Shown here: positions 1-64,000 of the stretch, in pieces
Position numbering within the stretch: position 1 is the first letter of the stretch
How the letters are laid out: every line of letters starts with the position of its first letter
IMG/VR virus record: IMGVR_UViG_3300044568_003873
Location: 1 to 64,000 of that record
DNA from: a virus
Strand: one strand, 5' to 3'
Length of the DNA: 64,000 bases
Made by a program: the position numbers and the translations under genes
Notes under the pieces: generated by a model
Database searches by the model: none
What the model was told of the DNA's origin: nothing
Seen by the model: the letters and a program-made list of their open reading frames with translations, nothing else

Positions 1-1573
1 TACTTCCTGAAGTTCCGCTAGATCCTGATGTTCCGCTAGATCCTGAAGAACCTGAAGTTCCTGAAGATCCACTACTTCCTGATGTTCCGCTAGATCCTGA
101 AGAACCTGATGTCCCTGAAGATCCACTACTTCCTGATGTACCACTTGACCCTGATGTTCCTGAAGATCCACTACTCCCTGATGTTCCGCTTGATCCTGAA
201 GACCCTGAGGTTCCACTACTTCCTGAAGTACCACTTGAACCCGATGTTCCTGAGGATCCACTACTTCCTGAAGTTCCGCTTGACCCTGAAGAACCAGATG
301 TTCCACTAGATCCTGACGTTCCACTGGATCCCGATGTTCCAGAAGATCCACTACTTCCTGAAGTCCCACTAGATCCTGAAGTTCCACTAGATCCCGAAGA
401 ACCTGAAGTTCCACTGGATCCTGAAGAACCTGAAGTTCCCGAAGAACCTGATGTCCCACTTGACCCTGAAGTTCCCGAAGAACCTGATGTCCCACTTGAC
501 CCTGAAGTTCCCGAAGAACCTGATGTTCCACTTGATCCTGAAGTTCCCGAAGAACCTGATGTTCCACTTGATCCTGAAGTTCCCGAAGAACCTGATGTCC
601 CACTTGACCCTGAAGTTCCCGAAGAACCTGATGTTCCACTTGATCCTGACGATCCTGATGTACCACTCGATCCACTAGAACCTGATGTTCCACTTGAACC
701 CGAAGATCCTGATGTACCACTCGATCCACTACTCCCTGATGTTCCACTTGAACCTGATGAACCTGATGTGCCGCTAGATCCACTACTTCCTGATGTTCCA
801 CTCGAACCTGAAGATCCACTACTTCCTGATGTTCCACTCGAACCTGAAGATCCTGATGTACCACTCGAACCTGAAGATCCTGATGTACCACTTGAACCAG
901 ATGATCCTGATGTCCCACTTGACCCGCTAGATCCCGAAGTACCACTTGATCCTGAAGAACCTGAAGTTCCACTACTTCCTGAAGTTCCACTTGACCCTGA
1001 TGTCCCTGAAGAACCACTACTTCCTGACGTACCGCTAGATCCTGATGTTCCTGAAGATCCACTACTTCCTGAAGTACCACTTGACCCTGAAGAACCTGAA
1101 GTACCGCTAGATCCTGAGGTTCCTGAAGAACCACTACTTCCTGAAGTACCACTTGATCCTGAAGAACCTGAAGTTCCACTAGATCCTGATGTTCCAGAAG
1201 ATCCACTACTTCCTGATGTACCGCTTGATCCTGAAGAACCTGATGTTCCGCTTGATCCTGAAGAACCTGATGTTCCAGAAGATCCACTTGACCCTGAAGA
1301 AACATCAATTGTCTTGATAACTAAATCCAAGTCAGTAATACCAGTCCAGTACCAATATTCTGTGACCCCACTTTCAACAGTCAAATATCTCGGATAATCA
1401 TTTGGACCCTCCTGAGTTGTTGTTCCTGTAATTATACCAACGGTTAATCCTAAATACCTATTCGCATATAGTATACTATTGTTTGCTTCTGTAACACTTG
1501 TATACGGACCATATCGTTCATCTAACGGTTTGGGTGAAAAGGTTTCTAAATTATCGTTTAATATAATAGCCAT
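1..1573 (-). CDS. Gly-Ser/Thr-Ser (collagen-like) repeat protein, partial
   Basis: This frame is open from an ATG at 1573 to the left edge (524 codons in the window, no stop), so the C-terminus is missing. The first ~90 residues are unique and begin MAIILNDNLETFSPK; they look like a virion-attachment domain. From about residue 94 to the edge the protein is an almost perfect G-X-Y array in which X and Y are nearly always Ser or Thr (GSS and GTS triplets), with no proline. Such arrays form fibrous stalks in phage tail fibres; a collagen-type triple helix is possible but unproven without Pro. The ATG lies 1 nt after the stop of the upstream gene (1575), so the two are co-transcribed. The plus-strand proline-rich frames here are shadows. 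The fibre or adhesin role is inferred from repeat type and neighbours. Confidence 0.85.
   Translation of the reverse strand, partial: MAIILNDNLETFSPKPLDERYGPYTSVTEANNSILYANRYLGLTVGIITGTTTQEGPNDYPRYLTVESGVTEYWYWTGITDLDLVIKTIDVSSGSSGSSGTSGSSGSSGTSGSSGSSGTSGSSGSSGTSGSSGTSGSSGSSGTSGSSGSSGTSGSSGTSGSSGSSGTSGSSGSSGTSGSSGTSGSSGSSGTSGSSGTSGSSGTSGSSGSSGTSGSSGSSGTSGSSGSSGTSGSSGSSGTSGSSGSSGTSGSSGSSGSSGTSGSSGSSGTSGSSGSSGTSGSSGSSGTSGSSGSSGTSGSSGSSGTSGSSGSSGTSGSSGTSGSSGTSGSSGTSGSSGTSGSSGTSGSSGTSGSSGTSGSSGTSGSSGTSGSSGTSGSSGTSGSSGSSGTSGSSGSSGTSGSSGTSGSSGSSGTSGSSGTSGSSGTSGSSGSSGTSGSSGSSGTSGSSGTSGSSGTSGSSGSSGTSGSSGSSGTSGSSGTSGSSGSSGTSGSSGSSGTSGSSGSSGTSGSSGSSGTSGSSGTSGS
432..645. repeat. 36-nt tandem repeat, about five copies
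   Basis: Five consecutive 36-nt units start at about 462, 498, 534, 570 and 606, preceded by a partial copy. They differ only at a few third-codon positions (for example gacccc/gatcct variants). They sit inside the Gly-Ser/Thr-Ser array and each adds 12 residues (four G-X-Y triplets). The near-identity indicates recent expansion by slippage or unequal recombination. Confidence 0.8.
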
Positions 1574-1574
1574 T

Positions 1575-3251
1575 TTACGAGTTTCTTAATTGCATAGGAT
1601 CTGCGAAAGTTGATGTTTGATAGTTACCTATATATATTTTGTAATTGATTGTATTCCAATATCCGTCGGAACTATCCACACTTACTATTTGCGGTGTGTT
1701 GAAAAGATTACTTCCACCACCTATAGCACCCTGATTTAATTCAGTAACAAACCACTTTGTTTTGGTTGTATAATTTTCAAAATGAGCGAACCATAAGTAC
1801 TCTGAACTAGCACTAAAATTAATAGTTATTGTTCCACTAGCGGAACTCAAAACTTTATTTGCAGTTCCTCCCGAAATTTCATCAGCAATTGTTGATGTAG
1901 TTGGAAGTGTGACAGAAGTACCCCAATAGTATGGGTAAATTCCTGTGTATGTATATGATGTACTTTCAAAATTATTTGCCGCCGCTTGAGGAGCATTTAC
2001 ACTCCTTACTAATGCGGTTCTTGTATCTGCGGATCCTTTACTGTCGTTTTTTGCTAAACCCGCGTTATAATTACCATCGGATTTATACACTGTGGCCGTT
2101 GAGGTATTTGATCCTGCGGGTGCTGGTACAGTATAGGATTCTGAATAAGGTGTAGGACTTATTGTAAAACCGGAATTAGGATTATTCGGATCCTGAAATC
2201 CAAATTGAGCGGCAATATTTGTTGCCGAACTATTTGTTAATGTTGTATCTGTGAAAATTGAGGATCCATTCCTTAGTAATCTCAGTTGTGTAAAAATACC
2301 TGCATCATTTTTGGTTGAACTGGCACTTATATTAAGGCTCAAAGTAGATCCAACTTCAACTATTGTGTTCGCAACCCCTGATATTCCAATAGTTGGTATT
2401 GTGTAAGTTGGATTTAAGGTTGGAAATAATAATTCATCAAATAATTGTACCAACGTTAATCCGGTGAGTTGTGACACTGTTGTTCCCGCCTCTACACCAC
2501 CGACATCTTCAGGTACTTCTAAGTTCGGATCCAAAATACTGTTATAGATAGTATATAAAGTATTACTTTCGAGACCTAAACCAGTATTTGCCGAAACACT
2601 AACTGTAAATCCACTTGTTAATCCGGTGACATTGAATGTCCCACCTGTGTTGTTGGTAAATATTATTTCTGAACTTTCAGGGTAATACGTACCACCCGTA
2701 ACAAATACATCTATATTTGGAAATTTTCTCCATCTAGCATTTGCTCTTGTTACACCACTGACATCCTCAATAGTAGACCCTGTCCATAATGAAATAAAAT
2801 CCCTACCTATTTGTGATAAGGAGTTGACCGTCGTTGTATAGTCTGTCTGTGTGATTGCCGAAGCCCCACTCAAAGTCAACAACTGATCCCATAACGTATC
2901 ATAATCATCTATTACATACTGATATGTTGTTTGGTTTTCTTGGACATAAGCCAACATACCGAGTTTTCTTCTACCCGATGAAATATTATCGGAATTAAGA
3001 AATAAAACATCAGGATTAAACGTGTTATTTTGTCCCTTTATGAAACGAATAGGAATTGTATTTCCTGTGTACTCGATGAGTCCTGTTTGACCCGTTGGTA
3101 TTGTATAAATCAGGTCTTGAAGTGTATAGACCTGCATAAAACCACCTATCTCATAATTACTAAAGTTTGTTCCATATGTCGCCTCCCGTGGTACGGAACT
3201 TGGTCCGTAGACTTGGATTGGATTTGATGGATTTTTAAATGAGAGTGGCAT
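1575..3251 (-). CDS. tail-associated structural protein, 558 aa
   Basis: I do not recognise a named family. The protein starts MPLSFKNPSNPIQVYG and is rich in Thr, Ser, Asn and Gly, with alternating polar and hydrophobic residues typical of beta-rich tail fibre or adhesin proteins. Segments such as TGGTYYPESSEIIFTNNTGG and later Ser/Thr-rich blocks suggest several small beta domains. There is no signal peptide, membrane segment or cysteine cluster. It lies directly upstream of the collagen-like gene (1-nt gap) and carries the late-type motif TATTTAT 12 nt before its ATG, so it probably heads a two-gene late transcript. Its role as a tail-fibre or fibre-base protein is inferred from composition and context. 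Confidence 0.75.
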   Translation of the reverse strand: MPLSFKNPSNPIQVYGPSSVPREATYGTNFSNYEIGGFMQVYTLQDLIYTIPTGQTGLIEYTGNTIPIRFIKGQNNTFNPDVLFLNSDNISSGRRKLGMLAYVQENQTTYQYVIDDYDTLWDQLLTLSGASAITQTDYTTTVNSLSQIGRDFISLWTGSTIEDVSGVTRANARWRKFPNIDVFVTGGTYYPESSEIIFTNNTGGTFNVTGLTSGFTVSVSANTGLGLESNTLYTIYNSILDPNLEVPEDVGGVEAGTTVSQLTGLTLVQLFDELLFPTLNPTYTIPTIGISGVANTIVEVGSTLSLNISASSTKNDAGIFTQLRLLRNGSSIFTDTTLTNSSATNIAAQFGFQDPNNPNSGFTISPTPYSESYTVPAPAGSNTSTATVYKSDGNYNAGLAKNDSKGSADTRTALVRSVNAPQAAANNFESTSYTYTGIYPYYWGTSVTLPTTSTIADEISGGTANKVLSSASGTITINFSASSEYLWFAHFENYTTKTKWFVTELNQGAIGGGSNLFNTPQIVSVDSSDGYWNTINYKIYIGNYQTSTFADPMQLRNS

Positions 3252-3263
3252 TTAGTTTTCTAT

Positions 3264-3270
3264 ATAAATA
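3264..3270 (-). promoter_or_regulatory. late-type TATTTAT motif
   Basis: TATTTAT on the coding strand, 12 nt before the ATG of the 558-aa gene (ATAAATA as written on the plus strand). It belongs to the recurrent set described in the findings. Confidence 0.5.
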
Positions 3271-3282
3271 TCAAATTTACAT

Positions 3283-4323
3283 TTATGGAACGTATTCACC
3301 TGAAGAAAAATATAATCCCGTTCCGAGTGGTAATGTGTTAGGAATATGTAAGTTTGGATCTATCCAAAGTACCCTATATGTACCAGCCGGAATAGCAGCA
3401 CCTGAAGTAACAGTGACATTTGTTTGTTTTATACTATCAGGTATTAAGTCCGCACCAATATTATATGAACATGGGTTTGTTCCAACATTGACAGTCATTT
3501 CAGACATCGTTCCGTTCATACCACCGAGTGGCAACCATATCGAATAGAAATACTTAACACTTGTATTGACCAAAGAACTATTTATATTAATGGTTCCAAA
3601 ACCATATTGGTTAATTGGACATCCATATGGGTCATTACCCGATGATTGGAACATTGCACTACTGAGTGAAGAAACTTGTGTAATAAAGTTTCCTGAACTT
3701 CCGTTTGTAAATCCACTGTAGTGAGCATAGTAGTCCATATTATCAGAATAATTTAAACTTCCAGGAACACCCGAGTTACCCCAACCAAACCAAGTTTTTG
3801 CTCCGTCATACATATATTGTCCTATAGCGTTTCTCGATGTAATATCTTGTGGTTCGGGGAATAGGTAGGCTTGATAACTGAATGGTGTCGCGCTCGGTGT
3901 AGGTGTCGGAGTTGGAGTTTGTGTCGGACTTTCGGATATACTTGGAGTGATAGTAGGTGTTGGAGTTGGGCTGAGACCAGGGGTAGGTGTAACTGTAGGT
4001 GTCGGAGTAAAGGATGGGGTAATAGATGGTGTTGGTGTATTGGTTGGTGTAACAGTTGGTGTAACAGGAGAAGTTGTTGTTTCTGTAACAAGGACAACCT
4101 GCTGTTGAAAGTTGTCGTCACATCCTTCTTCTTTATTGACCACATAAATTTGGTAAACAACTCCCGAAGGTGAACCAGGTAAATCCAAAGTCACCCCCAC
4201 AATCATATCGTCGAAAGTCGCCGATGAATAAATTGGTGAAGTTATAGATGTATCACCAGTATAAACATCGAAAGGACCTTTCGCGTTTGAGTTAGAGGAT
4301 ATTCTAAGAATATATTCAGCCAT
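3283..4323 (-). CDS. Thr-Pro-stalk tail protein with C-terminal domain, 346 aa
   Basis: Three parts are visible. Residues 1 to about 80 form a small N-terminal domain ([20 protein letters not shown], then a GC-D motif), similar in pattern to the N-termini of the genes ending at 4647 and 63939. Residues ~85-150 are a Thr-Pro-rich linker (PTPTPT-type), which is expected to be extended and protease-resistant, like a mucin stalk. Residues ~155-346 form an aromatic- and Gly-rich C-terminal domain that is probably the exposed knob. It looks like a phage accessory adhesin: anchor, stalk, head. No enzymatic motif was recognised. It has its own late-type motif 15 nt upstream of the ATG. Confidence 0.75.
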
Positions 4324-4338
4324 TTAAGGAGTTTTTTT

Positions 4339-4345
4339 ATAAATA
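4339..4345 (-). promoter_or_regulatory. late-type TATTTAT motif
   Basis: Coding-strand GTATTTATAAAAA, 15 nt before the ATG at 4323. The same extended sequence recurs upstream of the 1775-aa gene at 20618. Confidence 0.55.
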
Positions 4346-4374
4346 CAATAAAAAAGGTATTTGAAATACTTTAT

Positions 4375-4647
4375 TTATGTTTGCTCCTCAATATCAATTC
4401 CAAAGTAACAAATATCTGTTTCAGTATTACAGGGAATTATATAAAATAAATTACATCCATTACTATCAATTACTGTAAGTCCAATTTGCGGTGAATTATT
4501 AAAAATTGCAGGAATATTTATTGTGACTGTTGGCGGTACACTATTTAATACGATCCCCACCAAAGATTGATTATTTCCGTTTACATCTGAAACATATACT
4601 TCGAATGGGGGAGTTCCTGTTATTGAGTTTAATCTTATATTTGCCAT
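4375..4647 (-). CDS. small virion protein, 90 aa, stand-alone anchor domain
   Basis: This 90-residue protein (MANIRLNSITGTPPFEVYVS) matches, by eye, the N-terminal domain of the 346-aa and 717-aa stalk proteins: G-P-P/F-x-V-Y-V-x-D, then a hydrophobic strand, then D-S-N/x-G-C. It therefore looks like the same domain without stalk or head, either a free-standing virion component or a truncated adhesin. It starts 1 nt after the stop of the 1050-aa gene and is co-transcribed with it. No enzymatic motif. Confidence 0.7.
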   Translation of the reverse strand: MANIRLNSITGTPPFEVYVSDVNGNNQSLVGIVLNSVPPTVTINIPAIFNNSPQIGLTVIDSNGCNLFYIIPCNTETDICYFGIDIEEQT

Positions 4648-4648
4648 T

Positions 4649-7600
4649 TTAACAAGCGGTGCTGATCAAATTACCCGAAGGATTTGAGACTTGGAAAACT
4701 GTTGATGGTGATGAAACCGAAGTTGGTGAAATAAATCTCGCTATTTGGACGGGTGTCGTACAAGAACTGTTGGTATATGCATTGTATCCGGCCGTAACGT
4801 TTGTGTTGTATAGATAAACAACAGTCGTAGGTGCAGACCCATCACAAACCGCAGTTTTAGATGTACTAATATAAACCGTATGAGGTGTACATGGTGTCAC
4901 TATGGGTGATGAGGTAGGTGTTCTAGTTGGTGTAACTGAAGGAGTTGGTGACGGAGGTAAAAAACAAAGTGATCCCATGATTTGAATTGCACCTGGTCCC
5001 GCACCACTTAGTATTGTTACACTTCCAACTACCGCACAAATGGTTTCTGAGTTTCCTGCTAAAACAAATATAGTTTGAGCATTTCCTCCGCAATCAGTAT
5101 ATCCCCACAGAGTCCCTGAACTTATTGCACCAGATACATCATACACTTTACAAGTGTAACTAACTACTGATGGTGTCTTGGTAGGTGTTGGAGTTGGTGT
5201 CTTAGTTTGTGTCGGAGTAACCGTCGGTGATGCAGGAATTGGAGTCGTGCAGTTGTAAGAGACCGCAATACCCAATGTTCCAACAATCTGTAAGACATCT
5301 TGGTTAATCGGACTTGTTACAGGTCTAATAAATACTCCATCTCCAATTGGAGAGGTACAATTGGATCCTGAATAAACATATGAACCAGGTCCCAATACCG
5401 CACTCGGTGAATAGACTGTAGTTGCCGTTCCCGCCGCATAACATGCGTCTCTCGGATCCGTTGTTAAGTAAACAAGATGACTGAAACAGGTTTGAGTTAC
5501 TGTAGGTGTCACGGTTGGTGTTGGAGTTAATGTAGGTGTTAATGTTGGTGTTTGTGTAATGGTTGGGGTATTAGTTGGACTAACCGCAGGTGTCGATGTA
5601 ATCGTTGGTGTAACTGTGGTGGTTGGTGTTACTGATGGTGTTGGTGGAATTGCACTTTGAACACAACTAATATCATAATCTATGGATACTGAAAAACAAA
5701 TTGTTTCATTTTCTAAAATATTTCCATTATCACAGTCAGAAAAAACTGTTACTTTATTATTTAGTAGATCAAAGGTATATGAACTGATTCCCTCAATCGA
5801 ATCCAATAGACCTGAAATTGATGCAGTATAATCATTGTCACCAGGTACATCATTTAGGGTTGTGGCCGTATAGAATTGATCCGTGTAACTGACACCGCTT
5901 ACTGTAATATCTGTTTGGAAAATTGCACTATTTAAAGTACAATCAATACCCGTCCCATTTGTTAAGTCATAAAATCCCTCATTCAACATGTTGAATAATG
6001 ATCTTTTTCTGTTATATGTTATTTGAAATTCAGATTCACATACAGAGTAAGTTTCATAACATACAATTTGTGTTGCCGAAATAATATTTACCGACTTTGT
6101 TTGAGAACATCCGTGTATATCGGTAATGGTTACTGAATATGTACCCGCACTTAGGTTAGAAATACTCTGTGTTGTTTCACCATTTGACCAAAGAAATGTG
6201 AATGGACCATTACCCTCCGTTATATAAGCAATCGCCGATCCTGTATTTCCCACCGTCCCATTGGTTCCTTGAATAAAGAAATCAAGATATCCCAAGTTAG
6301 GTAGTACCGCATCTTTTGTTATTTCACACCCACTCGTATCTGTCACCACAACCTGATATAATCCATTGTCTAAGTTATAAAAGGTATATGAATCTTGTGA
6401 ACTTTGATTACTTTGGTCTACAATATTATTTTCAAAATACAATTGATATTGTACGGGATATTGAATGTCACCTGAAATGTCGACTTGTATACTTCCATTA
6501 ACATTTTGACAAATTTCCGCATCGGGTAAAACAACAACTGAAAATTTATCTTGTGTTATAATTGTAAATTCTTCGCTGTATGTACAAATAGGATTTGAGA
6601 TTACTATAGTGTAATCTCCGCTGTCAAGTGAAGAAAAAGTTGCTGTTGTAAAATTTGTACTTTGTACTTCTGTATCACCACCAGGTTTGACTAAGGTATA
6701 AGTATAAGGACCGGCTCCACCAGCAATCACCGTGGTGACTGACCCTCCTAACGTTGAACACGTTGAATTTGTTGTGGTTAGAGATATTAAATTAAATCCG
6801 TTGGTTGTATTTAAACTTGTTTGATATAGAAAACTACATAGTCCAACGTCTTGTACCTGTATACCCAGCTCTCCTGCCGACAATCCTGTAAGAGTAAGAG
6901 TCCTCGAATATGATATTTCACTATATCCATTCGATCCTGAATAATAGAATGGTAATTCACCACCCGTGAAAACCAACTGAATTTGACCATCATTAGTAAA
7001 ACAGGTGGGTGAGGTTGCAATAGCACTTTCCAACCCTAACGGATCGGATGTTACAATAGTTTGAGATTTAGCCAAAGAACAACCTGTAGAATCTGTAACT
7101 ATTACTGAATATGTACTTGCAGTTAAGCCCGTGACAGTTTGTGTTGTCCTTGCAGGAGTAAAACTAGTCCACTCATACGTATATGGTGCAGTTCCTGTCA
7201 ACCCTGTTATTGTCAACTTACCATTGTGAACCCCACAATTGGAATCATTTACCACCCAAAAACCGTAATCTAAAGTTGTTGAGGATTGAATAATTACACT
7301 TGGTGTTGTTGCGGTACAACCATTACCACTTGTACCTGAGATATAATACGTTCCCGCCGACAGATTGAAATATGAATATGATATTGAATTCGTGGTTACT
7401 TGAGAAAATAAAGATCCGTCTTTGTATAAATCTAAACTAAATGGTGCGGTTCCAGCCGATAAACTTATAGTTAAAAGTCCATCTGCAGATCCACAAGTTG
7501 TGTTTACAATTCTTGAAAAAACAGGAATGAAATATGATTGAACAACTATTTCAAGTACATCCGGTGTTGATTGATTATTTACATCATTTACTTCTACGTA

Positions 7601-7801
7601 ATATGTCCCCGCCGACAAATTTAGTCTCGAACTTAAAAGACTATCACCCGAACTTACAGTATCTGAACCCAAATTTGGTGAAACCCAATTAACGGTCATA
7701 GGTGGCGCACTCGAATTCAGGAGCACTTGTATATTACCATCGTGGGTGTTGTAACAATCCGCACCTGTCGTATAACTGTATGATAATGTTGATAATGCCA
7801 T
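4649..7801 (-). CDS. SprB-repeat / Thr-Pro-stalk tail adhesin, 1050 aa
   Basis: Residues ~1-580 contain about seven immunoglobulin-like units of 75-85 aa. Each ends in a motif of the type L-S-A-G-T-Y-x-V-x-V-x-D-x-x-G-C (for example LSAGTYSVTITDIHGC and LTASTYSVIVTDSTGC). This is the signature of SprB-type repeats found in Bacteroidota surface adhesins. Residues ~580-730 form a Cys-containing domain. The C-terminal third alternates Thr-Pro linkers with Cys-rich beads; two beads share a T-V-Y-x-x-x-x-C pattern (HLVYLTTDPRDAC and HTVYISTSKTAVC). The architecture implies a long flexible host-binding fibre. The ATG overlaps the stop of the upstream baseplate gene by 1 nt (TAATG). The repeat family is well supported; the receptor-binding role is inferred. 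Confidence 0.8.
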   Translation of the reverse strand: MALSTLSYSYTTGADCYNTHDGNIQVLLNSSAPPMTVNWVSPNLGSDTVSSGDSLLSSRLNLSAGTYYVEVNDVNNQSTPDVLEIVVQSYFIPVFSRIVNTTCGSADGLLTISLSAGTAPFSLDLYKDGSLFSQVTTNSISYSYFNLSAGTYYISGTSGNGCTATTPSVIIQSSTTLDYGFWVVNDSNCGVHNGKLTITGLTGTAPYTYEWTSFTPARTTQTVTGLTASTYSVIVTDSTGCSLAKSQTIVTSDPLGLESAIATSPTCFTNDGQIQLVFTGGELPFYYSGSNGYSEISYSRTLTLTGLSAGELGIQVQDVGLCSFLYQTSLNTTNGFNLISLTTTNSTCSTLGGSVTTVIAGGAGPYTYTLVKPGGDTEVQSTNFTTATFSSLDSGDYTIVISNPICTYSEEFTIITQDKFSVVVLPDAEICQNVNGSIQVDISGDIQYPVQYQLYFENNIVDQSNQSSQDSYTFYNLDNGLYQVVVTDTSGCEITKDAVLPNLGYLDFFIQGTNGTVGNTGSAIAYITEGNGPFTFLWSNGETTQSISNLSAGTYSVTITDIHGCSQTKSVNIISATQIVCYETYSVCESEFQITYNRKRSLFNMLNEGFYDLTNGTGIDCTLNSAIFQTDITVSGVSYTDQFYTATTLNDVPGDNDYTASISGLLDSIEGISSYTFDLLNNKVTVFSDCDNGNILENETICFSVSIDYDISCVQSAIPPTPSVTPTTTVTPTITSTPAVSPTNTPTITQTPTLTPTLTPTPTVTPTVTQTCFSHLVYLTTDPRDACYAAGTATTVYSPSAVLGPGSYVYSGSNCTSPIGDGVFIRPVTSPINQDVLQIVGTLGIAVSYNCTTPIPASPTVTPTQTKTPTPTPTKTPSVVSYTCKVYDVSGAISSGTLWGYTDCGGNAQTIFVLAGNSETICAVVGSVTILSGAGPGAIQIMGSLCFLPPSPTPSVTPTRTPTSSPIVTPCTPHTVYISTSKTAVCDGSAPTTVVYLYNTNVTAGYNAYTNSSCTTPVQIARFISPTSVSSPSTVFQVSNPSGNLISTAC

Positions 7802-10752
7802 TAATTAAGACTAAACGTAAAATTGATACCTACTCTTAAATAGAATGTGTCTTGTGAAAATAACTCATAACAATTCGTATTTGAGACTGTAAGTTGATTA
7901 TTATTTATATAATAGTTAAATCCATAACTGTGTAAATCTGTAAGGTAGGTATTAAGAGCATTCAACCAATCATTTGTTGTTGGTGCATCCGTCGATCCAT
8001 ACCCCTCATAAAACTTTTCTAAGACAATTTGTTGGTTTCCAATTTTCAAATCAACATACCATTCGGATAATATAGAATTCAAATTAACTTCGGGGTAGGT
8101 GTAGGAATTGGATAGTAAACACGCATCGAGTCTATTCGTCAGAATTGAATTGAAAGAATTAATGGAAGACCCGACGGACCAAGGATAGATTGAGCATTCT
8201 ACAGTCTCATCAATACAATCTTGTGTGAAGATGTAACATTCAAGCCAACAATTTTTGCACGGTACAGGAATAATCTGACAACCCCTCTGTCTTCTATATA
8301 CAAACTTTTGTCTATGGAATTGTGTATTTTCAACTCTGACTCCCCCATTCCATATAGTTGTTGAAGGAATCATCTGTTCGACCAATCTCATCCATCTATC
8401 ACCAATTTGAATGGTGAAGTCTATCATTTTTTGATATGTAAATTGGTTCGATGGAATTCCGACCGTACTTTGCGAATTCAAATATTTCCAATACAAAGAT
8501 TGTAGAAGAGGATAACCTGAAGTTTTACCATCAGTATCATACCATCTATTTGGGACATTGACCATCTTGTTATAGAAAGTCTGAGCAAACTCGAAGAAAG
8601 TTTTTTGCGTCGGCTTAGGATTGATGACGAAAGGATATGGATCGCCAGGATATGTTATTGTCAAACCTGTAGATGGTATTGGATAGTTATATTGAACTGA
8701 CATATTCCAAACATCATATTCCAATGGTTTTGCAATATTCAGATTCAAATCAATATTTTTAGCATTCAATACAAGTCTATCATCATTGAGGTAATAATAA
8801 GCTTCATATCCCGGTACAGTACTTCTTCTTAATCCAAGTTGTGTATTAGTCCAACTCTTCTGATTGTCGGGGATTGGTTTTAGATGAAATCCCATCCTTA
8901 TTTCAGGGAAAGAAGAGAAAGTATTCAAATACTTGTACCCATAGGTAAAGTTCTGATATTTTGTTACGTTTACGGGGTTAGTTCCTGTGTATACCGATAA
9001 GGTGGTGTCAACCTCGAGAGGTGAAACGTGATATGGTGTTCTATCGTACCAACCCGCACCTTGTTGATAAAAGAAACTATTGTTATTGGTGGGTGGTTTT
9101 GGATAACCCTCATCATCGAACGGATAATCCGATCTAAATAAATTTACAAATTTAATTTGTGTGTCGACAGTATACGCACAATATTGTACCCCCTGAAATT
9201 GATATATGTTTGAGGTGTCGGAGACAACCACTTCATCAACTTTTGACCCACCCGAAATTTGAGACCAGTAAGCATCGAATTGTTCGACATTAATCGGACC
9301 ATCGGCTAAATAAATTGTTTCATTGAATTCCACCATAGAGTCGGGAGCACCAATCATTCTTAATAAAAACTCGATAGATTTTTTGGTTCCTTTGGATTTA
9401 AAAAGATATGCCGAGTTAAGAATTAAGTTTCTGTAAAATTGGAAGTTAAGTTCGGTAGGTGTATAATCCCTTGAATATCCCGAATAAATCGGGTTACTAC
9501 CAACATTAAAAATTGAATTGAGAAAGTTTTCATTTGTGATTTGTGAAACATCTTCACTCCATCCCAACGTTGTTGCTAAATTAGATAATAGTTGGGATGG
9601 TATATCACTGTTTGGTAGATTGTAGTGAACAGAATTTATGTACGCAAGTCCATCAATAAATTTTTTTAATTCGTCAAAACTTCTTCCATAAATTTGTAAT
9701 ACTTTTTCGACTTTTTGATCTTCCGTGTCGAAATCTTTAAAAGCGCCAGTAGTTAAGAATCTCGAAATAAGATTGGACTTGAATCTGTCCATCTCCTCTG
9801 ACAAAGTATTTAATTTTTCGAGATATTGTGTATATAAATTGGTTCTAATATCCAAGTTCCATTGACCATCTAAAGGCCAAGTCACATATTCATTACCTGT
9901 GTAATTTTGACCATCAGGTGTTTGTCTTGGAACTTTAAAAAAAGCAGTATATCTTGGGATAATTAACCTGTTTAGAAGAAATTTTCCGAGTTCATCAAAA
10001 TTTTCCGAAAAAACCATTTCGGTTTTGGTGTCATTCAAACGAATCACCAAGGAGTCAAATGTCGATGTAACTCCTGAGAATGGATTTCCTTCAACAATAA
10101 AAGTTATATAACCCGAAGTTAAGTTTTGTGACGGTGTAAAGTCATTTACAGGATATTCGACACCATTCAAAAACAAAGAATAATTTATGAATGTTGCTGG
10201 TAAATTTCTATATTGCGATATTACTTGTTCTCTTGCCGAAATATTCATCTCGGCATTTTGAGAGAAATCAATATCAAAAGGATTTTTGATCCTATCAACA
10301 TTTATCTTAAATTCAGTTTCATTACCTACCGCATCATATGAAATATCATATGCCGTATTTGCAGATGTATAATCATAATATAATCCATCCACTTCTAACG
10401 CCGCTGGGAAGAAGTTAATCACATGTTGAATTGTTGCCGCAAATCTTTTTTGTAAAGAACCATAAAGTGAATAATTTGTTACTTCAGATAAATCGAAGTT
10501 TGGAACGACACTAAATTCTTTTGCAAATATTTTTTTTGCCTCAGCAACACTTCTTACTTGTAAATCTTCTAATGAAATAGGTTTAGAAAAAGATCCGACA
10601 CTAAATTCTCTGTTGGCCTTTTCAACTATACCTCTTGTAAATTCAAAATTACCTTGAGTGAGACCTCCCCCGTCCACCACCTGAAACCCGACCAAATTGT
10701 CCGAGAAGGTGTTGTTTCCGTTTGCAGGTACTCTGTAATTTCCTGTGGCCAT
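7801..10752 (-). CDS. large baseplate/tail protein, 983 aa
   Basis: No single T4 gene is confidently matched. A segment around residues 455-500 (LFKSKGTKKSIEFLLRMIGAP) is typical of baseplate and tail-tip proteins that link the wedge to fibres; P2 gpI-like and jumbo-phage proteins carry a similar K-S-x-G-T-x-x-S-I-E-x-L-L-R. A Cys-rich patch near residues 830-860 (CQIIPVPCKNCWLEC) suggests disulphides or a metal site. It lies in a run of tightly packed virion genes (1-nt overlaps at both ends) between wedge genes and adhesins, as expected for a baseplate-periphery protein. The beta-rich C-terminus lacks repeats. Confidence 0.75.
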   Translation of the reverse strand: MATGNYRVPANGNNTFSDNLVGFQVVDGGGLTQGNFEFTRGIVEKANREFSVGSFSKPISLEDLQVRSVAEAKKIFAKEFSVVPNFDLSEVTNYSLYGSLQKRFAATIQHVINFFPAALEVDGLYYDYTSANTAYDISYDAVGNETEFKINVDRIKNPFDIDFSQNAEMNISAREQVISQYRNLPATFINYSLFLNGVEYPVNDFTPSQNLTSGYITFIVEGNPFSGVTSTFDSLVIRLNDTKTEMVFSENFDELGKFLLNRLIIPRYTAFFKVPRQTPDGQNYTGNEYVTWPLDGQWNLDIRTNLYTQYLEKLNTLSEEMDRFKSNLISRFLTTGAFKDFDTEDQKVEKVLQIYGRSFDELKKFIDGLAYINSVHYNLPNSDIPSQLLSNLATTLGWSEDVSQITNENFLNSIFNVGSNPIYSGYSRDYTPTELNFQFYRNLILNSAYLFKSKGTKKSIEFLLRMIGAPDSMVEFNETIYLADGPINVEQFDAYWSQISGGSKVDEVVVSDTSNIYQFQGVQYCAYTVDTQIKFVNLFRSDYPFDDEGYPKPPTNNNSFFYQQGAGWYDRTPYHVSPLEVDTTLSVYTGTNPVNVTKYQNFTYGYKYLNTFSSFPEIRMGFHLKPIPDNQKSWTNTQLGLRRSTVPGYEAYYYLNDDRLVLNAKNIDLNLNIAKPLEYDVWNMSVQYNYPIPSTGLTITYPGDPYPFVINPKPTQKTFFEFAQTFYNKMVNVPNRWYDTDGKTSGYPLLQSLYWKYLNSQSTVGIPSNQFTYQKMIDFTIQIGDRWMRLVEQMIPSTTIWNGGVRVENTQFHRQKFVYRRQRGCQIIPVPCKNCWLECYIFTQDCIDETVECSIYPWSVGSSINSFNSILTNRLDACLLSNSYTYPEVNLNSILSEWYVDLKIGNQQIVLEKFYEGYGSTDAPTTNDWLNALNTYLTDLHSYGFNYYINNNQLTVSNTNCYELFSQDTFYLRVGINFTFSLN

Positions 10753-11660
10753 TAACTAATAATTGTGTTAAAGTTTTTACTGAAATCAATATTGTCACCT
10801 CTATTTTGACGAACCTCATAAAGAAGTTCACTAAATTCGTTTCTGATTTCAAACAAGTTGTATTGTTTGTAAATGTTATTGTCAGAATCATAGATTGTGT
10901 AAATACCATCCTCCATAGATTTGGTCTGATTCCCGTAAAGAGCAAGAGCCAAGGTAGATGCGTCGTGTTCAACGAGTTCTATTTCGATTGTTTGAGGATC
11001 GAAGAAGGTATTTGTAATGATAATACTTTGATTTGGCTGTCCGATAAATGGAACGGCGGAAGGTTTGTTCGTAGGTGCGGCCGATGGTGTAAGAGTCAAA
11101 AACATAAGGTTTGAACTACCATCAACATATCTATAACGAATTGCTTTTTCTGATGTATTTGTAAGGTTTGTTACAACTGGTTCACAGAAAAAGGATGAAG
11201 TTACAATCCTAAAGAAGTTCGGAATTTTTGTTCCGTCATTATTCAAATATTCAACTCTAAATCCAACCAACCCTTGATTAATGAACTTATTTCTGAATTG
11301 TTGTGGAACATTATTTAAGTCAATAACAATACCATTCACATTTGGTAATGCCGATAATACACCACAATCGGTGATCAAAGTTCTTATTTCAATTGGACGG
11401 ACAACCAAGGTGTAAATACCTAAAGCATTGAACTCTTCGGCGGGAAGTTGTAAATTATAAAGTCCACCAATTACTTCAATATTTGGATTTCCCCCTGTTA
11501 CTGTATTGTGAAAATACGGAGTTAGAATGGAAGGTGCATTCAACTTTTTTAAGGTGAAATTATTTGTTACATCCCTTGATTCGGTATATAACAAAATGAT
11601 CTCAACATCTTCGGGTGATACATCCGAAGGTCTTATTGTACCGTAACTACCTAATGCCAT
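10752..11660 (-). CDS. virion protein of the baseplate-periphery cluster, 302 aa
   Basis: Not recognised. The protein starts MALGSYGTIRPSDVSPEDVE, is beta-rich and mostly hydrophilic, with an internal proline/alanine stretch (TPSAAPTNKPSAVPF, about residue 190) that may be a hinge. It has no signal peptide, membrane segment or enzymatic motif. Its ATG overlaps the end of the PKD-containing gene by 14 nt, and its stop overlaps the next ATG by 1 nt, so it belongs to the same polycistron. A structural role is inferred only from operon position. Confidence 0.7.
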   Translation of the reverse strand: MALGSYGTIRPSDVSPEDVEIILLYTESRDVTNNFTLKKLNAPSILTPYFHNTVTGGNPNIEVIGGLYNLQLPAEEFNALGIYTLVVRPIEIRTLITDCGVLSALPNVNGIVIDLNNVPQQFRNKFINQGLVGFRVEYLNNDGTKIPNFFRIVTSSFFCEPVVTNLTNTSEKAIRYRYVDGSSNLMFLTLTPSAAPTNKPSAVPFIGQPNQSIIITNTFFDPQTIEIELVEHDASTLALALYGNQTKSMEDGIYTIYDSDNNIYKQYNLFEIRNEFSELLYEVRQNRGDNIDFSKNFNTIIS

Positions 11661-12741
11661 CCTTATTTAATTTAAAATATTTATAACCGTATTTGGATAA
11701 GTCCCCAAGATTGTCCACTTCACCGAGCCTTTCAAGTGATTCCAATCCCGAAGCTTTATCTCTTTCAATAAATACATTTGATTGTATTTCCGGTTGACTT
11801 ACAAACCCAATTAATCTTTCATCTTTAGTTACAAGTGTTGTTTGTAAATTATTTGAATCAAAACCATTCGAATTTATAAAGAATATCGTCTGTCCGTTGG
11901 GGTAATCGTAGTAATCCACACCTTCAATAGTATAAGAAGTATAAAGTGGATTTATAGAGTTAATCTGACCATAAACACCTGAGTTTTTTACCAAAGGTTG
12001 CCCCACAGGATATTTGTTACTTCCGTATCTACGGAGTTCATTGATCCTTGATTTTGTTTCACCTGAGATCACAAATGGTGTTGTCACAAAATTCGATGAA
12101 AATTCTGAAGACGCATTAAAGTTTGAATCTTCAGTGAAGATATATTGTGCGTTTATCGGAATACCCGACCAGCTTCCTGAATTTGGAACAAAATATATCG
12201 TTCCTGTAGGATTCGGAACGGGGGCGGGATAATAGGGTATCTGTATCGTCTTCTCAACTATAGATGTCCCCCACTGATTTTCTTGAGTAATCTTAACAAT
12301 ATATTTAAAATTTGTAGTTGCATAAGTATGACTTAAAACGTCGAAGGATTCAGTTGTTTCATTAAAAACAAATGTTTCGGTTGAGGTTCCATCACCCCAA
12401 TCAATAATATAAGGTGCATCCCTTAAGAAACTTTTGAACTTCGCATCGGAGGTATTTTTAACAATCAAGACATAAGGATTGCCTGAAAAATACATCACAA
12501 AGTTATTTAATACGTCTTTTTGATGGATAAATCCATCAAATTCAGAATAAAAACCCAAGTCTTTTAAGTTCTTTGTTAAATAAATCGGAACAGTCATACC
12601 GGTATAGTAAGAAGCTCCGTTTATTCCACCCGAAAGAACTTCGGTCATACCCGAATAGTAACCTATTTGTTCACCATCATAGGTGACATCAAAAACTTTT
12701 TGTTTAATTACTTCGGGTGATATTTTTATTTTTCTGAACAT
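11647..12741 (-). CDS. virion protein with PKD-like domain, 364 aa
   Basis: Residues ~110-165 contain the two hallmarks of a PKD-type immunoglobulin domain: D-W-G-D-G-T (YIIDWGDGTSTETF) and, about 30 residues later, S-H-T-Y. PKD domains mediate protein-protein or carbohydrate contacts and are common in surface proteins of Bacteroidota and in phage tails. The rest is beta-rich and unrecognised. The protein begins MFRKIKISPEVIKQKVFDVT, and the ATG shares one base with the stop of the upstream 267-aa gene. It is probably a baseplate-peripheral or fibre-attachment protein. Confidence 0.75.
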   Translation of the reverse strand: MFRKIKISPEVIKQKVFDVTYDGEQIGYYSGMTEVLSGGINGASYYTGMTVPIYLTKNLKDLGFYSEFDGFIHQKDVLNNFVMYFSGNPYVLIVKNTSDAKFKSFLRDAPYIIDWGDGTSTETFVFNETTESFDVLSHTYATTNFKYIVKITQENQWGTSIVEKTIQIPYYPAPVPNPTGTIYFVPNSGSWSGIPINAQYIFTEDSNFNASSEFSSNFVTTPFVISGETKSRINELRRYGSNKYPVGQPLVKNSGVYGQINSINPLYTSYTIEGVDYYDYPNGQTIFFINSNGFDSNNLQTTLVTKDERLIGFVSQPEIQSNVFIERDKASGLESLERLGEVDNLGDLSKYGYKYFKLNKDGIR

Positions 12742-13544
12742 TATGAATTTACGTACTCATAGAATTTAATTGGGTTCATAGTTGTTCCGGCTCTAAATGG
12801 ATTGTTGAACGTAGATAATGTGTATGTAAAATTATTGTAATTCAAATTTACTTTGTAATAGAAAAAATCCTCGGGATTAAAGTTAGAATTATTTCCAGCA
12901 ATTGTTGATTGAGGTTTATTTATAAGTCTAACAAATTCACCTGTTTTACCATTAAAGAATTTTGCACTCATGTAAAATTCAGTCAAACCCAACACTTCAA
13001 CGTCTTTTAACCAATAAATAAAGTATCCCTCCTTATCCCCAATAAAGTCCAATTGATAGTTAGGTTTTCTAATTTCTACTTCGTCACCGTTTTGTAATGT
13101 TACAGGTTCGAACTTTCCTTGTTGGACGGGTAATATGAGAGTCAAGTAAACCTTTTGTATTTCTTTGTTTCTTGAGTCATAAAGATCCAGTTTGAAAAAA
13201 GAATTTGTAAAAGCGTTCGAATAATAATATAATTCGTCATTGGTAAAATCAGTTGTATATGTATTTTTCCAATATGTTGAATTATTTCCTACGTTTTGTA
13301 TCGGAACTGAATTATCAAAAAAATAAAACTGATAGTTAGTGCTTGTCAAAGAAAGTGCATACTGCTCATGTGAAAATCGAGCAACCTCATAATCAACCGG
13401 CGGATTAATAATTTCCTGAACTATTTCATCCGTATAGGTTTCCAACATTTGTTGTCTTCCATAAGGATCGAACTTAACCTCCAAAGGAATGGTTAATTTT
13501 TTGGATATATTATCCCTTACTAATTTAAATTTATTGACAATCAT
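12741..13544 (-). CDS. virion protein of the baseplate-periphery cluster, 267 aa
   Basis: Unrecognised 267-aa protein starting MIVNKFKLVRDNISKKLTIP. Many aromatic residues (Tyr, Phe) and regular beta-type alternation suggest a compact structural domain. No cysteine pairs, membrane segment or catalytic motif. Its start overlaps the end of the 581-aa gene by 14 nt and its stop shares a base with the next ATG, so it is co-translated with its neighbours. The structural assignment comes from position. Confidence 0.7.
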   Translation of the reverse strand: MIVNKFKLVRDNISKKLTIPLEVKFDPYGRQQMLETYTDEIVQEIINPPVDYEVARFSHEQYALSLTSTNYQFYFFDNSVPIQNVGNNSTYWKNTYTTDFTNDELYYYSNAFTNSFFKLDLYDSRNKEIQKVYLTLILPVQQGKFEPVTLQNGDEVEIRKPNYQLDFIGDKEGYFIYWLKDVEVLGLTEFYMSAKFFNGKTGEFVRLINKPQSTIAGNNSNFNPEDFFYYKVNLNYNNFTYTLSTFNNPFRAGTTMNPIKFYEYVNS

Positions 13545-15276
13545 CTGAAATTGGTTGATAGATAATTTGAGTGAAGTTTTTATATTTACTTCCTTCAGGG
13601 ATTAATTTAAATATAAAATTTTTGAATACATAGTTTGCATTATTCGAGAAGGGGTAATCCACACCATTTCCATCCTGATCAATAAAACCAGGGTCATACA
13701 AATCTCTCCAAATCCATTTATTATAATTTTGTGAGTAATAAGCCCAATACGGTAAATTATCTATACCGGTAGAACCATTGAAATTTTCAACATACGTTGA
13801 GAAACTTCTCACAGGTATTTCATAGTGAGGTTTATAATAATAACCTTCTGATCTAATGTCTGTTGAAAAAACAGATTGATTAAAATTTATCTTATGATAA
13901 TTTTCAGAAATTACAAACTCAGTTTGTGTTGTCTTATTAAATTCACAAAAGTCACCAACCAAAGTGTCGTCTTTCGACAGTGGTTTATTGTAATAAAAAG
14001 TAAAACTAACTCCCCCTCCATTATCTCCTTGTTTTCCGGCTTTACCACCACCCAACCCATTGGATTGCTGATAAGATCCTACATCGAGAGGTAAAACAGC
14101 ATTCAAATTGGTGTCTTGCCACCAAGTATTTGTTTCTCCACTTGTAATATTGAAACCCCATCCTGTTTTCAACCCTCCTTTATTTTGATTTGGGATTTTT
14201 GGTTTGTTAAAATATCCCGCATATCCTTTATTAATAATAGTATGAAACAACTTGGTTACAGGAAGTCCGTTATTGTCGGTCAAACCCGTAATGACAATAT
14301 CTTTATCTGAAATTACAGAGTAGGATTGTGTTGCATTTTTGATAGATATTCTTTTTTCATTATTTGGTGTTAAACTCGCATATTCAAGTTTTTTCTCGGG
14401 ATTAAAACCATTTAACTCAAAACCCGCTTTCACCACATTTATATCATCATTTGTAACCAAAACTTTATGTTCACGGCAATAATAAATTGAGGTAGTTTCT
14501 TCTACATTTTTGGGATCAATAACTTTTTTAAATGTACCTAAATCACCCTCATTGAAAGTCGATCCGTAACCAATGTCATAAATTGTGAATTTGTATATTT
14601 CACTCTCAAAATTTTCATCACCAAGGGAATAAATTGGAAATATATTTTTACCATTGAAGGTTACGGGAAGAAGAACATAGTTGAGTTTAGAAAGATTATG
14701 AGGTACAGGACATTCAAAAACCAATAATGGTTTTCCCTTAATTTTTCTTTTTCTGATTTTATAGGGTATACCATTATTAGCTAAAAAATTCAAAGCAAAA
14801 CCTTGATTATCAACCCAAAACATATTTCTATTCACATTTTTGTGAGGATAGGTAATAGCAAAAGACCAATTATACGAATATGCAGAAACAGGTTTATAAT
14901 CTATATGAGAATTATTTGTATCGTTTCTGAAAAAATCAAATTCATAATATTGTGGATAACCACCCCAAGGTTGAGTACCTAAAACAGAACTTTCAGGATT
15001 TACATAATATAAATTATTTTTGAATTGATCGAAATTTGTAGTTCCGCTTATATTATTATCCATAATAAATTGAAACTTAGATGATATTCTAAATTTCAAA
15101 TTTTTATTTCTTTCCGTATTGTATTGATCTTGTAAACTTAAGACACGATTTTGATCACCCTGAACATAATTTCGAGAAGACTGATTTAGAGTCAAAGGAT
15201 AGGTCAATCCGTCATTTATACCCCCAATGAATTGGAAGTTGGGTGGAACAATTGATATGTTATCGTAAGTATTCAA
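13531..15276 (-). CDS. virion protein downstream of the giant wedge protein, 581 aa
   Basis: Unrecognised. It starts MNTYDNISIVPPNFQFIGGI and is rich in Asn, Tyr, Phe and Gly, as are many baseplate and fibre proteins. A basic patch (IRKRKIKGKP) lies near residue 175, and a Gly-rich segment (GGGKAGKQGDNGGG) near residue 410 may be a flexible loop. Its ATG overlaps the stop of the 1775-aa gene by 4 nt (ATGA), suggesting translational coupling. By analogy with the T4 order 6-7-8 it could occupy the gp8 position, but I see no sequence feature that proves this. Confidence 0.7.
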   Translation of the reverse strand: MNTYDNISIVPPNFQFIGGINDGLTYPLTLNQSSRNYVQGDQNRVLSLQDQYNTERNKNLKFRISSKFQFIMDNNISGTTNFDQFKNNLYYVNPESSVLGTQPWGGYPQYYEFDFFRNDTNNSHIDYKPVSAYSYNWSFAITYPHKNVNRNMFWVDNQGFALNFLANNGIPYKIRKRKIKGKPLLVFECPVPHNLSKLNYVLLPVTFNGKNIFPIYSLGDENFESEIYKFTIYDIGYGSTFNEGDLGTFKKVIDPKNVEETTSIYYCREHKVLVTNDDINVVKAGFELNGFNPEKKLEYASLTPNNEKRISIKNATQSYSVISDKDIVITGLTDNNGLPVTKLFHTIINKGYAGYFNKPKIPNQNKGGLKTGWGFNITSGETNTWWQDTNLNAVLPLDVGSYQQSNGLGGGKAGKQGDNGGGVSFTFYYNKPLSKDDTLVGDFCEFNKTTQTEFVISENYHKINFNQSVFSTDIRSEGYYYKPHYEIPVRSFSTYVENFNGSTGIDNLPYWAYYSQNYNKWIWRDLYDPGFIDQDGNGVDYPFSNNANYVFKNFIFKLIPEGSKYKNFTQIIYQPISDDCQ

Positions 15277-18200
15277 TTCCCGTATTTCTTAATAAATAAA
15301 TCCAAAGCTGAATTTCCGACCTTCGTACCAAAATAAAAATGAAATGGAGCCCCGATTAGATTTTTATCATAAGGTTCTGAGATTAATTGCAATGAATTAA
15401 CATCAAATCTTGGAGTACCATTTTCATCATATAGTGCAAATAGACCAGCTCCAAGTTGTTGATTGAAATAGTCTGAGTTTGCATTTGTGAAATCTGAATT
15501 TTGATATCCATTCGACAAGAAAGGATATTGAGTAATCCAGTTGTTTCCTTCAGAACCAAACCAAGTATCTGAGGTATAAGGGGTTCCAAAGAATCTTCTC
15601 CATTTATAAAATGGAACGTGTTGTGTGTGAGGATATCCAAAATTAATGTATGGTAAAATACCTGGACTAACAACTTTTCTTGTTTCAGTATCGGCGGTAA
15701 ACATTACCGCGAAAAGAAAATCAGAATTACCAAATTGTCTCTCGAAAGAGATTGAATCATAATTATAATTCAACCCTAAAAATGGTAAAATACCAAATTC
15801 CGATTGATAAGAAACCAATTGAGAAAAATCCCCATCCAATCTTTTATCGGGTCTTGAGAAAAACTGATCTATATTTGCAAATGCATTAACACTCAATAAT
15901 CTTGATATGACATAAAAATTAATTAAGTCCTCCAATGGATTAAAACTTGTTGATTTTAAATTATTAATATTATAACCTTCGAAAGTTTCCGAATAACAAA
16001 CAAATTTTGTAAATTGATCCTTGGGTCCTAAGTCCATGATTGTTGTTGGTCTACCCAATTGTTTTGTATTTGCACCTTGATATAAATCGATTGAAGATGG
16101 TTTTTTAGGACCTGGTTTTCCAACAAAAGTACCACCGAATTGATTTTCTTGTACCGACCAAGGGGATGATCTATAATAAAAACTATTTGTCTGTTCATTG
16201 AAAGCAATCAGATCCTTACAATATGAATAATAGGGTTGATTATCAGAATCATAAAATGTATTCATTTGAAAGGTGGGCATAAACAAGGTTCCGTTGACCC
16301 AATTATTTATAAAATCAAATGAAAAAACATCACGACAAAGAGCAAAAGATATTAAAAATCTATTTCTCCATTCATTGAAATTTGAAATGTCGTCAACAAT
16401 TCCTGGAATTTCGTTGAATATTCTGTAACAACCATTCTGAACTTCATCGGGGTTACATCCTTCAGGTGTATCTACTACATTACTAATCTGAATATCATTA
16501 TTTTCATCAATATAATAACAATCCAATTCAGTCATTCCTCCGCATTGGAATGATTGTAGAATTTCAGTAATACCAGACCAAGCAGGGTCATTAGCACTAT
16601 CATATTCTTCAACCGAATCTTCATAATTACCAGTATCCCCCGCAGTACCTATATTACCAGCGACTGTATAAACACCTGTCAATTGACTTGGTTGTGTTGT
16701 TAAGGTTCCAAATGTTGTACTACCATAAGTTCCAATATAAAAGTCGGTATTTTGATGGAGAGCAAACCTATTATCAGAGACCTCAGACTCTAAACCGAGG
16801 TTTTGAATATTTGTTGGGGTTGATCCATCTCCTTGGAAGAGTGATCCTTGTTCATTTGTAGAAGCCGGAAGTCTGTCAGATCGAAATACCATACCATTCT
16901 TATTGTTGTATTGTAAGTTTGGTAAATCATTATACAATTTATATGTATATGACATCAATCTCCCGTTTCCTGGTCGGGGAACTCTGTTTTTGGAGTTTGA
17001 TAGTTCTAATGGTGTGTATTCACCATTGTTTCTCTTACAGGATTCATTGGTATAAAATTGAAAGTCCTCAGCATAAAAATCGGGTATAATCGCAAGTCTC
17101 GAAGTCATGTAGGGCAATCCTTCCACATTATTCCACAAAGTCCCATTGTTTGTGGGAGTAATACCACCTTCTGTTTCGAAAGTAAAATAATCATCGTACT
17201 GATTTGGAAGTGTGGGTGCGCTTGTATCAACAGGATATTGAAGATAACCACCTAGCGAATTATAACCTGGTTGTTGAATTGACCATTGATATATTATGTC
17301 ATTACTATCGATATTGAAATCATCTCCTAGAAAAACAAAGTGCTCGGTAATACGGCCCGTATCTATATAAAATTTATAGAAATCACTTTCGAAACTTAAA
17401 AAATTCTGTGTATCCGGTTGCCCAGATTTACCAGTGTTTTGATCAGATAATCTTAAGTAAGAATTATAAAATAATTGATTTGAAGGACTATTAGTAAAGT
17501 TATTATTGAAATTGTGATTTACCGCGGTGGTATAATAGTCATTTGTTTCTGCTAATAGATAATCCGGTGTACTTTGAATTGGTATATTCAATTTATATTG
17601 ACCCGTAACAACAGCACCTTCCAGTCCCCACCCATCATAACCGAAAATTCTTGAGAGATCATACGTTATTTCTTGTGCTGGAGTATGAGGGTCGACACCT
17701 CTAACTAAAAACGCAACTTCTAAATTTTGATAATTAGTATGACATTCAATAGGTTTAAACTCAAATGTTCTAATACAATTACATTGATAATTATCATTTA
17801 AATAATTAATTACAGTATTATATCCATCAGCCACTTGATTATCATCCGGTTGGTAATCATCTCCATTAAATTCTCTATAGGATTTTAAGGAAATTTCTTG
17901 AGTATGAAGTAAGTATTCTTGTATGAAATTTTTTAATACAACATTATTTCCCCCTACCGAATTCGAAATATCAATAAGTTCTGAAATTTTGAATTTTTTT
18001 ATGACTTGAAAATATTCAATATCAGTAGGGTATTCAATCTTATATGGTTCATTGGGTACATTTATATAAATGTTTGCCGATGATGAAGAATTATTTATAT
18101 CATCGTAATTCGCATAAGTCACTGTTTTCAACAGTCCACTTCCCCACGTATTTACAAATTCTGTTTCTCCAACATTTGGATCTTCAGATTGAGTTGGATC

Positions 18201-20600
18201 TTGAAAAGTAAGAAGACTACCTTGTATAATTTCAGAATTTGGTTCAATTAAAATTGGAACTATATAGTCAAAAATCGGATCACTTGGATATTGTGATTTA
18301 TTGACTTCTATTTTAATAAGGTTTTGACCATCGAAATAAAGTTGTCTACTTGCAAAGTTATTAAGTTTTTGAGCTAAAGTTACACCGTCCGACCAAATTA
18401 TATTATTATGTGTTATTTTAACTTTTTGTTCACCAGCAATATCAATATAATTTATACCATCGCTAATTTTTAGAATTCTATAAGTTCGAGGTACTCTAGC
18501 ATTGATATTACCAACAGTTGATCCCGCCAAAAGATCTTGCACAATTTCTCTAAATATTTCTTGATCTATTGGAGACATGTCGTCACCAGTAACTGTAATG
18601 GTTTGACTTCCAACCGGAACATACCATGACACAACTGAAGAATCAATTTCTATATCACCGCAATCATCAGTCAAATCAAACTCGGCATTAGAAAATTGTT
18701 CATCAATAATTTCACTATTATTATAAAACTCAGATGAGTTCAAATTAACAATTAGTGATGTCCCCAAATCGTTTTGTTGGGTAATCTGAGCCTCATCTCC
18801 AGGGATTGGTAGTGCATCACCCTGTTCCGCCTGACATTCACAAGTTGTACAATCAGGATAAGTTATCATAGGTAATGATATAATCAAAGGAGAAACAAAC
18901 TCACAGTTCTCATTACCACAACCAGAACAAAAACCTGGACATCCAATATTGAAAGTATTTTGTAGACTACTATTTCTGATTCTACAAATAATACGACATA
19001 AAAAAGCCAATGCTGATAAAATCAAGTGTCCAATTACAATTACTATCCAAGCAATAGGCGTGAGGATATAAAGTAGTATTTGTAATAAGAAAAACAAAAA
19101 ATCAAAATCTTTGTGACCATCATTTGTTGGAAATTTGTTGACCTCCGCTTCACATGTTCTGTCTAATATTTTTTTAATCCCTGTGAATTTGTCTTTCACA
19201 TTCGCCGATTTATATTGATCTATTAAATTACTTACTGTGTATACTTTGTTATACACCATGTTGTAAAAATAATCTTGACAACTTATTGCCACATTTTTGT
19301 CGACATAATCAGACCAATTCAAACTAAAAGCATAAGACTTTTGGAACTGTTGATTTTGTGTTGTATTCTCACTCAGAAATGCGGGATCTACTCTACCCTC
19401 CTCATCCCACCCATATTCACGTATATTCGGAACTAAAAAGTCGGCCCTTTGAAGAACATCATTAAATTTCTGATTTGTATCATATTCTATTTTGAAACGG
19501 TATTTTCCTTCGGTTGGAATTCCAACGCTTGGATCGTTAGATAATATCTGTTCTCCGAATTCGTTTGTTGTTACATAATTCAAATTCATGGGGACTTCAA
19601 CCAACCATGATCCATCCTCATTGATTACTCGTCCACCATTTTCCAAGTTAAATTGTTCTAGAACGGGATCTCCGTTTTCGTCCACCCCCTCCGTTTGTCT
19701 AATTGATAAAATTCTTCCTGGTGATGTTTGACTCCCACATAAATCACCCAACTTTGGTTTTATTTTACAACTTGTAGATCTTGATGATTGATCTTGAATA
19801 TAATCCCTGTTGGATGAAGAGAATGTTGATCCCATAAACACAGCCTGTGGTGTTATGGTAATTCCTAAATCTCTCAGATCAAAATCTGCTCGAGCAATAC
19901 CTATTTGACATATTTCGTTGTTTCCCCAAAATGGACTTACATTTACACTTCTTACAAAGTTCACAATTTGCGGTAAACTTTCTAAATCTGTTGAACTTTT
20001 GAATCTACCCCCCTCAAACTGACCTTCAGATGCTCTTCCGATTCTTATCAAATCGGATGGTGATAAAGAAAAACAACCCATATCCGATAAGTCCAAATCC
20101 ACATTTAAAGCAACTTCACCCACAGGTACTCCGACAATCATAAAGTCACCACTTTCATTGGTTTTGGTTGTGAATTTATAATAATTGTCATATACTTCAA
20201 TAACCTCGGACCTCGTCAAAACATCATTTGCCGATGGAAATGTACCAGTTGCCGCATGTCCAGGATAACTTGGTTCGTAAGGTAATAGATTATATCTAAA
20301 TCCGTCTTCGTTTTTAGTAGATAAATCTCTATATGGATATAATGTTGATATTAAAGGATTCAGGGAATCAACGTCTGATAATGGAATGAAAACTGAAACT
20401 CTTGCATTTGGTATACCATACCCTTTGTTTACAATAACCCTACCTGCAATCACTCCGTAATCGGAGCAATTGCGGTCATAGACATCACTTTGTCTTAATT
20501 TTAAAGAAAGTATTTCTAAATAATCAAAATCTTGGTTGAGTTCAAGTTGAATCTGTTGGTCAACTCCTACTTCGGTTCTTATTCTAAAACTTTTTGACAT
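15273..20600 (-). CDS. giant baseplate wedge-type protein with hydrophobic segment, 1775 aa
   Basis: It lies directly downstream of gp25 and gp6, where T4 has gene 7, which also encodes the largest wedge protein; gp7-like is therefore the best positional guess. Residues ~49-172 resemble a carboxypeptidase regulatory-like beta domain (AGRVIVNKGYGIPNARVSVF, then NESGDFMIVGVPVG). Residues ~497-541 are strongly hydrophobic (FLLQILLYILTPIAWIVIVI and onward), enough for one or two membrane spans, which is unusual for a baseplate protein. A Cys-rich stretch follows at ~553-590 (CPGFCSGCGNENC and CTTCEC). The remaining ~1200 residues are beta-rich and unrecognised. The gene has its own late-type motif 17 nt upstream. 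Coding status is certain; the role is inferred. Confidence 0.8.
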   Translation of the reverse strand: MSKSFRIRTEVGVDQQIQLELNQDFDYLEILSLKLRQSDVYDRNCSDYGVIAGRVIVNKGYGIPNARVSVFIPLSDVDSLNPLISTLYPYRDLSTKNEDGFRYNLLPYEPSYPGHAATGTFPSANDVLTRSEVIEVYDNYYKFTTKTNESGDFMIVGVPVGEVALNVDLDLSDMGCFSLSPSDLIRIGRASEGQFEGGRFKSSTDLESLPQIVNFVRSVNVSPFWGNNEICQIGIARADFDLRDLGITITPQAVFMGSTFSSSNRDYIQDQSSRSTSCKIKPKLGDLCGSQTSPGRILSIRQTEGVDENGDPVLEQFNLENGGRVINEDGSWLVEVPMNLNYVTTNEFGEQILSNDPSVGIPTEGKYRFKIEYDTNQKFNDVLQRADFLVPNIREYGWDEEGRVDPAFLSENTTQNQQFQKSYAFSLNWSDYVDKNVAISCQDYFYNMVYNKVYTVSNLIDQYKSANVKDKFTGIKKILDRTCEAEVNKFPTNDGHKDFDFLFFLLQILLYILTPIAWIVIVIGHLILSALAFLCRIICRIRNSSLQNTFNIGCPGFCSGCGNENCEFVSPLIISLPMITYPDCTTCECQAEQGDALPIPGDEAQITQQNDLGTSLIVNLNSSEFYNNSEIIDEQFSNAEFDLTDDCGDIEIDSSVVSWYVPVGSQTITVTGDDMSPIDQEIFREIVQDLLAGSTVGNINARVPRTYRILKISDGINYIDIAGEQKVKITHNNIIWSDGVTLAQKLNNFASRQLYFDGQNLIKIEVNKSQYPSDPIFDYIVPILIEPNSEIIQGSLLTFQDPTQSEDPNVGETEFVNTWGSGLLKTVTYANYDDINNSSSSANIYINVPNEPYKIEYPTDIEYFQVIKKFKISELIDISNSVGGNNVVLKNFIQEYLLHTQEISLKSYREFNGDDYQPDDNQVADGYNTVINYLNDNYQCNCIRTFEFKPIECHTNYQNLEVAFLVRGVDPHTPAQEITYDLSRIFGYDGWGLEGAVVTGQYKLNIPIQSTPDYLLAETNDYYTTAVNHNFNNNFTNSPSNQLFYNSYLRLSDQNTGKSGQPDTQNFLSFESDFYKFYIDTGRITEHFVFLGDDFNIDSNDIIYQWSIQQPGYNSLGGYLQYPVDTSAPTLPNQYDDYFTFETEGGITPTNNGTLWNNVEGLPYMTSRLAIIPDFYAEDFQFYTNESCKRNNGEYTPLELSNSKNRVPRPGNGRLMSYTYKLYNDLPNLQYNNKNGMVFRSDRLPASTNEQGSLFQGDGSTPTNIQNLGLESEVSDNRFALHQNTDFYIGTYGSTTFGTLTTQPSQLTGVYTVAGNIGTAGDTGNYEDSVEEYDSANDPAWSGITEILQSFQCGGMTELDCYYIDENNDIQISNVVDTPEGCNPDEVQNGCYRIFNEIPGIVDDISNFNEWRNRFLISFALCRDVFSFDFINNWVNGTLFMPTFQMNTFYDSDNQPYYSYCKDLIAFNEQTNSFYYRSSPWSVQENQFGGTFVGKPGPKKPSSIDLYQGANTKQLGRPTTIMDLGPKDQFTKFVCYSETFEGYNINNLKSTSFNPLEDLINFYVISRLLSVNAFANIDQFFSRPDKRLDGDFSQLVSYQSEFGILPFLGLNYNYDSISFERQFGNSDFLFAVMFTADTETRKVVSPGILPYINFGYPHTQHVPFYKWRRFFGTPYTSDTWFGSEGNNWITQYPFLSNGYQNSDFTNANSDYFNQQLGAGLFALYDENGTPRFDVNSLQLISEPYDKNLIGAPFHFYFGTKVGNSALDLFIKKYGN

Positions 20601-20617
20601 AAGTCGGGCATTTTTTT

Positions 20618-20624
20618 ATAAATA
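20618..20624 (-). promoter_or_regulatory. late-type TATTTAT motif
   Basis: Coding-strand CGTATTTATAAAAAAA, 17 nt before the ATG at 20600. It overlaps a perfect 7-bp inverted repeat (AAATACG, 6-nt loop, CGTATTT; 20620-20639) in the gap after gp6. Confidence 0.55.
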
Positions 20625-20669
20625 CGGAATTTCGTATTTTATAAAATAGTCATATACCAAGAAAAATCA

Positions 20670-22508
20670 TTAGGAGATGTTGACTCCCGAGAAATTTTTT
20701 GTTGAAACCAAAATATCTTTACTCGGAAATCTTACTTGACACATTTGGTTTGGTTGAGCAAAGATGGTTTGGTCTATCAATTGAATTTGTTTTGTGGTCT
20801 CGTCGGAATATGGTTGACTGATAGGATCTGATGAATATTGACCACCCAACATATTAAACACATTTATTGAGGTGACAGTGATGACACCTGCGACATTTTG
20901 AATCAAACTGGTGAGTTCAGCAATATAAACATCTTGACCCATCACTCGGTTGACCGGATCCATATATGTCGAAATTGTATTGACAATATTTGTTATTACT
21001 TCCCCTTGATTTTGAACCGCATCCAATACAACTTGAACTTGGAATTTCAAATCGATGACTTGTCCGCTTTCAATGTAAATGTAGTCATTTATCATTCTAT
21101 AGTTTGAAAGATAATTCGCGACATTTTGTTTGATGGTATTCGAAACTATCGGAGTAAGTTTTCCGTCGGCATCATATGACAACATTTGAATTTTAATTTT
21201 GTTGTCTTCTTCTGTGATATTAACTTTTGCAGGACCACCAAATTGTCCTGGCATGGTTTGAATCAAAGATTGATAATCGTTGATTGTAACCGCTCTCTTT
21301 TGTGCCGCGAAGTTGTAAGCGACAAAGTTCCTTGCCTCTTCTATGGTTGGTTTGTCAGCCCCGCCAACGGCAGCAACAGGGTTGGTTACTCTCAAGGATC
21401 CCCTGACTTGATTATTAATCACACTTGATGGTCCATTAATAGCAAAATCAACATTACCAATCTGAGTAATTATATTTGTACCCAAATTAGTTCCTTTACC
21501 ACCGCCGACACGGTATTGTATAAACAAAGTTGTATTTGGCTTAAGTGTCGCACCAAGAGAAAAATTATTACTCAAAGTTTGAATATTTGGTAAAACACCT
21601 GTGTTAGAAAAACTACTTAATAATTCTTGAGAAGAAGTGGTTCCACCACCAAAAGTCATTTTCAAGAACCCTTCGGGTGTAAATTCTGTGATAAATCTGT
21701 TGTTTGTTTGAATATATTTTCCAACTTTGACCCCCGGTTTGTCACTAGGTTTTGTGGAATCTTCCACAAATACACGATCTTCAGCTAATGCGTATACCTC
21801 ATACCATTTGTCAGTAGATGATATAAATTCGGCGTTTGATGGAACATTTGCGTAGTTTGTACCATCTTTTTGAATTACAGAGGTCACCCCCAACACATTT
21901 CTTTCAGGTAAAAATATATTCAAAAATGGTTTTGAATCAGCAGGTGTTACGACTCTCTTGAATACTTTTGTAATACCATTTATGACTGGTTCCCTTTTAG
22001 TAATTGTATAATTTATAAGAACATTATTTGCATCAAAATTTGGTGTTTTGGTTCGGTTGGTAAACCCTTGGGAATTATATTGCGAAGAGAAATCACAATC
22101 ATAAATTAATTCGAAAGTTTGACCACCACCAATAACCTGACTTCCCCTTCTGAGAACCCCCAAATATCTTTCATCCTCTTTATCACCAAAAGCCGGTACA
22201 GTAATTGATATATCCGCAACCGCCACTGAAGGTCTATTACCAGGAATCTTCAAACCATATGTTCTTGCGATATTAAAAACAGAAGATTTTTGTTGAGCAA
22301 ATTGTAACACGGTTTCCTGTATACTACGGTCAATTTGGTAATTCAAATTGTCTGCAACACCAGCATTTAGATCCAATAATACTGAGAAAATGGATGCATC
22401 ATTGAAATTATCAATGACATCAGGATAATATTGTCTAACATAATTAATGAGGTCGGATCTCACCGCCTCAAAATCCCTACTTGTATATGGTATTCTACTA
22501 TTTGCCAT
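20670..22508 (-). CDS. gp6: baseplate wedge protein, gp6-like (baseplate J family)
   Basis: gp6 forms the ring of wedge dimers that holds the contractile baseplate together. The N-terminus (RIPYTSRDFEAVRSDLINYV, then FNDASIFSVLLDLNAGVADN) is the characteristic start of gp6/baseplate-J proteins. The middle contains the G-G-A-D-x-P-T-I-E-E-A-R motif (GGADKPTIEEARNFVAYNFA, about residues 380-400), followed by AVTINDYQSLIQTMPGQFGG, both typical of the family. At 612 aa it is close to T4 gp6 (about 660). It lies 1 nt after the gp25 stop, in the conserved order 25-6-7. Confidence 0.93.
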   Translation of the reverse strand: MANSRIPYTSRDFEAVRSDLINYVRQYYPDVIDNFNDASIFSVLLDLNAGVADNLNYQIDRSIQETVLQFAQQKSSVFNIARTYGLKIPGNRPSVAVADISITVPAFGDKEDERYLGVLRRGSQVIGGGQTFELIYDCDFSSQYNSQGFTNRTKTPNFDANNVLINYTITKREPVINGITKVFKRVVTPADSKPFLNIFLPERNVLGVTSVIQKDGTNYANVPSNAEFISSTDKWYEVYALAEDRVFVEDSTKPSDKPGVKVGKYIQTNNRFITEFTPEGFLKMTFGGGTTSSQELLSSFSNTGVLPNIQTLSNNFSLGATLKPNTTLFIQYRVGGGKGTNLGTNIITQIGNVDFAINGPSSVINNQVRGSLRVTNPVAAVGGADKPTIEEARNFVAYNFAAQKRAVTINDYQSLIQTMPGQFGGPAKVNITEEDNKIKIQMLSYDADGKLTPIVSNTIKQNVANYLSNYRMINDYIYIESGQVIDLKFQVQVVLDAVQNQGEVITNIVNTISTYMDPVNRVMGQDVYIAELTSLIQNVAGVITVTSINVFNMLGGQYSSDPISQPYSDETTKQIQLIDQTIFAQPNQMCQVRFPSKDILVSTKNFSGVNIS

Positions 22509-22509
22509 T

Positions 22510-22986
22510 TTAGATATTAAGTATTACAAAATCTTTTGTTTCAAATGCATCTGAGGTTATGGTGAAAGAAATTTTTACTTTCGCAGTATATTCTTGAACA
22601 CCTTGTCCAGCTGTTCTATAAATATCAAATATTTTATATTCAGGTTGGTCACTTACATATTCCCCATTAGCAAAAGTTTCAGTGTCTTGCCAAAGAGGGA
22701 TAATTTCAATACTGTCGATTTTTAAATTCGGAATGTAGGTGTCTACCGCTTGTTGAATTTCGGCTCTAATAGCTCCAAATGTCGGTCCGTCCAAAGGTTC
22801 GAAAATAAAATCATATAAACGAGTACCAAAATCAGGAAGAAAGTATCTTGATCCCTTCCTTGTGAGAAGAAGATGGATGAGGTTGGATCTAATTTCCTGT
22901 TCGGGAGTTTCAGTCAGTGCCAAATAGTCACCTTTGAGTGAATCCCTAAAAGGAAATGCTATACCATAAGTTTTTCCGTTTGCCAT
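22510..22986 (-). CDS. gp25: baseplate wedge protein, gp25-like
   Basis: This 158-aa protein matches the GPW/gp25 family. It has an N-terminal FPF..S..GDYL segment, the helix EIRSNLIHLLLTRKGSRYFL followed by PDFGTRLYDFIFEPLD, and a C-terminal beta part. gp25 sits at the inner baseplate ring beside gp6 and helps trigger sheath contraction. The family is usually 120-150 aa. Two TATTTAT motifs (22992 and 23016) precede the ATG by 5 and 29 nt, so this gene starts the wedge transcript. Confidence 0.93.
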   Translation of the reverse strand: MANGKTYGIAFPFRDSLKGDYLALTETPEQEIRSNLIHLLLTRKGSRYFLPDFGTRLYDFIFEPLDGPTFGAIRAEIQQAVDTYIPNLKIDSIEIIPLWQDTETFANGEYVSDQPEYKIFDIYRTAGQGVQEYTAKVKISFTITSDAFETKDFVILNI

Positions 22987-22991
22987 TACAG

Positions 22992-22998
22992 ATAAATA
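22992..22998 (-). promoter_or_regulatory. late-type TATTTAT motif (proximal)
   Basis: Coding-strand CTATATTTATCTG, only 5 nt before the gp25 ATG. If this is a -10 element the transcript would be essentially leaderless. Confidence 0.4.
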
Positions 22999-23015
22999 TA
23001 GTATAGTAAATTTTT

Positions 23016-23022
23016 ATAAATA
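23016..23022 (-). promoter_or_regulatory. late-type TATTTAT motif (distal)
   Basis: Coding-strand TTATTTATAAAAATTT, 29 nt before the gp25 ATG. It is flanked upstream by the 63-bp repeat shared with 23691-23753. Confidence 0.5.
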
Positions 23023-23080
23023 AAAAACCCAAACCACTATGCGGTAATTTACGTATAACAAAACTCTACTTTTAATTTAA
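23018..23080. repeat. 63-bp direct repeat, copy 1
   Basis: 60 of 63 positions match 23691-23753 without gaps (offset 673). In copy 2 the sequence is the last codons of the ParB-like gene (KLKVEFCYT then stop) plus its terminator hairpin. In copy 1 it lies just after the stop of the 194-aa gene, so the coding part is a non-coding remnant. Confidence 0.9.
23021..23045 (-). terminator. probable terminator after the 194-aa gene
   Basis: The minus-strand RNA can form ACCGC-AUA-GUGGU (one G-U pair), then UUGGG and a U6 tract. The stem works only as minus-strand RNA, because the plus strand would have an A-C mismatch. Short stem, so moderate confidence. Confidence 0.5.
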
Positions 23081-23087
23081 TCCTTTT

Positions 23088-23672
23088 CTAAAACTCCTGA
23101 TTCCTCTTTTTCCTTTCATACTCAAGCTCATACTCACGCTTAGCATCACAATCGTAAGACCATTTTTCGGAGTTTTCTTTCATAACGGCATCAAGGTATT
23201 TTTGTGTGGACTCATCAGATTTTGTTCTATGAAATTCATTTTTCATGTTAAATAGGTCTCTTATACACAACACACCTATTATTGCATCGGCAGGTATTTT
23301 TTCATCAGTAACAATTGCTATTTTGGTATAATCGTGTTGTTTTTCATTATATAATGCTGGGTCATACCACCATTTGTTTTTTAATAATGTTGTATCAATA
23401 ACCACAACCCCTTCAGTATCTCGTTGTGACCATATTTCATGATACCCATTCATGGCGAAAACACTACATGGGTATCTATAGTTAGTCCATTGTGAAGATT
23501 TTGAAGCACAATGAGGTTCAATACCATTATTGTAAATTAATAATGGATCTATAGTGGTGGAATGTAAAATATATTTTTTTAACTCCCCATCAGGTAACGG
23601 AATTGCATCGTCAAAACTATCCCACTTCCAGTTAGCTTCTTCCCGTAATATTCTTTTAATTAATTCTCTCAT
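23088..23672 (-). CDS. leader-tagged small protein, possible ADP-ribosyltransferase fold, 194 aa
   Basis: The first 12 residues, MRELIKRILREE, are the leader shared with four other genes here. It ends in L-R-E, which fits the (I/L)-x-E consensus of T4-type prohead protease sites. The body has a layout seen in ADP-ribosyltransferase/KptA-like folds: a short strand with histidine (YILHSTTIDPLLIYNNGIEP), S-x-x-x-VFAMNG, and a later VVVIDTTLL / IAIVTDEKIPADAIIGV segment. That fold call is weak. If right, the protein would parallel T4 Alt, an ADP-ribosyltransferase packaged in the head and injected with DNA. The C-terminus is charged. The flanks are repeats shared with the next gene upstream, so it looks like an inserted cassette. 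Confidence 0.75.
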   Translation of the reverse strand: MRELIKRILREEANWKWDSFDDAIPLPDGELKKYILHSTTIDPLLIYNNGIEPHCASKSSQWTNYRYPCSVFAMNGYHEIWSQRDTEGVVVIDTTLLKNKWWYDPALYNEKQHDYTKIAIVTDEKIPADAIIGVLCIRDLFNMKNEFHRTKSDESTQKYLDAVMKENSEKWSYDCDAKREYELEYERKKRNQEF

Positions 23673-23676
23673 AGTA

Positions 23677-23683
23677 ATAAATA
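23677..23683 (-). promoter_or_regulatory. late-type TATTTAT motif
   Basis: Coding-strand AATATTTATTACT, 4 nt before the ATG at 23672. The 25 bases 23677-23701 are identical to those upstream of the neighbouring ParB-like gene. Confidence 0.5.
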
Positions 23684-23690
23684 TTATTAG

Positions 23691-23719
23691 AAATAAAAAA
23701 CCCCTACCACTATGTGGTA
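23691..23719 (-). terminator. probable terminator after the ParB-like gene
   Basis: Minus-strand RNA forms a perfect 6-bp stem UACCAC-AUA-GUGGUA, followed by GGGG and U6. The hairpin corresponds to 23705-23719. Confidence 0.55.
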
Positions 23720-23753
23720 ATTTACGTATAACAAAACTCTACTTTTAATTTAA
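23691..23753. repeat. 63-bp direct repeat, copy 2
   Basis: Partner of 23018-23080. It contains the 3' end of the ParB-like gene, its terminator hairpin and the A-rich start of the downstream gene's promoter region. Confidence 0.9.
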
Positions 23754-24144
23754 CATTAGTCCAAAAAGAATTATTCCTATCCATATATTGATACAACAGA
23801 AATATAGACGATATTCTATGTGCCCCATCTTGTATCTTATCATCTATAACTACAATAGGTGGTAAGATTTCCAAAGATTGAGGATTATTCTTCATATAGT
23901 TAGCATACTCTATTACCTTTTTTGTTACACCCCATGAATAATCTTTATTCATTATATCTTCCACAACTTCTTTATAATATGGTATATCTTTTATTCTTCC
24001 ATCCAAAATTTCATCTATGGTAAGATAATCTACTCTACAATCCATATTATCTTTTTGTTCTTGTGATATTGGTTCACCTGATGATTCACCTGGTTGTGGA
24101 ACATTAAATTCTTCCTTTAATATTCTTTTAATTAATTGTCTCAT
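23722..24144 (-). CDS. leader-tagged ParB/sulfiredoxin-like protein, 140 aa
   Basis: It begins MRQLIKRILKEE, the shared leader, with a possible L-K-E cleavage site, then a Pro/Ser/Gly/Glu linker. Near residues 93-117 it has PPIVVIDDKIQDGAHRISSI, matching the D-G-x-H-R nucleotide-binding motif of the ParB/Srx fold (ParB-like CTPases and nucleases, sulfiredoxin). The length fits one such domain. ParB-fold proteins in phages include DNA-modifying and nuclease enzymes; the substrate here cannot be read from sequence. Its 3' end is duplicated beyond the next gene. Promoter motif at 24150, terminator at 23691-23719: a self-contained unit. Confidence 0.8.
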   Translation of the reverse strand: MRQLIKRILKEEFNVPQPGESSGEPISQEQKDNMDCRVDYLTIDEILDGRIKDIPYYKEVVEDIMNKDYSWGVTKKVIEYANYMKNNPQSLEILPPIVVIDDKIQDGAHRISSIFLLYQYMDRNNSFWTNVKLKVEFCYT

Positions 24145-24149
24145 GAAAA

Positions 24150-24156
24150 ATAAATA
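24150..24156 (-). promoter_or_regulatory. late-type TATTTAT motif
   Basis: Coding-strand ATATTTATTTTTC, 5 nt before the ATG at 24144. Sequence 24150-24174 equals 23677-23701. Confidence 0.5.
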
Positions 24157-24172
24157 TTATTAGAAATAAAAA

Positions 24173-24193
24173 ACTCCAACACTTGGTTGGAGT
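24173..24193. terminator. bidirectional terminator after nrdA
   Basis: Perfect 8-bp inverted repeat ACTCCAAC - 5-nt loop - GTTGGAGT, with an A-run before and a T-run after, so it can terminate both strands. It ends the replication/nrd transcript 9 nt past the nrdA stop. Confidence 0.85.
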
Positions 24194-24201
24194 TTTATTT
24201 G

Positions 24202-26667
24202 TTATGCTGAACAAGTCAAACAGTCGGGATCATCTATTGAACATACTTTTGACATCATCTCGGTTGTGATTTCATCAGGAATATTTACCTGTGTTACAGG
24301 AACCGATTGTATCAAATAATCTTCATTGATTTTTATTTCATTCATATCAACTCCGAGTCCTTTAAGTGCCGAAGCTTTAGCTTTGGTTCTCAAATAATAC
24401 ATACCCGTCTTTAGTCCAAGTCCCCAACCGTAGAAATGTGCTGAAGAAAGTTTTGAGTGAGTAACATCTTTCATAAACATATTGAGAGATTGTGATTGAT
24501 CAATGAAGATCGCTCTGTCTCTTGCCATATCAAGAAGATTTTTACCTTTCATCTCCCAAACTGTCTTGTAAGTTTCTTTGATGTGGTCAGGAATTTCGTT
24601 GATATTTTGAATTGATCCTTCCTCAGCAAAAAGTTTAACTCGGATTTCATTGTTCCATAGACCGAGATCAACCAAGTCCTCTACAAGATATTTGTTGATT
24701 ACAACATATTCACCTGAAAGGGTATTTCTCTTATAGAGGTTGGAGGTGAAGGGTTCAAAACATTCGTTGTTTCCAAGAATCTGTGCTGTAGATGCGGTTG
24801 GCATCGGTGCCAACAACAATGAGTTTCTCAATCCTTTTTCGATAATAGATGTCTTCAACTTATCCCAATCCCATCTTCCTGATAGATCATCACCTTCATT
24901 GATATTCCACATATCAAATTGTAAAATACCTTTGGAAGCCGGTGATCCTTTGAATGATTCATATGATCCGTGTTGAATTGCCAAGTCATTAGACGCCGAC
25001 AACGCCGCATAATACATCGTTTCAAAGATTTCCTTGTTGAGGGTCTTCGCCTCATCCGATTCAAACGCATAACCCAACATAGCGAATGTGTCAGCCAATC
25101 CTTGAACACCCAATCCAATAGGACGATGTTTCATATTGGATGTTTTGGTTTCAGGTGTTGGGTAATAGTTGATATCAATCACCTGATTGAGGTTGATGGT
25201 CGCTTGGTAAGTAACATCAAACAACTTATCAAAGTCAAAGGTTCTGAATCTTTTATTACGACTCCTAACTTTACCAGTAGGAATTTCCACCATCTTGGGA
25301 AGAGCGATAGATGCCAAGTTACAAACCGCAGTTTCGTTCTTGTCCGTATATTCAAGAATTTCGGTACACAGGTTGGAAGACTTAATCGTTCCAAGATTTT
25401 TCTGATTCGTCTTTTTGTTCGCAGCATCCTTATAAAGCATATATGGAGTTCCTGTTTCAATCTGCGAATCAAGGATTTTTTCCCAAAGAAGTCTTGCTTT
25501 TACAGTTTTGAGTCCTTTACCCTCACTTTCATATTGTTCATAAAGACGGGTGAACTTAAGATCGTTCTCATCATCATCATATGCGTCAATAAGACCTGGA
25601 ACTTCATTAGGTGAAAACAATGTCCAATCACCATCTTCGTTAACCCTCTTCATAAAAAGGTCGGGTGTCCAAAGAGCAAGGAACAAATCACGAGCCCTGA
25701 GTTCTTCTTTACCGTGATTTTTTCTCAAATCAAGGAATTCAAAGATGTCAGCGTGCCACGGCTCCAAATAGATGGCAATTGAACCTTTTCTTTTTCCACC
25801 CCCCTGATCAACATATCTTGCAGTTTCGTTAAAGACACGGAGCATCGGGATGATTCCGTTAGATGTTCCGTTGGTTCCCTTAATATATGAACCCTTTGAA
25901 CGGATTTTATGGATGTTAATACCAATACCACCTGCAGATTGTGAAATAAGTGCACAATCAGAGAGGGTCTTGTAAATACCAGGTATTGAATCATCGTCAA
26001 TATCCAAAAGGAAACAAGAAGAAAGTTGTGGACGGGTTGTACCAGCATTGAAAAGGGTGGGGGTGGCGTGGGTAAAGAGACCCTGTGACAACATATCGTA
26101 TGTCTTTTGTACCATCTCCAAGTTATCACCCCAAATGCCAACAGCAACCCTCATATAAAGGTGTTGTGGTGTTTCTGCAACATTACCATCCACCTTCAAA
26201 AGATATGATTTTTCCAAGGTCTTGAAACCAAAGAAATCAAACTCAAAGTCACGATCGTGAACAATCATAGCGTTCAGATCCTTACCGTGTTTTTTGATAA
26301 CCTTATAGGTTTCATCGGAAATCATACCTGCCCTTTCACCTGTCTTGGGATTGATATAGTCGTATAGATTTTTAGCAACCGTAGTGAACTCTTTAGGTAC
26401 GTGTTTGTATAGTGAAGTAATAGCAATTCTTGAAGCCAAGAATGAATAGTCAGGGTGAATCGGAATCATTGATGCCGCCGTTTCAGCTGCCAACTTATCC
26501 AATTGATCCGTTGTTACTCCATCATAAATTCCCGCAATTACCTTCTTCGATACACTAATCGGATCAACATAATCTGTATTCAGATCATAGGTTTGCTTTT
26601 TAATTCTGAGAACTACCTTATCAAATTTTACAGGTTCCCTTTCTCCGTTTCTTTTTGTTACATACAT
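24202..26667 (-). CDS. nrdA: ribonucleoside-diphosphate reductase alpha subunit (class Ia)
   Basis: NrdA reduces ribonucleotides to deoxyribonucleotides together with NrdB. Visible features in order: an N-terminal ATP-cone segment (residues ~1-90, starting [16 protein letters not shown]); the first redox cysteine in [10 protein letters not shown]; active-site N-L-C-T-E with the second cysteine in [17 protein letters not shown] phosphate-binding loop; the Tyr-Tyr radical-relay pair in GMYYLRTKA; and a C-terminal C-x-x-C tail (CLTCSA) that is re-reduced by thioredoxin or glutaredoxin. All catalytic elements are intact. 821 aa, slightly longer than T4 NrdA (about 750). The gene lies 12 nt after nrdB and is followed by a strong terminator. 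Confidence 0.97.
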
Positions 26668-26679
26668 TGTTTTAATAAT

Positions 26680-27639
26680 TTAGAAGTCTTCGTCTGTTGA
26701 GAATGATTTTCCTTCGTTCACACCCACCGCAGCTTTGGAATAGTCGGAAACTCTTTTCTCAAAGAAGTTGGTTTTATTTTCCATTGCGATATTTTGCATG
26801 AAATCAAAAGGATTTTCAGAATTATAAACTTTTCCAACCCCAAGATCAACTAGCAAACGATCCGCAACATATTCAAGATATTGTTTCATCAAGTCTTTGT
26901 TCATTCCGATCAAATCAACAGGAAGTGATTCGGTGATGAACTCTTTTTCAATTTCAAGTGCCGAACCGATGATTTCCATAATCCGGTCTTTTGTCAATTT
27001 GTTTTCAATGTGGTTGTTGTAAAGGTGAACCGCAAAGTCACAATGTAACCCTTCATCTCGTGAGATAAGTTCGTTACTGAATGAAAGACCCGGCATCAAA
27101 CCTCTTTTCTTGAGCCAGAAAATTGAACAGAATGATCCTGAGAAGAAGATCCCTTCAACCGCCGCAAAGGCAATCAATCGTTCAATAAATGACTCGGACC
27201 CGATCCACTTTAGAGCCCATTGTGCTTTCTTTTGAACCGCAGGAATGGTGTCAATTGCATTGAACAAATAGTTTTGTTCTTCTTTGTCTTTGATATAAGT
27301 GTCTATCAACAATGAATAGGTCTCAGAATGGATGTTTTCCATCATAATCTGAAATCCGTAGAAGAATTTTGCTTCCGTATATTGAACTTCACTTACAAAG
27401 TTCTCTGCGAGATTCTCGTTTACAATTCCATCCGAAGCCGCAAAGAATGCCAAAACATTTTTAACGAAATGTTTTTCTCCGTCATTGAGTCTTTCCCAAT
27501 CAATAAGATCGGAAGAGAGGTCAATTTCTTCAGCAGTCCAGAATACGGATTCTGCTTTTTTATAGTAATCCCAAATATCGTGGTGTTCAATTGGAAACAG
27601 CACAAATCTGTTCTTATTTTCTGTTAAGATTTTTTCCAT
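26680..27639 (-). CDS. nrdB: ribonucleoside-diphosphate reductase beta subunit
   Basis: NrdB carries the di-iron/tyrosyl radical used by NrdA. The expected ligand pattern is present: Asp in EEIDLSSD; E-x-x-H in [10 protein letters not shown] with the radical tyrosine seven residues after the Glu (E-N-I-H-S-E-T-Y); and E plus E-x-x-H in [14 protein letters not shown]. Length 319 aa is typical for a short phage-type R2. The C-terminus ends SFSTDEDF, an acidic tail of the type that docks into NrdA. It lies 13 nt downstream of the helicase gene and 12 nt upstream of nrdA. Confidence 0.97.
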
Positions 27640-27652
27640 TTTTTTGTATAAA

Positions 27653-29038
27653 TTAAAGTGTTTGTTCTCGTTGTCTTCTTCTATCCATCAATTCTTTCTG
27701 ACGCTGTTTTGCCGATTCTTCTTTCTTTTCTTCTAATCCCAAGAAAGTAACACTCTGCTCAGTGTCAATATCCAATAACTCGTTATTGAATTTACAATTC
27801 TCAAATACAATACCATCCCTACCAATACGAGATTTGGTGATGGCGATCGTTGCGAGGTTCATCTCCTTTTGTTGAAGTGATTTCGCAATTGAAATAATCA
27901 CGTGTCCGACTTGAGCCTTCTTAATTGATCCACCCATCTGATCTGTGGTTACAACATCAGAAGAGATTGACGATCTATTACCTTGAGTTGCCGTCCAACC
28001 CGCAATATCCAACTCCGTACACATCGCTTCAAACTTTCTCATTACCGATCCTTCACTCTTCCAATCATCTGCTCCTGCCATACTTTTGTCAGGAAGAATA
28101 CAATCAATATAATCCACAACCAAAAGGTCAATAGTCACGCCTTCAGATTTGATTTTACGAATGTAGTTCTTGATATGACTCATGGTTAGAGTATCCGATG
28201 GTAGTTTTCTAAGCATCAACTTGTTGGGTTGTGATTCTCGGATTTCTCTAACTTTTTCCATCACATCGTCTTTGTGTGCAGGAAGTTCAGAGTTTGCAAG
28301 TCCTGTCCACAAGGTGAAGTGCTTTCTTTGGATAATCTTTTGGTTGTCTTCAAAGAAGATTTGAAGGACATTGAAACCCATATTGAAAGCGTTGTTTGCT
28401 ATTTTTGTGAGTATAGTTGTCTTACCCACCCCCGTCGGAGCGAGAATAACACCAATTTCACCCTTCGCCAATCCACCACTCAGAAGATTGTCTAACCCAT
28501 TAATCCCCATCGGGATTGGGTGTCTATAGTCTTCCGCCAAAACATCATCTAAATCACTGAACACATCTGCTGTGTCTTGTTCCATATTACCAACCTGTAA
28601 CCCCTCTCTCACCATTTCTTCCAACGCATCATAATTCTCGAAATCACCTTTATCGATGATTTTCTGTGCTCTTTCAAGCACCTTCTTCATAACTTGTTGT
28701 TTACAAAACTTCAATGCTTTGTCTTGTACAAACTCGTGCCCCTCCTGTGGTGCGTTCTTGACATTTTCAAGTGTGTCAATGATTACCTTGCGGGCTTGTT
28801 CTTGAGAAATTTCAGAGATAGTTAGTTGTTCAAGTGTGGCAATGTTCGGAATAGATTCGTACTTTGCGTGGTATTCCTTTACCATTTGGACAATGATTGA
28901 GTAATACTTGTTGTCAAAGTACGTGGGTTCAATAACCTCCATAATAGACCCCGAAAACTTCTTATCAAAGATGATTTGATTGAGAAGTTGGAGCTGAAAG
29001 GTATTACCTAAATAACCGAAATTTTTCTGATTTGCCAT
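27653..29038 (-). CDS. gp41: replicative DNA helicase, DnaB/gp41-like
   Basis: Hexameric 5'-3' fork helicase. Residues ~1-150 form a DnaB-type N-terminal helical domain. The RecA-type motor follows: [13 protein letters not shown], Walker A in [11 protein letters not shown] (about residues 200-210), Walker B in [12 protein letters not shown], then a Q-G-N-R-S-S motif and H-V-I-I-S-I-A-K. The charged tail ends [17 protein letters not shown]. 461 aa is close to T4 gp41. It lies in the replication operon between an unknown gene and nrdB and has a TATTTAT motif 23 nt upstream. Confidence 0.93.
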
Positions 29039-29061
29039 GAATGAAACTACCTGATTTTTCT

Positions 29062-29068
29062 ATAAATA
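29062..29068 (-). promoter_or_regulatory. TATTTAT motif upstream of the helicase
   Basis: Coding-strand ACTATATTTATAGAAA, 23 nt before the helicase ATG and just past the stop of the upstream gene. It is the only such motif found inside the replication operon; it may be chance or a secondary late start. Confidence 0.35.
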
Positions 29069-29071
29069 TAG

Positions 29072-29521
29072 TTAAACGAGTTCTAAATCTAGGTAAGAGT
29101 AAGTTAAATTTTCGTCGGAAAAAATGTCAGTTAGGTTACGCAAAACACCTTTCAGAAGTGGTCGTATATCAACGGTATAACGAACTTTTGGGGGGTAAAC
29201 TTTCGCATCGAACTGAAGGTGACAAATTGTCCGATTTCCATCCTTAATATAAATGTTAAAATTCTCGGGTCCATCGGTGTTTGATGTTTCCATAATGGAC
29301 TCATCGGTGGTGATCTGAAAATAATTATCGGTCATATACACAAGGGTCTTACGCTTGAGATCATTTTGAATAATGTTCTTGATATTATTCAACTCGTGAT
29401 AGAGATTCAAAGATCGTCCTGCGTTTTCTTGATAATCCCGTACATTAAAGAATCGTTGTACCACAAAGTTGTCGTTGAGGGTAATCAACAATTCCATTTT
29501 TTTCAATTCCTGTTCTTTCAT
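29072..29521 (-). CDS. conserved-position unknown protein of the replication operon, 149 aa
   Basis: Not recognised. It starts MKEQELKKMELLITLNDNFV; an internal Met at codon 9 (MELLITL) is an alternative start. The first ATG overlaps the exonuclease stop by 4 nt (ATGA), which favours it. Mixed alpha/beta composition, acidic C-terminus (YSYLDLELV), no zinc or nucleotide-binding motif. In T4-like phages the neighbours of gene 41 encode the helicase loader gp59 and primase gp61; this protein is shorter than both and shows no toprim or zinc motif, so a loader-like or accessory role is only a positional guess. Confidence 0.65.
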   Translation of the reverse strand: MKEQELKKMELLITLNDNFVVQRFFNVRDYQENAGRSLNLYHELNNIKNIIQNDLKRKTLVYMTDNYFQITTDESIMETSNTDGPENFNIYIKDGNRTICHLQFDAKVYPPKVRYTVDIRPLLKGVLRNLTDIFSDENLTYSYLDLELV

Positions 29522-30522
29522 TTTTTTTGTTTTTTAAAGGTTTGTTTTTCTTTTCTTGTTAACTTCATAAAAGGGGTGATAAAATCAACCCACGCATTGT
29601 CCCCTCTCGGTAAAAAATTGTACAGACCATCTTCTCTCATAAGTTTCATCGCCTGTTTGTATGATCTACCATCGGGGTCTAAACTCTCATTGATTAGACT
29701 TAATATTTCATTTTTTGCTTCTTGTGTTAAAAGTGGGTTTCGTAGATCAATTAACTTTCTGTTGACTTCATAAAGTTCTTTTTCAAATATACCATCTTTT
29801 GTTTTACCAGTCAAAAGGTTTTGTAACGTTTTGTTGTTTTTGTTTTCTTCAAAAAGTTTCTCAGCCAAACCCAATACTTCCTCTACTTCCATCTTTTTTG
29901 TTAATAGGTCGGGGAATAACTTAACCAAAGTCCTTTCTCCAAGAAAATAAACTCCATTTATATTATCCGACTTATCACCACAAAAAATCTTGAAGACTGC
30001 CATATTTTCTGATGGAACATACAGATCTTTTACTATCTGAATCTTCTCACCATACTTTATTAGTCCCTTAAACGGATTATAGATCCACACATTTTCTTTC
30101 ATGAGTTGTGTTAGATCTTTATCCCCCGAATAAATAGTTACTTGTTCGTTGTCAGAATTTTGAGTATAAAATGCAATTAGATCATCAGACTCACATTCTG
30201 CTTGTTCTACTTGTCTTACAAAGAATTCTTCCAAATAAAGTTGGATACGGTTCTTTTGTTCGTAAAAGGATTCTGTGTCAAAATCATCGGATTTGATTCT
30301 ATTTGCTTTGTATTCTGCAAGAATCTTTCTTCTTTCCAAAGAGTTATACTCACCATCCCAAAATACAAGAATTTTGTCGTAGTTATATTCCGTAAGTTGT
30401 TTTCTAAGTGTATTCAAAAAATGGAAAATACCTCCTACTTTCTTATCTTGAGAGTATAAGTTCTTAGCTCCGTGAAATCCGATTTTCAGGAGGTTATTTC
30501 CATCAACTAATAAAGTTCTCAC
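29518..30522 (-). CDS. 5'-3' exonuclease / flap endonuclease (T4 RNase H-like)
   Basis: PIN/FEN-type nuclease expected to remove RNA primers and flaps during lagging-strand maturation. Metal-binding acidic residues appear in order: D in MRTLLVDGNNLL, D in ILVFWDGE, the E-x-D-D cluster in EQAECESDDLIAF, D-x-D in IYSGDKDLTQ, and the helix-hairpin-helix region with D in FCGDKSDNINGV. 334 aa, near T4 Rnh (305). Both ends overlap their neighbours by 4 nt, so it is translationally coupled to UvsX and the 149-aa gene. Confidence 0.92.
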   Translation of the reverse strand: MRTLLVDGNNLLKIGFHGAKNLYSQDKKVGGIFHFLNTLRKQLTEYNYDKILVFWDGEYNSLERRKILAEYKANRIKSDDFDTESFYEQKNRIQLYLEEFFVRQVEQAECESDDLIAFYTQNSDNEQVTIYSGDKDLTQLMKENVWIYNPFKGLIKYGEKIQIVKDLYVPSENMAVFKIFCGDKSDNINGVYFLGERTLVKLFPDLLTKKMEVEEVLGLAEKLFEENKNNKTLQNLLTGKTKDGIFEKELYEVNRKLIDLRNPLLTQEAKNEILSLINESLDPDGRSYKQAMKLMREDGLYNFLPRGDNAWVDFITPFMKLTRKEKQTFKKQKK

Positions 30523-31535
30523 AACAAATCACTTAAAGATTCAACATCTTCTTCTAATTTGTATTCTCCACCTGACCCCAAGATTTCTTTCCAATAGTCA
30601 GCATGTTCTTTTTTGTAGGTTTCAATAGAGGTCTTTTCCTCTGACGCATCTTTACCATGCAAAAACCCGTGAGGTGTGACCAAAATTTTACCATCTTCAT
30701 ACCCCAACCCATTGATGTGATTTTTCATCACAGAAATTTTGGTTCGTGTTGCGAACTTTACCTTACGTCCGTCTTTAGTAGCACTGATCTTAGTTGTTCC
30801 CGCATTTTTCTGATTTCCAAATAAGAAAACGATGGATGAATTCAACCAAATCGCCTCACCCCCTTTCGCCTTAATCTTCGGTTGACCAAAAGGATTATCA
30901 GGAAGTTCAACCCAAGGCTGATTGACGATTACCAAAGTGTTGGTGTATTTACTATCTGACCTACGGCTTCCCGAAATTCGTTGGTTGATACCCATCCCAA
31001 TCTTGTCAGCAAGAACCGATGCGTTGTGTTGTTTTCCTCCTTTACCATCGAACGTCATTTTACAGGGAACAGAACCAACCGAGTCCCAAAGGAACAAAAG
31101 ATCGTAGTCAATATCACCTTTATCTTGTGCGTCCAATACCTCATTGATATAATCGGTGATTTGTTCAATGTAATCAAAGTCGTTTTTGAAAAGGAAGAAT
31201 CCATCCCAATCCAATTCACCCGTTTCTTCATCAACAACTTCTTCACATTGGAATCCCATAATTTTAGCGTGATCAAAACTCCATTTTTGTTCTGTAATAA
31301 TAAAAACAGGTAGGATATTTTTTTGTTGTGCACTAACTGCCGATTTTACAAGTGCAGTTGTCTTACCCGTATCGGAGTGACCCAAGAACATATTAAGGTG
31401 ACCAAGTGCCGGTCCTGGCATACCTGTAGCGTCCAAAAATTCTTGACCCAAGTCAAGGTATTTTTGTGGTTTATATTTTGCCGAAGTCGAAAACTTCTTC
31501 TTTACCGAAGTAAAATCTTTTTTCTTGATTGCCAT
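30519..31535 (-). CDS. uvsX: UvsX/RecA-like recombinase
   Basis: Strand-exchange protein for recombination-dependent replication and repair. Walker A is GHSDTGKTTAL (residues ~50-60), Walker B is LLFLWDSVGSV (~145-155), and loop regions are followed by LVIVNQPWVELP. The C-terminus is strongly acidic (YKLEEDVESLSDLL), as in UvsX and RecA. 338 aa, somewhat shorter than T4 UvsX (about 390). The gene begins 46 nt past the gp32 stop, beyond a terminator hairpin, so its expression probably depends on partial readthrough. Confidence 0.95.
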   Translation of the reverse strand: MAIKKKDFTSVKKKFSTSAKYKPQKYLDLGQEFLDATGMPGPALGHLNMFLGHSDTGKTTALVKSAVSAQQKNILPVFIITEQKWSFDHAKIMGFQCEEVVDEETGELDWDGFFLFKNDFDYIEQITDYINEVLDAQDKGDIDYDLLFLWDSVGSVPCKMTFDGKGGKQHNASVLADKIGMGINQRISGSRRSDSKYTNTLVIVNQPWVELPDNPFGQPKIKAKGGEAIWLNSSIVFLFGNQKNAGTTKISATKDGRKVKFATRTKISVMKNHINGLGYEDGKILVTPHGFLHGKDASEEKTSIETYKKEHADYWKEILGSGGEYKLEEDVESLSDLL

Positions 31536-31555
31536 AATTTTTATAAGTTAAAAAA

Positions 31556-31573
31556 GGGGAGGAAAACCTCCCC
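31556..31573 (-). terminator. terminator/attenuator between gp32 and uvsX
   Basis: Minus-strand RNA: GGGGAGG-UUUU-CCUCCCC, perfect 7-bp stem, directly followed by U6. The next gene is in the same direction 20 nt further on, so this likely sets a high gp32 : low UvsX ratio rather than ending the operon. Confidence 0.85.
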
Positions 31574-31580
31574 GTGATTT

Positions 31581-32432
31581 TTAGAATGGAAGTTCCGCCG
31601 AGGGAAGTTCGTTGTGTTGTGGATCAAGGTCACTTTCTTCATCTGTGGTTCCTCCACCACCGAACTCAGATGTTCCTTCTTCACCATACACATATTTGCC
31701 CGTTGCGTTGTCCCAACGTGGGGTCTCTCCACGAGAGATTGCCTCAAGATATTCATAAGGCTTCTTCGAGTACACATCCTCCCAAGTCAATTCGTCAGCA
31801 AGCCACTCTTCTTGTTGTTTCTTGTCTGTAGCCAAAGGAGATGGGTCGTCGTGCATTATGGATTGAATTGTGGTATATTCTTTTCCATTTGGGGATTTAG
31901 ACTTTGTGAGGGTGATGATGAGGTCTCGTCCTTTGGTTGGGTCGGTGACATCACCTTTTTCACGCCAAATCGGAATGATCTTATCCAACACACCTTCGTT
32001 CTTATAGTTGTGTTTGAAACGCCAGAATTTTACACCATCCTCTTCAGCATCACGGTCAATTACCTTTACAATGTAGAATTTACGAGACCGATATTGACTT
32101 GCAAGTTCTTTGTCTTGAGCTTTACCCGTAGACATAAGTTCGTCATATAGGTCATTCAACGGTGAAGGTTCGTTGTCATTCTTTCCTGGATCATAGAGCT
32201 TAAGCCATTGTTTGTTAACCTGTACTTCGTGGAACCAAACTTCCTTAAATGGTGAAGAATTGTCGGGAGTTGGTAGAATACGAATTCGCTTCCGTCCTGA
32301 AGTTTCTCCTTGCAAAAGGATAGTTGTGAAATACTTCTTCAATCGATCTTCACGATCCATTGAGTTACCATTACCGGTTGGTTTGGTGTTTTTTTCGTAC
32401 TGAGCCAGTACCGCGTCTAAAGATGTTGCCAT
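31581..32432 (-). CDS. gp32: single-stranded DNA-binding protein, gp32-like
   Basis: Coats single-stranded DNA and organises the replisome. The N-terminus is basic with a T4-like body (RKRIRILPTPDNSSPFKEVW, then KFYIVKVIDRDAEEDGVKFW, about residues 45-150). The C-terminus has a Gly-rich linker (FGGGGTTDEESD) and an acidic tail ending LPSAELPF, the typical protein-recruitment tail. The protein has no cysteine at all, so the zinc site of T4 gp32 (His and three Cys) is absent. 283 aa against 301 in T4. It is the first gene of the replication operon, behind a Bacteroidota-type promoter candidate, and is followed by an attenuator. Confidence 0.92.
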   Translation of the reverse strand: MATSLDAVLAQYEKNTKPTGNGNSMDREDRLKKYFTTILLQGETSGRKRIRILPTPDNSSPFKEVWFHEVQVNKQWLKLYDPGKNDNEPSPLNDLYDELMSTGKAQDKELASQYRSRKFYIVKVIDRDAEEDGVKFWRFKHNYKNEGVLDKIIPIWREKGDVTDPTKGRDLIITLTKSKSPNGKEYTTIQSIMHDDPSPLATDKKQQEEWLADELTWEDVYSKKPYEYLEAISRGETPRWDNATGKYVYGEEGTSEFGGGGTTDEESDLDPQHNELPSAELPF

Positions 32433-32456
32433 AATGTGTTAATTAAAAGGTTTGAT

Positions 32457-32488
32457 AAAAATTAGATTTAAAGTTTCGTATTGTCAAA
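32457..32488 (-). promoter_or_regulatory. Bacteroidota-type promoter for the gp32-nrdA operon
   Basis: On the minus strand TTTG (32488-32485) is followed after 20 nt by TAATTTTT (32464-32457), close to the Bacteroidota consensus TTTG-N19-21-TAnnTTTG. It lies 24 nt before the gp32 ATG and immediately after the upstream terminator. No TATTTAT motif is present here, which fits early or middle expression by host RNA polymerase. Confidence 0.55.
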
Positions 32489-32489
32489 T

Positions 32490-32523
32490 AAAAAAAGGGG
32501 TCTTGGATTTTACCGCTGACCCC
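32490..32523 (-). terminator. terminator after the 220-aa gene
   Basis: Minus-strand RNA: GGGGUC - 15-nt loop - GACCCC followed by U7. It separates the structural transcript (33442 to 32552) from the gp32 promoter. Confidence 0.8.
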
Positions 32524-32551
32524 TTAATAATAATTATAAAATTGTTTTAAA

Positions 32552-33214
32552 TCAATATCTGTTCAAAGGTAAACTCTCGTCATATACATTAAATGATTTC
32601 TTAATTGTACTAGCATCGTATCCTGTTACTTCGTCATCTGTTAAAACATATTCGTTTTTACCTGAAGCCTCCATCTCATCCTGTTTTACGTCAAAAAAGT
32701 CGGTAAGTTTTTGACTATAGGGATAAGAGTCCAAGGATCTTAATTCTAATTTCTCTTCAGGAGTTTTTTGTCTGTATTTTTCAAACTTAACTTCCAAACT
32801 ATCTACCTTTTGTAAAATTTTGTCCATTTCAGATAGTTTATCCTGTAAGTCATTCAATTGTGAAAGAATCTGATCTGTCATTTCAGTTTGCTTTGACAAA
32901 ATATCATCTTGTTTTGTAACCAAATCGGTAATATCTAATTCTTCAGTACCACCATCTGTTGTTTCTGTAGTGTCGGTGACATCGGTAGTTTCAGTATCAC
33001 CCACTTTCTCAACATCAGGATCTGTTGCCGTATCAATTGGGGTTGGTTCTGTACCCGTATCTGCCGCCGGTAATGTCTCAGCACCCGCATCTGCTGCTGG
33101 TAATTCCTCAGCACCCACATCAGGCACCTCACCAGCCAATTCTTGTTCTACAATATATTTGTTGATTTGACGATATCTTTTGATTTCTTCTAAAATTCTT
33201 TTTTCCGCTGACAT
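32552..33214 (-). CDS. acidic coiled-coil protein, possible prohead-core/virion component, 220 aa
   Basis: Unrecognised family. The N-terminus (MSAEKRILEEIKRYRQINKY, then IVEQELAGE) is helical and contains several I/L-x-E sites like those cut during T4-type head maturation. Residues ~35-95 are a low-complexity acidic stretch of Ala, Asp, Glu, Pro and Thr with repeats (EELPAADAGAETLPAADTGT). Residues ~100-150 form a predicted coiled coil (KQTEMTDQILSQLNDLQDKL). The C-terminus is mixed. Scaffold or core proteins often look like this, but other explanations are open. Co-transcribed with the 74-aa gene (3-nt gap) from the motif at 33452. Confidence 0.65.
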   Translation of the reverse strand: MSAEKRILEEIKRYRQINKYIVEQELAGEVPDVGAEELPAADAGAETLPAADTGTEPTPIDTATDPDVEKVGDTETTDVTDTTETTDGGTEELDITDLVTKQDDILSKQTEMTDQILSQLNDLQDKLSEMDKILQKVDSLEVKFEKYRQKTPEEKLELRSLDSYPYSQKLTDFFDVKQDEMEASGKNEYVLTDDEVTGYDASTIKKSFNVYDESLPLNRY

Positions 33215-33217
33215 TTT

Positions 33218-33442
33218 TTAATCGTTTAAAAGTTGCTTTATACCTCCACTTGTTCTTACTTGAACATTACGGTTGGTAATTCTGTTATTGTCCACTCTTT
33301 CAATAAGTCCATCACTTGTTGAAATAATGTAACACTCGTTTGTGTCCAAATCACAAACTTCTTTTTGGTTGGGCCCGATAGACCTCTCCGTAATTCTTGT
33401 GTTCTTCCCCAAGAATCTATCTAATGTTTCTTTAGTGGTCAT
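33218..33442 (-). CDS. small unknown protein, 74 aa
   Basis: MTTKETLDRFLGKNTRITER is the start; a central C-D-L-D-T-N-E-C-Y-I pattern gives two cysteines eight residues apart. No recognised domain. It is supported as a gene by an A-rich leader (AAATAAAAAATG), a TATTTAT motif 9 nt upstream and tight spacing to the 220-aa gene. Confidence 0.65.
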   Translation of the reverse strand: MTTKETLDRFLGKNTRITERSIGPNQKEVCDLDTNECYIISTSDGLIERVDNNRITNRNVQVRTSGGIKQLLND

Positions 33443-33451
33443 TTTTTATTT

Positions 33452-33458
33452 ATAAATA
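33452..33458 (-). promoter_or_regulatory. late-type TATTTAT motif
   Basis: Coding-strand GATATTTATAAATAAAAA, filling the 16-nt gap between the 2118-aa gene and the 74-aa gene, 9 nt before the ATG. Confidence 0.5.
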
Positions 33459-36400
33459 TCATGTTATCCTTAAAAGGTAAAGGTTCATATTATCACGGAT
33501 TTTTTTATCATCAGTTTCAAGAACCGAACCTCCTATAGTTTCCTTATATTTTATCCAACAATTTTTGAGACTATTAAACAATTGATTTTTTTCGTCTTCA
33601 CTCATATTACTTCTTGGTTCAATATTATATGTTGTACCCGAAACGGTTGGGTTTTTCATCAAAGCGCTGATCCACACTTGGTTGACACTAATAAAAGCCT
33701 GAACACATTTTTCGGGTGACTCAAATGTTGCCAAAGGAACAACAGAATTATCTTTCAATTGATAACACAAACATCCATTTATATAACTATCTTCCGAATA
33801 AAGACCTGTTGACCCTAATAACTTAATATTATTAGCACTTTCTAATATAAAACTATATAAGTTATTTTGAACGTAATTTGGTGAATTGTCGTAGTTATAT
33901 AAAAGATGTGGAAATATAAATGCATTTATACCAACCTTCTTATCGCTTGTAACTCCAGAAATTATGTTGAATAATTCTTCATCCGAAATTTTAGTTTCGA
34001 TAGGTTGTGACGAAGCGTCTTTTGTTGGGACTTGGGCAAATACCTCATTGATTTTTCGTGAACAAGTGTCGATGGCTGCCGCTGGACCCGTTGGCGATGA
34101 TGTGGCCGCTTGGTCATCAACTCGAGTTGATAATATAAAATTCTCTTCTGTTTTATATTTTTTGATTCTGTCCTTAATTTTATTAATGTAATTTCTATTT
34201 ACAACAGCGACCAATTGTTCCGGAGTTTCATCCTCATACTTAGAAACTTTTGTTCCTGTAAATTTTGTTGTGAATTCACCACCAACTTGTATGTCATGTT
34301 CTACCCCTAAAATCAAGTACGCTCCCGAAAACATTGGGACATTTCTCAATTGGAAATACATGGTGGGTTGAATTAACATGGACCCCATACTACCTACTTC
34401 ACATTTATAACTTCTACTTTTATAGAGGTCATATAATCCTTGTGGTTGTGGCATAGCGGTATTGGAGTTATACTGATTAGATAAACCCATCAGAATATCA
34501 ATAGATTCCGCGGTCACTTTATGTTGTGCTTGATCCAAAGATAATGAAGTAAAAATGTTTTGATTCTGTATTCCGAAGTCAACTGCAAATGCAACAACCT
34601 TATTACTCAATCCCAAATCCGCATTTTGATCTTGATTAGTATCAATTAAAGTATCGGGTGAGTTTTCTAAGTCTAATCCATCCGATCCGAAATAATAGTT
34701 TTCTCCAATTTTCAAATGTTCACTCAATCTACCAATAAACTGACAAAGGTATTTTGGTTTTGAATTCTGATAGTCAACCTCCAAGAAAGTCCCAAAGGCC
34801 AAAGATCCTATATCGTCACTACCAATTGTCGGTCCTGAATTTAATCCTGGTTCTTGTAAACCATAAAAATTCACATACGAAGGTAAAGCAAAAAAGTTGA
34901 ATCTATTTTCTTTGAAGATTGCACTTATGAAATTAAGTAAAGATGTTTTATCCCTTTTTTCCGTGAGATATGTTCTTATTGAGTAAATATCTATAATAAA
35001 TTTCTGTCCAATGTCTCGGTTTCTACGATCGAAAAACAAAAACTCTTCGAATAATGTCTTTTCTTTGAAGTTTGCACCAGCAACCCACTTTTCATCCAAT
35101 GTTTTGAATAACCTCCAAAGGTCATTTTTAACAGTATCACCATCTATTCTCGATGTAAAATCAACAGGTTTTTGAATTATTGTTGGAATTTGATTTTTCA
35201 CTTGGTCCAAGGTGTAATTCAAAACATTACTGTGATTTTGATTAAGTGTATTAATATAGTTTGTGAGGGTTGTTTGAAATTGTGTCTTGGTTAGTTGTGG
35301 ATTTTGTATTTTTTCGTTTGCAAAAATCTTAATAACTTTATTCAAAATTTGTACATTTTCGGACGTAAATTCAATATCCATAGTAGGGAAAAAGTCTGTA
35401 ATATAAGATCCTCCGTCTGTATATGTGAGACCTGATATTGTTGAGAATCCAACATATTCTTCCAAGGCATTCCAAGCATCGGGGTTCAATGCTTTTGATT
35501 GTAATAATGTCACACTACCGTTTGTTGTTGGTAAGGTATTAGAAACGTATTTACTAAAAGTATATGGTTGTGTGGGTATTAATAGTTGGTTCCCTGATAA
35601 ACTATCAAACAATTTTCTGTCGTAATTTCCACAATTACCAAGTTTAAGAACAACATCCAAATCCATAAATGTTCTTACAAAATTTAGTATTCTTTTTTCT
35701 TGGAATGATGCTAATTGATATGATAATTGGGTTGGGTCCGAAGAAACACCCGAAGGATTGACTTTAAAAAATTCCCTTAGAAGACCAGCAAAATTTTTGA
35801 ACTTGAAGTTTTCGGTTTCAGATAATAGGCTTTGAGTTAAAATATTGTTGAAATTACCTGATCCAAGTTGTGCGTTGTCATAATTTATTGGATGTTCACA
35901 GAATTTCAAAAACATTTGTTCGAATAAATCCAAAGTGTTTTTATCGAAAACACCAAAAATTTCCTCGATTGATGAGTATTTCGCAGCTAAAGTAAAAGAT
36001 TCTTGAATTTTTTCCTGACCTGAGAAAACAAATTTCATATATTCGCTCGGAGTTGGTTTTTTGATTGTTGTCGTGTTGAAATATCCGAAGTTTGGGCTAT
36101 TCCAATTCATTCGTGCCGAACCGTTATAATACGCGTTGTCCTCTGCCAAGTATTCTGTAACCGTACCATTCTTAAGATATTCCAAATAAGTTTGATTAAA
36201 TCTTAGAGCCCCGATACTAGGGAATAAAACCCAATCAGTAATACCACTACCCGAAAAATCTACCAAACCTTCGAGATCAAAATAAGAATAGTAACCCAAT
36301 GAACTGAATTGATTTGTACTATTGAGTCCGACTTGGGAAAAGTTAGACTTCACATTATTCTTGATATTCAATCCTTGACTTATTGCGTTCTGAAATTCAG

Positions 36401-39400
36401 AATCTGTATAACCACTAAAAACATTCTTTCCAATATAGAAATACATTAAATCATTTACTAATTTTGGATAAAATCCTACTTGAAACGTTGTTATATTAGT
36501 AGGGAATAAACCAAATATTTGGTTTTGGTTTACACTGGTCGGTTGTCCAACCATAGTATATGTAACCGTAGATGAACTATATGTTTTGGTGGTTGCACTA
36601 CCAATAGGATCGTATAAACCCGCAAAATCTATATCTTTCCAACATTCATCCAAGAAATCAACACCTGTTTCAATATAAGTTTTATACCTATTCCAAATAC
36701 TTCCATATTTTAATATCCAAGCAAAAGGGAGTTTGTGAACACCCGAAAATTTGGTCATTGTAGATGCTATATAATTCAAAAACTCATTTGTGTTGTCGGT
36801 TTTTGAAATGTATTTTTCTAATGTTGTTGCCAAAGGTAGGGAGTTCAAAAACAAGTATGCCGCCGCTTTGAAAGGATGACTGTCTAATTGTTTATAATTT
36901 TGTAAACCTTCAGTAAATGCATTTACAAAATAAGGTGTGTTGAGAATAGAGGTAGTTTGTGTGGCCGTTACATTATTTGTATAATCGGAATAGTACACCG
37001 ATCCTTCCAAAATTACTTTTTTTCTATTGTCTGTTCTTTGATCAAAAAAACTTTTTAAATTACTTGCAGTATTAATATTAGACAAGTCATCACCATTGGG
37101 TGTTGTTTGTGTTATTTGGTTTTCTTGCCAATTGAAGTAATTGAATGGTCTTATTTCGGTTTTTGATCCAACGTCAGTAAAATTAGTTATTACCTTTTTC
37201 TCTGAAAAAAAGTTAAGTACCTTTGTTGTGTCATAAAATTTATTTTCAGAAGCCCCTTGAAAACCCGCTAAATTATTAATTCTCCAATTTGGATTATCAA
37301 AGGGATATGTATTCAGAAGGTCTTTGATTGTCGAATCGCTACTCTTGATATAAGATGTGAGGGTGTTGGTTGTTTCTTGCTCCCCATTAATGGTTGCGGA
37401 ATTATTACCCAAGGACTCAATACTCAGAATCTCGGAACTATTTTTGACTTGTTCTTCTATATACGGAGTTGCAAAAATATCCCTAATATATTGATTCCAA
37501 TATAACCCAGTTCCATTATTGGACGAACTTCTCAAAACCTCTTTATAATTTTGATAATCGAGGGGTGTCTTTTTAAATAATTCAAGTAATGAAATGGAAT
37601 CATTTATTTGTTGTAATAAGTTGTATTTTTCAAAATCACCTAATACTTTATACAATTGTTGAGAACTCGATCCTCCTTTCATTAACCCAATATAGTATGA
37701 ACTTGCTAATGTTCTTTCAAATAATTCATATAATACCGACACATCAGTCAGATTGAGGTAGGGTATGTTTTTGAAAGGAAATTCAAGTGCGTTGGACGAA
37801 ACATATGGGGGGGTCTGTTCTGCATTTTGAATTGGGTTCTTTAACGTCTGTTCGTCGTATGGTATCATACCCGACATAAACTGTTCAACAAATTCAACTT
37901 CGGGCCATATCTCAAAATTATAAGCGTCTGTTTTTTGAAAAGCTGTTGAATCACCAGGATATTTTACAACTATTTTATTTTCAACATCTTTTACTTCCGT
38001 ATAGGACGGCCAAGGGTAAACAATCTGATCTTCCGTAGGGATCGGAATGGTACTATCAGTATTTATACCTCCTAAAATAGTACTTAATCTTTTAGGGTCT
38101 TTCCTTTTATCCCACGCTTTACTGTGAACTTCATCCATCAATCTCAAAAAAGCATCAACTTGAGCCATAATTACCGCCATCACATTCCGAATCGTCGGAT
38201 TAAATCCGAGTCCGAAATTTGGGTCTATTATTTTTTCTAATAATGAGTCGGTAAGTGCTTTTTCTATTTCTTCGCTTTTTTCTTTAAGTTGTTTTCTTAT
38301 TTGTGCAATTTTTTGTTCGAAACCAACATTAGGACCCTTTTTCACCAAACCGTAGTTATCAATAACTTGTAGATTTTTGGGGTCTATATATGTTGAATCC
38401 AATATTGTTGAAGTATATGTTTGAATAAATTGTTGAATCTGTGCGGTAGTTGCACTTTGAACTCCAAATTCAGTTTTGTACTTGGTTTCAAAATCTAAGT
38501 CGAATTGTTCTGTTACAATTATGTCATCAACTGATATATTAATATCGATTGAAGATGATTTACCTTTTATTTTTCCTGTAGAGTATTGACCTCTCTCCCC
38601 AAGGGTTGGGTTGTCAAGAAGTTTTTTCGAATATTCATCAATTAAATTTTGAAGTTCACTTTTGATTGATGATAGTGTCGTGTCACTTGAATTGATCGGA
38701 TAATATCTTGTCGATTGGTCTGTATTTGAGATGTAGTAATTGTTTTTTTGTGTCCACTTAGTAAACCAAGCCCCCGAAGAAGTACCAAAAATATTAGCAT
38801 AGAACTTCTGTAGATCATCTTCATATCTAGCAATATCACTCAATACTGAAAAATTTTCTTCTCCAAATGATGACAGTTGTTGATTGATTAATAAATCAAG
38901 TTTTATCCTCAACTGATCTAAATTCATCACAGGAAAGTCCTGTGGAATCAAACCTTTGGATTTGTAAACTGAGTAAACTTCTCTAAGTTTTTGATATCCT
39001 CTTGTCGTCTCTTGTGTTATTTGAGTTTTCAGGTTTTGAGCAACATCATCCGTAGTCTGATTATTTGTCGTCGTATCTGTATAAAAGGTTGAGGGGTACA
39101 TGTACGGAAGTGCGTACATATACGATAAATTAATATCAGAAAAAAGAGCGGGTGTTCTTCCCATTAATTTCAAAGATATTTGGTAGTTACCGTTGCTCGG
39201 GTTGAATCTAGCGTTGAAAGAAACCAAATTCAACTCATACTTGACAGCTTTACCATAATACCCTTTGACGGTTAGTTCAAATAGAGGATATGGTAGTTGA
39301 AAAAAAGCGGCGTATGGTGACTTTTCCCCTTTTTCAAATAAAGCTCTACCCTGTACATCTTCTAATTCAATATTAACTTCGGGAATAAAGATTTGATTGT

Positions 39401-39815
39401 TTCTGATTGATATACTTTTAATACCCAACAATTGTGTGTCGTAGTTGGTGTTGGTGAGGTTTTTTCTCTGTTCTTCAGAGGTTTGGTTCAATTTGTTTGT
39501 ATTTCCGATACTTCCATAATCACCAAGTAGTTCATTGGTCCAAGTGGTGTCCAAATATTGTTTGTCGGAAGGTTTTAGAAAGTTAATTTTAGCTAATTGA
39601 ATTTGTCGTATAGGTGTACTAAAGTTTTCTCCAACCGCAAGCTTTGTTCTTGGAATTACATTACAAGTTAAATTCGCATATGTTATAAGATTTTCGGGTT
39701 GAACCAAACGATCAACTGGTACACCATCGGCGTTAAAGACCTTATTGGGGTCTACCAATATTACGTTATTATAATCCTGATAATATAATTTTTCTTCCGA
39801 AATATTACCTGCCAT
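33459..39815 (-). CDS. giant baseplate/tail structural protein, 2118 aa
   Basis: Longest protein in the window. The N-terminal ~250 residues (PRTKLAVGENFSTPIRQIQL and YPLFELTVKGYYGKAVKYEL) are typical of tail or baseplate proteins that ring the tube. Near residues 1810-1860 there is FQLRNVPMFSGAYLILGVEH followed by F-x-T-K-F-T-G, a pattern seen in hub or tail-tip proteins of large myophages. No lysozyme, peptidase or LysM signature was seen. It overlaps the gp53-like gene by 11 nt and lies in the tail block after sheath, tube and gp26-like genes, so a hub or central baseplate role is the best inference. Size is far beyond any T4 hub protein. Confidence 0.75.
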   Translation of the reverse strand: MAGNISEEKLYYQDYNNVILVDPNKVFNADGVPVDRLVQPENLITYANLTCNVIPRTKLAVGENFSTPIRQIQLAKINFLKPSDKQYLDTTWTNELLGDYGSIGNTNKLNQTSEEQRKNLTNTNYDTQLLGIKSISIRNNQIFIPEVNIELEDVQGRALFEKGEKSPYAAFFQLPYPLFELTVKGYYGKAVKYELNLVSFNARFNPSNGNYQISLKLMGRTPALFSDINLSYMYALPYMYPSTFYTDTTTNNQTTDDVAQNLKTQITQETTRGYQKLREVYSVYKSKGLIPQDFPVMNLDQLRIKLDLLINQQLSSFGEENFSVLSDIARYEDDLQKFYANIFGTSSGAWFTKWTQKNNYYISNTDQSTRYYPINSSDTTLSSIKSELQNLIDEYSKKLLDNPTLGERGQYSTGKIKGKSSSIDINISVDDIIVTEQFDLDFETKYKTEFGVQSATTAQIQQFIQTYTSTILDSTYIDPKNLQVIDNYGLVKKGPNVGFEQKIAQIRKQLKEKSEEIEKALTDSLLEKIIDPNFGLGFNPTIRNVMAVIMAQVDAFLRLMDEVHSKAWDKRKDPKRLSTILGGINTDSTIPIPTEDQIVYPWPSYTEVKDVENKIVVKYPGDSTAFQKTDAYNFEIWPEVEFVEQFMSGMIPYDEQTLKNPIQNAEQTPPYVSSNALEFPFKNIPYLNLTDVSVLYELFERTLASSYYIGLMKGGSSSQQLYKVLGDFEKYNLLQQINDSISLLELFKKTPLDYQNYKEVLRSSSNNGTGLYWNQYIRDIFATPYIEEQVKNSSEILSIESLGNNSATINGEQETTNTLTSYIKSSDSTIKDLLNTYPFDNPNWRINNLAGFQGASENKFYDTTKVLNFFSEKKVITNFTDVGSKTEIRPFNYFNWQENQITQTTPNGDDLSNINTASNLKSFFDQRTDNRKKVILEGSVYYSDYTNNVTATQTTSILNTPYFVNAFTEGLQNYKQLDSHPFKAAAYLFLNSLPLATTLEKYISKTDNTNEFLNYIASTMTKFSGVHKLPFAWILKYGSIWNRYKTYIETGVDFLDECWKDIDFAGLYDPIGSATTKTYSSSTVTYTMVGQPTSVNQNQIFGLFPTNITTFQVGFYPKLVNDLMYFYIGKNVFSGYTDSEFQNAISQGLNIKNNVKSNFSQVGLNSTNQFSSLGYYSYFDLEGLVDFSGSGITDWVLFPSIGALRFNQTYLEYLKNGTVTEYLAEDNAYYNGSARMNWNSPNFGYFNTTTIKKPTPSEYMKFVFSGQEKIQESFTLAAKYSSIEEIFGVFDKNTLDLFEQMFLKFCEHPINYDNAQLGSGNFNNILTQSLLSETENFKFKNFAGLLREFFKVNPSGVSSDPTQLSYQLASFQEKRILNFVRTFMDLDVVLKLGNCGNYDRKLFDSLSGNQLLIPTQPYTFSKYVSNTLPTTNGSVTLLQSKALNPDAWNALEEYVGFSTISGLTYTDGGSYITDFFPTMDIEFTSENVQILNKVIKIFANEKIQNPQLTKTQFQTTLTNYINTLNQNHSNVLNYTLDQVKNQIPTIIQKPVDFTSRIDGDTVKNDLWRLFKTLDEKWVAGANFKEKTLFEEFLFFDRRNRDIGQKFIIDIYSIRTYLTEKRDKTSLLNFISAIFKENRFNFFALPSYVNFYGLQEPGLNSGPTIGSDDIGSLAFGTFLEVDYQNSKPKYLCQFIGRLSEHLKIGENYYFGSDGLDLENSPDTLIDTNQDQNADLGLSNKVVAFAVDFGIQNQNIFTSLSLDQAQHKVTAESIDILMGLSNQYNSNTAMPQPQGLYDLYKSRSYKCEVGSMGSMLIQPTMYFQLRNVPMFSGAYLILGVEHDIQVGGEFTTKFTGTKVSKYEDETPEQLVAVVNRNYINKIKDRIKKYKTEENFILSTRVDDQAATSSPTGPAAAIDTCSRKINEVFAQVPTKDASSQPIETKISDEELFNIISGVTSDKKVGINAFIFPHLLYNYDNSPNYVQNNLYSFILESANNIKLLGSTGLYSEDSYINGCLCYQLKDNSVVPLATFESPEKCVQAFISVNQVWISALMKNPTVSGTTYNIEPRSNMSEDEKNQLFNSLKNCWIKYKETIGGSVLETDDKKIRDNMNLYLLRIT

Positions 39816-40122
39816 AATACAAGAAATGTGTCTCTAAAGCTGATTTATAATCTTGTAATGATTGTAACAGAGGAAATGGAACAATAATAACTGCGTTGTC
39901 AGGAATTGACCATTCCGTTCCACCATATTGGGGATTGGCTTGCAAAATCAACCATCCAAAATAAGGTGTGTTATAAAATTGTTGACTTATTTTATCCAAT
40001 CTTGATTGTCCCACCTTGTAAATATACTTTTTATCTGTGGATTTTGAAGGCAATTCAACGAAGGGTACAACAGATTGTTGTCCGTTCAATATAAATTTGG
40101 TGTATCTATTGTAATATTCCAT
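39805..40122 (-). CDS. gp53: baseplate wedge protein, gp53-like (LysM-like fold)
   Basis: 105-aa protein with YIYKVGQSRLDKISQQFYNT followed by P-Y-F-G-W-L-I-L-Q-A-N-P, a LysM-like segment characteristic of gp53 and related baseplate proteins. The C-terminal part I-P-D-N-A-V-I-I-V-P-F-P also fits LysM-type closure. T4 gp53 is longer (about 196 aa), so this is a minimal version. It shares one base with the stop of the 1582-aa gene and overlaps the next gene by 11 nt. Confidence 0.78.
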   Translation of the reverse strand: MEYYNRYTKFILNGQQSVVPFVELPSKSTDKKYIYKVGQSRLDKISQQFYNTPYFGWLILQANPQYGGTEWSIPDNAVIIVPFPLLQSLQDYKSALETHFLYYGR

Positions 40123-43100
40123 TATACAAAGTTTTCTTTTCCGTTAAACGAGTCATTTGGTCCTGTATTTACCCCGTCGTATAAATTCTTTAATTCATCA
40201 ATTTGTGTGGTGTTTGGACTAATATTTTGAACTATACCAAATGCGAATCCTGTTGAGTTTTGGAATGGCTCGAAAACTTCGAATTCACTATTAATCTCTG
40301 TGGTGATTTTATTAAATTGTGTTTCGGTTTCTTTCTTATCTTTTTCATATCCGTGATCAGTGTACATTTTTTTAATAATTTTCTTCAAGTATTCTCTTGT
40401 TTTTGACTTTTCATCGTCATCTACATTTTTCAACAAAAAATCTATAAATCCAGGTTGTGATACTGTGGCTTGTGATATAGAACTAACCGTTTGTTGAGTA
40501 ACAATACCTGGACCACTGACCGGCGTGCCAATCGTATCTAACAATGTGTCAATTTCCGCTTCTCTGTTCACGTCCAATCTATTTACTTCACTAACTATTT
40601 CTTTATAAAGTGTTAAATATTCATAATAGTACTGACCGTCATTGGATATGTATTGTGTAGGATCAAAGACGTAGTATTCATCGAGGATGTTTATAATATA
40701 ATCGATGTATTCAATTAATGTGAAAATTTCGAGGAAGGGAGATGAGCTGTCGGTGGTTGGTAATGCCACGTCAGCAATCGTAGAGTTACCTTTATTGTCA
40801 AAAAATCCATCAGATTTTTGAGTTGTTACGTAGTTGATTTTATTTATGTTTGTTATTAGGTTGACCTGATTAGTGTTAATTTCACTAATTTTTAACATAA
40901 CATCAGAACTTACTGTGTTTTTTTTCTGCGTAATATATTCAATTAAATTCTTCCTTACAGTCCTTATTGTTTTGTTTTTAAGTGGTTCCTGAGCAATACC
41001 ACTCATGAGATAACCTTCGTCATTTTCAAAATAACCCTGAGCGGTTGTAAATATTTCATCAACTTTACCCTGTATATTCTGAGGACTTCCATAAATTGTT
41101 GTTGATCCGGTATAAAAATTACCGTTTTGATAGTTTCTTTTTAAATTATTTATTTCATACATAAATCCCCACCCTTTGTCAGACGAAATTGATTTGAGGT
41201 TATTTGTTAGTGCAAAAGCATAGCTCTTTACCCCATTTTTAGTTTCGTTCATAATTTTTTCATAACTCAAAGTACCCGTAAATCCAGTTCCATTTACTTC
41301 GGTTGCAACAACTGTACCAATATAGGTTCCACCATTATTCTGTTGTGATAAGTCTCCCTGAGTTTTTACTCTTTGATTATCTTGAATTTGTTTATACAAG
41401 TTATTATCAATTACACTCGTATCCTCACTTGCTTCAGCTCTCTCATCATACATCTCTGTATTCGCATAGTAGTTGAACGACAAGGCGTTTTGAAGTCGAT
41501 TAATCGGTTCTTTGAGTCCTGATCCTCCTATAAAGTCAAAAGCAATTTGAACTGCGGCAATCATGGGTTGAATACCTATTCCTTCAGGATTAATATCTAA
41601 TCCTTCATAGGATAAACTTATTGAGTTGATTGCAATTTTCGTATTATAAAAATCACCGACTCTCAAAACGCATATCGGAGGAGCACCAAACGATGTGTTT
41701 TCCGAATCATTTATCACCTCCTGACCCCTATCATTAATTATAGGTATTGTAGATCCCGGTCTTGTACATTGATTCAAGAAGGTCAATCTCGAATTTAATC
41801 CTTCTGGTGTTATTGCGTGAAAGGCTGGATGAAAATATTTAAGTTTTTCTTTCAAAGAATCATAAATAACAGGTGAATCCTCTTTCAACATTTCAAAATA
41901 TGAACATTCTGTAAGTAAATTTCTCAAAACTTTTTTCGATAAACCTGGTAAAGCACTAATTTCCCTTCTTATGGTTTCACTTGTGGTCGTAACCGTCTTT
42001 TGACCCAAGGGTGGGGTAATCCCATTTATTAAGTCTTTCGGATCCGTATTTATGTCATTTTGTGGTGATGCAGTTTCTTCTATTGCGTCATCCGGTGCCG
42101 GAACTGGGTCCGGCGGTTGTGCATCAAGTAATACTCGTACATTACGGTTTTGAATTGCAAGTAACGAACACACAGTTTGATTCAAAGGACCGTCTTCCGC
42201 GGAGGTTGCATTTGTTTCACCTTGAGGGTCTTCTTTAATAATCAAAAGATCATTCAATCCAAATTTTCCCAAAGTACCCCCCTTGTAATCTAGTATATAT
42301 TTTTTTATTGAATCGATTCTTCTTTGTGATAATGATAGATTGTACTCATCTGAAGCAATACTTGACGTATTTCCTACTAAATTGAGTGTAACTTTATATT
42401 TTTGATTACACAATTCTTCTATTTCATCACACAATCCATTCAAATCGTTGATATTTTCATTAATAACAATTTGGAAAAAATTACCCACGGATTCTTTTTG
42501 GTCACTTGCCGCACAACCCACATAGGTGTTTTTCATGTTTTTATATTGATCCCAGTATACTTGAAATGACTGAACGGTTTGGTTTGGTAGGGGATATTTA
42601 TTTCTGAAATAACAAAGGATTTCGGTATTGACGGGGGGTAATACTATGGGATTTACTGTCACCGCAACATCATCTGTTTTAGATGGTCCTTGCGGTTCTG
42701 TGTTTGTTTCAGTAATGGGTTGTTCGGTTGAAAGCTGAGTGATCACTCCCTCAACTGTTGTCGTATTTGTCGTTACGTTAAGTATTTCTTGTATTTGTTG
42801 TAACTCAGTTAAAGGAATAGTATTATATAAAGCAGCCAATTCGTATAGATCATATTCTTTACACCCAGAAAAAAAGGATTCCAAAATCGAGTTTGTTTCT
42901 TCCGTGGTTTGACCTTTCATAACTTTGTCAACAATAAGGTTCAAAACTGAAGGATGATCCACGATAATTTTGAACGCCAAGGTCCCCCCTCTTGTTGCGT
43001 TTCCGTAAGTATAAACAGGTTCAGGTCTTCCTATAAATTCAGTTTTGTTCCATTGACTCGACAAAGTCTCGGCAAAAGTGAGTTCGTAGGGTGGAAACCA

Positions 43101-44870
43101 CATTATTCTTCCACCGTTAGGTCCCCTCTCACATAAAGGTAAATCCTGAACAGTATATCCTTGTTTGTTCGATGGTTTCCAAGCCAAGTTTTCAAGGGAA
43201 AACATGTATTTTTTTACCCCTTCGTTTGTTAAATTGGTCGAATCTTCACCTTTGGTTGGTGTAATATTAAGATTATATGGCGAATCTAAGTTGGAGTAGG
43301 TAAACCCGCGGATGTTACGTGTTTTTTTCTGTAATCTACTCATCGTTGTGAATGGTTGATCTTTGGTGAATATCCTACAATATTCAGCCCCTTTTTCAAT
43401 ACCATTTTCATTGACATATTTGATTACTTTAGAACCTTTAGTTATCTCTTTGTAGCCATCATTGAATATTTTGGATACTTGGTTTATTGCATTACCAACA
43501 CTTTCAAAGGCTTTTCCACCACCTGGGTTTGATAAAACTAATTGTTGTGTTTTATCTAATATTGAATCTTTTGTAAATGCAAATCCGTCAGAAACCGTCC
43601 CTCCGAATGTCGAAGACGCATTTCCACCAAAGGTTGTGCCATTAGGGCCTACAAAAGCACCAATAGGTGTTGTTTCCGCACCCGCCCATGAAAAACCTCC
43701 TTGAATATCTCCTTGATTATAGAATGATCTACCGGCAAATCCGAATCTGAAAGTACCGTCTAACCCTTCCCCTTCATATGTTTTTCCCAAAATGGTATAA
43801 CCATAAACAGGAACACCATCCATACCCGATGGTTGTTCATTTGGTGGTGCGACTAAATTAGGGATCGGTGTTTGTTGTGTTCCAAGATAGTATTGTCCCG
43901 CGGGTGGTTGTGTTCCACCCAGTGCTCTACCTAATTCGGCTATTGATTGTATCCCCTGTCCAAGTAAGGTCTGAGCAGCTTGTACTTGAGAACTTCTGTA
44001 TTCGGGTCTATACTTGTTAAATTCAAGATTATTGAATAAAACAGATTTTTGACCTCCACCTGTGTTTTGTAAAAAGTTATATGAAGGGTCTAATTCGGGT
44101 CTACCAATTCCTATAACAGATGAAATCGCTTGTCTTAAGTCGTTTACAATTCTCCCACCTACAGTTGTTTGTTCGTTTGCCGTGACTGGTGCCGAATCGT
44201 CAAAGTAATCTCCGGGAATCCAAGAATATGGACTATACACACCTGTGATCCTTGAAACTAAATCTAATCCTTTACCCACCAAATTGTCAGGTTGTGAAAT
44301 CTGCCAATTTCTTTCTATCAAAGTTCGGTTCCCCGTTAATAACGCAGTTGCTTCGTAAGGATCCGATAATGCGTCCAATAAATTGATTCGTCCAAAAGTT
44401 TCTTCTCTAATTTCTTGACCAATTCTATATTGAAACTGTTGTTTCAACAAATCAGCAGAGATCTGCGCAAGTTTTGAGTCGTTACTTAATGACGCTTCCG
44501 AACCAACAGGGTTGATTTGGAATACAATGTTTTGTAGTGGGTAAAACGAAGCTACAAATGTGTAGTAGGTGTCTCTATTTGTAACTATATTTTGAATGTC
44601 TTGTATGGAGATCGGAACCCCAAATCCATCTTGGGGCCCAAAAAAATTCAAAAGGTATTGTTTTTCTAAATATTCAGGATATATCTCTATCAATTCGGCT
44701 GAATCTTGGACCGCCATGTTCCTAAGTTTTATTGGAAATATACCATTTTCCCCTGAAACTTGGGTAGAGAAACTACCTTCTACGGTGTAGGGTGGAAGAT
44801 TTCTGATAATATTATTTGTTCTGAAAAATTCAGAAATACTATTATCAAAACTTAATGGACTATATGGCAT
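40122..44870 (-). CDS. giant baseplate protein with tube-junction-like and OmpA-like segments, 1582 aa
   Basis: Residues ~585-645 contain GGRIMWFPPYELTFAETLSS, then F-I-G-R-P-E-P-V-Y-T-Y-G-N-x-x-R-G-G-T-L-x-F-K-I-I-V-D, similar to baseplate proteins at the tube junction (gp48/gp54-type). Residues ~815-905 resemble an OmpA-like peptidoglycan-binding domain: KVTLNLVGNTSSIASDEYNL followed by S-x-x-R-x-x-S-I-x-x-Y-I and, later, N-R-x-V-R-V. A Gly/Phe/Thr-rich region lies at ~360-420. If the OmpA-like call is right, the baseplate can dock on the cell wall. Late-type motif 13 nt upstream; first gene of the run to 33459. Confidence 0.75.
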   Translation of the reverse strand: MPYSPLSFDNSISEFFRTNNIIRNLPPYTVEGSFSTQVSGENGIFPIKLRNMAVQDSAELIEIYPEYLEKQYLLNFFGPQDGFGVPISIQDIQNIVTNRDTYYTFVASFYPLQNIVFQINPVGSEASLSNDSKLAQISADLLKQQFQYRIGQEIREETFGRINLLDALSDPYEATALLTGNRTLIERNWQISQPDNLVGKGLDLVSRITGVYSPYSWIPGDYFDDSAPVTANEQTTVGGRIVNDLRQAISSVIGIGRPELDPSYNFLQNTGGGQKSVLFNNLEFNKYRPEYRSSQVQAAQTLLGQGIQSIAELGRALGGTQPPAGQYYLGTQQTPIPNLVAPPNEQPSGMDGVPVYGYTILGKTYEGEGLDGTFRFGFAGRSFYNQGDIQGGFSWAGAETTPIGAFVGPNGTTFGGNASSTFGGTVSDGFAFTKDSILDKTQQLVLSNPGGGKAFESVGNAINQVSKIFNDGYKEITKGSKVIKYVNENGIEKGAEYCRIFTKDQPFTTMSRLQKKTRNIRGFTYSNLDSPYNLNITPTKGEDSTNLTNEGVKKYMFSLENLAWKPSNKQGYTVQDLPLCERGPNGGRIMWFPPYELTFAETLSSQWNKTEFIGRPEPVYTYGNATRGGTLAFKIIVDHPSVLNLIVDKVMKGQTTEETNSILESFFSGCKEYDLYELAALYNTIPLTELQQIQEILNVTTNTTTVEGVITQLSTEQPITETNTEPQGPSKTDDVAVTVNPIVLPPVNTEILCYFRNKYPLPNQTVQSFQVYWDQYKNMKNTYVGCAASDQKESVGNFFQIVINENINDLNGLCDEIEELCNQKYKVTLNLVGNTSSIASDEYNLSLSQRRIDSIKKYILDYKGGTLGKFGLNDLLIIKEDPQGETNATSAEDGPLNQTVCSLLAIQNRNVRVLLDAQPPDPVPAPDDAIEETASPQNDINTDPKDLINGITPPLGQKTVTTTSETIRREISALPGLSKKVLRNLLTECSYFEMLKEDSPVIYDSLKEKLKYFHPAFHAITPEGLNSRLTFLNQCTRPGSTIPIINDRGQEVINDSENTSFGAPPICVLRVGDFYNTKIAINSISLSYEGLDINPEGIGIQPMIAAVQIAFDFIGGSGLKEPINRLQNALSFNYYANTEMYDERAEASEDTSVIDNNLYKQIQDNQRVKTQGDLSQQNNGGTYIGTVVATEVNGTGFTGTLSYEKIMNETKNGVKSYAFALTNNLKSISSDKGWGFMYEINNLKRNYQNGNFYTGSTTIYGSPQNIQGKVDEIFTTAQGYFENDEGYLMSGIAQEPLKNKTIRTVRKNLIEYITQKKNTVSSDVMLKISEINTNQVNLITNINKINYVTTQKSDGFFDNKGNSTIADVALPTTDSSSPFLEIFTLIEYIDYIINILDEYYVFDPTQYISNDGQYYYEYLTLYKEIVSEVNRLDVNREAEIDTLLDTIGTPVSGPGIVTQQTVSSISQATVSQPGFIDFLLKNVDDDEKSKTREYLKKIIKKMYTDHGYEKDKKETETQFNKITTEINSEFEVFEPFQNSTGFAFGIVQNISPNTTQIDELKNLYDGVNTGPNDSFNGKENFV

Positions 44871-44883
44871 CTATTTTTATTTT

Positions 44884-44890
44884 ATAAATA
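44884..44890 (-). promoter_or_regulatory. late-type TATTTAT motif
   Basis: Coding-strand CTATTTATAAAATAAAAA, 13 nt before the ATG at 44870. Confidence 0.5.
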
Positions 44891-44910
44891 GATGAATTTG
44901 AAATTTCTGA

Positions 44911-45108
44911 TCATCCTTTCCTTTTTTCATTTATTCTTTGAAATTCATCGGAAAGTTCTTTTATCATGAATTTTCTTTCGTAAACCGGCATCATTTGTAA
45001 GTCTTGGTAAGTCATAGACGTATTTCTCACCAAGTAATAGAACTCTTTGAGTTGTATTTGCTTGTAATCAGAAGAAAGGGCGAAAAAATTCAGCCCCAAA
45101 GGATACAT
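44911..45108 (-). CDS. small protein overlapping the gp26-like gene, 65 aa (possible frameshift extension)
   Basis: The frame starts at an ATG inside the gp26-like gene and overlaps its last 41 nt in the +1 (equivalently -2) frame. The downstream part (TYQDLQMMPVYERKFMIKEL) has the helical, charged look of tail-assembly chaperone tails. Two readings are possible: an independent small protein, for which AGAGGT lies about 7 nt before the ATG, or a frameshifted extension of the upstream protein, for which the overlap contains the slippery run GAATTTTTTCGCCC. Frame conservation beyond the overlap supports real coding. Confidence 0.6.
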   Translation of the reverse strand: MYPLGLNFFALSSDYKQIQLKEFYYLVRNTSMTYQDLQMMPVYERKFMIKELSDEFQRINEKRKG

Positions 45109-45823
45109 TGACCTGTACCTCTTCTCCTGACGGGGCTATAATTCTTTGTTTTAGGTCAAGTCTAGGTTCCAATCCTTCTAGTTCAGTTCTCAAAAATTTC
45201 GAATCGGCTATTGGAAGTATATTTATAAATCTTGATATATCACTTCTGTCTTCATTTCCGTCTATAGAGACAATATTCATCTCCAAACGTTTTGTGATTA
45301 TTGGAACCACCATTCCCGAAGGATATGAGTCTCTTAGTTTTCTCAAAGCAAATTGATCTCCAAGAGTTAGTAATTTTACTTTGACTTCATTTCCTGATTT
45401 TGGGAGTTTGATTGTAAAATGTCCACTTTGATCAGGTTCTTTTTCTAACTTTTTGAAGTTTAGTTCATCCAAATTTATGTCGGTCTCAAACATTTCATTT
45501 GTTTTCGGGTCCGTTGTTTTAATTTTGTATTGTGATCCAAACGCAGTGTTTCTCAAAAAAACTAAAATTGCCTCAGCGTCTCCTTCCAAAAGTTGTTCTG
45601 GTTGAATGTCAGGTTCATATATTTTACTCCTCAGTAGAGTTATGATCATGTTGTTGACATCCTTGAGGTTTTGACTCATTAATAGGTTTTCATCTGCTGC
45701 CGTAAGGTAACCGACCTTTAGTGATTTTTTCCCTGAATCATAAAATTTACCTTGTGAAGGTAATGGAACCACATCGTGTGGTAAGTTGAAATTTTCTTGT
45801 CCGTAAATTTTTGAAGTGTCCAT
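45068..45823 (-). CDS. gp26: T4 gp26-like baseplate assembly protein
   Basis: 251-aa protein with the signature of the T4 base-plate protein family: PLPSQGKFYDSGKKSLKVGY followed by L-T-A-A-D-E-N-L-L. Later it has TLGDQFALRKLRDSYPSGMV and a C-terminal PSGEEVQVNVSFGAEFFRPF. In T4, gp26 acts in hub assembly; related proteins in other phages behave as assembly factors rather than virion parts. It is slightly longer than T4 gp26 (208 aa). It follows the tube gene beyond a strong terminator, so it is probably expressed at a lower level. Confidence 0.85.
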   Translation of the reverse strand: MDTSKIYGQENFNLPHDVVPLPSQGKFYDSGKKSLKVGYLTAADENLLMSQNLKDVNNMIITLLRSKIYEPDIQPEQLLEGDAEAILVFLRNTAFGSQYKIKTTDPKTNEMFETDINLDELNFKKLEKEPDQSGHFTIKLPKSGNEVKVKLLTLGDQFALRKLRDSYPSGMVVPIITKRLEMNIVSIDGNEDRSDISRFINILPIADSKFLRTELEGLEPRLDLKQRIIAPSGEEVQVNVSFGAEFFRPFF

Positions 45824-45831
45824 AATAAAAA

Positions 45832-45854
45832 ACCTCGGAGATTGGCTCCGAGGT
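45832..45854 (-). terminator. terminator after the tail tube gene
   Basis: Perfect 9-bp inverted repeat ACCTCGGAG - 5 nt - CTCCGAGGT, followed on the minus strand by T6. It limits transcription from the abundant tube gene into gp26. Confidence 0.9.
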
Positions 45855-45911
45855 TAAAATAAACTGAAATATAATAAAGTCAATATCTCTTACAAATATA
45901 TAATTATAAAC

Positions 45912-46400
45912 TTAATAAACAAGGATACATCTATCAGGACGAAGTGTTGCGGTAATAGTAGCAAGACCGTCTTCGCCATACCCCAATGAATCAAAGTTAA
46001 CATCAGTAAGGAACGTACCTTGTAGGATCCACTTTTCAACCACAACACCGGTTGGGTCTAAGAGTTCAAGGTCAATATCCTTTTTGTAACCCGCAGCATA
46101 ACCCATACGACCTGTAACGGACTCCGCATGTAATCTAACCCACTCCATCAGTGCTTGAGCTGCTGACGGTCCAATCGGGTCTCTAAAGGTGACGTTAATA
46201 GTGTCCCAATTGAATTTACCGGCAACATACGTTTCAGTATTCAAAAACGGAATAGCAACGGAATTGATAGTTATTTTTGGTCTTGAGGTTGACTCAACAA
46301 ACCACTCATTTATACCCAAAGATGAAGGAAATCTGAGGATAAATCTATTTTTTCTTTTGGGTTCATAAGGAACCGGCATTTTCATTAGTAAGTCTGCCAT
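45912..46400 (-). CDS. gp19: tail tube protein, gp19-like
   Basis: 162 aa, essentially the T4 gp19 length (163). Family features: KRKNRFILRFPSSLGINEWF, then V-E-S-T-S-R-P, a strand with W-D-x-I-x-V-T-F-R-D-P-I-G-P-S, helix A-L-M-E-W-V-R-L-H, and C-terminal GYGEDGLATITATLRPDRC. It forms the inner tube that is driven into the cell on contraction. A 5' leader of about 70 nt separates the ATG from the TATTTAT motif at 46474. A strong terminator follows, giving a single-gene high-level unit. Confidence 0.95.
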   Translation of the reverse strand: MADLLMKMPVPYEPKRKNRFILRFPSSLGINEWFVESTSRPKITINSVAIPFLNTETYVAGKFNWDTINVTFRDPIGPSAAQALMEWVRLHAESVTGRMGYAAGYKKDIDLELLDPTGVVVEKWILQGTFLTDVNFDSLGYGEDGLATITATLRPDRCILVY

Positions 46401-46473
46401 ATTTTCTATTTACTTTTATTCAGTTTATTTTATTTCTTTATCTAGTTAGTTCACTAGGTTGTTTATTTTAATT

Positions 46474-46480
46474 ATAAATA
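46474..46480 (-). promoter_or_regulatory. late-type TATTTAT motif, long leader
   Basis: Coding-strand AATATTTATAATTAAAA, 73 nt before the gp19 ATG, the longest leader of the set. The leader is very AT-rich with no clear structure. Confidence 0.45.
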
Positions 46481-46489
46481 TTATAATTT

Positions 46490-47353
46490 CTATTTTATTT
46501 CTTTTTTTTGTCCTCCATGTGTTGCAAAAACTTTTACTGGACTCTCTTCTGGATATTCTTTTTCTAGAAATCCTTTGATTTTTTCTATATTTCTAAGATC
46601 GTCATCAGAAAATCCTATTTGGGGTACAAAAAAATTCTTTACATCATTCTTGAAAAATGCTCTGTTGTTTAATTTTGCAGACATTTCTTTTACATATCCT
46701 ATGAATTCTCTTAATGCATTTATTTTACCTTGTTCCGGATTTTGAGCACTTCCCTCTCCATATGTCACTGGATAAAATTTACACAAATTAAGGTATTCGT
46801 CTATCATTTGGGTTTTTGAAGAGTTTGTAACTTCACCTGTTAATTCACGATATTTTTTTAAATTTTCGTAACAAACATTTCCATTCAAACCATTGTAGTT
46901 CATCAGAAGATAATTTTTACAAGCTTCTCGGATCGCTTTTGGTGAGTGACCTCTTGCTGTAATAATTGCAAATATAGATCCTCCATTTAAACACTCTACA
47001 AAGTCGTTCCACGACGGACCGGGAGGTGCGGTAAGTGCATCAATTACAAATTGTTTATCACCAGCAACTGAGAAATGTCTAAAAGGATCTTTTGCAAAAC
47101 CAACAATAGTGAGTCCGTGATAAATAAAGGGTTCTTTTCCGATTTGTTCACGGTATTTTGCAAAATCTTCACTACCCATACCTACCTCTCTATTGTCATC
47201 AGATAAAACCAATATTTTGGTCGGCATATAAACAATATTGTCGTCCCAATCAAAAGCGTAATACTTTGAATCAGGGGTCAAGTCTTCATCAAAACCTTCA
47301 GAGAGGACTTTTTCCTCTACATATTCTGATATTATTTTTCGTAGTAGTTTCAT
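46490..47353 (-). CDS. HAD-superfamily phosphatase-like protein with leader-like N-terminus, 287 aa
   Basis: HAD motif I is YYAFDWDDNIVYMPT (nucleophile and acid/base Asp in D-x-D, about residues 34-36). Motif II is the Thr in FAIITARGHSPKAI, and an acidic motif III/IV candidate is GFSDDDLRNI near residue 245. It probably dephosphorylates a nucleotide, nucleic-acid end or protein; substrate unknown. The first 20 residues, MKLLRKIISEYVEEKVLSEG, look like a divergent version of the shared leader with an L-S-E site, hinting at capsid packaging. The gene sits between tube and sheath, an odd place for an enzyme, and follows the sheath terminator with no motif of its own. Confidence 0.78.
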   Translation of the reverse strand: MKLLRKIISEYVEEKVLSEGFDEDLTPDSKYYAFDWDDNIVYMPTKILVLSDDNREVGMGSEDFAKYREQIGKEPFIYHGLTIVGFAKDPFRHFSVAGDKQFVIDALTAPPGPSWNDFVECLNGGSIFAIITARGHSPKAIREACKNYLLMNYNGLNGNVCYENLKKYRELTGEVTNSSKTQMIDEYLNLCKFYPVTYGEGSAQNPEQGKINALREFIGYVKEMSAKLNNRAFFKNDVKNFFVPQIGFSDDDLRNIEKIKGFLEKEYPEESPVKVFATHGGQKKEIK

Positions 47354-47361
47354 TTTTTAAA

Positions 47362-47388
47362 AAAGGGGGAGACCTTTTCTCCCCCTTT
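47362..47388 (-). terminator. terminator after the tail sheath gene
   Basis: Inverted repeat AAAGGGGGAGA - 5 nt - TCTCCCCCTTT with further A/T flanks. The minus-strand RNA ends in a U-run. Confidence 0.85.
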
Positions 47389-47402
47389 TATTAAATAGTT
47401 GT

Positions 47403-50400
47403 TTAGATATTTTCGAATGATGCACCTGTTGGTGTGATTACAAATTCGATGTCAATAAATTCCAAAGATCTTGTTGGTTTGATGTAAATCTTACCAGTCA
47501 ATTGGTTTCTATCAATATCTTCAGGAGAACTTGAAACCGTCACTCTGAAGTCCGTCAAACCTCTGTCCCTTCTTATACCATCCAAGATTGGATTGACTGC
47601 GTCCAAGAAGTCTTGTCTAACTTGTTGGTCGTTTTGTTCGAAGAGAAGTCTCACAGCAACCGCTGAAATCAACTTACGAGCTTGTAACAACAATCTTCTT
47701 ACGTTGATTCTGTCAAGTGCCGACTCACGAACTTGGAGAGTTTTATTACCCCAAATCACAGGACCCACATCAGAGAATGTTGCGATCGGGTTGATTCTTC
47801 CTTGATAAAGGATGTCTCTATCTTCTTGTGTGAGTTTTCTTCTTGCTTTGACCGCATTAACCAAACCTCTCGAGTAACCCGCCGATGCAAACCAAGGGAA
47901 AGCAATGTTGTCGGTAAGAGCTAAGTTCCTTACAACCTCAGATGTTGGTGGGATCCAAAGATTTGTATTGTTCACACTATCTTTTACCAAAATCCAAGGG
48001 TAGTATGTAGCGGTATAGTTCGAATCGATGTCACTGTCCTCTAAATTAACCACCGCATCTGTTGGGTAGATGAAGTCATCAGGATTCGAGGTGGATGACA
48101 CAAACATTTCATAATCGGGTGTAGTGGTAATGTAAATCGAGTCAGCTCTATCCTGTTCTACAATATCAATAGCGTCTAGTACCAAAGCTAAGTTATTTAC
48201 ATAATCAATACCCGGTGTTACAAATACGTTGATGTTGACAGACGCTGGATTATTGAATGTTTGGAAACCTTTGAGGTAAGCGTAGTAGTCAGTATTCGCC
48301 CACTCTGTGTTTTCACCATCGGTAATTTTCTTGAATGCTCCCCATCCTGACGCGTCAGGGAATTGAGCCGTTGCTGCGGCCCCAAGAAGATATTTTGTAT
48401 CTCCGAGTTGGTAAGCGTCCGCGTTAGTTCTGTATTCTCTGTAGATGTCCCACCCGTCAAAACCACCTGCCGGTAAAATAGTAAATTTACGTGAGAAAAT
48501 TTTATAGTATGGACTTGATGAAGATGTTGGTTCTGCTTGGAAGGTAGCAACACCACATTGGTAAGCTGTTTGACCTGAAGTGACGTAAGTACTTGGTATT
48601 GTAATTGCACTTGCATTAACATCCATATGGAAACCTTGAGTTAGGTAGTTCCAATCTGCCGAGGTGGTGTCAGTAGCTATATTGTCAGGTAATTGTTTTC
48701 CTTTGTAGGAGAAGAAGTCAGCATCGAATCCTTGTACATTCGAAATACCCAAGTAAGTTCTTCTTACCTTATCTCCCGAACTTCTTACATTAGAAGCTCC
48801 ACCACCCGCTGTTAGTACAGGAATGTTAAATGGAGGGGTATAAACAAGTTGACCAGGTGTGTAGTATTGTGTTTTATAGACCAAGAAAGGTGAAATATTT
48901 GTTGAGTAATTTCTCGAAATATAACCTTCGAATCCACAAGGAAGTGCGTCAACTGGGTGACCCTCCACTAATTCGAGCATGATGTACTTAGATTTCAACT
49001 CATATTCACCATTAGCTGTTCCGACTTTCTGAGCGATGTAGCTCGGACTTGAAACATTCATCGTACAGTTTGCAAATCTCTCTAAAACAACAGGATTTTC
49101 ATCTGTGTCGTAGAAATCACGAACTAAAATGTCAAAGTTATTGTTTGCGAAAGACATGTTGACCAAAGAAATCTTAATTTGTCTATTTGCATTGTTTCCG
49201 TCAGAAATTGAAATAAATCTGAACAATCTTTCCACTATATCACCACGCAGTTCTGAAACCACGTAAGGTGTCGCGGGTGTCTGATATTGTTCACAGTACC
49301 AACCGATAGTGTTAGGATCCAAACTTTGAGCGGAATCGAACGACACCAAACTTGTAGAGAGACCTCTAACTTTACCTTGGTTGTAAAGTGTCGCTAAAAG
49401 ACCTGAATATTCCTCCTCGATGAACAAAGGAACCTCGGTTCTATCTTTGTTAAAGTTAGATCTACCAAATACTTTTCCGACAAAGTCGGTATTCGATGAT
49501 TGGAAAGAAGTTTGGAAACTGAAGGTGACAGAATCTTTGGTAATACCAGAAACTGTGAAATTGTTGAAAGGATTTTGTGAAATACCATCCAAGTTGTCTA
49601 ACATAACAACATCGGTAGTTCCTGTAACCTCATAAGTAGGATTAGTATTATCGGTGTATTGAGAAACTCCTCGAGATCTGAATGTACCCACGATCAAATC
49701 ATGTGAATCAGAATAAGTGTCAGCGGTATAGGAGTTCACAAAACCAACACAAGTTCCTGTATACGAACCTGTACCATTGGTTACAAGAGTCGAAATACGA
49801 GAAGAGAATGAAAGACCTGAGTATGTATTATTTGTCAACTCAAACAAACCGTAGTACCAAGTGTCATTACTAACTGCTGTTAAATCAGCACTTGACTCGT
49901 TCAGATTATCACAACCAAAAACATTGACGAGTTCAGTGAAACCAGCAGCGGTGAGAGCGTTGAACGTACCGGCAGATAAAGAACCATATACATATGCTGT
50001 ATCACCAGATAAAGTATTATCGGAAATAACATCAAAAGCAAAACCCTCAAGTTCATCCAAGATAGTAGAACTTGTACCATCTGCAAAAGTTACAGTGTTT
50101 CCAGTGACACTTGAAATATAAGAACTAGCACCACCACCTGAAAGAGTGATAGTTATACTAGTGGTTGATGCTGTTGTACCGACGAAAGTGAAACCAAAGG
50201 TGCCCAAGTCAGAAGAAAGACCTATGGTGTTCACATCGGGATTAGATATTGTTTTGATAGACCAAGATGGTCCAGCATCATATCCCGAAAGACCCAAAAT
50301 TCTTGTTACAAAAAGTTGATTAGATTGTTGAAGATATGCTTTAGCTATATAAGCCGCTTCATATTTTGGGATTTGAGTGTTTACAAATTTGGTTGGATTG

Positions 50401-50585
50401 GTTCCTCCAAAATACAATTGGAATTCATCGAAATTTCTGATGAAGACGGGTTCAAACGCGGGTCCCTGTAAAGTCTCACCGACGAGACCTAATGTGGTAA
50501 CACCAACACTTTGAGCCACAAATGATAAGTCTCGTTCTGAAGTATATACTCCAGGAGATACGAATACTGAATTTGCTGTTGCCAT
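47403..50585 (-). CDS. gp18: tail sheath protein, gp18-like, 1060 aa
   Basis: Contractile sheath subunit. The N-terminus SVFVSPGVYTSERDLSFVAQ and GVTTLGLVGETLQGPAFEPV are classic sheath sequences. The C-terminal domain has L-L-F-E-Q-N-D, V-R-Q-D-F-L-D-A-V-N-P-I-L-D and GKIYIKPTRSLEFIDIEFVI, the conserved interlocking handshake region. 1060 aa is much longer than T4 gp18 (about 659); the extra length is inserted in the middle as beta-rich, Ser/Thr/Gly-rich surface domains (residues ~110-330). Promoter motif 34 nt upstream; strong terminator downstream. Confidence 0.95.
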   Translation of the reverse strand: MATANSVFVSPGVYTSERDLSFVAQSVGVTTLGLVGETLQGPAFEPVFIRNFDEFQLYFGGTNPTKFVNTQIPKYEAAYIAKAYLQQSNQLFVTRILGLSGYDAGPSWSIKTISNPDVNTIGLSSDLGTFGFTFVGTTASTTSITITLSGGGASSYISSVTGNTVTFADGTSSTILDELEGFAFDVISDNTLSGDTAYVYGSLSAGTFNALTAAGFTELVNVFGCDNLNESSADLTAVSNDTWYYGLFELTNNTYSGLSFSSRISTLVTNGTGSYTGTCVGFVNSYTADTYSDSHDLIVGTFRSRGVSQYTDNTNPTYEVTGTTDVVMLDNLDGISQNPFNNFTVSGITKDSVTFSFQTSFQSSNTDFVGKVFGRSNFNKDRTEVPLFIEEEYSGLLATLYNQGKVRGLSTSLVSFDSAQSLDPNTIGWYCEQYQTPATPYVVSELRGDIVERLFRFISISDGNNANRQIKISLVNMSFANNNFDILVRDFYDTDENPVVLERFANCTMNVSSPSYIAQKVGTANGEYELKSKYIMLELVEGHPVDALPCGFEGYISRNYSTNISPFLVYKTQYYTPGQLVYTPPFNIPVLTAGGGASNVRSSGDKVRRTYLGISNVQGFDADFFSYKGKQLPDNIATDTTSADWNYLTQGFHMDVNASAITIPSTYVTSGQTAYQCGVATFQAEPTSSSSPYYKIFSRKFTILPAGGFDGWDIYREYRTNADAYQLGDTKYLLGAAATAQFPDASGWGAFKKITDGENTEWANTDYYAYLKGFQTFNNPASVNINVFVTPGIDYVNNLALVLDAIDIVEQDRADSIYITTTPDYEMFVSSTSNPDDFIYPTDAVVNLEDSDIDSNYTATYYPWILVKDSVNNTNLWIPPTSEVVRNLALTDNIAFPWFASAGYSRGLVNAVKARRKLTQEDRDILYQGRINPIATFSDVGPVIWGNKTLQVRESALDRINVRRLLLQARKLISAVAVRLLFEQNDQQVRQDFLDAVNPILDGIRRDRGLTDFRVTVSSSPEDIDRNQLTGKIYIKPTRSLEFIDIEFVITPTGASFENI

Positions 50586-50619
50586 TTTTTGATTAAAAAT
50601 TCTTTACTTTTATTTTTTC

Positions 50620-50626
50620 ATAAATA
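50620..50626 (-). promoter_or_regulatory. late-type TATTTAT motif for the sheath gene
   Basis: Coding-strand ATAATATTTATGAAAAAAT, 34 nt before the gp18 ATG. Confidence 0.5.
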
Positions 50627-50702
50627 TTATGGAAAATCTCAAAAGAATGGGGTTACAAAACAAATTTTCAAAAAAAGATAATTTTTTCTTCTTTTTTTAT
50701 CC

Positions 50703-50732
50703 TTGATTTAATACGTCATTAACGTATATTTT
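50703..50732 (+). promoter_or_regulatory. Bacteroidota-type promoter for the small plus-strand gene
   Basis: CTTG (TTG at 50703-50705), 19-nt spacer, TATATTTT (50725-50732). It fits TTG-N19-TAnnTTTG except for the last base. The ATG follows 4 nt later, implying a nearly leaderless mRNA. Confidence 0.55.
50711..50727. promoter_or_regulatory. operator-like inverted repeat
   Basis: Perfect palindrome ATACGT - CATTA - ACGTAT placed between the -33 and -7 elements and overlapping the -7. This is the usual position for an autorepressor of the ribbon-helix-helix type, which the adjacent gene may encode. Confidence 0.6.
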
Positions 50733-50736
50733 CTAC

Positions 50737-50877
50737 ATGAAGAATATAAAAATATCAGAAGAACATCATTTAGTATTAAAAAATTACTGTATGAAGAATG
50801 GTATTAAAATACACAAATTTGTGGAAAAATTAATTACGGATAATTGTAAAAAAAAGAAAGACATATATGGTGAATGA
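50737..50877 (+). CDS. tiny ribbon-helix-helix-like protein, 46 aa
   Basis: Reads MKNIKISEEHHLVLKNYCMK and continues NGIKIHKFVEKLITDNCKK to a TGA at 50877. The pattern short N-terminal strand, L-K-x-Y-C-x-x-N-G-I-K-I-x-K-F-V-E-K-L-I is that of Arc/MetJ-type ribbon-helix-helix DNA-binding proteins and of many small phage regulators. It is the only plus-strand gene between 1 and 53846. It has its own promoter and palindrome and ends exactly where the convergent 345-aa gene ends (50877/50878). It probably acts as an autoregulated repressor; it may also affect the divergent sheath promoter 110 bp away. Confidence 0.65.
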   Translation: MKNIKISEEHHLVLKNYCMKNGIKIHKFVEKLITDNCKKKKDIYGE

Positions 50878-51915
50878 TCAAATCAACTTTGATGTCACCA
50901 TAATTTTACTATCTTCATTATCGTCCACCTTCCTAATGGTAATCGAAACAATATCACCATTATTTACAAAAACTAAAGGAGAGTTTTCACCAAAATATTC
51001 ATTATTGACGTAGACATAGTAACTTTCAACATTGATTAAATCACCAAAGGTCAGATCGGCATTGAAATCAAATTTTTGACTTAAAGTTGTAAGCCCATTT
51101 AAGTAAGAAAAAGAAAAGTTAGAATCTCTTAAATCAGGAACAACAAATTTTTGCCTCTTTCTTTTTGGAGGGACCACCTCAACCATCTGAAGGATTCTAT
51201 TAATGGCTGGATAGACCTCAAACTCTTTTTCATCAATCAAAAACCCAAGCATTGTAAAACTATAATCTTGAATATAGTACTTTCTTTTTTCCAAATCCAA
51301 AACAGATTCATCCGAAACATTTTCTAATATAATCGGAATATAGTGACCCTTAATAAATGTATAAGCCTGTCGTGAAGCAAATTTAGAAACAACGACTTTG
51401 TTAAATGCATTCAACTCAGTCATTCTATTACAAAAAATCTTGACATTGAATGTTATATCAACAGGAACAGGTTGAGGTATTTTGTAAATATCCATACCTT
51501 TTCTGTTTCCATCCCACGTTGGAACCTTGGCATAATAAAACATTTTTTTGTTTGGAATGTTATATTTCAGAGCCGGATTGGTTCCGAATTTTACATCAGG
51601 GTTTCTAACAGTAGCGATAAAGGGTGGATTTATATTTTCATCTAAATCCGTAAAATTCCAAGTTTCAGCAAATTGTGCCCAATTCTGAGTCGTAATGATA
51701 ATATCAATGGTGGGTATTTTTTTTCCTGACACAACGGTTGAAAGATCATTCTTCACAAACTCCAACATTCCCAAATCAAGATCTTCGTGTAGAATACTTT
51801 TGGGAAGATAAGTTCCATCTTCTGTAATATAATCCAAAAGTTGTTCCCTCCTATCAAGAAGTATCTTATCAGGAACTAAGTCAATTTTCTTCTTTATCTT
51901 CTTTGGAAATCCCAT
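50878..51915 (-). CDS. probable tail-completion/neck protein, 345 aa
   Basis: Not assigned to a T4 gene with certainty. The central region YKIPQPVPVDITFNVKIFCN, followed by R-M-T-E-L-N-A-F-N-K and F-A-S-R-Q-A-Y-T-x-I-K-G-H-Y-I-P-I, is of a type found in large-phage tail-completion or terminator proteins. The C-terminal ~90 residues form a separate beta domain (NGLTTLSQKFDFNADLTFGD). It shares one base with the stop of the 170-aa gene and lies immediately upstream of the sheath/tube block, where T4-like phages have genes 13-15. Confidence 0.72.
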   Translation of the reverse strand: MGFPKKIKKKIDLVPDKILLDRREQLLDYITEDGTYLPKSILHEDLDLGMLEFVKNDLSTVVSGKKIPTIDIIITTQNWAQFAETWNFTDLDENINPPFIATVRNPDVKFGTNPALKYNIPNKKMFYYAKVPTWDGNRKGMDIYKIPQPVPVDITFNVKIFCNRMTELNAFNKVVVSKFASRQAYTFIKGHYIPIILENVSDESVLDLEKRKYYIQDYSFTMLGFLIDEKEFEVYPAINRILQMVEVVPPKRKRQKFVVPDLRDSNFSFSYLNGLTTLSQKFDFNADLTFGDLINVESYYVYVNNEYFGENSPLVFVNNGDIVSITIRKVDDNEDSKIMVTSKLI

Positions 51916-52427
51916 CAGTTTCCTCTAAATTCGTTGTCCTTAACGGGTGAAGCAATAATTGTCCTATAATAAGGATATACCCCTCCGTAAGTGTGTTTAT
52001 TGTCTGAAGTTACTTTTCCGTCGTTTACTACAGTATAATATCTGACTCTTGATTCGGTTTCATAATAACCGATATAATCACCATATTTTATGTCTATACC
52101 CAACTCTTCAAGTTCTGAAATATAAACAGATATTTGAATATTTCCAGGTTCTAAGTTTCTGAGTTTGGTGGATCCCAAGTTTTCATTTTGGGGTTCCATA
52201 ACTCTTACATAACCTTTGAATTCAACGGGTGTTTTATAAACAATTCCATCTTCTTCTACTTCACCGTAAACATTACTTTTTTTTGTTTTGGACTGATCTA
52301 TTTGATATAAAACTAATGTAAAGTTCATATCACCATAGAGCCATTCTTGACCCATCTCTAATTCTAAAGAAAAATCTTTATCACCAAAAAATTTTGAAAG
52401 CCTGTTTATAGGTACTTTTCTATTCAT
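51915..52427 (-). CDS. probable neck/head-completion protein, 170 aa
   Basis: Unrecognised compact protein starting MNRKVPINRLSKFFGDKDFS. The body is beta-rich (EFKGYVRVMEPQNENLGSTK, then IQISVYISELEELGIDIKYG and YYETESRVRYYTVVNDGKVT), as in small head-tail connector proteins. No enzymatic motif. It is the first gene of a two-gene transcript with the 345-aa protein, with a TATTTAT motif 5 nt before its ATG. Structural role inferred from position and size. Confidence 0.7.
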   Translation of the reverse strand: MNRKVPINRLSKFFGDKDFSLELEMGQEWLYGDMNFTLVLYQIDQSKTKKSNVYGEVEEDGIVYKTPVEFKGYVRVMEPQNENLGSTKLRNLEPGNIQISVYISELEELGIDIKYGDYIGYYETESRVRYYTVVNDGKVTSDNKHTYGGVYPYYRTIIASPVKDNEFRGN

Positions 52428-52432
52428 ACACT

Positions 52433-52439
52433 ATAAATA
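52433..52439 (-). promoter_or_regulatory. late-type TATTTAT motif
   Basis: Coding-strand CAATATTTATAGTGT, 5 nt before the ATG at 52427. Confidence 0.45.
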
Positions 52440-52454
52440 TTGAAAATAAGTTTT

Positions 52455-52928
52455 TTATTCGGGTAGTGGTACTTGGTCGAAATAATGATATAGTTCCTCA
52501 ACTTTAAGTTTCCCTGACTTTATTCGTTCAAGAATTGGTTCAATAAGTTTTGAATTAACCCTTAAAGCACCTTCAACATATTCCAAACTATCTAACGATG
52601 TGATTGAAGTTCCACGAATATCCATATTACCATACACACGTTTTAAATTATTTAAACTTTTTAAATCTTTAACCCTATAAAGATCAAGTTCACCATAAAC
52701 ATCAACCAAATTATTTAAATATTTTAGGTCTTCAGGGTTATCAAAAAGAGTTACAAGAATTTTTCTGTTGAAAAAATCTAAATCATCATTAAATGACCAT
52801 TTTTTATGACCGTATTTTCTCAAAAAATTAAGTAATCCTTCTTCACCATCAAGAAAAATATTAAAACCCGGTATTACCAATACCTCTTCTGTTTCCTCTT
52901 TTAAAATTTTTTTGATTAAGTCTTTCAT
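52455..52928 (-). CDS. leader-tagged leucine-rich-repeat-like protein, 157 aa
   Basis: Begins MKDLIKKILKEE (shared leader, L-K-E site). After residue 60 it has three or four short leucine-rich units of about 20 residues: DLKYLNNLVDVYGELDLYRV, then D-L-K-S-L-N-N-L-x-x-V-x-G-x-M-D-I-R-G-T-S-I, then S-L-D-S-L-E-Y-V-x-G-A-L-R-V. These are like the receptor-L / LRR solenoids used for protein binding. Probably a small binding protein delivered with the genome; target unknown. ATG overlaps the stop of... the next upstream tagged gene by 4 nt (ATGA), so the three tagged genes form one transcript. Confidence 0.75.
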   Translation of the reverse strand: MKDLIKKILKEETEEVLVIPGFNIFLDGEEGLLNFLRKYGHKKWSFNDDLDFFNRKILVTLFDNPEDLKYLNNLVDVYGELDLYRVKDLKSLNNLKRVYGNMDIRGTSITSLDSLEYVEGALRVNSKLIEPILERIKSGKLKVEELYHYFDQVPLPE

Positions 52929-53332
52929 TGTAGTTCAATTCCTGTAATGAGAACGTCCTCCACCTCGGGATTCATATCGGTGTAAATCATTCGTATTGTT
53001 GACACTTTTCTTCTTAGAAAGTCCTCCACCCACATCGTTATAAGTTGTTCAAATACAGATTTGTCCTCCTTAAACCAAATTAAAAAATTTTCGTAAAGTT
53101 GAGTGTTATACCAAAGTTTTCCGAACCTTTTAAATCCTATAATCCATCCTTTAGTGTCTGGATTTATAATCCAAATGGATTCAGGATTGTATTCAAATCT
53201 ATTTTCAGGAGTATCTACATAAATGTTATAACCCTCCATTTCCATCTCCATGAAAGTATAGAATGCTCTGATCAAAGACGGTTTGATATCCGATGTTTCC
53301 TCTTTTAATATTTTCTTGATTAGGTCTTTCAT
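52925..53332 (-). CDS. leader-tagged protein, paralog of the next gene upstream, 135 aa
   Basis: MKDLIKKILKEETSD leader, then a body nearly collinear with the 157-aa protein at 53329-53802 (IKPSLIRAFYTFMEMEMEGY / LKPALIKAFYGFMEMETQGY and PESIWIINPDTKGWIIGFKR / PESIWIINPKTKGWIIGLLK). The two arose by tandem duplication. Aromatic-rich alpha/beta body, no recognised enzyme motif. The C-terminus keeps one degenerate copy of the V-E-D-V-L repeat that is tandemly repeated in the paralog. Overlaps both neighbours by 4 nt. Confidence 0.75.
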   Translation of the reverse strand: MKDLIKKILKEETSDIKPSLIRAFYTFMEMEMEGYNIYVDTPENRFEYNPESIWIINPDTKGWIIGFKRFGKLWYNTQLYENFLIWFKEDKSVFEQLITMWVEDFLRRKVSTIRMIYTDMNPEVEDVLITGIELQ

Positions 53333-53802
53333 GATATTTTAATTCCTTTTTTGAGAACGTCTTCCACCCGGTCGTCCCCTGGAGCGAAGTGAAACCGTGT
53401 TGTTAATATCCCTCTTTTGAGAACGTCCCCCACCGAACGGATCGCTGCCGGCATTGGGACCGGAATTGTTAATACCCCTCTTTTGAGAACGTCCTCCACC
53501 CACATCCTTATAAGTTGTTCAAATACAGAACGTTCCTCATTAAACCAATTTAAAAAATTGTCGTAAAGTGGGCCATAATACCAAAGTTTTCCTGATTTTA
53601 GTAATCCTATAATCCATCCTTTGGTCTTTGGATTGATGATCCAAATGGACTCAGGATTGTATCTAAATCTGTTTTCAGGAATATCAACATAAATCTCATA
53701 ACCTTGTGTCTCCATTTCCATGAAACCATAGAATGCTTTAATCAATGCGGGTTTGAGATCTGATGTTTCCTCTTTTAATATTTTTTTGATCAGGTCTTTC
53801 AT
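53329..53802 (-). CDS. leader-tagged protein with C-terminal 22-aa repeats, 157 aa
   Basis: First gene of the tagged trio. Leader MKDLIKKILKEETSD, common body of ~95 residues shared with the 135-aa paralog, then a C-terminal extension of 22-residue repeats: VEDVLKRGVLTI..., VGDVLKRGILTT..., VEDVLKKGIKIS. The segments between the conserved cores are unusually GC-rich for this genome (for example 53369-53399 and 53436-53465). Function unknown; the leader suggests capsid packaging. TATTTAT motif 7 nt upstream of the ATG. Confidence 0.75.
   Translation of the reverse strand: MKDLIKKILKEETSDLKPALIKAFYGFMEMETQGYEIYVDIPENRFRYNPESIWIINPKTKGWIIGLLKSGKLWYYGPLYDNFLNWFNEERSVFEQLIRMWVEDVLKRGVLTIPVPMPAAIRSVGDVLKRGILTTRFHFAPGDDRVEDVLKKGIKIS
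53345..53503. repeat. 66-nt tandem repeat, three copies, inside a tagged gene
   Basis: The core GAGAACGTC starts at 53353, 53419 and 53485, exactly 66 nt apart (22 codons). The core and ~20 flanking bases are conserved; the middle of each unit varies. A related core occurs in the paralog near 52950. Confidence 0.8.
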
Positions 53803-53809
53803 ATTATTG

Positions 53810-53816
53810 ATAAATA
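53810..53816 (-). promoter_or_regulatory. late-type TATTTAT motif
   Basis: Coding-strand GTGTATTTATCAATA, 7 nt before the ATG at 53802. It lies in the 43-bp divergent gap to the SNF2 gene. Confidence 0.5.
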
Positions 53817-53845
53817 CACAAAAATAAACTATTTTTTATTACGTT

Positions 53846-55606
53846 ATGGGAGAAAAAACATCCAAGACACATAATTTGCCTGAAGTTAAGGCGATGTCAA
53901 TTTTGGACACCTATGAAGGTTCCAATAATTATATCCTGAAATTAAAAAAAAGTTCAAAAAATCAAAAGAACTTTAAGATCTCCAAAAACCAAGCGACATA
54001 TATTTTAGAAAACCACGACAAAACCCCAAAGGTCGCCAGAAAGTGGGTTGATATTGATTTTTATTTTTCAGAGAAAATATTTCTTGATAAATTATTATCC
54101 GAACCACCAAAACAAGTTTATATTGAAAAACTATTGGTTGAGGGTGATAAGGCGTTTCATGTGTGGGGGAAGTTTTTTGAAAGTGAAGATTTACACGACT
54201 TCTATTTACCAAAAGCCAGTTTGTTGAAGAAACAAAAAGAGGTAAAAATAGACTATGATAAGTATTCTGTCCGACCACCTATGGAACACCAAAAAATCGC
54301 AATCGAAAAATTGGTTTCTAATGATAAGTTTATATTGGCTGACGATATGGGTCTTGGAAAAACAACCTCAACAGTAATTGCATCTTTGGAAGTTGAATCC
54401 AAGAAGGTTTTAATTATTTGTCCCGCCTCTTTGAAGATCAATTGGTATAGAGAAATTAAAAACTATACCGATAAAACCATATCAATAGTTGAAGGGAAAA
54501 AGTGGGAAAGTGCTGATTATGTAATTGTAAATTATGATATCATCAAAAACTTCCACGATGAATCAAATAGAGAAAACTCTACCATTCTTAAAGAAAACTT
54601 TGATTTGGTTATTATTGATGAAGCACATTATATTCAAAATAAAAAAGCAGCGAGAACCAAACTTTGTAATGATGTGGCAGAAAAAATTGGTCGGGTTTGG
54701 TTGCTTACAGGAACCCCACTTACCTCAAGACCGATTAACTATTTTAACCTTTTGGAGTTGGTTGACTCTTCCGTTGCTCAAAATTGGATGGCATATGTAA
54801 GAAGGTATTGTAACGGATTTCAATTCAGAGCAGGAAACAGGTTGATATGGAATGTAAACGGAGCATCAAATCTTGAAGAACTCCGAGAAAGAACTCAACC
54901 CACCATCTTAAGAAGATTAAAAGAAGACATCTTGGATCTTCCCGATAAAATTAGAACACCCGTCTATTTGAATCTACAATCCAACTTATATAAGAGTTTG
55001 ATGGGTGAATATTATGAGTGGTATAGAAATAGTGAGGAATCCAAATCTTTGGCACTTCAGTTCTCCAAATTAATGAAGGTCAGACAGATAATCGCCCAAG
55101 AAAAAATACAAAATACAATAGAAATTGCAAACTCGGCAATAGATCAGGAAAAAAAGGTGATTATCTTTACCAATTTTACCGACACTTTAAATCAGTTTGT
55201 GGATTATTACAAAAAAGATTGTGTTTATCTTGATGGATCTTGTTCCAAAACAAAGAGACAAGAAGCGGTGGACAAATTTCAAAACGATGAAAATGTTAAA
55301 GTTTTTATCGGAAATTTAAAAGCTGCCGGTGTCGGTATTACCTTAACCGCCGCCGAGGTGGTGATAATGAACGACCTATCATTTGTCCCGTCAGATCATT
55401 CTCAAGCTGAGGACAGGGCTTACAGGATTGGACAAAACAACAAAGTCAGCGTTTATTATCCGATCTTTGAAAATACGATTGAAGGTGCGATTTATGATAT
55501 TCTAACCAAGAAAAAAGATATTTTTGAAACCGTTATGGGGGATAATGTTGATGACGGAAGTGTGGCCGAAGAAATCTTAAATTTAATTACGGAACACTTC
55601 TCTTAA
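53846..55606 (+). CDS. SNF2-family DNA helicase/translocase, 586 aa
   Basis: ATP-dependent double-stranded DNA translocase; in phages such enzymes remodel forks and joints. Motifs in order: Q-motif-like PMEHQKIAIEKLV (~145), Walker A LADDMGLGKTTST (~166-175), motif II VIIDEAHYIQN (~256-262), motif III LLTGTPLTSRP (~287), motif V NLKAAGVGITLTAAEVVIMN, and motif VI QAEDRAYRIGQ (~520-530). The layout is closest to SMARCAL1/HepA-type annealing helicases. The first ~140 residues are an unrecognised accessory domain. It may replace T4 UvsW functionally. First plus-strand gene of the block; 25 nt before the SOD fusion gene. Confidence 0.93.
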   Translation: MGEKTSKTHNLPEVKAMSILDTYEGSNNYILKLKKSSKNQKNFKISKNQATYILENHDKTPKVARKWVDIDFYFSEKIFLDKLLSEPPKQVYIEKLLVEGDKAFHVWGKFFESEDLHDFYLPKASLLKKQKEVKIDYDKYSVRPPMEHQKIAIEKLVSNDKFILADDMGLGKTTSTVIASLEVESKKVLIICPASLKINWYREIKNYTDKTISIVEGKKWESADYVIVNYDIIKNFHDESNRENSTILKENFDLVIIDEAHYIQNKKAARTKLCNDVAEKIGRVWLLTGTPLTSRPINYFNLLELVDSSVAQNWMAYVRRYCNGFQFRAGNRLIWNVNGASNLEELRERTQPTILRRLKEDILDLPDKIRTPVYLNLQSNLYKSLMGEYYEWYRNSEESKSLALQFSKLMKVRQIIAQEKIQNTIEIANSAIDQEKKVIIFTNFTDTLNQFVDYYKKDCVYLDGSCSKTKRQEAVDKFQNDENVKVFIGNLKAAGVGITLTAAEVVIMNDLSFVPSDHSQAEDRAYRIGQNNKVSVYYPIFENTIEGAIYDILTKKKDIFETVMGDNVDDGSVAEEILNLITEHFS

Positions 55607-55613
55607 TATTTAT
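55607..55613 (+). promoter_or_regulatory. late-type TATTTAT motif (plus strand)
   Basis: TTAATATTTATTAAG directly after the SNF2 stop and 17 nt before the ATG at 55631. It shows that the motif follows gene orientation on both strands. Confidence 0.5.
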
Positions 55614-55630
55614 TAAGAAACTATCACATT

Positions 55631-57157
55631 ATGTCTATTGAAACCAAAACCGATGTTTTAAAAAACCAAATCATCTTAGCCGAACAGAAAGACCCACTGT
55701 TAACAGAAATGAAATCCATTGGGATTGAGAATTTACCTTACAGTTACGCATCTTTAAGGAAGTTTATTGATCCTGAGACTATGAATGTTCACTACAACAA
55801 ACATTATAAGGGTTATGTAAAGAACCTAAACTCCGCATTGAAGAAGTTAGGTGAAGACGATGTTGATCTTGAAAAGATTGTAAAAAATATATCAAGATAT
55901 AATACAACAGTAAGAAATAACGCAGGGGGTGCCTTCAACCACGCTTTGTTTTGGAAAATGTTAACACCCGAAAAACAGAATATTCACGGAGAAATTTTGA
56001 AAAGGATCAGAAAAGACTTCGGATCTTATGAAAATTTCAAAAACAAGTTTGTAAGCACCGCAACAAGAAAATTTGGATCAGGGTGGTGTTGGCTTGTTCT
56101 CACCAAAAGAAACACCTTGAAGATTATCTGCACCTCCAACCAAGATAATCCCCTTATGAATATCATCAAAAATGGTGGTTATCCACTTCTTGGGTTGGAT
56201 CTTTGGGAACACGCATATTATCTCAAATACAAAAATAAAAGAGATGAATATGTTCAAAACTTTTGGAAGGTAGTGAACTGGGAGTTTGTAAATAAGTTAT
56301 ACAACGACCAAATTAACAGAGAAAAGAAAGAAGAACCCAAAGAACAGATCAAAGAATCAAGAATTTTGACTGAACAAGACTCGGTTGATCCTTGTAAAGG
56401 AACAAGATTTAAAATGGTGGTTTACAACAGATTGTCAAGAAACCAAAAGTTGAACTACTCCAAACTTATCTTTGATGTTTTTAGACACAAGTACTCCTCC
56501 AATTGGAAAGAGACCGATAGATCACAAGGTATTGAGTCAGGGTTTTATGATATAGAACAACCCGGAAGATCCGTGTTGAGTTATGCAAACACGAACTACA
56601 CCCTTATGTGTTTTCTTGTTCTTATGATGAACAAAATCGCAAAAAAGAAGGGGTGGGATAATTTAAATCTAAAATCTGAGGACAACGCAACCTTTGATAA
56701 AAATTTCAACAGATTTTTGGGGATGTTAAAATCCTTCAAAGATGAAATTACCCAAGATTGGGTGATGGAAAAGATACTTGATGTTTTAAAGAAACAACAC
56801 GAAAAAGGTCAGGCAACAGAAAATAGATTCAAAAAGGTGTGTGAAGAAAAAAGTAACGGAAAAGTCACCGTTGAACTTGTAAGTGGTCTTGGAAATAGAG
56901 AAGATTTTTATGGAATTGACGGATATATAGACTTCGGAGACGGAAAGAAGTCCATTCAGATCAAACCTTTTGACGGATATCATATTGATGAAGAAGGTTA
57001 TTATGTTATAGATAAAACCGCAGCGGTAAAAAAATATAACACAGATCTGATGGGATTTATTTCAAGAAGAGATGAGGTTTTAATCTTCAAAACCAACAAT
57101 ATGGATATTTCAACAGGTAAATATAGGTTCCCAGAAGAAAATAAGGTTGAACTATAA
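55631..57157 (+). CDS. Mn-type superoxide dismutase fused to a possible nuclease domain, 508 aa
   Basis: Residues ~30-225 are a complete Fe/Mn superoxide dismutase that closely follows bacterial SodA: ligands His54 (MNVHYNKHY), His104 (NNAGGAFNHALFW), Asp190 and His194 (GLDLWEHAYYL), plus FGSGWCWLVL. G-G at 99-100 and Gln171 (SNQDNPLM) are the Mn-type second-sphere arrangement. A linker with L-T-E (246-248) leads to a C-terminal ~250-residue domain. There D430 (YGIDGYIDF) and Q443-I-K445 (SIQIKPF) resemble a PD-(D/E)XK nuclease core; this part is tentative. The N-terminal extension carries L-A-E (16-18) and L-T-E (24-26). If a prohead protease cuts these, the halves would separate inside the capsid. 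SOD identity is firm. Confidence 0.93.
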   Translation: MSIETKTDVLKNQIILAEQKDPLLTEMKSIGIENLPYSYASLRKFIDPETMNVHYNKHYKGYVKNLNSALKKLGEDDVDLEKIVKNISRYNTTVRNNAGGAFNHALFWKMLTPEKQNIHGEILKRIRKDFGSYENFKNKFVSTATRKFGSGWCWLVLTKRNTLKIICTSNQDNPLMNIIKNGGYPLLGLDLWEHAYYLKYKNKRDEYVQNFWKVVNWEFVNKLYNDQINREKKEEPKEQIKESRILTEQDSVDPCKGTRFKMVVYNRLSRNQKLNYSKLIFDVFRHKYSSNWKETDRSQGIESGFYDIEQPGRSVLSYANTNYTLMCFLVLMMNKIAKKKGWDNLNLKSEDNATFDKNFNRFLGMLKSFKDEITQDWVMEKILDVLKKQHEKGQATENRFKKVCEEKSNGKVTVELVSGLGNREDFYGIDGYIDFGDGKKSIQIKPFDGYHIDEEGYYVIDKTAAVKKYNTDLMGFISRRDEVLIFKTNNMDISTGKYRFPEENKVEL

Positions 57158-57164
57158 TATTTAT
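57158..57164 (+). promoter_or_regulatory. late-type TATTTAT motif (plus strand)
   Basis: TAATATTTATGTAAAAAAG immediately after the SOD-fusion stop, 13 nt before the ATG at 57178. Confidence 0.5.
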
Positions 57165-57177
57165 GTAAAAAAGATAA

Positions 57178-58296
57178 ATGGCAGGAATTAGTCAATCAGA
57201 AAGGGAAACCTTATACAAAAGAGTTCTTCACTTGCTCGGGGCTCCCCTCCGTAGTATTGAAATAGAAGAAGAACAGATGGACTCTCTATTGGAGTTTTCC
57301 ATTCAGGATTACTCTCAATACATCAATGAGTGGTTGATTGAATCACAGTGGACATCACTTTATGGACTAAACCTTGATGAACAATCACTTACAAAAGCAT
57401 TTATTACAAGAAATTTAGATTGGGCAACACAATACACTTACGCTTACTCCAAAATTGTAGGATTACAAACCGGTGGAGATTGGGTATTAGAAAAAGATTA
57501 TGTAGATTTGGTTGCGGGACAACAAATATATGAAATACCCGCAGGTCGTGAAATCAACGAATTACTTTGGTTTACCGTAGCAGAATTAAACGGAGGATTT
57601 ATTGATCCATTCTTAGGTGGATTCGGTGGATTCGGTGGTATGGGTCTTGGTGGACCGGCAGGATACGCTCAGTTTGGTGTTCAAGGAAACTATTTCTTGA
57701 TGCCTTCTTTCGATATTCTTTTGAGAATGCAAGATAGAAATATCAAACAAAGATTGATCGGTGGAGAATTAACTTATAGAGTAACTGCACTTCCTGACGG
57801 AAAGAAAGCCCTACACCTCTATAACGTTCCTGGTGGTACCTTTGACTTTGGAAATATTCAAAGAAACCAATATAGAGTTTGGTATTGGTATTATGATACA
57901 CACAATAAGGACAGAGACGCTTGTTTATCCAACAATCCAGACATCGTAAAACTACCATCAGATATTCCGATTGATGTTGTCGCTTGGGATGAACTTAACA
58001 CTCCTTCCAAAACTTGGGTGAGAAGATGGTTCGTAGCTTATGTAAAAGAAACTTTAGGTAGGGTAAGAGGTAAATTCAGTGGTAATTTAAAAACCCCTGA
58101 CTCCGAACTACAACTTGAATACGATTCTCTTTTAACTGAGGCTAAAGACGAAAAATCTAAATTATTAGAAGAGTTAACCTTAAGACTTGAAAGATTAAGA
58201 CCCGATAAAATGATGGAAAGACAAGCTCTTGAAGCAGAAAACTTAAATAAATCACTTCAATATAGAGCGTTCCCCTATTCATTCTTTAGTATTTAA
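57178..58296 (+). CDS. neck/head-completion protein, probably gp13-like, 372 aa
   Basis: The N-terminal helix block (SERETLYKRVLHLLGAPLRS, then I-E-I-E-E-E-Q-M-D-S-L-L-E-F-S-I-Q-D-Y) and the following L-I-E-S-Q-W, A-Y-S-K-I-V-G-L and Y-E-I-P-A-G-R-E-I-N-E-L-L-W segments fit the neck-type proteins that precede gp14 and the tail in T4-like phages. A Gly/Phe loop lies at ~145-165 (GGFGGFGGMGLGGPAG). The C-terminus is helical and charged (EEKSKLLEELTLRLERLR-like). It would cap the filled head and accept the tail. Family assignment is from memory of the pattern. Confidence 0.72.
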   Translation: MAGISQSERETLYKRVLHLLGAPLRSIEIEEEQMDSLLEFSIQDYSQYINEWLIESQWTSLYGLNLDEQSLTKAFITRNLDWATQYTYAYSKIVGLQTGGDWVLEKDYVDLVAGQQIYEIPAGREINELLWFTVAELNGGFIDPFLGGFGGFGGMGLGGPAGYAQFGVQGNYFLMPSFDILLRMQDRNIKQRLIGGELTYRVTALPDGKKALHLYNVPGGTFDFGNIQRNQYRVWYWYYDTHNKDRDACLSNNPDIVKLPSDIPIDVVAWDELNTPSKTWVRRWFVAYVKETLGRVRGKFSGNLKTPDSELQLEYDSLLTEAKDEKSKLLEELTLRLERLRPDKMMERQALEAENLNKSLQYRAFPYSFFSI

Positions 58297-58297
58297 T

Positions 58298-58633
58298 ATG
58301 AGTATTTTAAAATCTACACCCGTCTTTAAATTCGTCGGCGGAAAATTCGTAAAAACATCAGAGATTTCAATAATTTCTGAAAAAGATTATTCAACCAATG
58401 GGGAGGGAGTTCTTTTGGTGAAAAAAGTTGACACTTGCATTTTGACTTTGGATTCCACAACAACAGATAATATCGTTGTGAAATCCTTAACCAAAACCAT
58501 CATCAGACCTGATAAAGGATTGATCGATGAAGAGTATTCTGAATTAGAAATCAACAAAGGAACCGCAGTTCATTTCCAATTTATGGGTGGAAACTGGTAT
58601 ATCTTGGGTTCCGACGGAATTAAGTGGGATTAA
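58298..58633 (+). CDS. small beta-rich virion-type protein, 111 aa
   Basis: Starts MSILKSTPVFKFVGGKFVKT one nt after the stop of the neck-like gene. All-beta character with a C-terminal aromatic strand (FQFMGGNWYILGSDGIKWD), of a kind seen in small capsid-decorating or fibre-cap domains. No known family. Its last 14 nt overlap the convergent end of the DNA polymerase gene. Confidence 0.7.
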   Translation: MSILKSTPVFKFVGGKFVKTSEISIISEKDYSTNGEGVLLVKKVDTCILTLDSTTTDNIVVKSLTKTIIRPDKGLIDEEYSELEINKGTAVHFQFMGGNWYILGSDGIKWD

Positions 58634-61334
58634 CCAACTCCAAATCTGCAAGTTCGTAGATATAGTTTGGTGAAAGTCCCCTCTTTCTCCAATACTCAAG
58701 TTCCTGATCTGAAATAGTCAAAACCTCATCCAAAGAATCTTGGTCGGTTTCCTTGATCGGCTTACCATTAATAAGTTTACATTGTGTTTTTGTGAACACA
58801 TACTTATCTTTTGGATTATCAATCAAAAGGTTATCACGAACAATTTCATCAAACACAACCAATAGAGGTTCAATTCGTTTGTTGATGGTATTAATCGCCC
58901 TTGGAACATTATATTCCCCCACCTTATCGGGGTTATTTTCAATATCTTGTGGATCCAAACGATAACAGTTGATAATTAACTCATCTTTTTTCTTTTGAAC
59001 ATCCCCGTGAGATTGGCGGGTTCCATTATTTACATAATAAATCACATCGCCAAGATCTACCTTCAGGTTTTCTTTAATAGCAAGTTCCATATGAGCCATC
59101 CGTGACATCGGATTTCCTGCGGTAGTTTTCATACCACACCTTTTGACATAATCATCAATAGACAGTTTTACTTTTGCTCTGTTTGCGATTTTTAACAAAG
59201 GGATTTGACGGTTATAAATCTGATCTATATAATCGTAGTAATATGCAACAAACCCTTCACCATCACCGGCGAGAAGCATTCTCAATCCCTTGTCAATAAA
59301 TTCCTCAATATAGATCGGAAGTTTCTTTGACTTAATGGTATTCCCCACAAGTTTGATTTTTCCTTTTGCCGTTACAAGAGCATAGTTCTTTCTCGCCACA
59401 TTGATACAAGAAGGCCAAACCCCGTCGGTATCCAAAGCCATCTCTCCCCTCATATAGATGTCATTATACTCGGCCACGTGAGCTTCAGTTCCCTTATATA
59501 CCTTTCCCTTTTCAACCTTCCAGTTCAATCCCTTTCCGATATATTCATAGTCCTCTACATCGGGTGGTGAAGAGAAGTTCACACCGTCAGTATCCATAAC
59601 GAGGGGGTCAAATCCCTTGTCCATAAAGAACTTGATCATCTGACGCAAGTATTGTCTTCCTGTACAAGTGATCTGTTCACCCATATACATATCACCCCAA
59701 TGGAATACTTGAGGAGCGGACAATGCACCGAACATAGAGTTGATAAAGATCTTAATCGGAAGTTGCTTTCTGTTATATTGTGATGACAACTTCGGATTGG
59801 TGGAATAATGGTCTTCGGCGAGTTGTTTATATTGAATCCTCGCATCACGGAAAAACTTAAGCATCCCCTTCATCGCATTGGTCACATCACATTCAGGAAA
59901 GACATCATGAACAAGTTGGATGGAAGGATAAAGAGAAGAGAAGTCAAGTTTCAAGACATTTTCAGAATACCCCACCTTGATTAGTCGAGACAATCCTCCG
60001 ACAAAATTAGTTTTTTCTTCTTTTGCAGGAATGGCGAGCTTATATTTATATGACCATGCGAGCATAAGCATCTTCCACAGAGTTGCCGTTCCCATCGTTG
60101 AAACCCTTTCATAGGTGGTGGGAAGCATGGACGCAAGAAGGAAAGATGCTTGGTTATATTCTTCATCCACAACCATCGTTTCCTCCAAGTCACCGTCAAG
60201 ATATTTCTCCACAAGTTCCATACCCGTCACCTTTTGGTAAACACCGGGAAACCGAACATCCAAATCCTTGAACTCTTCTTTATCTTTTCTCCAATTTCCG
60301 TTTTGGACATTTAACCAAAAGTTTTCATTATCACGATAAAAAGGACCTATGTCTGTGTGATCAATATACACACGATTTTCTTTGTTTGCTCCGATATATT
60401 TGGTGATGTACTTAAGACCAGCCGATTTAATATCGGAGTTGATGGCTTGAGCTCTTCTTACCGCATGGATAATATCAATCACATTATAACCCCAAATAGA
60501 GGTTTGGACATACTTCTCCACCTCGTTGGCGAGTTTCAACATATTTTCCCTTTGAGAAATCTTTCTCTCAGGGTTAAGGGATATACAGATTTGCTTAATA
60601 TCCAAACCCAAGATCTTGCACCTTTCAAAGATCCAAAACCAGTCAAAGTTGAATCCATTATAAGATCCAATGATGGAGGGTTTGAGTTCATTGATTACCT
60701 TGAAGAATTCAATAATACCATTCTTCTCGGTTTCATCGTCATGACATTCAATAACCCGATGATAACCTTTGTTGGTTTTCATACCGATCATAAAGATACG
60801 ACCGTCCTTCGGTTCCAAAGAGGTCGTCTCCAAGTCAAATACAAAACGGGTGATCTCGTTATATTCAGAAAAACCTTTGAACAACCTTTTTTCTCTTTGG
60901 ATAAGATATTGTTCCACAGGTGGTAGGATCATAATCTTATCCTTACCTTTTTCACCATAAGGATCAAGTCCTCCGTCACGGAAGAATTTAATCAAACTAC
61001 GATAACCATTGAGACATTTAACCATAAAGGTCAACCCCTTCTCCAATCGATCGTTGTCGTGGGTTTCGAGTTTTTCAATAACAATTTTGTGTTCACTAAT
61101 TGCTTTTTGTTGAAGTTCTTTGGATCCATTATAGAACTTCAGAGATCTTAAATCTCCAACCCAAGCGAAGGGAATAAATGTGTCCCTTTGGATTGTTTTA
61201 CCCTTACCAGGTACTTCTTTGATTTTATATATACAGTCGTTTACGAAATCAAATTCAACGGAAACGATGTATTCCTCAGGGTCACTTCCCTCAAGAAAGG
61301 ACTTAATAACGTCGGGTGATGGTGCTTCTTTCAT
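58620..61334 (-). CDS. gp43: DNA polymerase, family B (gp43-like)
   Basis: Replicative polymerase with proofreading exonuclease. Exo I is FVFDLETTSLEP (~165), Exo II SIIGSYNGFNFDWFW (D at ~230), and Exo III lies in the following ~100 residues. Polymerase motif A is KLDFSSLYPSIQ (~460), motif B KQLPIKIFINSMFGALSAPQ, and motif C LVMDTDGVNF (~580), where the usual last Ser of D-T-D-S is Gly. The C-terminal thumb ends in a YELADLELVNPT tail. 904 aa, close to T4 gp43 (898). A stem-loop lies 24-40 nt before the ATG. It has no TATTTAT motif, consistent with early or middle expression. Confidence 0.96.
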   Translation of the reverse strand: MKEAPSPDVIKSFLEGSDPEEYIVSVEFDFVNDCIYKIKEVPGKGKTIQRDTFIPFAWVGDLRSLKFYNGSKELQQKAISEHKIVIEKLETHDNDRLEKGLTFMVKCLNGYRSLIKFFRDGGLDPYGEKGKDKIMILPPVEQYLIQREKRLFKGFSEYNEITRFVFDLETTSLEPKDGRIFMIGMKTNKGYHRVIECHDDETEKNGIIEFFKVINELKPSIIGSYNGFNFDWFWIFERCKILGLDIKQICISLNPERKISQRENMLKLANEVEKYVQTSIWGYNVIDIIHAVRRAQAINSDIKSAGLKYITKYIGANKENRVYIDHTDIGPFYRDNENFWLNVQNGNWRKDKEEFKDLDVRFPGVYQKVTGMELVEKYLDGDLEETMVVDEEYNQASFLLASMLPTTYERVSTMGTATLWKMLMLAWSYKYKLAIPAKEEKTNFVGGLSRLIKVGYSENVLKLDFSSLYPSIQLVHDVFPECDVTNAMKGMLKFFRDARIQYKQLAEDHYSTNPKLSSQYNRKQLPIKIFINSMFGALSAPQVFHWGDMYMGEQITCTGRQYLRQMIKFFMDKGFDPLVMDTDGVNFSSPPDVEDYEYIGKGLNWKVEKGKVYKGTEAHVAEYNDIYMRGEMALDTDGVWPSCINVARKNYALVTAKGKIKLVGNTIKSKKLPIYIEEFIDKGLRMLLAGDGEGFVAYYYDYIDQIYNRQIPLLKIANRAKVKLSIDDYVKRCGMKTTAGNPMSRMAHMELAIKENLKVDLGDVIYYVNNGTRQSHGDVQKKKDELIINCYRLDPQDIENNPDKVGEYNVPRAINTINKRIEPLLVVFDEIVRDNLLIDNPKDKYVFTKTQCKLINGKPIKETDQDSLDEVLTISDQELEYWRKRGLSPNYIYELADLELVNPT

Positions 61335-61357
61335 AATTTTTCAAATGGTTTATTAGC

Positions 61358-61374
61358 TGTCGGGTCATCCGACA
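61358..61374 (-). promoter_or_regulatory. stem-loop in the DNA polymerase leader
   Basis: Minus-strand RNA UGUCGG - 5 nt - CCGACA, perfect 6-bp stem, 24-40 nt before the gp43 ATG and not followed by a U-run. T4 gp43 represses its own translation by binding a leader hairpin; this could be an equivalent operator, but it lies slightly further upstream than in T4. Confidence 0.4.
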
Positions 61375-61400
61375 TTTACCTTTTGAAAAACATAAAACAA

Positions 61401-61775
61401 TTAGATCGTTAAATCAATCGAGTCCTTGACATTAATAAATAAAGGTTCACGGATGGGAGTTTTTAAAACACCTTTTCCGGGTATAGATATAAAAAATTCA
61501 CCTTCATATCTTCCAACCCTGTTTGTGTCCTGAGATCTGAATTTATAAAAAATATAATATTCGGTATTTGTTTCAGGTTCAGTAAATTCTTTTGCTGTAA
61601 TATACGCCCTTTCGTTTACAACTTTCTTGGTTCCTGTGGCAACATCATTCATTGAAAAAAAAATCGTCGCCTTTTCAAGGTCATCTATAAAATCAGTAAA
61701 CATCGTTACCCCATCCTTAGTAAGTTCTACTTTAAGGAGGGGTAACGTGCTTTTTTTACTGATATTAAATTCCAT
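61401..61775 (-). CDS. small virion-associated protein, 124 aa
   Basis: MEFNISKKSTLPLLKVELTK at the start, then FFSMNDVATGTKKVVNERAY, Y-I-F-Y-K-F-R-S-Q-D-T-N-R-V-G-R-Y-E-G-E-F, and a final I-R-E-P-L-F-I-N-V-K-D-S. This is a beta-sandwich pattern found in N-terminal domains of phage baseplate or fibre proteins (BppU-like in appearance). It lies 10 nt after the 717-aa adhesin in the same transcript, so an adhesin accessory or attachment role is likely. Confidence 0.7.
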   Translation of the reverse strand: MEFNISKKSTLPLLKVELTKDGVTMFTDFIDDLEKATIFFSMNDVATGTKKVVNERAYITAKEFTEPETNTEYYIFYKFRSQDTNRVGRYEGEFFISIPGKGVLKTPIREPLFINVKDSIDLTI

Positions 61776-61785
61776 TCACTGAATG

Positions 61786-63939
61786 TTATGATAAACAATC
61801 GTTACAAGACACTTGAGTTGACGAATACACGTATTGGTAAGTAGGTTGTGGTGACAAATTTAACACCAACCAACATTGTAGATCAGAAGTTCTTACAACG
61901 TTACCATTTGTTAATGTCGAAGGACCTGACATGGTAGAAACAAGTCCTGTGACACAATTTCTGACCTCCCAAACCAAACTATCAGGTTGAGGGGCAGATC
62001 CACAACACTCACTCTGTCCTACTTCTACGATGAACAATTCCGCGGGGTTCAGTTCGGTGATTGCTTCTATACTATTGAATACGACACATTCTTGTAAAAC
62101 TTTACTGTTGTACAACTCGATAGATGAAACCACTTCTTCCAAAGTTTCACAATCGGTATATTTGAAATCTATCGACCCTTGACAGAATGTTGTTTGGTCG
62201 ATCTCATCACACAAATACGAAACACTTACGTATCTTCTACAATCACATGCTGGTGTAGAGGAAGGTGTAGGTGCGGGTGGTGTATAACAAGAGAACTGTA
62301 CAACAGGAGCCGCTAAAGCCAATGAACATGTGTTATATGGTCCATTTATTGTTGATGGAACGTAAGAAGAAGGACCGGTTAATGGACCCGCTACTGTATA
62401 TGCCACACCATCGAGTATATATCTTCTACCGTTAATGAAGTTGTACGCGGAACTAGCAACCGTTTGTTCAATTGTTATTGATGGGTCATAATCACAACAA
62501 GGGGTCAACTTGAAATAAGTAGAAGGTGTCGGTGTTGGAGTGACCGTTGGTGTTGGAGTTGGTGTTACTGGACATGGATATACTAAGAGACATGATGCGC
62601 AATCTCCAGACCCCGCAGTAAATGTTGATTGATAAACCAAATTTATCGTACCTGGTTGAGGAAGTTGAACACCTAACGTGAAGCAGTTATTGTCTGCAAC
62701 TATAACCTGCGGGAGACTATAAGATGATGCTGGCATCACGACACTTATATTCGTCTGTCCAGGATATAATTCAGGACAACAGGGACTTACTCTTGCATAT
62801 ATTAGGTTTTGACTCAACGTTGGAGTGACTGTTCTTGTAACACTTGGGGTTAATGTTGGTGTACTTGTTACTGTAGGTGTTACTGTTACGGTCGGAGTAA
62901 CTGTTGGTGTCGGTGTAGGACAAACATTAACGGTTGTACATCCCGAACATTGATCATACACATCTTCGATCGTGGCGATCGGTGCTCCGAAAACATCACC
63001 AACAGAAATTACATTTGTGATCAAATAACACTGTGCGGGGAATTGTTGGTTTCCTTCCCAATAAAAACTGTTTCCTACAAATACTGCGGTTGGGAATGTA
63101 AATGTTGTAGAAAGAACATTCGGGAAGCAACATCCTGAAATACTAACCGCGAAATTGAGACTTGTAGGTGTCACGGTAGGTGTAAGTGTGGGTGTTGGTG
63201 TATTCGTAGATGTGCTGGTTTGTGTTGGTGTCGGAGAGAGAGGTGGATCAGCACAACAATCAGCATTAGAGAAATCAACTACTAATTGACCATCCAAGAT
63301 TGGAGTTGAACTACTTACTTGGAATGAATTGAGTGTCGAACAACCTGAGATCAAAATACCTGAAGCTCCGTAGTTTAATTGAATGGACGCTTGACTACCA
63401 CCACAAGTTGTATAATCTACAAAAATAAACTCAGGACAGCTTTGACCTTCAAGAATATCACACACCAAACTCAATTGAATGTTTTCATAACAAAGACAGG
63501 GAGGGGTTGGAGTTACAGTTGATGTTGGAGTAACAGTTCTAGTCAATGTTGGTGTTAATGTTGGTGTTCGTGTAATTGTCGGTGTTACTGTCGGAGTAAT
63601 GGTATTCGTGGGTGTGATTGTATTTGTTGGTGTTATAGACGCAGTCACCGTATTGGTCGGAGTTATTGTTGGTGTGACGGTTTTTGTTGGAGTTGGGGAT
63701 GCGGGTATATTTGTGTATTGTCCTTCACAAATACATCCTGTATCTCCTGAAATAAAATAGTTATAACATCCTGAATATCCCGTTAAATATTGTTCTATAT
63801 CAAAAGTATATTCGAATTGTTCGAATGTTATACCTGTCACATAAACCAATATACCATCGTTACAATCACTAACGTAAATATCATAATTTTCAACACCTAT
63901 TGTGTCATTCGATAGACCCACGAGTACATTAGTTGGCAT
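61786..63939 (-). CDS. Cys-bead / Thr-Pro-stalk tail adhesin, 717 aa
   Basis: Modular fibre. Residues 1-75 are the anchor domain shared with the 346-aa and 90-aa proteins (V-E-N-Y-D-I-Y-V-S-D...). Thr-Pro linkers (PTPTPT-type) then separate Cys-rich beads of two kinds. Type A (two copies) begins C-x-C-Y/R and contains L-C-D-x-x-x-x-x-x-x-C, ending E/D-C-C. Type B (three or four copies) begins P/G-C-C (SGCCFPNV, SPCCPELY, TPCCDYDP) and ends with C-x-x-C or similar. Paired cysteines suggest disulphide-stabilised beads. The design implies a long extended receptor-binding fibre or a decoy surface. ATG preceded by AAGGATAAAAAAAA. No late-type motif seen. Confidence 0.8.
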   Translation of the reverse strand: MPTNVLVGLSNDTIGVENYDIYVSDCNDGILVYVTGITFEQFEYTFDIEQYLTGYSGCYNYFISGDTGCICEGQYTNIPASPTPTKTVTPTITPTNTVTASITPTNTITPTNTITPTVTPTITRTPTLTPTLTRTVTPTSTVTPTPPCLCYENIQLSLVCDILEGQSCPEFIFVDYTTCGGSQASIQLNYGASGILISGCSTLNSFQVSSSTPILDGQLVVDFSNADCCADPPLSPTPTQTSTSTNTPTPTLTPTVTPTSLNFAVSISGCCFPNVLSTTFTFPTAVFVGNSFYWEGNQQFPAQCYLITNVISVGDVFGAPIATIEDVYDQCSGCTTVNVCPTPTPTVTPTVTVTPTVTSTPTLTPSVTRTVTPTLSQNLIYARVSPCCPELYPGQTNISVVMPASSYSLPQVIVADNNCFTLGVQLPQPGTINLVYQSTFTAGSGDCASCLLVYPCPVTPTPTPTVTPTPTPSTYFKLTPCCDYDPSITIEQTVASSAYNFINGRRYILDGVAYTVAGPLTGPSSYVPSTINGPYNTCSLALAAPVVQFSCYTPPAPTPSSTPACDCRRYVSVSYLCDEIDQTTFCQGSIDFKYTDCETLEEVVSSIELYNSKVLQECVVFNSIEAITELNPAELFIVEVGQSECCGSAPQPDSLVWEVRNCVTGLVSTMSGPSTLTNGNVVRTSDLQCWLVLNLSPQPTYQYVYSSTQVSCNDCLS

Positions 63940-63945
63940 TTTTTT

Positions 63946-64000
63946 TTATCCTTGTAAATTTATTAGTCCCCAGAACGAATTACTGTTGGGATAACCTGTC
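63946..64000 (-). other. possible 3' end of a further minus-strand gene
   Basis: Two minus-strand frames enter from the right edge: one ends at 63946 (...SFWGLINLQG) and one at 63963 (...VIPTVIRSGD). Either could be the C-terminus of the preceding gene; 55 bases are not enough to choose. Confidence 0.3.

Follow-up and report, generated by a model that had tools for sequence, protein, structure and literature searches.

A short N-terminal leader on unrelated proteins of uncultured T4-like phages as a likely capsid-targeting propeptide

Tagged genes in the window

The window, the whole stretch of 64,000 nucleotides analysed here, corresponds to bases 1-64000 of the 87,977-base virus record IMGVR_UViG_3300044568_003873. 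Five open reading frames (ORFs) within it begin with M-K/R-x-L-I-K-K/R-I-L-K/R-E-E and then diverge (Table 1), and a six-frame regex search for leader starts recovered exactly these five. A 12-residue leader on at least five unrelated small proteins had been proposed for this DNA in the original prediction. The shared N-terminal tag is borne out at all five genes, but the number of unrelated bodies and the length of the tag are not. Since the genes at 52925 and 53329 are paralogues with 70% identity, the five tagged genes represent four body families. In addition, leaders obtained without the search pattern tolerate varied residues at position 12, and thus the functional unit seems to span 11 residues, up to E11.

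Table 1. Leaders, tagged genes, candidate cargo and upstream boxes, with positions in the window unless stated otherwise; an arrow marks the predicted cut.
Feature	Position	Strand	Remark
Leader MRELIKRILREE	start 23672	-	six-frame regex
Leader MRQLIKRILKEE	start 24144	-	six-frame regex
Leader MKDLIKKILKEE	starts 52928, 53332, 53802	-	six-frame regex
Tagged gene, 194 aa	23088..23672	-	leader MRELIKRILRE↓E at 23640-23672
Tagged gene, 140 aa	23722..24144	-	leader MRQLIKRILKE↓E at 24112-24144
Tagged gene, 157 aa, LRR-like body	52455..52928	-	leader MKDLIKKILKE↓E at 52896-52928
Tagged gene, 135 aa	52925..53332	-	leader MKDLIKKILKE↓E at 53300-53332
Tagged gene, 157 aa, paralogue of 52925	53329..53802	-	leader MKDLIKKILKE↓E at 53770-53802
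Candidate cargo, HAD-like (DWDDN motif), 287 aa	46490..47353	-	propeptide MKLLRKIISEYVEEKVLSE↓G at 47297-47353
Candidate cargo polyprotein, Fe/Mn superoxide dismutase plus C-terminal part	55631..57157	+	LxE sites flank the dismutase
Candidate cargo	83760, same record beyond the window		MKLLEILKKQIILE↓V
Leader peptide including predicted cut			MKDLIKKILKEETSD; gp23 counterpart ASHLINEAAST
TATTTAT box	53810..53816	-	upstream of tagged gene start 53802
TATTTATA box, examples	3263, 4338, 20617, 23015, 52432	-

The gene at 53329 has an identical copy in the sister record G010. The LRR-like body at 52455 matches Recep_L_domain at E 0.0046, which is under the cut-off. An ART fold suggested earlier for the product of 23088 was not confirmed: searches against Pfam, NCBIfam, PHROG and PDB sequences gave nothing above cut-off, and a single-sequence model reached a pLDDT of 35. 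Because only identical copies of this protein exist in the searched sets, no useful alignment was available for the model. The ParB-like character ascribed to 23722 likewise found no backing, being a resemblance by eye for which family searches returned no match.

Two further candidate cargo genes of the same record, HAD-like 46490 and the gene at 83760, carry other predicted propeptides. In the product of 55631, a superoxide dismutase (SOD) domain occupies residues 33-222 (Pfam Sod_Fe_C, E 7.7e-41; Sod_Fe_N, E 4.3e-22), with ILAE↓Q at 18 and LLTE↓M at 26 before it and ILTE↓Q at 248 after it; the protein may be a head polyprotein from which a virion SOD is released.

The TATTTATA box occurs 20 times in the window against 6.9 expected, placed 11-14 or 19-23 nt ahead of many start codons, structural genes included; a late promoter or a leaderless-mRNA signal is possible. 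An incomplete ORF on the minus strand of window 1-1573 has GTSGSSGTSGSS repeats at its end. Stretch L004 (1017-1481; record 83016-83480) encodes a protein with a leader-resembling C-terminus, NEEINRIKKLINYGSK; in T4 Alt the C-terminus is also processed (excerpt of PMC9026906).

Spread, classes and boundary of the leader

A degenerate DNA pattern of the leader matches at least 119 stretches of viral contigs. As a cellular control, the same pattern was run over 257 Gb from 84,980 genomes of bacteria and archaea and returned one stretch, located in a 63,985-base phage contig of a Prochlorococcus single-cell assembly (L189, QCKH01000009.1) that carries two tagged genes. The IMG/VR phage record giving L057 is also 63,985 bases long, like this contig; the presence of the contig in a Prochlorococcus assembly may be a host clue or the trace of a co-sorted particle. 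Among the matches listed, 120 tagged proteins fall into at least 43 unrelated body families (single linkage, E 1e-3).

Specificity was assessed with a seven-residue core, [LIVMF][KRN][KRNSQ][ILV][ILVM][KRNSQ]E, sought in an N-terminal zone defined as the first 32 residues. Across seven clade genomes the core is found in the N-termini of 91 of 1427 ORFs (6.4%; 4 to 31 ORFs per genome), compared with 7 of 5121 interior windows (0.14%) and about 0 of the C-termini. The leader is therefore not a product of chance. Pieces of control phages contain the core in 0/58 (T4), 0/96 (Microcystis phage Mel-JY01) and 4/203 (Flavobacterium phage immuto) cases. Interior windows were taken as background in place of a shuffle test of hydrophobic-hydrophobic-x-E, which is weak because shuffled sequences retain the composition of the leader. 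A tblastn search of the phage collection with a 23-residue leader query gave no match, as is expected at that query length. The expectation that the tag would reveal further cargo genes in related phages thus held, both in the viral stretches and in the ORFs of the clade genomes.

Conservation ends right after Glu11. Because the collecting pattern itself demanded E11-E12, only leaders found independently of the pattern count for this boundary. Among 39 such starts, Glu occupies P1 in 37, the two exceptions not being class A leaders, and P1' in the pattern-independent leaders is E, S, Y, T, Q, N, D, V, F or A. A longer leader class of about 22 residues, MKKIIRLTExDLxxLVKKIIKE, ends in the same eight residues as the short leader (L-V/I-K-K-I/V-I-K-E). 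Searched with a pattern that left both the start codon and the residue following Glu open, the longer class is N-terminal in 40/40 distinct proteins, of which 39 usable bodies form 23 families, and the residue following its Glu is Q, D, E, G, N, S or K. The longer-class leader genes of record G009 sit between the prohead protease, scaffold and major capsid protein genes. A third type, ILTE...RxxLMGLINE, is looser and can be seen in G010, G020 and immuto.

Homologous bodies also occur under different leaders. The YMFF family bears class A, class B and other leaders, and all 14 variants end in hydrophobic-hydrophobic-x-E. For the HAD-like family of 46490, (I/L)-x-E precedes FDWDDN by 14 residues (five proteins) or 7 residues (two proteins) in 7/7 distinct homologues, the sequences upstream of it being unrelated. 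Among DHH homologues the leaders differ while (I/L)-x-E↓(S/G)G(I/L)R persists, and a zinc-ribbon module retains (I/L)-x-E beneath differing upstream sequences. By their sequences, then, the leaders appear to behave like exchangeable propeptides.

A DFDW-like motif at most 14 residues past Glu accompanies 14 of 31 leader genes in G009 and 5 of 10 in G008 (L160-L170, L182-L187), against a background of about 0.5%. This motif may form another component of the tag.

Prohead protease, capsid protein and cargo

The window record itself has neither an S77 protease nor a gp23 gene. A gp21-type protease, whose absence from the phage would speak against the original prediction, is encoded by the sister record G010, which shares 99.9% identity with the window record across 58,393 bases; this protease (32003-32731) matches PF03420 at E 3.6e-27 and lies in a head module in which terminase, portal, protease, acidic scaffold and gp23 follow one another much as in T4. 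Among 28 leader-bearing records, PF03420 (Peptidase_S77, the T4 gp21 family) is present in 14 and PF07068 (gp23) in 16, and S77 protease accompanies gp23 in 14/14 of those in which gp23 is intact. The aligned proteases keep the His motif (ELNHPE or EADHPE) and the Ser motif (SSRGVG) in 13/13 copies, and the His motif is recognisable in T4 gp21. Neither gp23 nor S77 was seen in G001 (208 kb) and G002 (214 kb) of the same clade, a point that weighs against a capsid-targeting role of the leader. Since some records with neither gene belong to the clade by their baseplate protein, such records are probably incomplete. In G026 (38,833 bases) and G027 (109,290 bases), gp23 appears as short separate pieces and S77 protease was not found; their capsid genes may be split or interrupted.

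The gp23 of the clade is homologous to that of T4 (E 7.8e-27). Its pro-region reads KW..LGFL(E/D).L...EN(Q/S)AS-x-L-(I/L)-N-E↓(A/S/T) in 13 relatives, with NKWKPLLEG...ENQ...FLTE↓A as the T4 counterpart and IVSE↓A in immuto. The capsid protein of the window phage is accordingly predicted by homology to be cut at L-I-N-E↓A, and the comparison of capsid and leader sites asked for at the outset yields a match.

Tagged cargo mostly lacks a known function, and the proposed arsenal of anti-host effectors gains one good example, an Acb1-like 2H phosphoesterase of relatives. This enzyme is tagged in L201-L205 and untagged in L206-L209 (65% identical), and the start of the untagged form coincides with the predicted mature start of the tagged one. 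Its two HxT motifs, HTT and H(T/L)T, are invariant, and it matches phrog_755 at E 1.4e-8. In an AlphaFold2 model of L201 (pLDDT 80.8), the body is confident and the leader is a low-confidence short helix detached from it; the fold matches LigT-like enzymes, poxvirus cGAMP PDE, the phosphodiesterase of Burkholderia phage BCSR5 and phage Acb1 (7t27, E 3.7e-4). Because its Pfam Acb1 score of 20.4 bits lies below the cut-off of 27, the enzyme is named Acb1-like and not Acb1. Other tagged bodies include P-loop kinase/zeta-toxin-like, LysM, LRR-like and DHH (weak match) proteins.

Interpretation and comparison with known systems

Very probably, the leader is a capsid-targeting propeptide acting in the manner of the CTS on T4 internal proteins (IPs). 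This reading is favoured because the pattern is viral, with at least 119 stretches there and a single one, itself in a phage contig, in the 257 Gb of cellular sequence; because the tag is N-terminal on many unrelated bodies; and because Glu is conserved at P1 while P1' is free. It also draws support from the S77 protease and gp23 of the same phage, the latter with its matching predicted site, from the retention of (I/L)-x-E by YMFF, DHH, HAD and zinc-ribbon bodies under exchanged leaders, from the untagged Acb1-like start that matches the mature start, and from the position of the longer-class leader genes of G009 in the head module. Lastly, hydrophobic residues at P7, P4 and P3 and Glu at P1 match the T4 IPIII residues. 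In IPIII, residues 4 and 7 govern targeting and residues 8 and 10 processing (excerpt of PMC9026906); counted from the cut, these are P7, P4, P3 and P1, corresponding to I5, I8, L9 and E11 here.

By analogy with T4, we infer that tagged proteins are present in the virion, bind the core, and are trimmed, packaged and injected. Late in infection, the amphipathic helix L-I-K-K-I-L-K would attach them to the scaffold core while the prohead is being assembled. The gp21-type S77 protease, which would also trim the major capsid protein, would then cut the leader after Glu11. The mature cargo would stay in the head, enter the next host with the DNA, and act before phage genes are expressed.

Some of the likeness among leaders lies at the level of the DNA. 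Leader codons 8 and 9 of the leader genes in L005-L130 are nearly always ATA TTA despite synonymous alternatives, and unrelated tagged genes differ synonymously less often (0.355) than codon usage would predict (0.478). Common descent of a 5' cassette thus contributes, and the leader probably spreads partly in this form. A TATTTAT box, found also upstream of the S77 protease and scaffold genes in G010, precedes 46% of leader genes, 30% of long genes, 20% of other genes and 4.5% of shuffled upstreams, a distribution that fits late co-expression and by itself is no evidence of a promoter. The near-fixed codons and the enriched box would also suit a leader that is simply a mobile 5' cassette of promoter box and start region, spread by recombination for good late expression, with the peptide incidental. 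This is nonetheless very improbable: the remaining leader codons differ synonymously while the residues stay constant, LIKKILKE, SIRRILRE, LVKKIIKE and ILTE on homologous bodies all end in (I/L)-x-E, conservation stops at Glu11, and the box also stands before many untagged genes. Just as little credence is given to an uncleaved helix for docking or localisation at the membrane, the phage replication compartment or a partner protein. The leader is amphipathic and lysine-rich, and the model shows a short helix detached from the body, as such a helix might be; yet it would leave unexplained why Glu is invariant while the residue after it is free, why the gp23 pro-region ends in the same site, why leader genes lie inside the head module, and why HAD and DHH homologues retain (I/L)-x-E without conserving the helix upstream of it.

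It is also conceivable, though rather unlikely, that the carriers are targeted to the prohead and trimmed as the propeptide reading holds, and that most of them serve head assembly or DNA packaging instead of being injected as effectors. Several tagged families do lie in the head module, and T4 IPs also affect head assembly. However, many cargo genes are distant from that module and differ between relatives, and the cargo resembles 2H phosphoesterase, P-loop kinase/zeta-toxin-like, SOD and DHH proteins, which have no obvious assembly role.

Beyond the capsid-targeting propeptide itself, the balance tips slightly towards a wider proposal, in which interchangeable propeptides form a general head-loading code in a clade of uncultured T4-like phages. 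Each virion would carry tens of effectors, including an anti-CBASS-type cyclic-nucleotide phosphodiesterase, as counter-defence enzymes active at DNA entry. If this is true, reading the code would lead to a catalogue of hundreds of injected phage effectors. The 11-residue signature would turn much of the dark proteome of these uncultured aquatic phages into a testable list of such effectors and predict their exact mature N-termini, and it would suggest that immune-signal-degrading enzymes can be pre-loaded in the capsid.

The nearest cultured relatives by gp23 are Mel-JY01 and immuto, then RM378. At 600 aa, the gp23 of the clade is about 15% longer than that of T4, and a similar excess has been described for Far-T4 gp23 (PMC4360716). 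In gp23, the leader-bearing phages resemble the Far-T4 group, whose predicted hosts are Bacteroidetes (PMC4360716, PMC7198788).

A search of open-access papers brought up no previous description of this leader. The finding of injected proteins through their signal sequence is established in T-even phages (PMC12373910), and IP1-3 of T4 are injected anti-restriction proteins (excerpts of PMC9026906 and PMC12373910). It was a common leader that led to the ip genes: in T4, MKTYQEFIAE↓A heads both ipII and ipIII, whose bodies differ. Cleavage by gp21 obeys the rule L/I-x-E (excerpt of PMC9026906). The leader described here has no computable homology to MKTYQEFIAE, 11 residues being too few for a score. 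Like the CTS of IPI, IPII and IPIII, it belongs to N-terminal leaders of 10-19 residues on unrelated bodies that end in (I/L)-x-E, and it shares with that system a gp21-type S77 protease and the cleavage logic of gp23. It differs in its basic L-I-K-K-I-L-K-E core, its several classes and the number of carriers, which reaches about 30 tagged genes per genome compared with three IPs in T4 and at least 10 reported in related T-evens. T4 Alt, a virion ADP-ribosyltransferase (MELITELFDE), offers a precedent for enzyme cargo that is packaged, processed by gp21 and injected, although the leader sequences differ and no ART was confirmed in the window cargo. In phiKZ and SPN3US, many head proteins are cut after Glu by a gp21-like protease and several are ejected into the host (excerpt of PMC9026906); the phiKZ motif is S/A-x-E, and that excerpt reports no single common portable leader for phiKZ/SPN3US. 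With anti-CBASS Acb1 (T4 57B family, phrog_755), L201 shares the 2H phosphoesterase fold and two invariant HxT motifs, whereas it scores under the Pfam cut-off and bears a predicted capsid-targeting leader. Taken together, these comparisons support a system that is T4 CTS-like in concept and different in sequence, with several classes of leader and many more carriers.
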